The notes under the pieces: generated by a model
Database searches by the model: none
What the model was told of the DNA's origin: nothing
What the model saw: the letters and a program-made list of their open reading frames with translations, nothing else
Origin: a virus
DNA length: 33,458 nucleotides
Strand: one strand, 5' to 3'
IMG/VR virus record: IMGVR_UViG_3300030098_005829
Coordinates: 1 to 33,458 of that record
Shown here: positions 1 through 33,458 of the stretch, in pieces
Layout: each line of letters begins with the position of its first letter
How positions within the stretch are numbered: the stretch's first letter is position 1
Position numbers and translations under genes: made by a program

Positions 1-61
1 TTAATCCAAGTGAAAATCCACCTACACCTGAAAATAAATCTAAATGATTAATAGTGTTCAT
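1..61 (-). CDS. DNA cytosine-5 methyltransferase, N-terminal fragment (cut by window start)
   Basis: The minus strand from 61 reads an ATG followed by MNTINHLDLFSGVGGFSLGL and runs off the window. DLFSGVGGFSLGL is motif I, the S-adenosylmethionine-binding loop of C5 cytosine methyltransferases. The rest of the same kind of gene is at 32764-33458 on the same strand, so both pieces probably belong to one gene opened by the assembly. The catalytic Pro-Cys (motif IV) and Glu-Asn-Val (motif VI) stretches are in neither piece. The gene lies downstream of the SSB-like gene in the leftward early operon. Its likely role is methylation of phage DNA against host restriction. Confidence 0.85.
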   Translation of the reverse strand, partial: MNTINHLDLFSGVGGFSLGL

Positions 62-92
62 AAATTATAATGATTGGATATAATGAACATGA

Positions 93-135
93 GGATGTAT
101 TTCTACATTCCATATGGCAAGTATAAGATACATCC
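93..135. promoter_or_regulatory. Inverted repeat with palindromic loop ahead of the methyltransferase
   Basis: GGATGTAT at 93-100 is perfectly complementary to ATACATCC at 128-135. The 27-base loop contains the palindrome CCATATGG at 110-117. It fills the 93-bp gap between the SSB-like gene and the methyltransferase start at 61. It could be an mRNA hairpin controlling translation or an operator; some C5 methyltransferases autoregulate at such sites. The role is inferred, the repeat is visible. Confidence 0.4.
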
Positions 136-154
136 CCAAACATCATGAAATCAC

Positions 155-445
155 TTAAAATGGAATATCATCATCAATACCTACTAACTCAGGTTCTGAT
201 TCTGATTTCGCATTTGCATTCCCATTAAATGTAAACATTTTTCCACTACCAAGATATACTCTCTCTGCACCTGCTTCTCTTTCCTCTTTGGATTGAGCCT
301 CGAATACAGTATGAGTATTACCATAGTCATCTTCTCCACCTTTAAGGTCAGCAATTACAATATTAGCGTAAGTGCCTTTTTCACCTTTGTAAAGTTTGGA
401 CTTAGTTAACTTGGTTACATCAATTTTTGCATTAATTAATGCCAT
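155..445 (-). CDS. Single-stranded DNA-binding protein-like (OB fold)
   Basis: A 96-residue protein starting MALINAKIDVTKLTKSKLY and ending in the acidic tip DDDIPF, as in SSB proteins whose C-terminus recruits partner proteins. The middle part (TYANIVIADLKGGEDDYGN) looks like the short phage OB-fold SSB type. A strong AAAGGAG sits before the ATG, and the start overlaps the stop of the Rad52-like gene by one base (TAATG), so the two are translationally coupled. An SSB beside an annealing protein is a classic phage recombination pair. Its expected role is to coat single-stranded DNA during replication and strand annealing. Confidence 0.75.
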   Translation of the reverse strand: MALINAKIDVTKLTKSKLYKGEKGTYANIVIADLKGGEDDYGNTHTVFEAQSKEEREAGAERVYLGSGKMFTFNGNANAKSESEPELVGIDDDIPF

Positions 446-927
446 TACTTTTCTCCTTTTGTTTTTGGTAAAAATTCTTTTGATAAAACAGGATTATCAT
501 ATTTATACCATTTATTATTTATCTTAATGTTGTTTGCACCATAATCATGGAACTTAGCAAATGTTACAGGCAATTTATAAAGGTATCTTCCAATTCCCCA
601 TTGAACTGCACATCTTTTCATAGCACCTGACATACCACCTTTTATAGCTTCAACATTTGTATTCTCAGCACCATCTTCTTTTTTCCTTGATCCTTTAGGG
701 GTATGTATAGTAATTATACATTTAATTCCACCATTAGCACCAGGCTCAAACTTATTTTCCCAATTATCCATTCCACATACCTCATCAAGTCTATCCATAA
801 CTGCACGATTAGTCACATAAGCTAGGACCATTGCATATGGGTTACCATTCTTGTCAAGGCCACTTCGTTGTGGTCGCCATTCTATATCACTTTCAGGAAA
901 TGGTTCTTTTAATAATTCAAGATTCAT
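445..927 (-). CDS. Rad52/Rad22-family single-strand annealing protein
   Basis: About 160 residues. The N-terminal half carries the Rad52-like pattern: WRPQRSGLDKNGNPYAMVLAYVTNRAVMDRLDEV, then GMDNWENKF, and later EAIKGGMSGAMKRCAVQWGIGRYLY, the conserved helix ending in the GIGRYLY signature (split here for length). Such phage proteins form rings that anneal complementary single strands in recombination. An upstream in-frame ATG exists at 945, overlapping the regulator stop, but the ATG at 927 has GAAGGG at good spacing and is preferred. The adjacent SSB-like gene supports the role. Confidence 0.85.
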   Translation of the reverse strand: MNLELLKEPFPESDIEWRPQRSGLDKNGNPYAMVLAYVTNRAVMDRLDEVCGMDNWENKFEPGANGGIKCIITIHTPKGSRKKEDGAENTNVEAIKGGMSGAMKRCAVQWGIGRYLYKLPVTFAKFHDYGANNIKINNKWYKYDNPVLSKEFLPKTKGEK

Positions 928-937
928 ATTTATCCCT

Positions 938-1288
938 TCATCCATTTGTTTTACATTTTATTACACTATGTAGTTTAAGTTGTAATTCGCTTAATTTAGG
1001 CTCTATTTCATCAGGACTATACTCTAACCCTATTTTATCTAAAAGGTCTTGTATGGTCAACCTGAATGCTTTAAGCGTAGGCTTCCCATACCTATCAGGA
1101 TATATGTCATGCATAGTACATCCAAGCATGTTGGCCAACTTACTTGTTCGTTCTTTGTTTAAGGTTCTTCTACCTGCTATGCAACTGCTAAAATCAGCAT
1201 CATACATATCAAGTCTTTCAGCAAGGTAGTTTTGTCTAAATCCCTTGCTCTGTATTAGTTTTTTGATATTATTTCGTATTTTCTTCAT
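938..1288 (-). CDS. XRE-family helix-turn-helix regulator
   Basis: A 116-residue protein with an N-terminal helix-turn-helix of XRE/Cro type (roughly residues 5-65: IKKLIQSKGFRQNYLAERL, then DFSSCIAGRRTLNKERTSK). The C-terminal 50 residues (DLLDKIGLEYSPDEIEPKLSE) form a short helical tail. It heads the leftward early operon and its stop overlaps an alternative start of the Rad52-like gene. It is probably a transcription regulator of early genes or its own promoter. No integrase was seen, so a lysogeny repressor role is not supported. No strong Shine-Dalgarno lies at ideal spacing before the ATG. Confidence 0.75.
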   Translation of the reverse strand: MKKIRNNIKKLIQSKGFRQNYLAERLDMYDADFSSCIAGRRTLNKERTSKLANMLGCTMHDIYPDRYGKPTLKAFRLTIQDLLDKIGLEYSPDEIEPKLSELQLKLHSVIKCKTNG

Positions 1289-1380
1289 GGTTAAATTTAT
1301 GATTCCTTTATTTTTATGTGCAACATTTTTATTAGAACTTTGTTAATTAAAATTATTAGTATTATTTATAATGCATAATT
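1289..1380 (-). promoter_or_regulatory. Upstream region of the early operon with repeated TTATGTGCAAC motif
   Basis: This AT-rich gap lies upstream of the XRE gene. It contains TTATGTGCAAC at 1314-1324, repeated identically at 3936-3946 upstream of another leftward gene block, and a TTATAATGCAT element near 1370. On the minus strand the motif reads GTTGCACATAA, and TTGCAC could act as a -35 element with an AT-rich -10 about 18 bases on. It could equally be an operator for the adjacent regulator. Confidence 0.4.
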
Positions 1381-1439
1381 AGTTATACTGATTCAAAATT
1401 ATTTGGTAATTTATAATAATCTGTTTTATATTTTCTACG

Positions 1440-1700
1440 CTTTCAATGGATTGGTTTGACTCTTTTAGCGTTGAAAGTTTTTTATTCCTTACTAAAAGGG
1501 GTAGCAACATAGGGAAAAGGTATTCCGAAGTAGATAACGCCTGATGCAAACAAGGCCACTTGTTAATGAATCTGCCGAGAATAGATTGTGGTTTAATACT
1601 ATTCTTATCCAACCTGAAAAGGCATGGCTCCGAAGAGGAAGTCCAGGATTGAGGATCTTAACTCTAACATTTGTTAGGGGTAGGATTCCTCTATCCAACT
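1440..1700 (+). ncRNA. Candidate structured RNA (GC-enriched, serial hairpins)
   Basis: No convincing ORF covers this segment, yet it is about 42% G+C by hand count over 1501-1680, inside flanks near 20%. It holds several perfect stems: CTTTCAA/TTGAAAG (1440-1446/1471-1477, followed by a T run), AACAAG/CTTGTT with loop GCCA (1549-1564), AGAATAG/CTATTCT (1578-1584/1599-1605), GGCTCC with GGAAGTCC (1626-1644, two bulges), and CTAAC-ATTT-GTTAG (1664-1677) inside GAGGA/TCCTC (1651-1655/1687-1691). GC spikes with many stems in AT-rich genomes often mark functional RNAs. The plus strand is chosen because a small plus-strand ORF follows at 1749. No known RNA family was recognised, so strand and boundaries are uncertain. 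Confidence 0.45.
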
Positions 1701-1748
1701 TCAAGACATTCACCAAAGAGGAAATCAAAATTATTAAGGATATATATA

Positions 1749-1889
1749 ATGGATGGATTCAAAAGAGATAAGATTGGTGATTACCAGGATACATTAGATT
1801 CTATTTTTATAAGAATAAATTCTCTTGAAAAAGAGGTGGAATACTTAAAAGATAAAATCGACTCAATTGAAAATCCTGAATACTATTAA
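1749..1889 (+). CDS. Small coiled-coil protein, 46 residues
   Basis: ATG at 1749 follows AAGGA eight bases upstream. The product is MDGFKRDKIGDYQDTLDSIF followed by a heptad-like Lys/Glu-rich segment (RINSLEKEVEYLKDKIDSIENP), a likely coiled coil. It is the only rightward ORF in this otherwise leftward block and lies directly downstream of the structured segment at 1440-1700, so the two may share a transcript. Its last 27 bases overlap the end of a leftward small ORF (1863-1964). The family is unknown. Confidence 0.5.
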   Translation: MDGFKRDKIGDYQDTLDSIFIRINSLEKEVEYLKDKIDSIENPEYY

Positions 1890-1964
1890 AAAAAATACAT
1901 ACCAAATTATAACTGGTATTATTACATAAACACTTGCAATAATTAATAATCTAAATTTCTTCAA
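1863..1964 (-). CDS. Tiny membrane peptide, 33 residues, TTG start
   Basis: The ORF reads (M)KKFRLLIIASVYVIIPVI then IWYVFFLIVFRIFN. This is one hydrophobic membrane span after a Lys-Lys-Phe-Arg start, fitting an inner-membrane peptide. A good AAGGAG lies eight bases before the TTG start, and the preceding leftward ORF ends just upstream. It converges with and overlaps the plus-strand coiled-coil ORF. Function is unknown. Confidence 0.45.
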   Translation of the reverse strand: MKKFRLLIIASVYVIIPVIIWYVFFLIVFRIFN

Positions 1965-1969
1965 AATTA

Positions 1970-2137
1970 TTACTCCTTTTTATAATACTTATTTAAGCAC
2001 TCTAAACATACTTTAATTGTACCTTTTTTTATTCGTGGGTACTTTACCTCATAATGAGATGGATTGCTGCAATCGTTACATTTTCCATATTGCCAGGTCC
2101 ATAAGGTCCTTATTTGAATTTCTAATGGTTTATACAA
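1970..2137 (-). CDS. Small zinc-ribbon-like protein, about 55 residues
   Basis: An open frame begins at a TTG three bases after the stop of the preceding small gene. It contains two CxxC pairs (CNDC and CLEC) separated by about 24 residues, the spacing of a zinc ribbon, with basic flanks ending KYYKKE. No clear Shine-Dalgarno precedes the TTG, so translation may depend on reinitiation from the upstream gene. Its role is unknown; DNA or RNA binding is plausible. Confidence 0.4.
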   Translation of the reverse strand: MYKPLEIQIRTLWTWQYGKCNDCSNPSHYEVKYPRIKKGTIKVCLECLNKYYKKE

Positions 2138-2139
2138 AG

Positions 2140-2286
2140 TCAATCCCAATCAAATTCATCTATATCATATACAATATCACATCTTTCACAAATTAAACAT
2201 GGTTCAGTTTCATCAGGTATATTATTAGATGATTGACATTCACCTTCTATTAATTCTTCGTCACATTTACCACAATGAAATATCAT
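2140..2286 (-). CDS. Small zinc-finger protein, 48 residues
   Basis: ATG at 2286 is preceded by AAGGAG at ideal spacing. The protein starts MIFHCGKCDEELIEGECQSS and contains a second CLICERC cluster, so CxxC pairs lie at both ends of a likely zinc ribbon. It ends in an acidic tail (DIVYDIDEFDWD). It lies just downstream of the 2296-2502 gene. Function is unknown. Confidence 0.6.
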   Translation of the reverse strand: MIFHCGKCDEELIEGECQSSNNIPDETEPCLICERCDIVYDIDEFDWD

Positions 2287-2295
2287 TTTATCTCC

Positions 2296-2502
2296 TTAAA
2301 GCATAGTTTCAATTATTAGTTCATAAACATCAGAATCATATTCATCATCAATCCATTCAAGCTCTTCTTCTGTTAATTCACGCAGTTTACCATTTTCATA
2401 ATAATCAGCACTTTCAATGTAGGTATCAACAAAATCAGGATAATCAAACTCTCCACCTAACTCTACATTTTGAATATTCTTAAACTTAAAGTTTTTTATC
2501 AT
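2296..2502 (-). CDS. Hypothetical acidic protein, 68 residues
   Basis: A small acidic protein with an LTEEELEWIDDEYDSDVYEL stretch, a pattern seen in short phage proteins of unknown role. AAAGG lies before the ATG. The start overlaps the stop of the 2499-2654 gene by ATGA, showing coupling within the operon. No catalytic motif is visible. Confidence 0.65.
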   Translation of the reverse strand: MIKNFKFKNIQNVELGGEFDYPDFVDTYIESADYYENGKLRELTEEELEWIDDEYDSDVYELIIETML

Positions 2503-2654
2503 TTTCTTTTACCTTTCATAATAACATATTTTGGATTCAATTTTAAATATAATCTATCAATTATAATGCCTATGATCAGGAAGATGGCCATAGATATAAA
2601 TGGATTTAGGATTATAAAAATATTCAGCTTATTTATAATGTGATATATTATCAT
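2499..2654 (-). CDS. Small membrane protein, 51 residues
   Basis: MIIYHIINKLNIFIILNPFI is followed by a hydrophobic stretch (SMAIFLIIGIIIDRLYL) and a basic tail (VIMKGKRK). One or two membrane spans with a cytoplasmic positive C-terminus are likely. Both ends overlap neighbouring genes by ATGA. There is no family match by eye. Confidence 0.55.
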   Translation of the reverse strand: MIIYHIINKLNIFIILNPFISMAIFLIIGIIIDRLYLKLNPKYVIMKGKRK

Positions 2655-2851
2655 TCTTTACCTCTCAATATCTCTTTTATCATATTTAAGCAAGATATAT
2701 AACCTTGATTATTTGCCCACTCCATTTCATCCATAGGATTATTTTTAGCATAATCTTTTTCATGTTGCAATACATGATCTATTTGGTCTATTATTTTATT
2801 TTTAAACTCAAATACTGCATCTACATAACCTCTTTGATAATCTTCATTCAT
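2651..2851 (-). CDS. Hypothetical protein, 66 residues
   Basis: Begins MNEDYQRGYVDAVFEFKNKI and appears wholly helical. The pattern xxYxRGYxDAV is common in short phage proteins of unknown function. AAGGAG precedes the ATG, which overlaps the stop of the upstream gene by ATGA. No metal or catalytic motif is visible. Confidence 0.65.
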   Translation of the reverse strand: MNEDYQRGYVDAVFEFKNKIIDQIDHVLQHEKDYAKNNPMDEMEWANNQGYISCLNMIKEILRGKE

Positions 2852-3033
2852 TTTATAACTCCTTGTTTATCATCTATCATTACAAATAATTCACCATCTA
2901 CTACTGCTATTTTTTTATTCTGCTTTTTCCTTCTATTGCACAACTCTGCAATATAATCATCATCATTCAATCCATTAGCATATCTATAATTAATAGCATC
3001 AACCAGTTGTTTATTATTTAAATGTTTGAACAT
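2848..3033 (-). CDS. Hypothetical protein, 61 residues
   Basis: Begins MFKHLNNKQLVDAINYRYAN. The central part is charged (ELCNRRKKQNKKIAVVDGEL) and may form a small alpha/beta domain. AAGGAGT lies before the ATG, and the gene is coupled by ATGA to its downstream neighbour. No family recognised. Confidence 0.6.
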   Translation of the reverse strand: MFKHLNNKQLVDAINYRYANGLNDDDYIAELCNRRKKQNKKIAVVDGELFVMIDDKQGVIK

Positions 3034-3035
3034 AT

Positions 3036-3188
3036 TTATAACTCCTTGTCTTCTGTAAAGTGACCAAATAATAAATCTAATTCATGCATAGTAGATTCTA
3101 ATCTTCTAATTGCATCTCGCTGCTCCTGGATTAATTCTGCTAATTCAGGATAATGTTTTTTTACAAGTGGGTTTATAGGTTTATCCAT
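3036..3188 (-). CDS. Small helical protein, 50 residues
   Basis: Starts MDKPINPLVKKHYPELAELI, followed by a helical heptad-like region (QEQRDAIRRLESTMHELDLL), a probable coiled coil. The ATG at 3188 overlaps the end of the DUF2693-like gene by 16 bases, and AAGG lies just upstream. Function is unknown. Confidence 0.55.
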   Translation of the reverse strand: MDKPINPLVKKHYPELAELIQEQRDAIRRLESTMHELDLLFGHFTEDKEL

Positions 3189-3427
3189 GATACCTTCTTT
3201 CCTTCTGCTTTAATCCATTTAAGAGTATTTAAATTTATAGTCCTATATCCTTTTTTCTTTAGATCATAAACTTTTCTTAAATGCTTTTTGGTTTTAAGTG
3301 TGCCTGTACCTTTAACATATTTAGATACACCAGTTCTACAGTTTATAACTCGTTCAGAGCCATCTTTTTTTATAAAACATGCAGTAAAAATTTTACCACT
3401 ATTTATAATGCTTACTATATTGTTCAT
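3173..3427 (-). CDS. DUF2693 / WYL_2-like small beta protein, 84 residues
   Basis: The stretch IFTACFIKKDGSERVINCRT, followed by GVSKYVKGTG and then YRTINLNTLKWIKAEGK, matches the pattern I recall for the DUF2693 (Sm-like/SH3-barrel, WYL_2) phage family: a Phe-x-x-x-Phe-x-Lys-Lys-Asp-Gly strand pair, Asn-Cys-Arg, and a final ring-closing strand. The family is widespread in phages and its role is not established; nucleic acid or ligand binding is assumed from the fold. AAGGAG precedes the ATG. Confidence 0.65.
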   Translation of the reverse strand: MNNIVSIINSGKIFTACFIKKDGSERVINCRTGVSKYVKGTGTLKTKKHLRKVYDLKKKGYRTINLNTLKWIKAEGKKVSWINL

Positions 3428-3435
3428 TGTTCTCC

Positions 3436-3726
3436 TTATTTAAGTATTTTATCGATTTCAATCTTAGCCATTTTTAATATTTTCCCATTTGTATAATCCT
3501 GACAATAATCTTTATATATCAAATCTTTATAATTCTTTATGGCTTGTATCCTATTGGTACCAATTTCTTTTCTCAATATTTTAATAAGTGAATCTATAGT
3601 AAACATTTCCATCATTCCCTGTTTAATAGGATTTGGGGACCAATTATTAGATATTGAAATTGGCGTGGGTTTAGTATGATAGTAATAGTAATCTACTAAT
3701 AGGTTTATAATTTGTTGTTTTGTCAT
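3436..3726 (-). CDS. Hypothetical protein, 96 residues
   Basis: Begins MTKQQIINLLVDYYYYHTKP. It is rich in Tyr, Ile and Lys and predicted largely helical. The start overlaps the stop of the 3726-3887 gene (TAATG), so it belongs to the same leftward operon. No domain recognised. Confidence 0.6.
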   Translation of the reverse strand: MTKQQIINLLVDYYYYHTKPTPISISNNWSPNPIKQGMMEMFTIDSLIKILRKEIGTNRIQAIKNYKDLIYKDYCQDYTNGKILKMAKIEIDKILK

Positions 3727-3887
3727 TACTCTACACCTACCTTTCTATATCCCCATTTTTCCATCTGTATAGATGCTTCGGTATATGTATTTCTTTCAAA
3801 ATCAAAACCCTCAGTACATACACCATACAGTTTATCAGTATTAAATTCTATAGTGTTACCATAATGATCTTTCCATATTTCAATCAT
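3726..3887 (-). CDS. Hypothetical protein, 53 residues
   Basis: Reads MIEIWKDHYGNTIEFNTDKL, then YGVCTEGFDFERNTYTEASI. It appears to be a compact alpha/beta domain with a regular pattern of charged and aromatic residues. AAAGGAATAAAC precedes the ATG at 3887. Its stop overlaps the next start. The function is unknown. Confidence 0.55.
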   Translation of the reverse strand: MIEIWKDHYGNTIEFNTDKLYGVCTEGFDFERNTYTEASIQMEKWGYRKVGVE

Positions 3888-3889
3888 GT

Positions 3890-3979
3890 TTATTCCTTTT
3901 TTTTAATGATACTTAATATAATACTTTGCATACTATTATGTGCAACTATTATTTTTATATTTATAAAATTATCATACAT
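3890..3979 (-). CDS. Possible 29-residue leader peptide
   Basis: ATG at 3979 is preceded by CAGGATTATAAAT, a usable ribosome site. The frame encodes MYDNFINIKIIVAHNSMQSI and ends in KKKE two bases before the next gene. It overlaps the TTATGTGCAAC motif, so the stretch may instead be promoter DNA. Low support. Confidence 0.2.
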   Translation of the reverse strand: MYDNFINIKIIVAHNSMQSIILSIIKKKE

Positions 3980-4020
3980 ATTTATAATCCTGCCCTGCGT
4001 TAAAATTGAAAAATTATTTT

Positions 4021-4106
4021 CAAAATTATAAAGTGAATTTATAATTCCAGGTTTCAAAATTATAATGCAAAATTATAATGCAAAATTATAATGCATATTT
4101 ATAATG
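4021..4106. repeat. Tandem 13-bp iteron-like repeats (CAAAATTATAATG)
   Basis: CAAAATTATAATG occurs three times head-to-tail without a gap (4055-4067, 4068-4080, 4081-4093), followed by a degenerate CATATTTATAATG (4094-4106). Partial copies lie upstream (CAAAATTATAAAG at 4021-4033 and an AATTTATAATT at 4036-4046). The core ATTATAAT is itself palindromic and resembles a -10 box on both strands. Such arrays serve as iterons at replication origins or as operator arrays. The array lies in a gene-free gap upstream of the small leftward genes. No initiator gene is adjacent. Confidence 0.7.
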
Positions 4107-4302
4107 TTATATGGTGGTGCAAGTGTAAATATTTTGTAAAATTAGTTAAAATTTTGGGGTCCATATTTAGCTTTTAAGCCTGTTAAATTGTTATGGTATG
4201 TTAATGTACTATGTATAAAAAAACCCTCTTAAATTGCATTCTGTGAGCTTAGAATATTAAATTATTTATTACAGTATATGAAAAAATACTATATATAAAA
4301 AA
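4107..4302. other. AT-rich gene-free stretch with a duplicated 17-bp element
   Basis: No supported ORF. The near-identical element TACTATRTATAAAAAAA appears at about 4208-4224 and 4287-4303; read leftward it is a T run followed by ATAYATAGTA. The second copy abuts the terminator at 4303. With the adjacent 13-bp repeats this makes a gene-free gap of more than 300 bp that could hold an origin or promoters for the leftward genes below 3979. Confidence 0.4.
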
Positions 4303-4324
4303 AGGGATCCTTAAAAAGATCCCT
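4303..4324 (-). terminator. Rho-independent terminator of the AT-rich cassette
   Basis: AGGGATC at 4303-4309 pairs perfectly with GATCCCT at 4318-4324 across an 8-base loop. Read leftward, the stem is followed directly by a run of T. This is a strong intrinsic terminator for transcripts coming from 4349-6000, and isolates that cassette from the genes further left. The plus side has only a short T run (AATTTT), so termination there would be weaker. Confidence 0.85.
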
Positions 4325-4348
4325 AATTTTACCTCTTTTATTTATTTT

Positions 4349-4690
4349 TTAAATTTTACCATTATTTAAATTATTAAGTTTAATAAAATCAAAAGTTTTA
4401 ATATTATGAATAGATATAAATGGATATGATTCTAAAAATATCAATTCATTTTCAATTAAATTAATTGCTGTTTTTTCATCTGTTTTTTCATGTAAGATAA
4501 ATAAATTTTCTTTTTCTGTAATATCATTATAAAAAAATAAAGTTCTATTTTTTAAAAAAATAATATGTATTCCAAAATTACCACTTAAATAATAAAAATA
4601 TTTATTTTGTACATTATTTAATAAATTTACTTTTTTATTTAATAAATCAATAAATTTTTTATTATGTTTAAAATTGATTATATTTTTCAT
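4349..4690 (-). CDS. Hypothetical protein of the AT-rich cassette, 113 residues
   Basis: Begins MKNIINFKHNKKFIDLLNKK and is very rich in Asn, Lys, Ile and Phe, reflecting extreme AT content (about 13% G+C in 4381-4440 by count). It has alternating hydrophobic strands (YFYYLSGNFGIHIIFLKN) and may be a small alpha/beta protein. It is the last gene before the terminator at 4303. No family recognised. The composition differs from that of the structural genes and suggests separate ancestry. Confidence 0.65.
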   Translation of the reverse strand: MKNIINFKHNKKFIDLLNKKVNLLNNVQNKYFYYLSGNFGIHIIFLKNRTLFFYNDITEKENLFILHEKTDEKTAINLIENELIFLESYPFISIHNIKTFDFIKLNNLNNGKI

Positions 4691-4705
4691 GTTTTTTTAT
4701 TCCTT

Positions 4706-5479
4706 TTAATAAATTAATGAATTATTATTTTTAGCTAAACAAAATCCCTTTTTAATTGCATTATTTAACTTTTCTTTACTACCTTTAAATTTTAAACCTA
4801 TTATGCAATTATTCCCTTTTTCATCTTTTTCATCTAGTCTTAGATCAGTTTTGTCACCATCTAAAACAAAATAAATTTTACCATCTATTTTTATTTTTTT
4901 AGGTAATTTTTCGAATACTATAGCAACATTCCAACCTTTATTTAAAGCTTTGATTGTATCAATAAAATTAGGGTTGTGATGTGAAAAAGTAAGCTGGTAA
5001 TTTTTAGGGGTATTTCTATGTACTAATTTTGTATAATCATAAAACTTAACATGTGGGAAAAGATCAAATATATTTTTTCCATCTTTTATAATATCTTTTT
5101 CTAGTAATAAATCACTGTATGTATTTAATCTAAAAGAGGGAATTAAATTCTTTTTTTCACTTTGTTTTATTGCTAATTTGATTTCATGAACTAATTGATT
5201 TAAAAAAGATTCTCTGTCTAAAAAATATGAAATAGTCTTCTTTATTCTCGATTCCATTACAGCACTATACATTTGGGAATTGCCATTATATCCAACACAT
5301 ACAGAAGAGCAATCACTTTTTTTAGGGTTGTTTTCATTTTTACTTAATCTGTTAGCCATTGCACATACATTAAAACCCGATATATCACTATGTGCATGAT
5401 TTAAAGAATAAGTATTATAATTCTCTTTTAAATTTTTACTTATTTTAAAATTAGATTCTGGTTTGCTTAGTAACATCAT
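4706..5479 (-). CDS. GP88 / DUF7227-like phage protein, 257 residues
   Basis: The layout matches a family I know from phages and plasmids as DUF7227/GP88-like, of unknown function: an N-terminal cysteine cluster (C39, C57, C61), the helix SRIKKTISYFLDRESFLNQL (78-97), then IPSFRLNTYSDLL (residues 113-125) and NIFDLFPHVKFYDYTK (136-151), YQLTFSHHNP (161-170), GWNVAIVFEKLP, and a C-terminal DGDKTDLR followed by GLKFKG. The Cys cluster and charged core suggest a metal- or Fe-S-binding enzyme, but this is not shown. GGAAAGG precedes the ATG; M1 and M2 are adjacent, so either may be used. It is the centrepiece of the AT-rich cassette. Confidence 0.7.
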   Translation of the reverse strand: MMLLSKPESNFKISKNLKENYNTYSLNHAHSDISGFNVCAMANRLSKNENNPKKSDCSSVCVGYNGNSQMYSAVMESRIKKTISYFLDRESFLNQLVHEIKLAIKQSEKKNLIPSFRLNTYSDLLLEKDIIKDGKNIFDLFPHVKFYDYTKLVHRNTPKNYQLTFSHHNPNFIDTIKALNKGWNVAIVFEKLPKKIKIDGKIYFVLDGDKTDLRLDEKDEKGNNCIIGLKFKGSKEKLNNAIKKGFCLAKNNNSLIY

Positions 5480-5480
5480 G

Positions 5481-5702
5481 TTAAATCCTTTCCATATAAT
5501 TATTATAAATTTCTATAAATATTTCTTTTATTTCTTTTTCATTATTAGAAATCAAAATTCCATATGTTTGAACAGCTTGTAAATTGTCAAATTGAATTTC
5601 TTCTATAACTTGATAATTATTCATAATATATATTTTTAAATATTGTATATCATGTTTGTCTGAATATTCAATTTTATATTTAGGTATAGTAAAATTTTTC
5701 AT
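5481..5702 (-). CDS. Hypothetical protein, 73 residues
   Basis: Begins MKNFTIPKYKIEYSDKHDIQ and has alternating beta-like segments followed by a C-terminal helix (KEIKEIFIEIYNNYMERI). It ends just before the DUF7227-like gene and shares its AT-rich composition. Ribosome sites in this cassette are A-rich (AAAAAAAGGAATAAATAAAC here). No family recognised. Confidence 0.6.
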   Translation of the reverse strand: MKNFTIPKYKIEYSDKHDIQYLKIYIMNNYQVIEEIQFDNLQAVQTYGILISNNEKEIKEIFIEIYNNYMERI

Positions 5703-5704
5703 GT

Positions 5705-5809
5705 TTATTTATTCCTTTTTTTATCGTTGTATATCAAATCTAAAATTAATGGTAACAATGTAATAATTGTAAAAATTAAGACAGTTAAATTATATTTTAA
5801 TAATTCCAT
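5705..5809 (-). CDS. Tiny membrane protein, 34 residues
   Basis: Reads MELLKYNLTVLIFTIITLLP, followed by LILDLIYNDKKRNK: one hydrophobic span with a positively charged C-terminus, the arrangement of a single-pass membrane peptide. It sits between two cassette genes with short spacing. It could be a toxin-like or superinfection-exclusion peptide, but there is no direct evidence. Confidence 0.5.
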   Translation of the reverse strand: MELLKYNLTVLIFTIITLLPLILDLIYNDKKRNK

Positions 5810-5811
5810 AA

Positions 5812-6000
5812 TTAATTATCCTTATTTATAAATAATGATGATAAATACATTTTATTAATATCTTTATTTGAAAGTTTATTTAATATTTTATACATATCTT
5901 GAAAGTTTTTTGAACCTATTTTTAAATTATAAACATTAATTAAAATATATCTTATCCCATCTTTTTTTATAAATTGATTATTAAATTTTGTTTTATTCAT
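5812..6000 (-). CDS. Hypothetical protein, 62 residues, first gene of the AT-rich cassette
   Basis: The ATG at 6000 (MNKTKFNNQFIKKDGIRYIL) follows AAAGAGATAATT. An upstream in-frame GTG at 6033 lacks a ribosome site and is less likely. The sequence is Lys/Asn/Ile-rich with a strand pattern (GIRYILINVYNLKIGSKNF). It opens the leftward transcription unit that ends at the 4303 terminator. No family recognised. Confidence 0.5.
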   Translation of the reverse strand: MNKTKFNNQFIKKDGIRYILINVYNLKIGSKNFQDMYKILNKLSNKDINKMYLSSLFINKDN

Positions 6001-6312
6001 AATTATCTCTTTTTTATTAGTTCTCTGTGACACCTAAAAAATAATACTTTATTATTTTAATATGCAAACTATTTTATGCATAATATTTAAATAAAAAAAA
6101 TTTATCGTTTTAATTTAGTTAAATAAGTAATTAATAATAATAATAATAAGTAATAATAAGTAGTAGTAGAAAAGAAGTAGAAGAAAAGGGTTTCATCCCC
6201 TCTTATAATGCCTGTAGAATCCCTCATATACCTTTTAACATGGATAAAATTAATCTTAGATATATTGACCCCATATTGTAATAAAGTAGCCTAATTCAAG
6301 CGATTCTTAATA
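6001..6312. promoter_or_regulatory. Divergent intergenic region with trinucleotide tract
   Basis: No supported gene lies here. Leftward the cassette genes begin at 6000, and rightward the small terminase begins at 6544, so promoters for both should lie in 6001-6543. The stretch has an ATA/AAT-rich part, a trinucleotide tract (AAT then AGT units, about 6129-6170), and a possible leftward hairpin at about 6186-6203 (AAGGG facing CCCCTCTT). No consensus promoter could be assigned with confidence. Confidence 0.4.
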
Positions 6313-6436
6313 TTTAAGGTGAAATCTAGGGTCCACTTAATAATATAAGGTAAATTATAGGGTTTGCCTAACTATTTAAGGTGGTCCAGGGGGTATACCT
6401 TAATTTTTTAGGTGGGGGGTAGGAGGATGCACTTTT
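6313..6436. repeat. Four direct repeats with exact 31-bp period; candidate packaging site
   Basis: Repeat units start at 6313, 6344, 6375 and 6406, exactly 31 bp apart. Each opens with T(T/A)T(A/T)AGGT; the first three continue with a GGGT at fixed offset and then CTTAA or CCTAA-like bases. The third unit contains the perfect inverted repeat TTAAGGT/ACCTTAA. The fourth is degenerate and very G-rich. A 31-bp spacing is about three helical turns, so bound proteins would line up on one face. The array lies about 110 bp ahead of the small terminase gene, as expected of a pac or cosB-type TerS binding site. Function is inferred. Confidence 0.7.
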
Positions 6437-6543
6437 TTGATTGGGGGGGGTCCCTTTTCCTCAAAAAATAGAGATTTTAACTATAAGAGCATATATGTAA
6501 TAGTAAATTTTGAAAAAACTATAAAATATCTATAAATTAAGAT

Positions 6544-7203
6544 ATGAATAAATTAATGAAATTACCTGAGAAGCAATTAGCAGTAGAGTTATTTGCATCA
6601 CAACCTAATATGACTGTTTCAGAGATTGCTATACAAGTTGGTGTTACACCTAAAACTATGAGTAACTGGAGGCAAGATCCAAAGTTTATTGATGCTATAT
6701 ATGAAAGGTATATGGAGTTGTTTGGTGCTGAGCTTCCTGCTGTTTTAAATGCTATGATAAGGGAAGGTAAGTCAGGCAATGTACAAGCTGCAAGACTTGT
6801 ATTAGAGCATAGTGGTAAATTGGTGAAGAATGTTAATGTTACTGTTCAGAGTCCTTTTGAGAAGTGGTTAAAGAAGGTAGATGATGTTGAGGTTGTTGAA
6901 GGTGAAATTGTAGAGAATGATTTAAGTAGTTTAATGGATAAGATTCCTGTTATTGAAAATATTGAGTTGCCTGAAAGAAAGGTTGAGAGTCAAGTTAAAA
7001 GAAAGAGAAATGAAATACAGAGCTTGAATAAGGCGAAGAAGAAGGCTGCTTACAATTTAAAACAGAAAGAATGGAATAGGTGGAAAAAGAGAGCTAAAGA
7101 TGTTGAACTGGCTCCACTTAAAGGTGGTAGACCAACTAAGGGTCAGAGGTTAGCCTGGGAACAAGAGATAATTAGGAGAGAGAATGAAAAGAAAGACTCG
7201 TAA
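6544..7203 (+). CDS. terS: Terminase small subunit
   Basis: 219 residues. The N-terminus (LPEKQLAVELFASQPNMTVS, then EIAIQVGVTPKTMSNWRQDP, residues 7-46) is a helix-turn-helix of the type found in phage small terminases, ending in the typical SNWRxDPKF. The middle (ELPAVLNAMIREGKSGNVQA) is the usual oligomerisation helix, and the C-terminus is Lys/Arg-rich with a KGGRPTKGQR segment. It recognises phage DNA and loads the large terminase. The ribosome site is weak. It lies directly downstream of the 31-bp repeats, and unusually is on the strand opposite to the large terminase. Confidence 0.8.
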   Translation: MNKLMKLPEKQLAVELFASQPNMTVSEIAIQVGVTPKTMSNWRQDPKFIDAIYERYMELFGAELPAVLNAMIREGKSGNVQAARLVLEHSGKLVKNVNVTVQSPFEKWLKKVDDVEVVEGEIVENDLSSLMDKIPVIENIELPERKVESQVKRKRNEIQSLNKAKKKAAYNLKQKEWNRWKKRAKDVELAPLKGGRPTKGQRLAWEQEIIRRENEKKDS

Positions 7204-7366
7204 AGAATTAGAGGTTGTTGTGGCTACTCAACAACAGCAACTTGCTTCGTTAAATACTTTATTTGGAATGTATGTAAATTACAGAGGAGATTCTGATAAG
7301 TTTCAGGAGTATTTAAAAGAAGAATTAGGAAAGAGTAATGCAATTGGAAAAACTAAAGATAAATAA
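7184..7366 (+). CDS. Small protein downstream of the small terminase, 60 residues
   Basis: Begins MKRKTRKELEVVVATQQQQL. Its N-terminal half is helical and Gln/Leu-rich. It overlaps the terminase gene end by 20 bases, with GGAGAGAG before the ATG, so the two are coupled. A packaging accessory role is only suggested by position. Confidence 0.6.
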   Translation: MKRKTRKELEVVVATQQQQLASLNTLFGMYVNYRGDSDKFQEYLKEELGKSNAIGKTKDK

Positions 7367-7490
7367 AATACAAGATAATTGGGAAGTGGATATTAAAGTA
7401 AGAATTAATAAGGATGAGGCTGATTACTGGGAACTAATGACAAAGGAAGAGGTTGAAGACTTTATGCACCATATATTAAGGCCTGTTTAA
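7338..7490 (+). CDS. Small hypothetical protein, 50 residues
   Basis: ATG at 7338 follows AGGAAAGAG inside the end of the previous gene. The protein starts MQLEKLKINKIQDNWEVDIK and continues with KDEADYWELMTKEEVEDFMH, a compact acidic alpha/beta segment. Its end overlaps the end of a convergent leftward gene by 4 bases. Function is unknown. Confidence 0.55.
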   Translation: MQLEKLKINKIQDNWEVDIKVRINKDEADYWELMTKEEVEDFMHHILRPV

Positions 7491-7681
7491 GTAATACCTA
7501 TCCCATCCATCCAATTTTTTCCAAGCCTTTTTTCCATTTCATTGAATACTTCATCTGTAATTCTAAAATTTTGGATTGTTTCTTTAGGAATCTCTTCTAC
7601 TATATCTTCTAAAAGAATTTCAGTTAATTTTTCAATACTTTCCAGTATTTCATCTAATATTTTTTTTTCACTTTTTTTCAT
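7487..7681 (-). CDS. Hypothetical protein at the end of the portal operon, 64 residues
   Basis: Starts MKKSEKKILDEILESIEKLT, and is largely helical and acidic. The ATG at 7681 overlaps the stop of the preceding gene (ATGA). An in-frame GTG three codons upstream is also possible. It closes the leftward terminase-portal operon and meets the rightward 7338-7490 ORF tail to tail. Function is unknown. Confidence 0.55.
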   Translation of the reverse strand: MKKSEKKILDEILESIEKLTEILLEDIVEEIPKETIQNFRITDEVFNEMEKRLGKNWMDGIGIT

Positions 7682-8181
7682 ACTCTCCACACCTTATCTA
7701 TCTTCTTGATTAGTTTTTCTGCTCTTTTCTCTCGCCCTTTTGTGAAATCTTTTCTGAAGTTGCCCTTGGCTGTGAAAAATGGGTTTCTTGGTTTTACCTC
7801 TTTGCCAATTGCCTTTGGTGCATTTCTTTCTGCCCATTTACTCTTTCCTATTGTATGCCCATCTATATGATATTGAAGATAATCTTCTGCTTCAACACCA
7901 TCTTTAGTAGCTTTTATTGATTTTAACAACTTCCCTGTATGTAATAAAGGGGTGTTAGATGTACTTCCAACTCCTTTATTTTTTCTATAAGCATTTCTTT
8001 TTCTTAACTCTACAGTACCTTTAGTTAATTTTCTTAATCCAGTAGAGTTTTTTATAGTATTTCGTGCAGATTGAGCTAAATCTTCGTAAGATTGTTCAAA
8101 ATAACTATCAAAAACATCATCAAAGGCATCTAGTAGCTTACTAAATCTAAAATTTGATGTTGCTCTTGTTTTGATAGCCAA
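7678..8181 (-). CDS. Phage virion morphogenesis protein (tail completion, gpS/gpG-like)
   Basis: 167 residues. The pattern LLHTGKLLKSIKATKDGVEA, then YLQYHIDGHTIGKSKW and finally VKPRNPFF, matches the phage virion morphogenesis family (Mu gpG / P2 gpS type): a 'Leu-x-Thr-Gly-x-Leu-x-x-Ser-Ile' turn, a Tyr-x-x-x-His strand and a terminal Pro-Arg-x-Pro-Phe. Such proteins act in head completion or tail joining. The start is TTG at 8181 with GGAG six bases upstream. The gene follows the portal on the minus strand, while other head-tail joining genes lie far away on the plus strand. Confidence 0.65.
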   Translation of the reverse strand: MAIKTRATSNFRFSKLLDAFDDVFDSYFEQSYEDLAQSARNTIKNSTGLRKLTKGTVELRKRNAYRKNKGVGSTSNTPLLHTGKLLKSIKATKDGVEAEDYLQYHIDGHTIGKSKWAERNAPKAIGKEVKPRNPFFTAKGNFRKDFTKGREKRAEKLIKKIDKVWRV

Positions 8182-8184
8182 ATC

Positions 8185-9468
8185 TTACTCCATTTCTTGT
8201 GGTAGGAAGCCCTCGTTAATATTTTTATTGGATTCTATAATGTTCTGTGCTTCTTCGAGGCTCAAATCCTTGTTATATTCTACTAATAATTGTGCATTAG
8301 TTGCAAGTCCATGCTTTAAGCGATGCTCATCCATAAGAATTTGATCTTGAATTGTTTTTGGATATTCAGGTTCATTAAAGTCTAAAGATAAGTCTTCAGG
8401 TAATTTAATGTTATTATATGATGCAATTGCTCTTTCAATATCATATAGGTCATGCTCATACATGGTCCATAAGTCTAAATCATCCTGGTAGTCTTCAAAC
8501 CTTTCCAAGTCTTTGATCTTGAGTGCAATCCCTGATGGAGTTTCTCCACCATCTTGAGCAAATTGCACATATAGATGGTTATTCTGAGCAACCAAGTCCA
8601 GTTGGAATTTAACTGACTCAATTACTGCTTGAATATCCCCTTCAGGAGCAGCAATACCAAAAGTAGAGCCTTCAGGCAAGTCAAGTATTGTATCGCTCCC
8701 TGCTCGTTCTAATTTTTTATCTCCATACATACCTGTAATGAATGGTTGTCCAAACATTTGGAATCTTAAACCTAATTGAAGCTCTGTCATTGTAATATTT
8801 ACCTGCTCATTGCAGCTAACAATGTCATTTGCACCCTCTACAAAGAAAGAATCAACTTGCTCTTCCTTATGAGAGAATAAAAATGGAATTACTCCATATC
8901 CATGCTCATATTCACCCATTATATTCCCATCTTCATCATAATGAATATATCTTTGTGCATCCCAATAAGCATACTGTAATTTTTCTGCATTCCCAACATC
9001 ACTTACATTCATTAAGATTGGATATGTAATTGCTTCAGGAACAAATGGATTCTCTCCTAAATGTACATCAAAGTAGTAAACTGGCCTATAGTCAAAACAA
9101 GGGTACTTTAAATCATCTCTATAGATAACCTGGGTAGCAACTGAACCAATAAGTCGAGTCATTCTCTCCACATGCTTCATCCTTGCATCCTTTTTACGAA
9201 CCAATGATGTATAAGTATCACCATTATTACGAGAAGCCCCTACTGTGTAAATCCTTGACATCTTATTAACGAATCTTCGAGTAAAGTTTGCATTATACAA
9301 GGGAATTTCTCTAAATGCATCAGCAGAAAAATAATCATCTATATACTTTTCAGTTTCTGTACCTGTATAATAGTCAAGCAATCTACGAATTTCATTTCGC
9401 CTTTTCTTTGCTATTTGTAGTTTATAATCTTTTATTGAATCTTGTATGATGTCTGTTGGATTCATCAT
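8185..9468 (-). CDS. Portal protein
   Basis: 427 residues resembling SPP1 gp6-type portals: RRLLDYYTGTETEKYIDDYF near the N-terminus, IPLYNANFTRRFVNKMSRIY next, a central beta-rich region, NITMTELQLGLRFQMFGQPF, and the segment NHLYVQFAQDGGETPSGIAL, which is typical of the portal crown/stem region. Twelve copies form the DNA-entry ring at one capsid vertex. The start overlaps the large terminase stop by ATGA, the usual terminase-portal coupling. The C-terminus (HRLKHGLATNAQLLVEYNKD) also matches the family. Confidence 0.85.
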   Translation of the reverse strand: MMNPTDIIQDSIKDYKLQIAKKRRNEIRRLLDYYTGTETEKYIDDYFSADAFREIPLYNANFTRRFVNKMSRIYTVGASRNNGDTYTSLVRKKDARMKHVERMTRLIGSVATQVIYRDDLKYPCFDYRPVYYFDVHLGENPFVPEAITYPILMNVSDVGNAEKLQYAYWDAQRYIHYDEDGNIMGEYEHGYGVIPFLFSHKEEQVDSFFVEGANDIVSCNEQVNITMTELQLGLRFQMFGQPFITGMYGDKKLERAGSDTILDLPEGSTFGIAAPEGDIQAVIESVKFQLDLVAQNNHLYVQFAQDGGETPSGIALKIKDLERFEDYQDDLDLWTMYEHDLYDIERAIASYNNIKLPEDLSLDFNEPEYPKTIQDQILMDEHRLKHGLATNAQLLVEYNKDLSLEEAQNIIESNKNINEGFLPQEME

Positions 9469-10775
9469 CTTGAAATCACTCCTAACTCTCGTTGTCTAAT
9501 TGGAAATCTGTTAAGGAAGAAATATCTAACCATATCCATTCCATGATCATGTCTTCCATCTTTTATAGGTTCAGGTTTTAAATCTTTGCCCTCACCTGCT
9601 TCAGGGTATCTGTAATTCTCAAAATCTTCTGCTATACCTGTACATTTTTTATCTATATTGACAAACCTTTGCCCTGCAGCACTTTCTATATATCCTCTAA
9701 CATGACTAATCCCTGATGCTATACTCCTGGATACTTTATCTCTTATACTTCTTACTTGTATGCCATGTCTTCTAAAAATTTCAATATCTCCTAAACCTGA
9801 TTGACCCTGTGCCTGCATTCCTGCAGGATCACCATAATATTCTCTTACATAATATGGTTTAGATGTAATCATCTGTGCAAGTTCATCAGTTTTAATGTTT
9901 TGCTGATGTATTATCTCATCTATTATATTTATATGCCATTGCCCACCTACCATATGAGTCTGAAACCATGCTACAGCAGGCATTCTATAACCAAAGTCAA
10001 TAGAACAGAAAGTTGGAAAGTTTGGATTGTATGGAAAATCTCCCATATCCAGTTGTCTATCAAATGGATAGACCCTACCTTCAAATGATGTAAATTTAGC
10101 TTCATATTCCTGCTCATAAAGTTCCTTTGACATATTCCTTTTACGCTCAACTAAAAAATCATCTTTTTTACCTTCAGGGAATGCATATTGATTTTCCCAT
10201 GATGGAGCTTGGTGGGATTCCCATAAAGAATCTTTCTTGCCAAGCAAGAATATGTCATATATCCAATTATACCCTTCAGGAGTAGTTATAAATATTGCTT
10301 TCCCTTTCCTGTCTGAAAGTGTAGGAGATAAATACATATCCCAAATTTTCTTTTTAACTTTAGCTGCTTCATCAATAATGAGCAGATCAAGACCCTCACC
10401 AACAAGAGAATCAGGGTTATCAGCAGACTTAGCTTCTACTGTAGTTCCCCATTTAAATTTGATAAAACGATCCTTTTCTGAAGCTCTTTGTATGTCACTA
10501 GATCGACCTATTACCATCTTTTTCCATATTTCCCTGAACATTAAGTCTGCTTTGTCATAAGATAGGCCTACTAGCCATATCTTTTTATTAGGCTGAGATG
10601 CTATATAAGTAGCCTCCATAGCTGAAGCAGTTGTTTTACCAAATCGTCTACCACAAACCATTACAAAAAACCTAGCACTATCCTTTTCAGGGTAATGCAA
10701 TTTTAGTTGTGCTTTATGAGGGTTATACCCCATAAAATCAAACCATTCTTTTTTATAATTGTTTTGTAAATCCAT
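9465..10775 (-). CDS. terL: Terminase large subunit (ATPase and nuclease)
   Basis: 436 residues. Walker A is CGRRFGKT (41-48) and Walker B is LLIIDE (131-136) with the adjacent catalytic Glu. The RNase H-like nuclease acidic residues fall in FCSIDFGY (D260), YYGDPAG (D316) and GRHDHGMD (D410/D414). The protein powers DNA translocation and cuts the concatemer. It heads a leftward operon with the portal. It is transcribed from the region shared with the rightward scaffold gene, and is opposite in strand to the small terminase. Confidence 0.95.
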   Translation of the reverse strand: MDLQNNYKKEWFDFMGYNPHKAQLKLHYPEKDSARFFVMVCGRRFGKTTASAMEATYIASQPNKKIWLVGLSYDKADLMFREIWKKMVIGRSSDIQRASEKDRFIKFKWGTTVEAKSADNPDSLVGEGLDLLIIDEAAKVKKKIWDMYLSPTLSDRKGKAIFITTPEGYNWIYDIFLLGKKDSLWESHQAPSWENQYAFPEGKKDDFLVERKRNMSKELYEQEYEAKFTSFEGRVYPFDRQLDMGDFPYNPNFPTFCSIDFGYRMPAVAWFQTHMVGGQWHINIIDEIIHQQNIKTDELAQMITSKPYYVREYYGDPAGMQAQGQSGLGDIEIFRRHGIQVRSIRDKVSRSIASGISHVRGYIESAAGQRFVNIDKKCTGIAEDFENYRYPEAGEGKDLKPEPIKDGRHDHGMDMVRYFFLNRFPIRQRELGVISR

Positions 10776-10898
10776 ATGTGGTTGAGATTGAATCCCAAAA
10801 AACTTGCATTTTGCAAGTAAAGTAATTTAAGTTATGCAGTCTGTAATATGCAACATATTGTATATTACAACTATCTCAAACACAACATGGAGGGCAGT
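10776..10898. promoter_or_regulatory. Divergent promoter region with two copies of a palindromic operator
   Basis: The gap between the leftward large terminase and the rightward scaffold holds CTTGCATTTTGCAAG (10803-10817; 17 bp perfect when flanking A/T are included) and ATTGTATATTACAAC (10857-10871). The 13-bp core TTGTATATTACAA recurs exactly at 17598-17610 in the next late intergenic region. An overlapping inverted repeat TGTAATAT/ATATTACA lies at 10842-10849/10862-10869. A dimeric regulator controlling late transcription in both directions is inferred. Confidence 0.65.
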
Positions 10899-11411
10899 AT
10901 GTCCGAAGAAAGCAAACCAGTAGCTAATGAAACAGTAAGTGAAGAAGCTACAAACGAGGTTTCTACAAATTCGACTGATGTAGGAGCATTAATTGCAGAA
11001 AGCAAAAAGTATAGAAAAAGGTCGCAGGATGCTGAGGCTCGCTTAGCAAAACTTGAATCTCAATTAGCAAAAGCTGAAGAAGCCAAGTTAAAAGAGAAAG
11101 AAGACTTTAAGACTCTTTATGAGCAAAATAAAGAAAAGATGAAATCTTTGACTGATAATGCTGATAAATGGGCTAAGTATGAAGCTGACAAGCGTGAGTC
11201 TTTATTGAAAAGTGTCCCTGAAGACGAAAGAGAATCTTTGGTAAATCTACCTTTTGAAACTCTTGAGTATGTAACTAATAAAATTAACTCTGTTAAACCT
11301 AATATGCCTGAAGTAGTTGGTAATCCAAGAGAAATAAAGCCTGAAAAGGCTTATAAGGATATGAGCTATGAAGAAAGAAAGGTTTATCATAGAGAACAAT
11401 TTGGTAATTAA
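10899..11411 (+). CDS. Capsid scaffold protein
   Basis: 170 residues from the ATG at 10899, which has GGAGGG close upstream; an in-frame upstream extension lacks this and is not used. The central region (SQDAEARLAKLESQLAKAEE, then AKLKEKEDFKTLYEQNKEKM) is a long charged coiled coil typical of scaffolds that lie just before the capsid gene. It guides procapsid assembly and is later lost. The position directly upstream of the major capsid gene supports the call. Confidence 0.8.
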   Translation: MSEESKPVANETVSEEATNEVSTNSTDVGALIAESKKYRKRSQDAEARLAKLESQLAKAEEAKLKEKEDFKTLYEQNKEKMKSLTDNADKWAKYEADKRESLLKSVPEDERESLVNLPFETLEYVTNKINSVKPNMPEVVGNPREIKPEKAYKDMSYEERKVYHREQFGN

Positions 11412-11474
11412 AACAACTCTACTTGAAGGCTTAAATGCAGTTGATAGAGAGTAAAATTAAATGAGGATAGTTAA

Positions 11475-12518
11475 ATGGCTTTCACAGATCCATTAGATGT
11501 AAATGTCCATAGTGGTGGTACAGGTGCTGTAACACCTAATGTCGCTGACCAGTTTGTACCTGAGGTATGGGGTCAAGCAATATTGGATGTTTTTCAACAA
11601 AAAATAATGATGAAGAATGTTGGGATAGATATTTCTCCCAATGTTGCAAATGCAGGTGATAAAATACACTTACCACATATTGGTGTTCCTGAATTAACAG
11701 CTTACACACAAGGTGCTGAAATTGCTGCTGATGTTACATCAGGTGGTAGTATGACTTCACAAGAAACAGCTCTTACTATTAGTGAGTATAATGTTGCTTC
11801 TGTGTATGTTCCTGATATTATGAATGTTCAATCAAATTATGATTTATTGAGCATTTATACTAAACAGCTTGGTTACGCTGTAGCAAGAGGTTTTGATAAT
11901 TATATGCACTATTTAGTTGCAAATAATCTACAAGGTTTACTTGCAAGTGCTACAGGTGCTGTTGGAGCAGATGCTGATACATCAATCCATGTTCAAACAA
12001 CAGGCTCTGCATTAAGTGCAGCTAACCTTTCATCTTTAATGGCAATCATTTTAGGTGAAACAGGTTCAACAGAAGGATGGAACTTAGTTCTTTCTCCTGC
12101 TATGTATGCTTCACTTGCAGCTCTTGCTGATTTCGTTAAAGGTACTGCATCTCCATTGGGTGCTGCTTTTGAATCAACAGGTAATGCAGGAAACATACTT
12201 GGTATGCCTGTATGGGTTGCTCAATCACCTTATATGGCAGGTGATGGTACTGATGTTTCTGCTGATGCTACTAAAGGTATTAAAGCAGTTGCTGATTTAG
12301 AAACTTCAGGTACAGATGATAATGATATTGTGTATGGTTATGCTATACATGAGTCAGCATTGTACTATGCCTTCTCTAAAGAAGCTAAAGTAACTGCATC
12401 TTACAGACACGCTTACCTATCAACATTGGTAACTTGTGAATCTGTATATGGTGGTGTTGCTATCAATACTGATAATCAAGGTGACAGACGAATCATCGCA
12501 TTAGTAGACTACGAATAA
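11475..12518 (+). CDS. Major capsid protein
   Basis: 347 residues. The sequence VADQFVPEVWGQAILDVFQQ followed by KIMMKNVGIDISPN, GDKIHLPHIGVPELTAYTQG and LGYAVARGFDNYMHYLVANN matches the HK97-fold coat proteins of siphoviruses, including the P-loop-like 'GDKIHLP' strand. The C-terminus has the late signature YRHAYLSTLVTCESVYGGVA. It follows the scaffold, has GAGGATAG before the ATG, and is followed by a terminator-like hairpin. Its low-complexity Ala/Thr content matches an abundant coat protein. Confidence 0.9.
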   Translation: MAFTDPLDVNVHSGGTGAVTPNVADQFVPEVWGQAILDVFQQKIMMKNVGIDISPNVANAGDKIHLPHIGVPELTAYTQGAEIAADVTSGGSMTSQETALTISEYNVASVYVPDIMNVQSNYDLLSIYTKQLGYAVARGFDNYMHYLVANNLQGLLASATGAVGADADTSIHVQTTGSALSAANLSSLMAIILGETGSTEGWNLVLSPAMYASLAALADFVKGTASPLGAAFESTGNAGNILGMPVWVAQSPYMAGDGTDVSADATKGIKAVADLETSGTDDNDIVYGYAIHESALYYAFSKEAKVTASYRHAYLSTLVTCESVYGGVAINTDNQGDRRIIALVDYE

Positions 12519-12541
12519 GAAGTCTAACTAAATAACTTATG

Positions 12542-12565
12542 AAGGGGGTGGGTAACTGCCCCCTT
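12542..12565 (+). terminator. Hairpin after the major capsid gene
   Basis: AAGGGGG (12542-12548) pairs with CCCCCTT (12559-12565) across a 10-base loop and is followed by TATT. It lies directly after the capsid gene and can reduce read-through, allowing more capsid than lysis mRNA. The T tract is short, so partial termination or mRNA stabilisation is more likely than full termination. Confidence 0.7.
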
Positions 12566-12577
12566 TATTAGGAGAAT

Positions 12578-13021
12578 ATGAAAGATTTATTAGAAAGAAT
12601 TAAAAAACACGAGGGATTCGTTGAACATGTTTATAATGATTCTCTTGGAATCCCAACAATAGGTTATGGGTTTGCAATAAAAGATTTGATTTTAGATGAG
12701 GACATCGCAGAAGAAATCCTCGTAAGGAAGATTCAGGAATTAGGTAAAAGGGTAATGAATAAATTTTTATTCTATGATGATCTTCCACAAGAAGCTAAAG
12801 AAGTTCTAATGGAAATGTCTTACCAATTAGGAGTTACTGGAGTTTCTAAATTTAAAAAGGCATTAGCAGGAATGGAGAATGGGGATTGGGATAAAGCTGC
12901 TGATGAGATGCTTGATAGTTTATGGGCAAGACAAACACCTAATCGAGCAAAAGATTTGAGTAATATCATAAGGAGTCTTGGTGAAAAAGAATCCAGTAAG
13001 AAGGGCAGTAGTAACGCCTGA
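12578..13021 (+). CDS. Endolysin, T4-lysozyme-like muramidase (GH24)
   Basis: 147 residues. The start IKKHEGFVEHVYNDSLGIPT then IGYGF holds the family triad Glu12 - Asp21 - Thr27 (E-x8-D-x5-T). It cuts the N-acetylmuramic acid/N-acetylglucosamine bond of peptidoglycan to release phage. No signal peptide is seen, so export probably depends on a holin; small membrane proteins lie just downstream. AGGAGAAT precedes the ATG. Its end overlaps the next gene by about 40 bases. Confidence 0.9.
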   Translation: MKDLLERIKKHEGFVEHVYNDSLGIPTIGYGFAIKDLILDEDIAEEILVRKIQELGKRVMNKFLFYDDLPQEAKEVLMEMSYQLGVTGVSKFKKALAGMENGDWDKAADEMLDSLWARQTPNRAKDLSNIIRSLGEKESSKKGSSNA

Positions 13022-13766
13022 TAAGCATTTCCCTTTAGCAGACTTGCCTGCTATTAAGGTTCTATGCAAGACTATTGAGGTTGTAAAGCCTGATATATAT
13101 ATAGACTTGGGAGATGTGGGAGAATGGGAAGGTGCATCCCATTGGAAATGGAAGAAGAAGAAAAGACCTCCATTAGAATACATCATAGATGATATAAAAC
13201 AAGACATTAAAGATGTAAATAGTGGAATGGATATTATCGATGAATCCCTGGATAAATCAAATTGCAAAGAAAAGCATATGATTGAAGGGAATCATGATGA
13301 TTGGATGAATAGATTTTGCCAAGAGCATCCATACCTTGAATATGATTTTAAAGATGTTGTTGATTTAAATGGAAGAGGTTATAAGTATCATTCATCATCT
13401 TTATCTCCAAAAGATTATTTAAAAATAGGTAAATTAAGTTTTTACCATGGTCATCACTTTGCTAGTATGCATCATGCAAGGAATCATCTTAACAGGTTAG
13501 GTGGAAATGTAATGTATGGACATCATCATGATTTACAACAATCAAGTGTAACTCATATGGATGGTGTTAAGAGTGCCTGGAGTATTGGCTGCTTAAAAGA
13601 TATGAAAGGTGAAAAGAATGCTTGGCTTGGGGGAAGGCCTATTAACTGGTCCCATGCATTTGCTATTGTAGACTTTTTCAATTCAGGGCTTTTTACTGTA
13701 CACATTATTCAAATAATTAATGGCAAAACATCCCTTTGGGGTGAGATTGTAGATGGGAACAAATAA
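12981..13766 (+). CDS. Calcineurin-like metallophosphoesterase
   Basis: About 261 residues with the metallophosphoesterase metal-binding motifs in order: DKH (near residue 15), GDVGEW (near 45), GNHDD (near 104), HGHH (near 158) and GHHHD (near 181). Enzymes of this type hydrolyse phosphoesters with two metal ions. The GTG at 12981 is the likely start, with AAGGAG five bases upstream; TTG at 12978 is in frame but too close. It overlaps the endolysin gene, so the two are co-translated. Its substrate in phage is unknown. Confidence 0.85.
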   Translation: MKKNPVRRAVVTPDKHFPLADLPAIKVLCKTIEVVKPDIYIDLGDVGEWEGASHWKWKKKKRPPLEYIIDDIKQDIKDVNSGMDIIDESLDKSNCKEKHMIEGNHDDWMNRFCQEHPYLEYDFKDVVDLNGRGYKYHSSSLSPKDYLKIGKLSFYHGHHFASMHHARNHLNRLGGNVMYGHHHDLQQSSVTHMDGVKSAWSIGCLKDMKGEKNAWLGGRPINWSHAFAIVDFFNSGLFTVHIIQIINGKTSLWGEIVDGNK

Positions 13767-14066
13767 ATGGAATTAGGATTTATTGATATAGTAGAAAAAC
13801 TTGGAGTTCCTGTTAGTGTTGCAGGTGCATCTATGTGGTTTATTTGGAAACAAACACAATTTATTCAGAAGTTCTTTATGGATGATCTTCAGGAGTCCCA
13901 AAATAGATTAGAATCAATTATTGTAACTTTGATCAGCCAACAAAAAGAGTTGCAGATAGATTTAAAAGAGAGTTTAGCAGATATGCGTTCCTCTTATGAG
14001 TCCTTAGTAGAAATTGTCAGAGCCTTATCAGGTAATGGCTTAAAGAAAAAGGTTAAAGATGATTGA
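13767..14066 (+). CDS. Single-span membrane protein with coiled coil (holin-like)
   Basis: 99 residues: an N-terminal hydrophobic span (VEKLGVPVSVAGASMWFIWK), then a long charged helix (DLQESQNRLESIIVTLISQQ onward) typical of a coiled coil. The layout resembles BhlA/UviB-type holins or spanin-like proteins. It lies directly after the endolysin and phosphoesterase genes. A lysis role is inferred from position and topology. Confidence 0.6.
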   Translation: MELGFIDIVEKLGVPVSVAGASMWFIWKQTQFIQKFFMDDLQESQNRLESIIVTLISQQKELQIDLKESLADMRSSYESLVEIVRALSGNGLKKKVKDD

Positions 14067-14235
14067 TACGCTTAGGAGTCATCCACAAATAGGTATGGCA
14101 AGTTCATTTGGTAGTGCTTTTTTAGGTTGGATTGATATTATGACTCCTGTGGCAACCTTTATTTCTATATGTATAGGTATTGGTATTGGACTTGTTACAT
14201 TAGCTTTAAAATATAAAGAATGGAAGTCTAAGTAA
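14059..14235 (+). CDS. Small membrane protein, 58 residues (holin candidate)
   Basis: ATG at 14059 overlaps the previous stop by 8 bases. The sequence starts MIDTLRSHPQIGMASSFGSA, followed by a hydrophobic glycine-rich span (ATFISICIGIGIGLVTLALK) and a charged end (YKEWKSK). One or two spans in a very small protein next to an endolysin suggest a holin. Support is topology and context only. Confidence 0.5.
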   Translation: MIDTLRSHPQIGMASSFGSAFLGWIDIMTPVATFISICIGIGIGLVTLALKYKEWKSK

Positions 14236-14390
14236 TGTTTCCTGTGCTGAAATTACTAACACCTTCTGTGGTTAAAGCAATTATGGATTATGTTTTTAAT
14301 AAAAACGATTTAGATTATAAGATGGAAAAACTAATAGAAAGAGTAGAACAATTAGAGAAAAAGACTAAATCTTTAAAGGAGAAAAAGTGA
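14235..14390 (+). CDS. Small basic coiled-coil protein, 51 residues
   Basis: ATG at 14235 overlaps the preceding stop (TAATG). Reads MFPVLKLLTPSVVKAIMDYV, then a Lys/Glu-rich helix (YKMEKLIERVEQLEKKTKSL). The amphipathic N-terminus and heptad pattern suggest a membrane-associated coiled coil. A lysis or head accessory role cannot be told apart. Confidence 0.5.
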   Translation: MFPVLKLLTPSVVKAIMDYVFNKNDLDYKMEKLIERVEQLEKKTKSLKEKK

Positions 14391-14587
14391 ATAAATTGAC
14401 AGGTTTTTTAAAAGGATTTGCTATTGATTATGTAATTAAGTACATGAAAGATAACAAACCTTTATTGATTGAAAAAGCTAATAAGAAGTTAAATGTACCT
14501 ATTTTAAACGAAAAACAGGAAGCAGAACTTCTTGAGGCTTGTTTTGATATTAGCATGAATATGGTAGAGGGTATAAAAGACAAATAA
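14387..14587 (+). CDS. Hypothetical small protein, 66 residues
   Basis: GTG start with AAGGAG upstream, overlapping the end of the previous gene by 4 bases. Begins (M)NKLTGFLKGFAIDYVIKYM and is helical, with a Glu/Cys-containing C-terminal half (AELLEACFDISMNMVEGIKD). No family recognised. Confidence 0.55.
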   Translation: MNKLTGFLKGFAIDYVIKYMKDNKPLLIEKANKKLNVPILNEKQEAELLEACFDISMNMVEGIKDK

Positions 14588-15177
14588 TGTCTAAAGCGTT
14601 GCAAATAGATAGAGCAGTTGATGGAAACCTAAAGCCTGTAAAGGACTCAGATGGCACATTAACTGCTTTAGAAATTTCAACTGATAAAGTAAGAGTAAAG
14701 AATTTAGAAGTAATTGGTGATTTTGATTTTCAGCCTGAATATGGATTTGTAAGGTTAAATGATGATGGAACTCAGGATGCAAATGAAAATAACTTTGGAT
14801 TAGGTTCAACTGTATATGGCGATGTAGTAAATACTGTACCATTAGTTTCACCTAATATTGCTTGGGATGATACTAATAAAGTATTTAGTGTAAGTAAAGC
14901 AGGTGTTTATGAAGTAGTATGTGATTGTAAATTATCTATTACTTCAACATTTACTACTACATTAAAAGTATATATAAATACAGCAGCAGATACTCTTGGT
15001 ACTGCTGTACAATCAGAATCATTTGAGTTAGATTCAGGTGATGACCCACTTCCTGCAACAGTTAGATGGATGGGTAGAATAGAGAAGGATGAACATATTG
15101 CAGTTACATTAGATGCAGGTTCAAGAACTCCTAAATTTGAAGAAGGTTCAACACTTAGAATATTGAGGGTAGCATGA
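14587..15177 (+). CDS. Virion structural protein, C1q/TNF-like jelly roll (putative decoration or fibre)
   Basis: 196 residues. The N-terminus (ALQIDRAVDGNLKPVKDSDG) is a short attachment-like stretch, and the C-terminal half has a jelly-roll strand pattern seen in phage head-decoration and fibre proteins: the strand VFSVSKAGVYEVVCDCKLS, further strands (FTTTLKVYIN), and GRIEKDEHIAVTLDAGSR. It is followed by two other beta-rich proteins. ATGA coupling to the next gene supports a shared structural role. Confidence 0.6.
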   Translation: MSKALQIDRAVDGNLKPVKDSDGTLTALEISTDKVRVKNLEVIGDFDFQPEYGFVRLNDDGTQDANENNFGLGSTVYGDVVNTVPLVSPNIAWDDTNKVFSVSKAGVYEVVCDCKLSITSTFTTTLKVYINTAADTLGTAVQSESFELDSGDDPLPATVRWMGRIEKDEHIAVTLDAGSRTPKFEEGSTLRILRVA

Positions 15178-15953
15178 GTTTAACAGGAAAAACAAAAGCA
15201 AGTACATACAAACAATTATTAAATATTAATCATGCTGATGGTGTAACTAGCACTACAAGAAATGTAGTAGATGGTGAAAATACAGCAAGTGCAATAAGTT
15301 TATCAGATGACCAGCTTATAGTACAGCCAAATGATGCTGATAGTACAGCAATATTTAGGGTTTTAAATAAATCAGGCAGTACAATATTAGCAGTTGATTC
15401 TACTAATAGTTTAGTTAAGGCAAATGGTACTTCTGTAAATACTAATATTAAAGAATTTGGGTTAGATTTTACCTCTGCTTCTCCTGATACTGCTGATACT
15501 TGGCATTGCTTAACATCATCATCTAATCATACAGATAACAATGAATTAGAGATGGGTACAGGCTCAACTCCTGCAACTACTTTAAGTATATCTTCTACTG
15601 CTTATATTGCAGTAAAACACTATTGGTATGTACCATTTAATATCACAATAGATTCCTGCAATGTATGGTTTGGAGCAGATGCAGCAAGTGGTGATGTAGT
15701 TAAATTTTCAGTTATGAGTTATACAGTAGATTCAGGAAATGGTTCAACAAGTGGAGATTTATCTTCAGGTGTAGAAAATTGTGCTTCGCCTTCCACTATT
15801 ACAGGGGCAGGTAGAGAACAGATTTATTATCAAGCCTTAACAGTATCAACTGCTGATGTAGATGCAGGGAAAGTAATAATGGCTTGTGTAGCACAAGATG
15901 GCACAAATGCAGATTTATCAGTTAATATGCAATTAGTTTATCATTTAAGATAG
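15174..15953 (+). CDS. Virion fibre-like structural protein, 259 residues
   Basis: The N-terminal half contains a beta-helix-like segment (DQLIVQPNDADSTAIFRVLN, then SGSTILAVDSTN) of a type found at the stems of trimeric phage fibres. The C-terminal half (AYIAVKHYWYVPFNITIDSC, later VSTADVDAGKVIMACVAQDG) looks like a globular beta domain. The exact role, decoration or receptor binding, is unknown. It overlaps the previous gene by 4 bases. Confidence 0.55.
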   Translation: MSLTGKTKASTYKQLLNINHADGVTSTTRNVVDGENTASAISLSDDQLIVQPNDADSTAIFRVLNKSGSTILAVDSTNSLVKANGTSVNTNIKEFGLDFTSASPDTADTWHCLTSSSNHTDNNELEMGTGSTPATTLSISSTAYIAVKHYWYVPFNITIDSCNVWFGADAASGDVVKFSVMSYTVDSGNGSTSGDLSSGVENCASPSTITGAGREQIYYQALTVSTADVDAGKVIMACVAQDGTNADLSVNMQLVYHLR

Positions 15954-15963
15954 GAAGAAAATT

Positions 15964-17493
15964 ATGGCAAGATTTACAACAAATTTAACAGTAACAACTC
16001 CTAATGAATCAGTTAGTGCAGTTAAGGCAGGTGATTATGATGTTGCATTAAAATTAAATGCAGAAGTAGATAGTAGTGATACACCTATAACTTTAATATC
16101 AGCAGCAAGTTCAGCAGGACAGAATACATTAAGGGGCTGTAAGGCTCTTTTAATGAGAAATTCAGGACAAGTTGGTATAGAGGTAGTTTTTAAAGCTGAG
16201 GAATGGGCAGATGCAGCACCTGATACTAATGGAGGTGTTTCACATCAATCTTTTCTTATTCCTTCAGGGGATTTTCTTTATTTACCTAATTTAAGGCAAT
16301 TAAACTATGAAACTGCAACAACAAGTGCTGCTAATGGTCAAACATTAGACAATCAAGCACCTGATTCAAATATGTATGTAGATAGTACAGCAGATTTAGA
16401 TCATGCAACTGCAAACACTATGGGTTCAGATGCTACACATACAACTCTAAACTTGGAAGATGGACATTCTAAGTTCTTTAAGGTTGGAGATTTAATTAGA
16501 ATTGAAAATGAAATATGTGAAGTTACTGCTGTAGGTACAGGTGCAGATTTAGCAAATAGTACCTGTACAATTAAAAGAGGATTATATGGTTCAACTGCTG
16601 CAACTCATGCTGATGATGTAGCAATAAGATTACCATTCTTCAATGCTTATGCAGATTTTGATAAATATTCAACTGCTCAAACAGATGGCTCAGGTAAATA
16701 CAAAGCAATGAATTTATTTGGTTATGGTAGAAAAGGTGATGCAGTTGCAGATGGCTTTGTTGCAGGTTCAATTAGTGGCAAGTTTTATTCAGCAGGTTAT
16801 CAAGAATTAGGTATGTCAGGTATCACATCAGGAACAGAATCAGGATTGGCTGCTTCAACTGCTTATGCTTTTGATATAGCAGTAGATGGTGGCTCAGATT
16901 ACACATTATCATTTACCACTTCAAGTAATACTCGATTCGGTGGGAGTGATGGGATTATTAAAAAAATACAGGATGCTTTAGATGCAGGTTACTATGCTTC
17001 AGGTAATTTACTTGAAAAGAAAGTAACAGTTGGAATTGTTGGAGGAGATATTAGATTTACATCAGGACAACATTTATCTACATCTGCAATATCAATATCA
17101 GCACCTGCAAGTGGTACAACTCCATTTGGTGTAGGTAGGTTTGTAATGGCTGTAGGAGATATAGAAAAAGCAGTAGCAGCACAACTTCCTGATGATGTTA
17201 TTTATGATAAGAAAACTAACCAATCTAATCCTAATGTAAATGCAATGTTCCATGATGATGGACATGGTAATATTTCAGGTACTTGTTCAGGCACTATTAA
17301 TTATGAAACAGGTGCTATTGATTTACAGAATTGTCCTCCTAATGCACATTTTGTTATTAGTGCTGCTTATGGTTCAGCACATTCAGGTGGTGAAGAATAT
17401 GGTGCAACCTATGGGAATACAATCAGTTCTATTACAGGAAGGTCAGTAAATCCAAAAATCAATTCAAGTATTGAAATTATAGGTTTAAAATAA
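15964..17493 (+). CDS. Large structural protein, 509 residues, function unknown
   Basis: Begins MARFTTNLTVTTPNESVSAV and is strongly beta-rich and Ser/Thr/Gly-rich, including HSKFFKVGDLIRIENEICEV (a hydrophobic-strand motif common in virion proteins) and a C-terminal NYETGAIDLQNCPPNAHFVI segment reminiscent of the 'phase/bridge' loops of phage neck or fibre proteins. It sits between fibre-like genes and the connector. A neck, head-fibre or decoration role is plausible, none shown. Confidence 0.55.
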   Translation: MARFTTNLTVTTPNESVSAVKAGDYDVALKLNAEVDSSDTPITLISAASSAGQNTLRGCKALLMRNSGQVGIEVVFKAEEWADAAPDTNGGVSHQSFLIPSGDFLYLPNLRQLNYETATTSAANGQTLDNQAPDSNMYVDSTADLDHATANTMGSDATHTTLNLEDGHSKFFKVGDLIRIENEICEVTAVGTGADLANSTCTIKRGLYGSTAATHADDVAIRLPFFNAYADFDKYSTAQTDGSGKYKAMNLFGYGRKGDAVADGFVAGSISGKFYSAGYQELGMSGITSGTESGLAASTAYAFDIAVDGGSDYTLSFTTSSNTRFGGSDGIIKKIQDALDAGYYASGNLLEKKVTVGIVGGDIRFTSGQHLSTSAISISAPASGTTPFGVGRFVMAVGDIEKAVAAQLPDDVIYDKKTNQSNPNVNAMFHDDGHGNISGTCSGTINYETGAIDLQNCPPNAHFVISAAYGSAHSGGEEYGATYGNTISSITGRSVNPKINSSIEIIGLK

Positions 17494-17502
17494 GGAGATA
17501 TT

Positions 17503-17574
17503 ATGCCAAAAGGTAAAGGTACATATGGCAAGAAGGTTGGAAGACCTAAAAAGAAGAAAAAGCGAGGCAAGTAG
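17503..17574 (+). CDS. Highly basic 23-residue peptide with AT-hook-like core
   Basis: AAGGAGATATT precedes the ATG at 17503. The product runs MPKGKGTYGKKVGRPKKKKK and ends RGK. Eleven of 23 residues are Lys and two Arg; the Gly-Arg-Pro flanked by basic residues resembles an AT-hook, which binds the minor groove of AT-rich DNA. It lies between structural genes and ends before the late operator at 17597. DNA-binding or packaging association is inferred. Short basic peptides of this kind occur near capsid genes of marine phages. Confidence 0.6.
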   Translation: MPKGKGTYGKKVGRPKKKKKRGK

Positions 17575-17596
17575 TCTTGTTTGATACAACAAAACT

Positions 17597-17617
17597 CTTG
17601 TATATTACAAGTATAAT
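17597..17617 (+). promoter_or_regulatory. Late operator palindrome with adjacent -10-like box
   Basis: CTTGTATATTACAAG (17597-17611) is a perfect 15-bp palindrome with a 3-bp centre, immediately followed by TATAAT (17612-17617). Its core TTGTATATTACAA is identical to 10858-10870. It lies upstream of the connector gene at 17643 in a small intergenic gap. It probably marks a second late promoter controlled by the same regulator. Confidence 0.65.
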
Positions 17618-17642
17618 TTTATATATATTTTAAGGGGGTTGG

Positions 17643-18599
17643 ATGGCAACTGCACCAATTTACTGTACCCATAAAGAATTAAAGCGTGTATTCCCACAGC
17701 TTGACGATTTTGATACTAAAGTTCAAGTATTTGGGTGGACAACAGTATCAACTAATAAGTATGCCTCTCATAATAGTGGTTTAGTTACACAACTATTTGC
17801 AGATGGAGAAGATTTAGGACCATCACAGTCTGCTCATACAGATTTAAATGTTGAAGGGGAGTGGTTTTATAATTCAGCAGAAGATGTACTTTATTATTAT
17901 TCAGCAAGTACGCCTGCTGATAAACTAATGGAAGCAGGTGAAGAATTTACTGCTATGGTAACTCAATTTAGAACTGATGCAAGTAGATATTTAGATTCAA
18001 AGTTAGACCCCAATTTACCTAAAAATCAATTAAAGGATAAGTCAGGTAACTTTGATTACTTAATTGTAAGGACTACTGCTTTATTGGCTGCTGTATTTAT
18101 GATTAGAGCTACTGATCCTACAAGCGAGATGGCTACTGCAATGATGGAAGAAGCTCAAGGTAATATTGATGATCTTAATAATGGTAAAGCTGCTTTATCA
18201 CATCAGAATACTGCTGATTCTTCTAAAGGTGTAATTAGGGATGTTACTTACACAGGCACAGTTAGGCCTGTAGATACTCGTGGTCATTATAGTGGTACAT
18301 ATGATTTAATTAAGATTAAGATTACAACAGGTGGTGCTATTGGTACTGCTAAATACTCTGTATGGGTAAAAGATGGTGATAAACTTGGAATGAATGAAGG
18401 CAATCAAACAGTTACAGATCAAATTATTAATGGGGACTATCAAACATTAACAGGCAATTTACAGTTAAGGTTTGAAGGAACAAATTTTGATTCTACTGCT
18501 GCTGCTAATGATATATGGGAAGTAGAAGTTATGGGTTGGTCAGAAGAAGTAGATTCCAATAATTTGAAGCCAATTAGAATGACTCGCAGATGGCAGTAA
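17643..18599 (+). CDS. Head-tail connector (adaptor) protein
   Basis: 318 residues. The start APIYCTHKELKRVFPQLDDF is characteristic of phage head-tail connector/adaptor proteins, followed by a helical core (EFTAMVTQFRTDASRYLDSK) like those in gp6/gp15 families. The C-terminal part (SGTYDLIKIKITTGGAIGTA and further strands) is beta-rich and larger than in minimal adaptors. It sits upstream of a tail-terminator-like protein. It would join portal and tail. Confidence 0.65.
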   Translation: MATAPIYCTHKELKRVFPQLDDFDTKVQVFGWTTVSTNKYASHNSGLVTQLFADGEDLGPSQSAHTDLNVEGEWFYNSAEDVLYYYSASTPADKLMEAGEEFTAMVTQFRTDASRYLDSKLDPNLPKNQLKDKSGNFDYLIVRTTALLAAVFMIRATDPTSEMATAMMEEAQGNIDDLNNGKAALSHQNTADSSKGVIRDVTYTGTVRPVDTRGHYSGTYDLIKIKITTGGAIGTAKYSVWVKDGDKLGMNEGNQTVTDQIINGDYQTLTGNLQLRFEGTNFDSTAAANDIWEVEVMGWSEEVDSNNLKPIRMTRRWQ

Positions 18600-19027
18600 G
18601 TTTTACAAATAATTGGAAGAATATCCTTGATAAACTAAGGAATGTTCTTCGTACTGAATATGGTAATACTGTACCTGTATTTATAGGTGATGAGGAAGCC
18701 AACGCAGGTAGTCAGTTTATAAGGATTGAGCCTGTTAGTAGTGAGTTATCTGAATATTCAGTTAATGGGGAAATGAGAGAATTTACTATAAATGTTTTTT
18801 ATGTTTTTTCAGGAGCAAATGTTAAGAAAACTGCTCTTGACCATATTTTAAGATTTGTATCAAGAACTGAAGCATTGATTCATGACAACATATCAATGAC
18901 TTTAGCAGATAGTACATCTGCTTTTAATTGCAGGTTTGAATCTACTGAGCTTGGTACAGATGATGAAGAAAATGTTTATATAGTTAATTGGGTATGGAAA
19001 TGCCAACATTTAGGGAACACAGATTAA
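18590..19027 (+). CDS. Tail terminator / tail completion protein
   Basis: 145 residues: an N-terminal helix (WKNILDKLRNVLRTEYGNTV) followed by strand-rich segments (SEYSVNGEMREFTINVFYVF) and a final ESTELGTDDEENVYIVNWVW strand. The size, helix-beta pattern and position between connector and tail tube match gpU-like tail terminators, which cap the tail tube. It overlaps the connector gene. Confidence 0.65.
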   Translation: MAVSFTNNWKNILDKLRNVLRTEYGNTVPVFIGDEEANAGSQFIRIEPVSSELSEYSVNGEMREFTINVFYVFSGANVKKTALDHILRFVSRTEALIHDNISMTLADSTSAFNCRFESTELGTDDEENVYIVNWVWKCQHLGNTD

Positions 19028-19236
19028 TGAAAATTAAATTAAAAGATAAAGACAGCCCTATAAGTATAGCTTCAGGGTGGTGCTTTATGTATACAGGCTT
19101 TTGTTCAACTGTTATAGAGAGTATAAATTCAGGGAAAGAAGTTGAGGTAGATAAAATCCCTAAAAATGCTTTAGAGTTGGTTGAGGAAGTTAAAAAAGAA
19201 ACAAAGAAACAAAAAAAGACGAAAGGAGATAAGTAA
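19027..19236 (+). CDS. Small protein between tail terminator and tail tube, 69 residues
   Basis: The preferred start is the ATG at 19027, overlapping the previous stop (TAATG), rather than 18988. It begins MKIKLKDKDSPISIASGWCF and ends in a Lys-rich tail (VKKETKKQKKTKGDK). It immediately precedes the tail tube gene, whose start overlaps its stop. Function is unknown. Confidence 0.6.
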   Translation: MKIKLKDKDSPISIASGWCFMYTGFCSTVIESINSGKEVEVDKIPKNALELVEEVKKETKKQKKTKGDK

Positions 19237-20258
19237 TGGCAATTAATGCAAATGCTTACTCGCCCAAGCAATTCCAATTTTTAATAGCAGAGCAAGATGA
19301 TATGGGTACTTTTAATGCAGAATCAGGTGGAGATAGTACAAATTGGGTGTCAGTTGATGTTGATTCTATTGGCAGTCCTTCATTGAATGTGTTGCAAGGG
19401 TTAGAACATAGGACAGGAAGCAGAGTTTTGCAAACAACTGATTTCTTCCAAAATAATGTAAATACAGTAAAAGAAATAACTGTTTCAGGTACAGCAACTG
19501 TACCTGTAATGGATTTACTTTATGGTAATATCACTCAAGGAGATACTGTAACATATGGGGTTGCATCTAATGTAGGCTCTCAATCATTTACTTCTGCTAC
19601 AGCAAACCAAACTGCGAATCAGATACTTTCAATAATATATAAGTCGCCTTCTTCAGGAAATTCATTGGCTTTTAAAGATTGTTTTTGTACCTCTGTGTCT
19701 ATAAGTGGAGATATGGGAACTGAAGGTGGAAGAATGAAATTTTCTGCTACATTCAAGACAGGTAGTGTAGTGCAAGATTTAACAGAAGCCACTATTACTA
19801 CTGTGGATACTACTTTTAGTTCAGTAGATGGTTCAAACTACTATATGTATAAATGGGATGCTGACGATAGAATAATAGTAGATGTAGCAAATGTGCTTGT
19901 AAATTCATTTTCATTTACAGTAGAAAATGATGTTGTTTTTTCAGGTGGAACTACAACAGGTTTTGAGTCTATGGTAAGAGCAGGAGAAATATCAGCAACT
20001 GCTGATTTTAATATAAAGTACGATGATAATACTGATGGGCTTTTTGAGCTATATAACAACCAATCTGTTGGAGCTTCTGAAGGGGCTACATTAATGGCTA
20101 CAGATGATACTCCTTCAGATGGTGATGGCTTTGAATTTAAGTTCGCCAAGTCTATTTTAACTAATGTCGCTTTTTCTGAAGGCGATATAATGAACTTAGA
20201 TGTATCAGTTAAGGCTTTAGGTAATGGAAGTGATTTATTATTTGAGATTGGATGTTAA
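19236..20258 (+). CDS. Major tail tube protein
   Basis: 340 residues of beta-sandwich type. Starts MAINANAYSPKQFQFLIAEQ, with VNTVKEITVSGTATVPVMDL in the middle and SISGDMGTEGGRMKFSATFK later, matching tail tube proteins of siphoviruses with a repeated strand and loop architecture. Rings of it stack to form the tail. It is followed directly by the tail assembly chaperones and tape measure, the usual order. Its base composition matches other late genes. Confidence 0.8.
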   Translation: MAINANAYSPKQFQFLIAEQDDMGTFNAESGGDSTNWVSVDVDSIGSPSLNVLQGLEHRTGSRVLQTTDFFQNNVNTVKEITVSGTATVPVMDLLYGNITQGDTVTYGVASNVGSQSFTSATANQTANQILSIIYKSPSSGNSLAFKDCFCTSVSISGDMGTEGGRMKFSATFKTGSVVQDLTEATITTVDTTFSSVDGSNYYMYKWDADDRIIVDVANVLVNSFSFTVENDVVFSGGTTTGFESMVRAGEISATADFNIKYDDNTDGLFELYNNQSVGASEGATLMATDDTPSDGDGFEFKFAKSILTNVAFSEGDIMNLDVSVKALGNGSDLLFEIGC

Positions 20259-20274
20259 TTAAATAAGGAATAAA

Positions 20275-20562
20275 ATGAAGTTAAAACTTGACTCAGGCAG
20301 AGAAGTTAAACTTAAAGATGTATCTTTAGATGATAGAGATGCAATGTTAGATAAAGTGGAGTATCAGTTTAAAGAAGATGGTACTCCCAATGGCGTAAAG
20401 ATGATGCACTCAACTATTACATTTTGGTTGCGTAAAGGTTTAGATGGTGATACATCTGATAATTTTATTAAAGGACTTACATTTGAGGAGAGAACTGAAA
20501 TCTTCTTAAAGATGCAAGATAGCTTGCTCCTGGGGGAAGAGAAGCCCTCCAACTCGAAATAA
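20275..20562 (+). CDS. Tail assembly chaperone, short form (gpG-like)
   Basis: 95 residues from MKLKLDSGREVKLKDVSLDD; small, acidic and helical. It sits between tail tube and tape measure, the place of the gpG chaperone of lambda. Its end overlaps a second open frame in -1 (20523-20975) that has no ATG for its first 43 codons, which strongly implies programmed -1 frameshifting to a G-T-like fusion. AAGGAATAAA precedes the ATG. Confidence 0.75.
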   Translation: MKLKLDSGREVKLKDVSLDDRDAMLDKVEYQFKEDGTPNGVKMMHSTITFWLRKGLDGDTSDNFIKGLTFEERTEIFLKMQDSLLLGEEKPSNSK

Positions 20563-20588
20563 ATGTAATCTCTAAAGGGTGTGGAGGG
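20532..20588 (+). other. Programmed -1 ribosomal frameshift signal
   Basis: The chaperone frame reads CTG GGG GAA over a GGGGG run (20532-20536). A perfect 7-bp GC-rich stem follows: CCCTCCA (20545-20551) with TGGAGGG (20582-20588), separated by 30 bases, with about 6-8 bases between slip site and stem. Slipping on GGG into the -1 frame gives a 233-residue fusion: 87 residues of the short form plus 146 new ones. Spacing and stem match known -1 frameshift sites, although the G run is not a canonical X-XXY-YYZ heptamer. Confidence 0.8.
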
Positions 20589-20975
20589 TGCCAGTATCAT
20601 GAATACCCATACAAAGCTCAGGTCCCAATACTTATTAAAGGTAAAAGGCCAATGCGTAGCTTTACCTGTAATGAAGATGTATGGGATGTAATTGACCTTT
20701 TAATAGAGGAAGCTAAAGAAATGAACGCTAAGGGTAATGAGTTTGATATTGCTAAATCAGTCAATTCTCAGTTGCCCTTTTTTGCTTGTAGAAACAAAAT
20801 TTTAAAGAATGAATATCAAAAAGACATACAAAGATATATTTACTGCAAGGAGTTTGGAGTACCTGCATACAAAGGTGCTTATGGGGATCAACCATCTAAA
20901 TGGGTTGAGAAATCTTTTATTATTAAAAATGCACTTGCAAAACAAGAGAAGGATTTGATAGATGGCTCAAAATAA
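20535..20975 (+). CDS. Tail assembly chaperone extension (gpT-like), made by -1 frameshift
   Basis: This is the -1 frame, entered after the slip at 20532-20536. Its first part (EINVISKGCGGCQYHEYPYK) has coding character, with a Cys-x-x-Cys pair, before the first ATG at 20652 (MRSFTCNEDVWDVIDLLIEE), so initiation at 20652 alone would discard a conserved-looking part. The fusion is the expected lambda G-T equivalent that recruits tail tube to tape measure. It overlaps the tape measure start by 14 bases. Confidence 0.75.
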   Translation, partial: GREALQLEINVISKGCGGCQYHEYPYKAQVPILIKGKRPMRSFTCNEDVWDVIDLLIEEAKEMNAKGNEFDIAKSVNSQLPFFACRNKILKNEYQKDIQRYIYCKEFGVPAYKGAYGDQPSKWVEKSFIIKNALAKQEKDLIDGSK

Positions 20976-22677
20976 GGTTACAATACACTTTGAAGGTAAG
21001 GGTGCTAAAGGGTTAAGAAAAGAAATCCAATTACTTGCTCAAGCCCAAGAAAGATTGAATGGGACTATAGATAAAGGGACTAAGCAATCAGGTTTATTTG
21101 GTACTGCTACTGATAGAAACAGAAAAAGTATGGGCTTAATGGGTAATGCATTTGCTACTGTTCGTTCTAAAATGCTTTTATTTAATTTTGCTATGGGTCT
21201 TGGTATAAGGCAGTTAGGGATTTTTATAAAAGAATCTCAAAAGTTAAAAGGTATGGAAAAAGGCTTTGAGAGATTGCAGGGATCTGAGTTTAAAGCTATG
21301 CTTGGCCTTGATAAGTTAAGAGATGCAACTAAAGGAGCTGTTTCTGATTTTAATTTATTAAGACAAGCTAACAATGCTATGATTCTTGGTATTACTAAGA
21401 ATACAGATGAAATGGCTGAAATGTTTTCTATGGCTCAAAATCTTGGTAGGGCATTAGGTGTTGATGCTGCACACGCTGTTGAATCATTAATTACTGGTGT
21501 TGGTCGACAATCTCGTCTTATGCTTGATAATATTGGTATTATTGTTGATACAGAAAAAGCATATAAAGAATATGCAAGTGAATTAAATATTGGGGTAGAG
21601 CTTTTAACAGATTTTGAAAAAAAACAAGCATTTTTAAATGCTACAATGAAAGCAGGTAAAGAGGCAACTAAAGAGCTTTCAGATGAAAATACATTTGGGA
21701 TTGATAGACTTAACGCAATGGGAGCTTCATTATCAAATCTTGCAGCTTCTCTTGGAAAACTTGTCGCCCCATTAATTATTCCATTAGCAGAAGCATTAAG
21801 GGTTGTATCTGATGCTGCAAATTCACTAATAGATAATTTTGGCAGCGTTATTGATGCAAATGAAGGGTTAAAAAAATCTGCTGCAGAAGCAAAAGATAAA
21901 TTCTTAGAATTTGATGCTATGATATTTAGAAATAAAGAGTCAATAGCGGCATTACAAGAAAAAATGAAAAGTATGGATGTAGGTTCACAGGAAATGATGG
22001 AAGCTGAACAAAAACTTTTTGAGAAGCTGACTGAACAAATGCAATTAGAAAAAGAAGCAGTTGAAGCATTACTTTCCCCAATTACATCATTAAATAAAAA
22101 ACAAGAAGAAGGAAATAAATTAACTGATGAGGAAATTGAAAAAGATAGAATAAAAAGACTTGAAAAACAAAAAACTGTTTCTTCTGCAATAAAGGCATCT
22201 GCTGCATTGCTTGGTTTAAATAAGAAAAATATGAAAGAGATAGCAGCACTTCAAGCTGCTGCGGCGTTAGTAGATGCCTATTCTGCTGCACAATCTCAAT
22301 ATGCAAAGGTTTCTGAGGTACTCCTTCCACCTTTCCCACAAATAGCTTATGCTGCTGCTATTGCTCAAGGTATTGCACAAGCAGGGCAGGTTACTAAAGC
22401 AGCAGGAATGTTTGAAGATGGTGGCCTTGTTGGTGGTCGAAGGCATTCTCAAGGTGGCACTATGATAGAAGCAGAGAGAGGTGAATTTGTAATGTCAAGA
22501 AATGCTGTAAATGCTGTAGGTGTAGAAGCCATGAATAGAATTAATCAAGGTCAAGGTGCAGGCAATGTAAACATATCTTTTACTGGTAATGTTATGAGTC
22601 AAGACTTTATAGAGGATGAGGCTATTCCAATGATCAAAGAAGCTATTAGGCGTGGTGCTGACATAGGAGTTTCATAA
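20962..22677 (+). CDS. Tape measure protein
   Basis: 571 residues, helical. The N-terminus (KGLRKEIQLLAQAQERLNGT) is coiled-coil-like; the middle contains MRATD-like helices and the hydrophobic SNLAASLGKLVAPLIIPLAE. The C-terminus holds AAGMFEDGGLVGGRRHSQGG and AERGEFVMSRNAVNAVGVEA, the typical C-terminal motif of phage tape measures. Its length sets the tail length; at about 0.15 nm per residue this suggests a tail near 85 nm. It lies just after the chaperones. Confidence 0.85.
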   Translation: MAQNKVTIHFEGKGAKGLRKEIQLLAQAQERLNGTIDKGTKQSGLFGTATDRNRKSMGLMGNAFATVRSKMLLFNFAMGLGIRQLGIFIKESQKLKGMEKGFERLQGSEFKAMLGLDKLRDATKGAVSDFNLLRQANNAMILGITKNTDEMAEMFSMAQNLGRALGVDAAHAVESLITGVGRQSRLMLDNIGIIVDTEKAYKEYASELNIGVELLTDFEKKQAFLNATMKAGKEATKELSDENTFGIDRLNAMGASLSNLAASLGKLVAPLIIPLAEALRVVSDAANSLIDNFGSVIDANEGLKKSAAEAKDKFLEFDAMIFRNKESIAALQEKMKSMDVGSQEMMEAEQKLFEKLTEQMQLEKEAVEALLSPITSLNKKQEEGNKLTDEEIEKDRIKRLEKQKTVSSAIKASAALLGLNKKNMKEIAALQAAAALVDAYSAAQSQYAKVSEVLLPPFPQIAYAAAIAQGIAQAGQVTKAAGMFEDGGLVGGRRHSQGGTMIEAERGEFVMSRNAVNAVGVEAMNRINQGQGAGNVNISFTGNVMSQDFIEDEAIPMIKEAIRRGADIGVS

Positions 22678-25600
22678 TGTCTTTTAAAGATGATATAAAA
22701 GGTCAAAGTACAAATCTATACCCAATAGTAACTATTGAGCCACCTAATACTTATAGTGGTGGGAATCAATGGTTAGATGATTTAGAGAATTGCATTTTTC
22801 TTTCAACTAATGCTGTTAGTTTAAATCATATACATGAACAATATTATATTGATGTTAATTCAGCAAATCTTGGGAAATTGCAAAATATAGCCTTTAAGCC
22901 AATTTTATTAAATATTCCTTCTATAAAAGAATCAATTGATATTGAGTCTAAGAAGTTTAAAATTTCAAATGTTAATTTAGACATATCTAATTTTGAATAT
23001 AATGGTGAAAGATTTTCAGATATTCTATCTAATACAAGCCTAATTAATTGGAAAGTATCAGTTCAGTTTGTATCACCTACTGCTAAACATTTTTCTACTA
23101 TTTTTCCTTTAAGTGATGGGGAACATTCAGGTTGGAAAGGTAGAAGTATGTATGATGTTTATGCAGGTGATATTGAAAATTTTAGTGCAAGTTTTCAAAG
23201 TCTTATTCCAACACAGCAACATAAAATGACCCACATGGCATATCAGGGCATTATCAGAAGAATATCACATGATGATGAAAAAGTAAGGGTTGAACTTGAA
23301 GACTCAACAGAAGAAAAAACACATAAGAATTTACCTAAACTTACTGCTCCTCCATCAGATTACTTGCCTGAAAAATATGCAAATAAGCCAATACCAATGG
23401 TTTATGGACATGTAGATAGAAGTCCTTTGCTACCTTATTATTCATATTCTGAGGATGTTGGAGATGATTCAGATGAGGTTGAAAGCATTTTAGAATACAG
23501 ATTAAAAATTGACACAGAGCAATACCATGAAATAGTTGAGGAAATTGTAAATATAGGAAATTCAGAATTTACAAAATCAGGTCTTTTTATCAAAGAAGCT
23601 GATGCCTATTTAAATCTTCATAAGACAAATGCTGCATTAGGCTATCCCACAGGAGTAGAAAACTTTAGATATGAAGACACAAGCATTGTATTAGACACAG
23701 ATGATGTTAGTTATAGTGAGGATGCATCAGAAACATCTTCAAATGATTTTTCTGAAGGAAGGCTAAGAGTACATCAAATAAGAAGATTTAATAAAGTTTC
23801 TTGGGAAGAGTCAGGTGTTGAGGTTCAGACTTCTGCAAATGGAGGGCTTATTCAGGGAGAATTGCAGGCAACATCAGCAGGAATTGGTAGGATTACAGGA
23901 ACAATAGATACAGATACATATCAGAGTGGCTCATGGGCTGCAGGATCAAATGATGATGCAACAAGAGATTGGAACGCAGGACATTTTAAATGTGTTCTTG
24001 AGCCAATTTCAATACCAAATTCTATGGCAAAAGATGAGGATGGTAATATTGAACCTCCTGTTACAAGAGTCCTTGTAGATGTTGTGCATTTTAATTTTAG
24101 AAACGAAAGTAATACACCAAGTGGACAGACTCAGAACACAGAGGGTCCACATCCTGATCTTAGTAGCAAATTATATACAAAATGGGGAGTTTGGGTAGGG
24201 GGCGTACCTTTTGATCATACTGAGTCAGGGGGGCAATCAGAAGATAACTATTATACAAATAGTAATTCTGTAGACAATATAAATGGCGATGAGTCTATTG
24301 ATGAAATTTTATTGGATGCATTCACTAGCTTAACATCTTATGATAATATAAAAATTGGGATTCCAAAACATAACTATCTTGTTTCAGGTTCAGGGCTATC
24401 TACAACCTTTGATGATGATGATGATGTGGTCTTTAATGTAGATACTACTATAAATGATGCTTTTGTAGTTCAGACATTTTTGTTAGATGGCGTAACAGAT
24501 AAAGACTATTTTGTAAATGTAAAAGGTAGAATAAATACATTTACTGATCATCACATTGATACCTCAGAATTTTTAATAGAAAATCCTATTGATATTATCT
24601 ATGATTTAGTTAGAAAAGAACTTGGGTATGATGCCATTGATGAAAAAAGTTATCAAGAGGCAAGAACAGAGCATAATAATTGGAAGTTTGGATTTACTAT
24701 AGATAAAAAGATAGATTCTAAAAAACTTATTGAAGACATATCTAAATCTACTAAATGCTTCCCTTATTTTGGTAATAATGGTAAATTTAAATTTAATACA
24801 ATAAAAAGTAATTATAGTGTAGATGATTATATTGATGCTACAGAAATAAAAGTACCTGAAGTTATTAGTTATTCTTTTAAGAAAACCAAGCCTGAGCAGA
24901 TTTATAAAAAGGTAGATGTTCAATACAATAAGGATTATGCTGAAGGCTCTTTAACAAAAAGAACAAAACCTTATATTACAGGTAATGTATCAGGAGAAGC
25001 TGTAAGTGAATGGTCAGAATCTTATTATGGAATAGAAGCATTAGAGGATAGTTATTTAGAATTTGAATCTCCATATATAAGAGAGGAAGATACTGCACTT
25101 GCTTTAAGAACTTTCTTAACAGATCAATATAGAAATGATCATCTTGTATTTAACTTAAAATTACCTCTTAAATATATAGGATTAGAGATAGGTGATTTAG
25201 TTAAGTTTAGAGAATTATTTAATGGTATAGAGGCTTATGGTATAGATTATAGGATTATACAAACTCCAAACAATGAAGATGAAGCACAAGAATATTTTCC
25301 ATTATTTATGGTAACTTCAACAAAGAAAAATCTTGATTCAGTTGAAATAGAGTGTATGCAATTACATTTCCTGAGGAATGATTATCTTAATATTCCTTTT
25401 TTAAGTAGTGATTGGTCAAATGATTCAGAGGAATTTGGGCATTTTTACTTTCCTGATTCCCCACCAATAGTTCCTATTGAACCTGTAACAGCATCAATAT
25501 CTTTTGCTGTAAATTCTGCACCACAAACTATTACAGTAGACTCTAATGGGTGGGATGGTCAGATAAATAATAATAATTATATTGATGTTCAGTTGCCTAC

Positions 25601-26432
25601 TGCTACAGGAACAATACAACTTACAAATGGTACTATAATACCACTTGATTATACAGCACATTATGGTGGGCTTCCAATGACTTCTGATTCATTGACAGTA
25701 AGGCTTTACGACAATCAAGAAACACATGAAATTATTTATAGGACTATTCAGCCTGATGATTTAGCAGCCCAAGCTATTTATGTAGAGCAAACTGCAACTC
25801 ATACAATTACATTACAAGAAGGTAATAATGCACCAACAATAACAATAGAGCCAAAAAATAATGCACTATTAGATGAATCAATTTTTACAGAAAGCGTACC
25901 TGTAATTATAGTTCCACAAATGTCAGTTAATTTCTTTGATGAATTTATAAATAATGATTCAAGGGGATTAAGTATTAATGCACATGATGTAGAAGAAGGG
26001 GATTTGACTTATATAATTAACTATAGAGTAGATGAAGATGAATCAGAGCATGGATATGCAGTTGGAGATTATATAACTTTTATTGATTGTAGTGAAACTA
26101 ATACCTTAGAAACTATGACAAGAATCTATCCTTCAGTTAGGGATTCAGGAGTTGGAGGTTCTGCACATTTATGGGGGGAAACCATAAGTGATATACAAGG
26201 ATTTGCAGTTCATATTGTATCACCTGAAGAATATGATGAGTTAGTTGGAGGATATGGTGATGTAAATCTTGATGGTGTAGTAAATGTTTTAGATGTAGTG
26301 CAAACTGTAAATTTTATACTTCATAATATTGATTTTACACAAGAACAGCAAAATGCAGCAGATATGAATAATGATGGTGATGTAAATGTATTAGATGTTG
26401 TTACTATGGTTAATTTTATTTTAGATAGTTAA
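22677..26432 (+). CDS. Large tail hub/tip protein with C-terminal dockerin-like module
   Basis: 1251 residues, directly after the tape measure. The N-terminal and central parts (FPLSDGEHSGWKGRSMYDVY, later FGFTIDKKIDSKKLIEDISK) resemble baseplate hub or tip-attachment proteins; residues about 650-900 contain hub-like beta domains. Residues about 940-1150 look like Ig-like or jelly-roll domains. The last 60 residues (about 1192-1251) hold two F-hand repeats, GDVNLDGVVNVLDVVQTVNF and DMNNDGDVNVLDVVTMVNFI, with Asp/Asn at loop positions 1, 3, 5, 9 and 12, the dockerin type I calcium-binding pattern. It starts at the tape measure stop (TAATG). Confidence 0.75.
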   Translation: MSFKDDIKGQSTNLYPIVTIEPPNTYSGGNQWLDDLENCIFLSTNAVSLNHIHEQYYIDVNSANLGKLQNIAFKPILLNIPSIKESIDIESKKFKISNVNLDISNFEYNGERFSDILSNTSLINWKVSVQFVSPTAKHFSTIFPLSDGEHSGWKGRSMYDVYAGDIENFSASFQSLIPTQQHKMTHMAYQGIIRRISHDDEKVRVELEDSTEEKTHKNLPKLTAPPSDYLPEKYANKPIPMVYGHVDRSPLLPYYSYSEDVGDDSDEVESILEYRLKIDTEQYHEIVEEIVNIGNSEFTKSGLFIKEADAYLNLHKTNAALGYPTGVENFRYEDTSIVLDTDDVSYSEDASETSSNDFSEGRLRVHQIRRFNKVSWEESGVEVQTSANGGLIQGELQATSAGIGRITGTIDTDTYQSGSWAAGSNDDATRDWNAGHFKCVLEPISIPNSMAKDEDGNIEPPVTRVLVDVVHFNFRNESNTPSGQTQNTEGPHPDLSSKLYTKWGVWVGGVPFDHTESGGQSEDNYYTNSNSVDNINGDESIDEILLDAFTSLTSYDNIKIGIPKHNYLVSGSGLSTTFDDDDDVVFNVDTTINDAFVVQTFLLDGVTDKDYFVNVKGRINTFTDHHIDTSEFLIENPIDIIYDLVRKELGYDAIDEKSYQEARTEHNNWKFGFTIDKKIDSKKLIEDISKSTKCFPYFGNNGKFKFNTIKSNYSVDDYIDATEIKVPEVISYSFKKTKPEQIYKKVDVQYNKDYAEGSLTKRTKPYITGNVSGEAVSEWSESYYGIEALEDSYLEFESPYIREEDTALALRTFLTDQYRNDHLVFNLKLPLKYIGLEIGDLVKFRELFNGIEAYGIDYRIIQTPNNEDEAQEYFPLFMVTSTKKNLDSVEIECMQLHFLRNDYLNIPFLSSDWSNDSEEFGHFYFPDSPPIVPIEPVTASISFAVNSAPQTITVDSNGWDGQINNNNYIDVQLPTATGTIQLTNGTIIPLDYTAHYGGLPMTSDSLTVRLYDNQETHEIIYRTIQPDDLAAQAIYVEQTATHTITLQEGNNAPTITIEPKNNALLDESIFTESVPVIIVPQMSVNFFDEFINNDSRGLSINAHDVEEGDLTYIINYRVDEDESEHGYAVGDYITFIDCSETNTLETMTRIYPSVRDSGVGGSAHLWGETISDIQGFAVHIVSPEEYDELVGGYGDVNLDGVVNVLDVVQTVNFILHNIDFTQEQQNAADMNNDGDVNVLDVVTMVNFILDS

Positions 26433-26440
26433 GGATAATT

Positions 26441-27085
26441 ATGCTTACTTATGGAAATGGAGAAGTTTTATTTGATGGTGCTGCTCAAGGCTTTGAGTTA
26501 AAGTATAAAGGCACTATTACAATTACAAATAGTCCTGATAATCTATTTATAAGTGCAAATAAAAAAAAGATTGTAGGAGTAATGCTTGATGGTTCAGATA
26601 TGCCTTCTGAATTATTTAATTATGAAGGTGAATTAAGAATACTAAGCTGTAAGGTAGTACAAGGCAATCAATTAAATAGATCAAGAATTATACTTCAGGG
26701 TGTTGATTATTGGGAATTAGATTCAGGAAAATGGGAAGATGATAATTCACTTTGGGGAACAAGAAATGGTACTTATTTGGTAGGCAGGAAACAAAAATAT
26801 AACAAACATAACATAGTTGTAAACAACAATATTAAAACACAATTTGATGGACAATATACATATGGAGATGGTACACCTGTACCTGCTAATGAGTTAATAC
26901 ATATCCATGCAGATGGTGTTGCAATGACAGGTGGAGTTCATACAGAGGATTCTGTACAAATATATGCACCAAAAACAGATATGAAAAGATTAAATAGAAT
27001 TGTAAGACAAACAAGGCAAACCACATACTCTACACCAACTACTCAAAGTAGTTCAGGTGGTAGTTCAAGTGGAGGAGGATATTAA
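26441..27085 (+). CDS. Distal tail structural protein, 214 residues
   Basis: Begins MLTYGNGEVLFDGAAQGFEL. The N-terminal 100 residues resemble a small beta-barrel/jelly-roll with repeated strands (YKGTITITNSPDNLFISANK). The C-terminus is a low-complexity Ser/Gly tail (QSSSGGSSSGGGY), probably flexible. AAGGATAATT precedes the ATG. It lies between the tail hub and another distal protein. Role unknown; tail-tip or fibre attachment is plausible. Confidence 0.6.
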   Translation: MLTYGNGEVLFDGAAQGFELKYKGTITITNSPDNLFISANKKKIVGVMLDGSDMPSELFNYEGELRILSCKVVQGNQLNRSRIILQGVDYWELDSGKWEDDNSLWGTRNGTYLVGRKQKYNKHNIVVNNNIKTQFDGQYTYGDGTPVPANELIHIHADGVAMTGGVHTEDSVQIYAPKTDMKRLNRIVRQTRQTTYSTPTTQSSSGGSSSGGGY

Positions 27086-28206
27086 TGGCTTATCAGAATG
27101 TAGGAACACCAAGATTTTATGTTAGTTGGGGTGATTTTTATAAACAATTAGGTTACAATGTTGGGTCAATATTAACATTAAACCCAACTCAACCTATGCA
27201 CCAAGAAAAAGGTGATGCAGGTACTTATTATGAAATATTTAATGACCCTAATAGGGCTTTTATTCCTGCAAATAGTGCTAAGGGTGCAAATTTTGCTTTT
27301 TGCTTAGGGCATAACTTAGGTATTAAAAATGGTTTGCCTGATGGGCTTAAATTTATATGTAAAAGAATTTGGTATTACAATAATGGTAATAATAATGAAC
27401 AAGAATATTTAATGTCAATGGGAGATACTAATTCTATAAATTATAATACTACAACTGAAGGGGCTATAGAAGATGGTTTTTCTGCTGTTATTGGGGATGC
27501 AGATGGATGGTCAAAAGATATGCAGCTTTCATCATTTAGTGGTGCAACACAGGGAAGTTTAAATGAAGAAATCCATATAGGGTTTTCAAATGGTACAGGT
27601 ACAAATTGGACTAATGATGTTACAGCAGGTTTTTCTTGTATGGTTTTTGGCAAATATTATGATATGCCACATTCACCTGATTTATCCCTTACACTATCAT
27701 ATGAGATGGATGGGATTAAAACACAGCAGACAAAAGGAGGATCAACATTATCTAATGCTATGTATACAAAAGCACCTAATTGGGGTGATTATGGTGCATG
27801 GCAATTAGGAGATGTAAGTAGTTTCAGGACAGGCAGAAGGATATGGAATCTATCCTTTTCCTATCTTTCTGATACAGATGTATTTCCTGTAAATGCCAAT
27901 ACAAGTTATAATGCAACTATTGGATCTGAAACAGGATATGGTGATAATGCACCTTCAAGTGATACAGATGGTAATTATGTATTTGATTCTAATATTTTAA
28001 CAGGTACAGATTTTTTTAGTGTTGTATGGAACAGAACTATGGGTGGACATCTTCCCTTTATCTTTAACCCAAATGGAGGTGGTACTTCACCTAACAATAA
28101 TCCTGATCAATTTGCAATCTGTAGATTCGATATGGATTCACTACAATATGACCAAGTAGCACACAACACTTACAATGTAAAACTAAAAATCAGAGAGGTA
28201 TGGTAG
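27085..28206 (+). CDS. Distal tail protein, putative fibre or receptor-binding component
   Basis: 373 residues starting MAYQNVGTPRFYVSWGDFYK, a beginning I have seen in marine siphophage tail proteins. It is beta-rich, with aromatic-rich loops (NRTMGGHLPFIFNPNGGGTS) and an ending KLKIREVW. It is the last clear structural gene before the convergent early operon. Receptor binding is inferred from position. It starts at the stop of the previous gene. Confidence 0.6.
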   Translation: MAYQNVGTPRFYVSWGDFYKQLGYNVGSILTLNPTQPMHQEKGDAGTYYEIFNDPNRAFIPANSAKGANFAFCLGHNLGIKNGLPDGLKFICKRIWYYNNGNNNEQEYLMSMGDTNSINYNTTTEGAIEDGFSAVIGDADGWSKDMQLSSFSGATQGSLNEEIHIGFSNGTGTNWTNDVTAGFSCMVFGKYYDMPHSPDLSLTLSYEMDGIKTQQTKGGSTLSNAMYTKAPNWGDYGAWQLGDVSSFRTGRRIWNLSFSYLSDTDVFPVNANTSYNATIGSETGYGDNAPSSDTDGNYVFDSNILTGTDFFSVVWNRTMGGHLPFIFNPNGGGTSPNNNPDQFAICRFDMDSLQYDQVAHNTYNVKLKIREVW

Positions 28207-28230
28207 CTTAATGGGGACGAGATTTTTGGA

Positions 28231-28422
28231 TTGTTGATAGGTTTATTGTTTGGAGTCTTCAACACATTAGATGACCAAAAACTCCCTTGTCCAAGATATT
28301 GCTTAGTTGAGCATAAGCATATTATAAAGAAAGTGCATCCAAGAGAGGTTTCCCAAGAATGTAATATGGTTTACTATTATCATGATAGGTATCAATGTCG
28401 CAATCACCAAGAACTTTATTAA
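28231..28422 (+). CDS. Possible small Cys-rich protein, 63 residues
   Basis: TTG start (28231 or 28234) with a hydrophobic N-terminal stretch (LLIGLLFGVFNTLDDQ), then CPRYC and a Cys/His-rich end (ECNMVYYYHDRYQCRNHQEL). It could be a membrane-anchored zinc-binding peptide or a spanin-like protein. It overlaps the convergent nuclease gene by about 100 bases and has no good ribosome site, so it may be spurious. Confidence 0.25.
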   Translation: MLIGLLFGVFNTLDDQKLPCPRYCLVEHKHIIKKVHPREVSQECNMVYYYHDRYQCRNHQELY

Positions 28423-28780
28423 TTCTATCTAATGAAATAATATAAGTTTTCTTATTTTTACAGTCATATAAAAAAAGCCATACCTTATGAAACTTATCCC
28501 AGTATCTATAGCAATCCACATCATTCATTTTTAATTTTAATGTATCTTTAAAGCCTTTACATTCTATAAATATAGCTTCTTCTCTAAAAACTAAAAAATC
28601 AGGCATAGCTCTTAAATATGAATTAACTTTACAAAAATCTTTTTTCCCAATTCTATCCCTGCAATCAAACCCAGTTCTTTCATATTTTATATTATTTTTC
28701 TCAAGATACTTAACGCAGACATCATCAGCTATATCTATACCTTTAGCATTTCTTTCTTTAAATGTTTCTGTATGATTCAC
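28322..28780 (-). CDS. PD-(D/E)XK-type nuclease-like protein
   Basis: 152 residues. The segment AMPDFLVFREEAIFIECKGF gives the PD-x(n)-E-x-K catalytic pattern (Asp, then Glu-Cys-Lys), preceded by a helical N-terminus (ADDVCVKYLEKNNIKYERTG) common in restriction-like endonuclease folds. Its C-terminal region (YRYWDKFHKVWLFLYDCKNK) supports a compact alpha/beta nuclease. It is coupled by ATGA to the Hjc-like gene and ends the leftward early operon. Substrate is unknown. Confidence 0.65.
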   Translation of the reverse strand: MNHTETFKERNAKGIDIADDVCVKYLEKNNIKYERTGFDCRDRIGKKDFCKVNSYLRAMPDFLVFREEAIFIECKGFKDTLKLKMNDVDCYRYWDKFHKVWLFLYDCKNKKTYIISLDRINKVLGDCDIDTYHDNSKPYYILGKPLLDALSL

Positions 28781-29133
28781 TTACATAACTCCAGTTGTGC
28801 TTTTAGTTTTTCATTTTCTTCTTGTAAATCCTTGGCCATTTTATAATCATGCAGCCAATCATCAAACCTTATCATTGCAAACATTTGTCCACGATCTTCC
28901 TGGAATACTTGTAGATCCACTTCTTCACTTGGCTTGAGATAATCAGGGAGTTTCTTACGAACCTTTGCCTGTACTCTGATATGCTCTTCAATGAGGACAT
29001 CCACTTCAGGATGCCAACCATTACTTGCACCATTGCTACCCCAAGCCCTACGAGAGCGTATACCACGATGCTCCAAATAGTTAACCATTTTTCTTTCAAA
29101 CCTAGTCCCCTTATTTTTACTTGTATTTGGCAT
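28777..29133 (-). CDS. Hjc-like Holliday junction resolvase
   Basis: 118 residues. KNKGTRFERKMVNYLEHRGI followed by RSRRAWGSNGASNGWHPEVD, then VLIEEHIRVQAKVRKK matches archaeal-type Hjc/phage resolvases of the PD-(D/E)XK superfamily: Glu in 'FER', Asp in 'EVDV', and Gln-Ala-Lys in place of Glu-x-Lys. A C-terminal coiled coil (LQEENEKLKAQLELC) is an addition. It would cut four-way junctions before packaging. It lies in the early leftward operon next to another nuclease-like protein. Confidence 0.75.
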   Translation of the reverse strand: MPNTSKNKGTRFERKMVNYLEHRGIRSRRAWGSNGASNGWHPEVDVLIEEHIRVQAKVRKKLPDYLKPSEEVDLQVFQEDRGQMFAMIRFDDWLHDYKMAKDLQEENEKLKAQLELCK

Positions 29134-29356
29134 CTTTTTCTAGCCTTTCTATTAATATTTTAATATAAAACTCTGCCTTCTTTAAATCTTCAATTCCATT
29201 TTTAAATTTATATCTTGTAATGTATTTAACAATATTACCTTCCATGTAATCCATTTTCCATGCATTAATATAATCAATACATTCAATAGACCCTTCTGTA
29301 TAATGTGGTGGATGGTTTACTAAATCTACTATATTTTCTTTTTTAATTAATGGCAT
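29117..29356 (-). CDS. DUF3310-family phage protein (nucleotide kinase-like annotation)
   Basis: 79 residues from the ATG at 29356, which has AGGAG seven bases upstream; an in-frame TTG at 29401 lacks it. The sequence VNHPPHYTEGSIECIDYINA, followed by GNIVKYITRYKFKNGIEDLK and KAEFYIKILIERL, is the DUF3310 pattern (HPPHY ... EcIDaI ... GNviKYixRyk). The family occurs in many phages and its function is uncertain. It overlaps the resolvase gene. Confidence 0.75.
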   Translation of the reverse strand: MPLIKKENIVDLVNHPPHYTEGSIECIDYINAWKMDYMEGNIVKYITRYKFKNGIEDLKKAEFYIKILIERLEKDAKYK

Positions 29357-29579
29357 CTTCCCACTCCTGAAATCTTTTGTTTTGTCTATAATTGCTTCCA
29401 AATTCTTCTTTCATAGCACACATATTACATACTTTTCTTGTTTTATAATTCTCAAGCAAATTTATAATGGCAGGATGAGGTAATAATACCCATCTTGGAG
29501 CATTCTTTTTACTTTTTTTGCATAATTCACAATCAAAATAATGCTTACCTTTAATCTGTCTAATTCTATTAAGCCTCAC
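29343..29579 (-). CDS. Small zinc-finger protein, 78 residues
   Basis: GTG start. CELC and CNMC pairs flank a basic/aromatic middle (KNAPRWVLLPHPAIINLLEN), a zinc-ribbon arrangement. The gene overlaps its neighbours within the leftward operon. Its role is unknown; nucleic acid binding is plausible. Confidence 0.55.
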   Translation of the reverse strand: MRLNRIRQIKGKHYFDCELCKKSKKNAPRWVLLPHPAIINLLENYKTRKVCNMCAMKEEFGSNYRQNKRFQEWEDAIN

Positions 29580-29772
29580 TAAAATCAGGGTCTACCTTTG
29601 AAATATCTTCCATTTTACCACCAAGCTCTAAATATCTATTTTGCAGTACATCTATTAACTGATCAGTTATTTTAACTCCTGAAAACTTACAATAATAACC
29701 TACACCTAATTCATAATAATGTCTTAATAGCATTCTATAAGATGACAATACTTTATAATTTGTCTTGTTCAT
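29569..29772 (-). CDS. Hypothetical protein, 67 residues
   Basis: Begins MNKTNYKVLSSYRMLLRHYY. It is helical, with a Gly-Val-Gly-Tyr-Tyr turn and a C-terminal helix (DQLIDVLQNRYLELGGKMED). The overlapping start with the preceding gene indicates coupling. No domain recognised. Confidence 0.55.
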   Translation of the reverse strand: MNKTNYKVLSSYRMLLRHYYELGVGYYCKFSGVKITDQLIDVLQNRYLELGGKMEDISKVDPDFSEA

Positions 29773-29935
29773 GTATTAGTTCCAATTCATTTTTAAGAAA
29801 ATCAATTTCTTTTATTAATTTTAAATTTTCCCTTTTAACTTCTAAGCACTCTTTAGTAATCATCTGTATTTTTTCTTTTAGACAATATGCACATCCAGTA
29901 TCTATTGCATCATTATTGCATTGACTACAAAACAT
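29753..29935 (-). CDS. Zinc-ribbon and coiled-coil protein, 60 residues
   Basis: N-terminal MFCSQCNNDAIDTGCAYCLK has two CxxC pairs, a compact zinc ribbon, followed by a charged helix (VKRENLKLIKEIDFLKNELE) likely to be a coiled coil. One of several small zinc-ribbon genes in this operon. Function is unknown. Confidence 0.6.
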   Translation of the reverse strand: MFCSQCNNDAIDTGCAYCLKEKIQMITKECLEVKRENLKLIKEIDFLKNELELIHEQDKL

Positions 29936-29936
29936 A

Positions 29937-30272
29937 TTAATCTTTCCAACTTCTTTTAATTAAACCTTGTGTCTTTTCATCTAGCAATCGACCTAATTCA
30001 CGAGATTCTTCCATGGCCATATCTAACGCCTTTAGGACTCTTTTCTCATCCCAATTGGTCAGCAAGGCACGAAACCTTTTCTGTAAAAATCTTTCCAAGA
30101 AAGTTTCAAACTTAGTATAGAAATATCTCTTCCCACTTTTATATATATACTCATCATCAGCATCAGGTGGACCAGTAATAAGAATCCATTGATACTCATC
30201 TTTTGTAAGTATACATCTTCTGTTACCTATTTCCTGGTCTAATGATATTATCTTATCAAATATCTTTATCAT
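29937..30272 (-). CDS. Hypothetical protein, 111 residues
   Basis: Begins MIKIFDKIISLDQEIGNRRC. A strand-rich N-terminal half (CILTKDEYQWILITGPP) precedes a helical C-terminal half (FETFLERFLQKRFRALLTNW). The layout is that of small phage early proteins of unknown role. The start overlaps the end of its upstream neighbour. Confidence 0.6.
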   Translation of the reverse strand: MIKIFDKIISLDQEIGNRRCILTKDEYQWILITGPPDADDEYIYKSGKRYFYTKFETFLERFLQKRFRALLTNWDEKRVLKALDMAMEESRELGRLLDEKTQGLIKRSWKD

Positions 30273-30465
30273 TTTTTTCCTTTAATGCTTGTTCATATAA
30301 ATCTTTATGCTGCTTTACTCCATCAGGCATATCCATCTCTTCATAGAAGTACATAAAATGTTTATGGTATCTAACTGAATCCCATGCACCTGATTTTAAT
30401 TTAGCTGAAGCATAAGACAATTGTTTTAAAAACATACTTGTTTGTTTATAAAAGTCTTCATGCAT
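30256..30465 (-). CDS. Hypothetical protein, 69 residues
   Basis: Begins MHEDFYKQTSMFLKQLSYAS; the rest (SGAWDSVRYHKHFMYFYEEM) is helical and aromatic-rich. The ATG immediately follows the stop of the synthetase-like gene (TAA ATG), so it is in the same transcript. No domain recognised. Confidence 0.6.
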   Translation of the reverse strand: MHEDFYKQTSMFLKQLSYASAKLKSGAWDSVRYHKHFMYFYEEMDMPDGVKQHKDLYEQALKEKNDKDI

Positions 30466-31284
30466 TTATATGATTCGTTCTGCTTTCATAGCTGATACCA
30501 TTCTTGTTACCCCTATACCACCACCAAATCTTTTAAACATAGGCAAGGCAAGATATTCTTCTAATTCGTCTTCAACTCTTTTTTTACCAAAGTGATTATA
30601 AAGTAAGTTAGCATATTCACCATCAGATATATTATGAAACTGATGTCGCATCTCTTTAACATCTGTAGCTCTTTCAGCACTTCCTATAGTTTCCATACCA
30701 TGCATAATAACATCAACTTTATTGTATATCCCATCACCTCTATGTTTCATATTCCAAAATGGATGAGTTCTTAATGGAAAATCTTTAAGGAATACACATG
30801 GTGTATACTGCCTACATAATGCTTCCTCTTCATCATAGTCTAATAAGCCTACATCATAATGTCTACAAGCATCATCATAGGTAATTGTCTTATGAACTTC
30901 ACCAAAGCCTAAGTAAGATAATAATTCTGTTTCTAACTCTATCATATCGTACATATCTCCATGTGATTCAAACTCAAACATTGGAAATATTTTTTCATGT
31001 CTTCCTTCTACTGGATTAGGCTCATTCCTGTAGCTTGTACTTACACAGAATACACCTTTAACATCAGGATTATCTAATAAATCTCTTTCTAACCACATTT
31101 GACCTGTTTGAGGTAATGGCCAATTTATACCACTAAATATATATTGTGATATAGTAGCAGGGTCTTCACATGCAGCCAATATTGATTGTCTTGATTGTGC
31201 AGGGACTTCAATAAAGCCTTTTTCTTTTTGAAAGAAATCTCTCATCTTAGATGTGGCGTAATTAAAGTCATACATATTTTTCAT
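30466..31284 (-). CDS. Class IIb aminoacyl-tRNA synthetase-like core enzyme without anticodon domain
   Basis: 272 residues. It carries the class II catalytic core of the Asp/Asn/Lys group: WPLPQTGQMWLE (55-66), motif 2 as SYRNEPNPVEGRHEKIFPMF (84-103) with the conserved Arg, the segment VFLKDFPLRTHPFWNMK, METIGSAERATD (197-208), and motif 3 GGGIGVTR (254-261). The N-terminal OB-fold anticodon-binding domain of AspRS/AsnRS/LysRS is absent. Stand-alone cores of this kind include archaeal asparagine synthetase-like AsnA relatives and synthetase paralogs, so adenylation of an amino acid is likely but tRNA charging is doubtful. AAAGGA precedes the ATG. Confidence 0.8.
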   Translation of the reverse strand: MKNMYDFNYATSKMRDFFQKEKGFIEVPAQSRQSILAACEDPATISQYIFSGINWPLPQTGQMWLERDLLDNPDVKGVFCVSTSYRNEPNPVEGRHEKIFPMFEFESHGDMYDMIELETELLSYLGFGEVHKTITYDDACRHYDVGLLDYDEEEALCRQYTPCVFLKDFPLRTHPFWNMKHRGDGIYNKVDVIMHGMETIGSAERATDVKEMRHQFHNISDGEYANLLYNHFGKKRVEDELEEYLALPMFKRFGGGIGVTRMVSAMKAERII

Positions 31285-31316
31285 TTATCTTATTTCCTTT
31301 TATTTTATATAATTAA

Positions 31317-31581
31317 TACCCAATAGCCATAGGACTTTTTACAGTTTTTTACAAGCAACTTGTAGCCTTGTAATGTTATGTGCGATAATCCCTTTTAAGC
31401 AAAATGCTCTAAAATTATCTATGTGGTCAGTACAAGAATTTTCCTACAAAATATCTAATTTGTACTGAAATGCCTATGGCTCTCTATGGGTAGTTTCAAA
31501 AAACAATGGGCATAGTTGGTGGAAAACAGATGAAAAACCACCAAAAAAAAGGAAGGGATATTGACCTTATTATCTATGCCC
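31317..31581 (-). ncRNA. Candidate structured RNA / leader upstream of the synthetase-like gene
   Basis: Two compact domains of perfect helices are seen. Domain 1: outer stem TACCC/GGGTA (31317-31321/31488-31492) plus AGCCATAGG/CCTATGGCT (31325-31333/31473-31481) encloses three hairpins, TACAAG-CAA-CTTGTA (31350-31364), GATAAT/ATTATC (31384-31389/31414-31419) enclosing AGCA/TGCT, and CAGTACAA/TTGTACTG (31428-31435/31460-31467): a four-way junction. Domain 2: GGGCATAG/CTATGCCC (31508-31515/31574-31581) continues into TTGGTGG/CCACCAA (31516-31522/31538-31544). It lies between a small gene (stop at 31570) and the synthetase start at 31284, on the operon's transcribed strand. No known family was matched; a T-box sequence was not found. 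Confidence 0.55.
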
Positions 31582-31746
31582 TAAATCTTCCATTTCTATT
31601 AAACACTTAGCTGCAATCATATATGGATCATAAGAATCTCTAATATTCTCAAGGCCATCTATAGCAGTATTTAACTGCTTTTTGACTATAGCCAGTTCTT
31701 CAGCAAGCTCTTTATTATTTCTTGCTAATTCTTCCATTTTTTTCAT
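31570..31746 (-). CDS. Small coiled-coil protein, 58 residues
   Basis: Starts MKKMEELARNNKELAEELAI and continues helical, then DSYDPYMIAAKCLIEMEDLG. The Leu/Glu/Lys pattern suggests a coiled coil. Its last codons form one strand of the domain-2 stem in the structured region downstream. AAAGGA lies before the start; the Met at codon 4 is an alternative. It overlaps the preceding gene. Confidence 0.55.
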   Translation of the reverse strand: MKKMEELARNNKELAEELAIVKKQLNTAIDGLENIRDSYDPYMIAAKCLIEMEDLGHR

Positions 31747-31894
31747 ATTCCTTTAATCTTAAACTTTTTTGCCATATATCATTAACAGCTTTCTCTAATT
31801 GATATTGCAACAAGGCCTTTTCTTTTTTAAGGGTTTTAACTACTAATTTCAAATCTTTTACCTGATTATATAATTCTGTTTTACTTTTCAGCAT
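31715..31894 (-). CDS. Small basic coiled-coil protein, 59 residues
   Basis: Reads MLKSKTELYNQVKDLKLVVK, then TLKKEKALLQYQLEKAVNDI, a clear Lys/Leu-rich heptad pattern. AAGGG lies nine bases before the ATG. It overlaps the next gene by about 30 bases. Function is unknown; it could be a partner of the replication protein upstream. Confidence 0.55.
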   Translation of the reverse strand: MLKSKTELYNQVKDLKLVVKTLKKEKALLQYQLEKAVNDIWQKSLRLKEYEKNGRISKK

Positions 31895-31924
31895 TACATT
31901 AAACCCTTGATTACCTTTAATTAC

Positions 31925-32335
31925 TTATCTTGATGGGTGTAAGTCCTTACCACAACATCTACTAAGCATTTGATGGACACTAAATTTATCATAAAAATCA
32001 CTTGTCTTACAAGATGAACAATATCCTATCCTGGAACTACCTGATGTATCCATCCTAAAGTCATTTGCTGATAACTTTAATTCAATTTCTGTTTCAAACT
32101 CATCTTCCCAATGTTCCCCATTTATAAAAGTAGAAGCATGTTTTATAAAAGGCTTTTCAGTACCATATATATTAATTTGTTTAATGTAATTTTTAACACC
32201 TTCAATACACTCTTCTTGTGTTCTTTTAGGCAATCTATTAAAAGATGTTCTAGCTGCTTTTTTACCTACTTTTCTTGGATATATTTCCCATAATTTATCA
32301 AAATTATTCATAGCTATTAACTGCACCTGGGACAT
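31925..32335 (-). CDS. Replication initiation-like protein (helicase-loader C-terminal type) with zinc cluster
   Basis: 136 residues. FDKLWEIYPRKVGKKAARTS, followed by KPFIKHASTFINGEHWEDEF, is the C-terminal module of phage replication initiators and helicase loaders ('FxxFWxxYPxKxGKxxA' and 'PATWLNxxRWxDE' patterns). After it come CSSC and CC, a possible zinc cluster. The N-terminal DNA-binding part found in full initiators is missing, so it may be a trimmed or single-domain version. The ATG at 32335 has AAGG upstream and overlaps the previous gene's end. Confidence 0.7.
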   Translation of the reverse strand: MSQVQLIAMNNFDKLWEIYPRKVGKKAARTSFNRLPKRTQEECIEGVKNYIKQINIYGTEKPFIKHASTFINGEHWEDEFETEIELKLSANDFRMDTSGSSRIGYCSSCKTSDFYDKFSVHQMLSRCCGKDLHPSR

Positions 32336-32574
32336 TTATTTACCTTACCCTTTCCTATCTTTGGAAAGTCACTATAATATAGGTATAATGGTTTATCTAA
32401 TCCCTTTTCACTATAATGCCTTGGCTCAAAACAATGTTTACAGTTATTGCAATACTTAATTGATTTATCAACTTTATGCATTATCTGTAATTCATTCTTT
32501 CTTGCTCTTGAGCAATCTTCCCACATATTAGGTATATTCCAAAGTTTATCCATTTTTACTGTTTTTGTTACCAT
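32317..32574 (-). CDS. Zinc-finger protein, 85 residues
   Basis: Contains CNNCKHCFEPRHYSEKGLDK and a terminal KCPRCS, so two Cys pairs separated by about 40 residues, a zinc-binding arrangement. Two Met codons near the start (32574 and seven codons in) both lack a good ribosome site. It overlaps the replication-like gene by 19 bases. Function is unknown. Confidence 0.5.
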   Translation of the reverse strand: MVTKTVKMDKLWNIPNMWEDCSRARKNELQIMHKVDKSIKYCNNCKHCFEPRHYSEKGLDKPLYLYYSDFPKIGKGKVNKCPRCS

Positions 32575-32774
32575 AAACTGGCATTTCTCTTTTTTTGTAT
32601 CTTTTTATTATACTCGTTTAAACACTTTATACACCAAGTGTTATTTTCCTTACGATAGTCATCTAAAGGCTTATCCTCTTTACATTTATTGCAGATTAGT
32701 CCTTTTTTAGTAATTCTTTTTTTAAACTTTTCTGCCATTGTAATTAGTTTTCCACTTTTATTTTTATCTAACAT
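32568..32774 (-). CDS. Small zinc-ribbon protein, 68 residues
   Basis: Begins MLDKNKSGKLITMAEKFKKR, then ICNKCKEDKPLDDYRKENNT and WCIKCLNEYNKK: CxxC ... CxxC, a classical zinc ribbon with a CKxDKPLxDY pattern common in short phage proteins. AGGAAAAA before the ATG overlaps the methyltransferase stop region. Likely nucleic acid binding. Confidence 0.6.
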   Translation of the reverse strand: MLDKNKSGKLITMAEKFKKRITKKGLICNKCKEDKPLDDYRKENNTWCIKCLNEYNKKIQKKRNASLW

Positions 32775-33458
32775 TTTTTCCTGAATAATTATATAATTTT
32801 TTCATAATAGACTTAACTACAGGGACACTTACTGCATTCCCCATTTGTTTATATCTTTGCGTATCTGATTGACCTTCTGTCCATCCATCAGGGAATCCTT
32901 GTAATCTTTCACATTCAGTTGGAGTTAACCTTCTAATATTAGATCCAAGCTGTACACCATGTTGATCTTGAGATGTTAAAGTAAACATATCCTCACCATC
33001 TTCTTTAAATCTTCTACCATTTTGTTTTTTATTTTCTCTGTTAGGTGTAAGAACAGGCTTAACTTCATACAGACCTGTTTTAGCACCCATACCACCACCA
33101 TTCTTTATAGTCCTTGCACAGGTAGTGTCATAAACTCTTGTGGCTTCTGAATCTTTACCAATAACACCAATTTGATTTAGACCAGTATCAATTAAGTTTT
33201 CTGATCCATCTTTGTAATATCTTGCTGAGATGCAGTTTGCACTTTGTGGACCTTTGCTCCGAACCCATTCCCTTTTTTTTTGTGCTTTTCTTTGTGATTT
33301 ATTAAAGACTTTACCATTTTCTCTGATAGGAAATACTTTTGGTCTACATTCCCCTCTAATATGTCCAACAAAGTAAATTCGCTCTCTATTTTGGGGGAGA
33401 AACCACCTTGTATTAAGTAATTGCCATTGACCATCATACCCAATGTCGGCAATCGTTT
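32764..33458 (-). CDS. DNA cytosine-5 methyltransferase, C-terminal part (cut by window end)
   Basis: The minus frame is open to the window end and gives 230 residues. Near the upstream end DIGYDGQWQLLNTRWFLPQN followed by RERIYFVGH is motif VIII; RRLTPTECERLQGFPDGWT is motif IX, and YKQMGNAVSVPVV is motif X. The region between holds the target-recognition domain. The catalytic motifs IV and VI are not in the window. The same frame continues exactly into the fragment at 1-61 if the two ends are joined. Methylation of phage DNA is inferred. Confidence 0.9.
   Translation of the reverse strand, partial: TIADIGYDGQWQLLNTRWFLPQNRERIYFVGHIRGECRPKVFPIRENGKVFNKSQRKAQKKREWVRSKGPQSANCISARYYKDGSENLIDTGLNQIGVIGKDSEATRVYDTTCARTIKNGGGMGAKTGLYEVKPVLTPNRENKKQNGRRFKEDGEDMFTLTSQDQHGVQLGSNIRRLTPTECERLQGFPDGWTEGQSDTQRYKQMGNAVSVPVVKSIMKKLYNYSGKNVR

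Follow-up and report, generated by a model that had tools for sequence, protein, structure and literature searches.

Evenly spaced imperfect palindromes in a cos-like region upstream of a viral small terminase gene: candidate sites for a dimeric protein other than the terminase

What binds a regularly spaced repeat array that lies between divergent genes, directly upstream of a small terminase gene? The window analyzed here is the whole virus record of 33,458 bases, in which capsid genes are clearly recognisable. A C5 cytosine methylase gene on the minus strand is split by the record ends, with its first 20 residues at 2-61 and its C-terminal part at 32761-33456, which makes the map almost complete, with a probable circular permutation introduced by assembly; we infer a gap of a few hundred bases. 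The array occupies the gene-free stretch described in the earlier note. No open reading frame of at least 60 aa is found in 6034-6536; the next one listed, a minus-strand frame overlapping terS, has its left edge at 6537. The terminase genes and a promoter-like site are placed as follows.

6510-6538, plus strand: promoter-like TTGAAA-17-TAAATT before terS (9/12, consensus match only)
6544-7203, plus strand: small terminase (TerS) with an N-terminal HTH (phrog_2538, E 9.8e-12; phrog_7344; PF13022)
9465-10775, minus strand: large terminase (TerL; phrog_2, E 2.4e-51)

TerL and two neighboring open reading frames without a Pfam match (7678-8181 and 8185-9468) are on the strand opposite TerS and the structural genes. 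A minus-strand frame at 30466-31284 matches both a class II tRNA synthetase (PF00152) and a PHROG of unknown function.

Direct reading of the array bears out the spacing and the fixed GGGT that had been reported. The units are TTTAAGGT at 6313-6320 and 6375-6382, TATAAGGT at 6344-6351 and TTTTAGGT at 6406-6413, a step of exactly 31 bp, and GGGT recurs at offset +16 of the first three units (6329, 6360 and 6391). The period-31 self-match of 54/93 positions was reached by 0 of 1000 first-order Markov shuffles, each scored at its best over periods 20-44 (mean 36.3, maximum 47), and Tandem Repeats Finder called 6306-6383 with a period of 31, 2.5 copies and 73% matches. The regular spacing is a non-random feature of the array. 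The step is about three helical turns, which puts the sites approximately on one face of the helix. When repeats were counted generically (13-mers with at most two mismatches), the array was not outstanding, its 3 copies being matched by 3 of 20 shuffles, and an Rfam search returned a single match with E 0.74, far under the gathering score. Among the best 15 stretches listed in a window-wide periodicity scan, scores equal to or above that of the array occurred only at 4449-4590, a stretch that overlaps an open reading frame and is equally self-similar at 29 and 36 bp.

The units form the right halves of imperfect palindromes of the form ACCTTAA-N3-TTAAGGT (approximate), so that the full 19-bp sites extend leftward from the units; the left half is less well kept than the right.

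6303-6321, plus strand: array site 1, imperfect palindrome (motif scan, comparison with relatives)
6334-6352, plus strand: array site 2 (comparison with relatives)
6365-6383, plus strand: array site 3 (motif scan, comparison with relatives)
6396-6414, plus strand: array site 4, abutting the G tract, the best motif match in the window (13/14) and with a counterpart in L009

Matches of at least 12/14 number two in the whole window, both inside the array, against 0.23 expected, and the window-wide motif scan found no repetition above chance elsewhere. Palindromic sites in a divergent intergenic region would suit an operator array for the terS or late promoter, or for the divergent leftward genes, worked by a phage or host regulator; a Cro/C1-type HTH protein is encoded at 938-1288, and the promoter-like site at 6510-6538 could be the target. 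We regard such promoter control as unlikely, given that the array centers lie approximately 105-200 bp upstream of the promoter-like -35, that the motif stands at no other promoter of the window, and that whole arrays are replaced between near-identical phages, as described below.

Relatives were collected by TerS and TerL searches, which yielded at least 301 placeable loci, 133 of them unique; one TerS search contributed the best 80 of its 577 relatives. No close cultured relative was found in a phage collection searched with TerS, TerL and MCP: TerS gave three weak Bacillus phage matches and no more, TerL 1480 matches, all below 60% identity, and MCP 33 weak matches. A bacterial genome search gave one weak match, to a Chloroflexota MAG, and the TerS of one relative (L019) had no match among 50,697 phage records. 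A lack of spacing conservation, one of two outcomes that the earlier note had named as refuting its proposal, is not what the window's own group shows. L009 keeps three sites at steps of 31 and 30 bp, and L305 and L300 each have site pairs 31 bp apart, twice, plus a weak additional site. The sites are kept better than the DNA between them, with 39/57 identical positions in sites against 9/23 in spacers for the window and L009, and 61/76 against 24/48 for L305 and L300 (summed counts). The latter two also carry a Fur-like box, whose center is about 26-27 bp right of one site center and about 32 left of the next, near the 31-bp slot where the window has its own site. Scanned for exact occurrences of the array core, viral contigs yielded 10 stretches, three of which are this cos region (L300, L003 and L004), and a search for the window palindrome in the records of 14 relatives returned scattered terminator-like matches only.

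The surroundings of the array look like a lambda-type cos region directly upstream of terS. Reading rightward, relatives share a GGG-N6-CCC-like block with CTCTTATAAT, often an ATCTAC- or AACTAC-like site, a spacer, a G or C run with GGCGGAT or GGCGTAT (E2) and CATTCCCCATAAAAT (E3), followed by a repeat pair, a promoter-like site and terS, with a small open reading frame before terS in some. The corresponding features of the window are listed here.

6188-6199, plus strand: candidate cosN GGGTTTCATCCC, 12 nt, dyad-like (GGG...CCC), a conserved GGG-rich element before CTCTTATAAT at which relatives' sequences break
6200-6209, plus strand: conserved CTCTTATAAT block right of cosN, kept in relatives
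6210-6224, plus strand: weak candidate cosN-proximal TerS site (R3), a degenerate copy, GTAGAATCCC, in the window; ATCTAC/AACTAC or GAACTnT in relatives
6414-6432, plus strand: E2, conserved block of a G tract and TAGGAGGATGCAC; in relatives, a GGAT/GTAT core that follows a run of G or C, with invariant alignment columns
6453-6475, plus strand: E3, conserved block CCTTTTCCTCAAAAAATAGAGAT; match of at least 13 in 104/133 unique loci, with CCTCAAAAAAT invariant in four
6477-6488, plus strand: candidate TerS site R2, TTAACTATAAGA; member of a repeat pair 38 bp apart whose motif differs between TerS helix groups
6515-6526, plus strand: candidate TerS site R1, AAAACTATAAAA; the partner repeat, overlapping the promoter-like -35

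The CTCTTATAAT block with its downstream CTAC-like site scores 11-12 of 12 in 26 of 117 loci by a score that is partly circular, as it rewards CTAC, and is noise below 9; one of the 26, L173, is probably a chance match. In these 26 loci the spacer from the cosN block to E3 measures 81-362 nt. Several relatives have 81-101 nt between the two and no array, so the array cannot be essential to all.

Among the unique loci, 33 have an upstream sequence that breaks off within 850 nt. Four of these 33 ends lie at most 1 nt from the first base of the 12-nt element: two are contig ends (L305/L004 and L298/L163) and two are 10-N scaffold gaps (L336/L015 and L215, the latter positioned by reference to L223). 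The ends of L041 and L251 are 4 and 14 nt left of the block start, and two further scaffold gaps (L252 and L204) are located elsewhere. The binomial chance of such ends is 0.002 to 0.01 for three and would have been 4e-6 to 9e-5 had there been five. From the conserved block and these breaks we infer that DNA would be cut at 6188-6199; the breaks may also stem from differences between strains in the hypervariable spacer next to the block. The sequence of L015 beyond its scaffold gap does not reach the cosN block, and L429 stops 9 nt from the block while L276, from the same record, reads through it. A pattern scan for the block gave 80 stretches, mostly chance and with no clear extra end at cosN; a filter retained 9 that may have an E3, of which three or more are doubtful. 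Near-repeats occur at the ends of some long relatives, with no exact terminal repeat among them. To the left of cosN, where a cosQ would be sought, a TATCTAAAA-like motif was noticed by eye in relatives. A minus-strand terminator-like hairpin at 6184-6204 overlaps the candidate cosN; its T run is absent in relatives, as judged by eye, so the hairpin is not taken as the cause of the conservation of the block.

Left of the array, AT-rich (TAA)n-like DNA at 6122-6160 could act as an unwinding element if the repeated palindromes were replication-origin iterons, and a partial match to the C terminus of a replication initiation protein is found at 31925-32335. This explanation is very improbable: the initiator gene is far off, the cos block lies between the palindromes and the AT-rich stretch, and close relatives have the motif swapped for unrelated arrays.

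The G-rich tail of the array, which had been credited with adding strand asymmetry, is present as G runs at 6414-6419 and 6443-6450 but belongs to the separate block E2. Among relatives such as L014, L021, L028 and L106, the run preceding the GCGKAT core consists of G in some and of C in others; the tract is thus retained, its strand not. Downstream of E3, the best 12-mer pair has a spacing of 36-39 bp in 46 of 98 loci (mean of shuffles 7.35, maximum 13) and of 24-26 bp in 16 of 98 (mean of shuffles 8.45); in a non-redundant set (n = 42) the numbers are 21 and 5. The motif of the pair varies with the TerS recognition region: AATGTCAA occurs with the helix LKVHEQTV, AAGGTCAA with LKVAPTTV, CTACCAAA with GVSVKTVEGW or GVSPRTISYW, AACTATGA with GVSPKAMYNW and AACTTTnAA with GVTERTVHLW, a match that is a correlation along a phylogeny and leaves 37 loci of an untyped group without an assigned motif class. 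R2 and R1 are better candidates for TerS sites than the 31-bp array.

The same spacer holds different arrays in different relatives, namely Fur-box-like, DnaA-box-like, TTGCACG and TTAAAGTAnTACTTTAA types, the first two named for their likeness to the Fur and DnaA consensus sequences. The TerS N termini of L018, L035 and L088 are 0.98-1.00 identical pairwise over 100 aa and the DNA downstream is 0.93-1.00 identical, yet L088 has three Fur-like boxes and L018 and L035 have TTGCACG repeats. L127 carries four Fur-like boxes and L132 (the same as L334) three TGTGGATA-type copies, with matching flanks next to E3; the L132/L334 array is of the TGTGGATAA type and DnaA-box-like. The near-identical L164 and L348 differ in the spacer too. 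Unrelated arrays beside near-identical TerS helices make it improbable that TerS binds the array. The earlier note had proposed that the units are TerS-binding repeats of a cosB or pac site. Its cos-like neighborhood stands, with a position upstream of terS beside the cos-like block; the spacing is kept in three relatives, and these (L009, L305 and L300) are the nearest TerS relatives with upstream sequence and share the motif. The binding assignment itself now looks improbable in the face of L018/L035 against L088 and L127 against L334, of the array-free relatives, and of a repeat pair nearer terS that covaries with the TerS helix.

Identity in the spacer falls below that of the flanks in 65 of 67 pairs, which had been chosen for similar flanks. 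Divergence so far beyond that of the flanks is what neutral filler would give, with functionless repeats gained and lost in a hypervariable spacer, and a repeat test on 94 spacer regions was mostly without significant repeats and scored them no higher than the sequence farther upstream (means of 2.53 and 2.79, respectively). We nonetheless give this very little credence, because sites are kept better than the DNA between them, the spacing is constant and Fur-like sites are strongly enriched in spacers.

That enrichment was measured in 106 non-redundant loci, 9 of which have two or more Fur-like sites. Spacers (33.4 kb) contain 35 Fur-like sites against 2 in 181.7 kb of downstream sequence, with 2 for the reversed motif; apart from the textbook motifs, all patterns, the Fur-like one among them, had been derived from the same spacers, and their enrichment is therefore no independent result. 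With three mismatches allowed, the 7-1-7 Fur pattern of the textbooks gave 48 spacer and 19 background matches (reversed control, 22). In three records of 35-37 kb (G027, G028 and G029) all Fur-like matches are upstream of terS. The TTAAAGTAnTACTTTAA motif has 25 spacer and 7 background matches, a higher density per kb in spacers, and the window motif 12 and 10, again denser per kb as the spacer set is smaller. TTGCACG is weaker (14 matches against 13 for the reversed control), with two or more copies in four loci and in no background stretch. LexA, CRP and FNR motifs were not enriched in spacers, and an IHF consensus occurred twice or more in 1 of 106 spacers without pair enrichment. The window itself has no Fur-like site within one mismatch and only two-mismatch matches, 4 against 4 for the reversed control.

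Fur-like sites are mostly 24-25 bp apart (42 bp in G036), which is not a whole number of turns; this weakens an architectural reading and somewhat favors decoy and promoter-control readings. A decoy would let sites in many late genome copies soak up a host regulator and change host physiology, with the cos spacer merely tolerating them. The lack of helical phasing of Fur-like sites fits this, as do swappable arrays that share a position and look like the binding sites of various host proteins, the three TGTGGATA-type copies in L334/L132, and the failure to find a FUR-family gene of the phages' own in 17 records, several of them fragments. Sites are few, though, at 3-6 per genome, those of the window group are helically phased, a decoy need not stay beside cos, and the host effects are only supposed; titration is in our judgment an unlikely purpose.

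From sequence comparison, the likeliest ligand of the array is a dimeric regulator, which may belong to the host. Our tentative explanation, held at somewhat less than even confidence, is that the array consists of operator-like, two-fold-symmetric sites for a dimeric protein other than TerS that would organize a lambda-like cos spacer. The order is cosN at 6188-6199, the array, E2/E3, candidate TerS sites near 6477 and 6515, and terS. A protein on the spacer, probably of the host and with an architectural role, would organize its DNA by bending or compaction and so allow TerS, bound to the sites nearer terS, to act together with TerL at cosN. The array would thus take the place and part of IHF on lambda I1, with different phages recruiting different proteins. 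A broader version is possible but more doubtful: the array as an exchangeable cassette for abundant host regulators (Fur, DnaA or a binder of ACCTTAA/TTAAGGT) whose occupancy, and possibly the state of the host, would gate or shape packaging, or which the phage would titrate. No report of Fur or DnaA sites in a phage cos was found in the titles and abstract openings of the open-licence literature.

In lambda, the order is cosN, R3, I1/IHF, R2, R1 and then Nu1 (PMC4669245), and IHF at I1, between R3 and R2, bends cosB so that TerS can dock (PMC4669245, PMC4856287). The array lies in the interval that matches I1/IHF, which suggests an exchangeable, protein-bound spacer. The lambda left end, read from its sequence, begins GGGCGGCGACCT and has nu1 at 191. 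The likeness extends to a 12-nt candidate cosN beginning with GGG, a region of putative host-protein sites, TerS-site candidates and terS. The differences are a distance from cosN to terS of 356 bp in the window against 190 in lambda, a spacer that varies in length and carries exchangeable arrays of several palindromes where lambda has one IHF site, TerL on the opposite strand, and TerS sites predicted from sequence. Phage N15 has a working cos without the I1 region and R2/R1 (PMC4669245). Short-spacer relatives without an array resemble this simple cosB; N15 differs in having no array at all and a single critical TerS site. The relatives' arrays also resemble bacterial Fur-box promoter arrays in presumably fitting the 7-1-7 Fur pattern, and differ in their location, a phage cos region in place of an iron gene.

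At its cos, lambda relies on a single host bending protein. If the proposed explanation is true, a phage group that keeps the place and swaps the cassette would mean that packaging initiation can exchange its host factor, and Fur or other regulators of the host could be linked to packaging. In addition, the conserved TerS-site candidates stand next to a cos spacer that evolves fast, which may make packaging specificity readable from metagenomes.

Follow-up and report, generated by a model that had tools for sequence, protein, structure and literature searches.

A structured RNA with a covarying pseudoknot in an intergenic gap of related phages

What does the noncoding DNA in front of a synthetase-like phage gene encode, and does it serve that gene? 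The stretch of DNA analyzed here (the window) comes from a virus record and spans 33,458 bases; the feature in question lies on its minus strand at 31317-31581. A first-pass annotation, made from the letters alone, had described it as a nested, multi-branched RNA that might be either a riboswitch-like leader of the synthetase-like gene or a processed small RNA.

A folded RNA between co-directional genes

The gap between the genes, previously given as about 285 bp, measures exactly 285 bp, and stops break the reading frames in all six frames. The locus and the predicted fold comprise the following features.

31285-31569, minus strand: noncoding intergenic region with the RNA; every flanking gene is also on the minus strand
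31570-31746, minus strand: 58-aa coiled-coil-like gene directly upstream, absent from the first-pass gene list
30466-31284, minus strand: downstream gene of 272 aa with a class II aminoacyl-tRNA-synthetase core (PF00152; phrog_29758)
31508-31581, minus strand: domain 1, with closing stem GGGCAUAG/CUAUGCCC and inner stem UUGGUGG/CCACCAA; z -3.6
31317-31492, minus strand: domain 2, a four-way junction with a bipartite closing stem of 6+9 bp; z -4.4
31427-31468, minus strand: hairpin 1 of domain 2, UCAGUACAA/UUGUACUGA plus an upper stem
31384-31419, minus strand: hairpin 2 of domain 2, GAUAAU/AUUAUC plus an inner stem
31482-31488, minus strand: CAUAGAG, in the internal loop that separates the two parts of the domain 2 closing stem

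The first arm of domain 1 overlaps the final codons of the 58-aa gene. Further upstream, the gene at 31925-32335 matches replication-initiation families. No tRNA or tmRNA was found in the window, no iteron array in the RNA region and no tandem array at 31285-31569. Neither a promoter nor a terminator signal beside the RNA exceeded shuffled sequences, which fits an RNA internal to an operon.

The nested helices were present without conflict, as the first-pass annotation had stated. In domain 1, the closing stem pairs 31581-31574 with 31515-31508 (8/8 paired) and the inner stem 31544-31538 with 31522-31516 (7/7). The closing stem of domain 2 is indeed bipartite, with an outer part of 6 bp (31492-31487 with 31322-31317) and an inner part of 9 bp (31481-31473 with 31333-31325), and encloses three hairpins at 31468-31427, 31419-31384 and 31373-31349; the pairing probability was above 0.9 for most stem pairs of this domain.

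The folding energy of domain 2 was -48.3 kcal/mol compared to a shuffled mean of -31.6 (z -4.4), and none of 300 dinucleotide shuffles was as low; for domain 1 (z -3.6) and for the whole RNA (z -3.9), one shuffle of 300 was. A separate run with slightly wider ends gave z -4.3 (0/200 shuffles). The plus strand folded equally strongly (300 dinucleotide shuffles), and energy therefore cannot fix the strand. When the genome was scanned in 606 equal-sized segments, the mean z was -0.4 (SD 1.3), with 23 segments at z ≤ -3, five at z ≤ -4 and three at z ≤ -4.5, which places the RNA in about the top 1%. The fold is thus strong but not unique in this genome, and energy alone is insufficient to settle the case. 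The first-pass observation is confirmed; the decisive evidence for it is the comparison with other phages described below, not the fold by itself.

Several further observations were made on the window. Within the RNA, a 7-bp perfect complementarity (AUCCCUU/AAGGGAU, 31553-31559 with 31388-31394) could pair domain 1 with domain 2, and CATAGATAAT is repeated at 31569-31578 and 31414-31423 (plus strand: ATTATCTATG); through the complementarity and the repeat, hairpin 2 could instead pair with domain 1. The strongest z-scores of the genome scan, about -4.5 to -5.5, fell at 12481-12640, which contains the terminator-hairpin-like GAAGGGGGTGGGTAACTGCCCCCTTTATT, and at 14321-14560, mostly in and around a small gene. 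At 6228-6450, a noncoding gap contains imperfect 31-nt repeats (units TAAGGT...TAGGGT) and then runs rich in G; it could be an origin or a control region. Near the left arm, the gap at 3965-4105 carries an array of TATAAT-like boxes with four copies of the 13-nt unit CAAAATTATAATG, a possible promoter or binding-site array. The 1251-aa protein encoded at 22677-26432 has a C-terminal type I dockerin (PF00404), which is unusual for a protein of a phage structural region.

Compensatory changes in a pseudoknot of three phages

Homologues were sought in several ways. Searches with blastn and nhmmer recovered no relatives, and a covariance model built on the fold of the window RNA did not do so either; we therefore consider single-sequence models too narrow here. 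One contig (L082) is 99.8% identical to the window and carries no covariation information. It extends beyond the right end of the window into DNA 68-80% identical to the left end (1-1947 of the contig versus 1-1502 of the window), which suggests a genome whose ends join up and an exchange of this stretch among relatives. Cousin phages were reached via 60 relatives of the terminase gene; their whole records were fetched and the gaps folded. An element that the nested fold does not show, located in the third hairpin of domain 2, was present in an intergenic gap of two of them, G015 and G034 (L198), on the same sense strand as in the window.

31340-31370, minus strand: H-type pseudoknot inside the third hairpin; 11 pairs kept in three phages, 5 of them altered on both sides

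In the window, stem 1 is formed by CAA-(G bulge)-GC and GC-UUG (31370-31365 with 31356-31352; 5 bp plus the bulged G). It is followed after a first loop of 1 nt by stem 2 (6 bp plus a bulged A), in which the hairpin loop UACAAGUU (31364-31357) pairs with the strand AACUGU (31346-31341); the last loop, UAAAA (31351-31347), is an A-rich linker of 5 nt. The core reads ACAA-G-GC-UACAAGUU-GC-UUGU in the window, GGU-G-GC-UACAAGUU-GC-ACC in G034 and ACU-G-GC-UGGAAGUU-GC-AGU in G015, and the 3' strand that pairs with the loop is AACUGU in the first two and AACUCC in the third. The G034 pseudoknot has an additional hairpin in its last loop.

In the alignment of the three sequences, 33 of 33 cells were paired, and five of the 11 pairs were altered on both sides. 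Stem 1 holds three of these five and stem 2 the other two (AC/GU versus GG/CC); for this count the 23-nt hairpin insertion of G034 was taken out by hand. The covariation score, which covers three sequences and the pseudoknot only, was 0.73 compared to at most 0.15 for slid partners; the shuffled mean was 0.23, and one of 500 shuffles reached 0.73. As judged from the aligned sequences, this shows that the pseudoknot is maintained by compensatory change at the RNA level and in the sense orientation. Covariation in homologous phages, the check that the first-pass annotation had proposed, thus yields covarying pairs as expected of an evolutionarily conserved structured RNA; the evidence is good though shallow, coming from three phages.

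To describe the element, we combined 11 fixed bases with a 3-bp outer stem and the loop complement. This descriptor matched exactly three loci (plus overlapping copies) on both strands of 2.25 Mb of phage DNA, and these counts are not a blind test, the motif having been spotted before the descriptor was composed. No further locus appeared at one or two mismatches, and a single unrelated one at three. Since the search gave no near misses, chance is unlikely. With the spacing fixed, the sequence part by itself matched 17 places in a collection of bacterial and archaeal genomes, none of which had both the full stem and the loop complement. These results bear on the possibility that AT-rich intergenic DNA folds here by chance and without function. 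The 23 of 606 genome segments at z ≤ -3 would agree with it, as would the lack of sequence similarity between most of the RNA and the RNA of the cousins, but both-sided changes at five pairs and three corresponding sites found nowhere else at one to two mismatches make it extremely improbable.

Rfam searches at gathering thresholds gave no match in the window or the cousins, and permissive searches up to E 10 returned chance-level matches only. Given the recurrence of its core with compensated changes, the RNA is real; it matches no Rfam family and is so far uncatalogued, in line with the earlier description of a structured minus-strand RNA without a T-box or other known motif.

Neighboring genes and possible roles

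The second part of the earlier description, a riboswitch-like leader of the synthetase gene, fared differently. We fetched 80 relatives of this gene. In six of those with 72-81% identity (L001-L005 and L007) another gene lies upstream, separated by a few dozen bases at most. A seventh, the phage contig L006, has different noncoding DNA there (5123-5611): a tmRNA gene, a pair of tRNA genes and then a stretch whose fold has z -1.0, directly 5' of the synthetase-like gene. This DNA was ruled out as a homologue. Furthermore, the gene that follows the pseudoknot varies: it is the synthetase in the window, a gene for a 118-aa protein in G034 and another small gene in G015. A riboswitch specific to the synthetase would be expected to persist in front of such close homologues. 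With no leader there and a changing gene downstream, a synthetase-linked riboswitch is unsupported, and this gene is probably not the functional partner of the RNA. The processed small RNA, the other option offered by the first-pass annotation, is retained as a candidate and fits better than a synthetase leader.

The gene block of the cousins comprises DnaB, a DNA cytosine methylase and small genes, with the structured gap on the same strand as the flanking genes; DnaB lies near the RNA gap in the cousins, and in G015 the block also carries the methylase. On the 5' side of the gap, G023, G033 and G034 each have a member of the small coiled-coil family that includes the 58-aa gene of the window. 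For G033 and G023 this was found by single-sequence matches (E about 0.0006-0.003 among 29,486 reading frames), and G034 was assigned from its sequence; the gene is absent in G015, and a scan of bacterial genomes for the family found none. A 195-aa protein of the block has an acidic DDLPF tail, the sole ground for an SSB-like label that we do not use as evidence, and its 205-aa neighbor matches only an unnamed PHROG.

Outside the pseudoknot, the RNAs differ. G015 and G034 have an upstream hairpin in common with the outer stem AUUCGU/ACGAAU and an inner stem that is GGUAUAAG/CUUAUACC in one and GCCC/GGGC in the other, paired in both. A later domain (domain B) is common to G015, G023 and G033, where the closing stem is paired with altered bases (GGGCAGAUA/UAUCUGCCC, GAGCAGGUA/UACCUGCUC and GAGCAGGCAG/CUGUCUGCUC) and the neighbors show sequence similarity beyond shuffles; a MAFFT alignment of this domain misplaced the closing strands and was excluded from the counts. 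The pseudoknot is missing from G023 and G033, which do have the later domain. The RNA is missing from G018 (L163) and L193, although both have the gene block, and from most related phages. The remainder of the window RNA, including the four-way junction, was not alignable by sequence to the RNA of the cousins. CAUAGAGA lies between helices in the internal loop of the window RNA and occurs twice, again between helices, in the G015 RNA, a shared sequence that is suggestive only. The modules of this RNA appear to evolve fast and to be rearranged.

One apparent resemblance was rejected. The likeness of domain 1 to GGGCAGATA... in G015 is on the antisense strand, and orientation by synteny identifies the stretch as domain B of G015, G023 and G033; the members of domain B match one another by sequence, not the window. 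Further gaps of note were also seen. In the more distant cousins L194 (5140-5226 and 5511-5580) and L191 (5690-5770), gaps between co-directional genes are closed by stems of about 8-12 bp with mutually unlike sequences. A conserved structured gap in L163 (864-1106; also L172, 8502-8605) has a tRNA-like acceptor and T-arm (GGTTCGATTCC) with no space for an anticodon arm and received no ARAGORN or Rfam call. A noncoding gap in the cousin L153 (9248-9848) holds a perfect GCGCTGGGG tandem array.

Taking these data together, we tentatively favor, at a confidence just short of even, a noncoding RNA of the early or replication operon that acts via its pseudoknot as a putative protein-binding site. 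It may be made within the early polycistronic transcript or cut from it, and would work as one folded unit. An RNA-binding protein of the phage or its host would dock on the pseudoknot, which the variable outer domains would hold, protect or time. The RNA would not be a ligand sensor for the synthetase gene that follows in the window. This role is consistent with the match of exactly three independent phages at the corresponding gap in the sense orientation, with the paired state of all cells despite the altered pairs, with the absence of both helices from all 17 genome-collection matches, with the change of downstream gene from phage to phage, with the recurrence of the upstream coiled-coil family, and with the lack of the RNA at close relatives of the synthetase gene. 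On the other side stand the small number of independent examples (three, with the G034 insertion excised), the poor alignability and patchy occurrence of the RNA and the missing coiled-coil gene in G015; moreover, a cis-acting element would look identical. Cis-acting roles are accordingly the main rivals.

One such role is a translational operator or riboswitch-like leader, in which a protein or ligand on the pseudoknot would control the ribosome site about 50 nt downstream. The spacing would suit it, with 55 nt from the end of the pseudoknot to the start codon and an A+U-rich stretch with the ribosome site following the pseudoknot. We nevertheless consider an operator unlikely, given that the next gene is a different one at all three pseudoknot sites, that about 270 nt and several hairpins separate the G015 pseudoknot from the next start, that synthetase genes of 72-81% identity do without it, and that no gene for a single-stranded-DNA-binding protein follows it.

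A second cis-acting role would be independent of the gene, as an element of transcription or mRNA fate (antitermination of the HK022 put type, pausing, RNase processing or 3'-end protection). Structured elements of differing sequence in the co-directional gene gaps of G015, G023, G033, G036 and G038 speak for it, as do the eight U that follow domain B in G033. It is doubtful all the same: a sequence-specific covarying pseudoknot exceeds the needs of a simple processing hairpin, its position relative to operon ends is variable, and no terminator was recognised beside the RNA in the window.

The RNA or its single-stranded DNA form could also start DNA synthesis in the replication block, as a replication origin or primer. 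The replication-initiation matches of the gene at 31925-32335, the nearby DnaB of the cousins and the ability of the DNA to fold on both strands are compatible with this role. It is nonetheless highly improbable, as the region has no iteron array, a covarying pseudoknot with a bulge and an A-rich loop suits RNA better than DNA, and L163 and L193 possess the same block without the RNA.

This work adds to these phages a structured RNA that has comparative support and whose pseudoknot is conserved and covarying, and provides a short strict descriptor for searches of metagenomes and metatranscriptomes. The two covarying pairs of the pseudoknot represent ready compensatory mutants. In these phages, the putative protein-binding role, if true, would make the RNA a handle on RNA-based control or counter-defence.

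Comparison with known RNA systems

In the preQ1-I riboswitch (RF00522), a hairpin precedes an A-rich tail, and a short strand at the end of this tail pairs with the hairpin loop; the window pseudoknot has the same layout. Unlike the riboswitch, it engages its whole loop in the 6-bp second stem, leaving no space for a ligand loop, and Rfam does not match it to this family even at E 10. The HK022 put antitermination RNAs are likewise structured RNAs of a phage early operon, but they are two simple hairpins near the promoter; similarity to them was judged via Rfam only. GOLLD and ROOL (PMC12286853) are ornate phage-linked noncoding RNAs like the present one, but far larger, and the window RNA has no Rfam match.

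In the T4 gene 32 leader, an H-type pseudoknot lies 67 nt upstream of the start codon and is followed by A+U-rich sequence (PMC3014915), a precedent for the operator discussed above and an arrangement resembling that of the window, with a pseudoknot in phage mRNA upstream of an A+U-rich ribosome-site region. The T4 pseudoknot, however, precedes the gene of its own binding protein (PMC3014915), whereas the RNA described here precedes a synthetase-like gene in the window, the gene of a 118-aa protein in G034 and another small gene in G015, and no gene for a single-stranded-DNA-binding protein.

The pseudoknot could also be a phage RNA decoy or antitoxin mimic that neutralises an RNase-type defence of the host (a type III toxin-antitoxin system or the like), present as a standing part of the early operon and not as a rare escape mutation; we give this combined reading very little weight. 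A search for ToxN (PF13958) in six phage records found no match, and the control genomes were also silent. Unlike the type III antitoxins, the window RNA occurs as a single copy per phage, with no tandem array, and its pseudoknot sits in a larger folded RNA. In its architecture, the window pseudoknot resembles the CptI antitoxin (PMC5086642): both are compact, of the H-type and about 31 nt in length, and both combine two duplex stems with a first loop of one base and a long loop rich in A, which is the last loop in the window pseudoknot.
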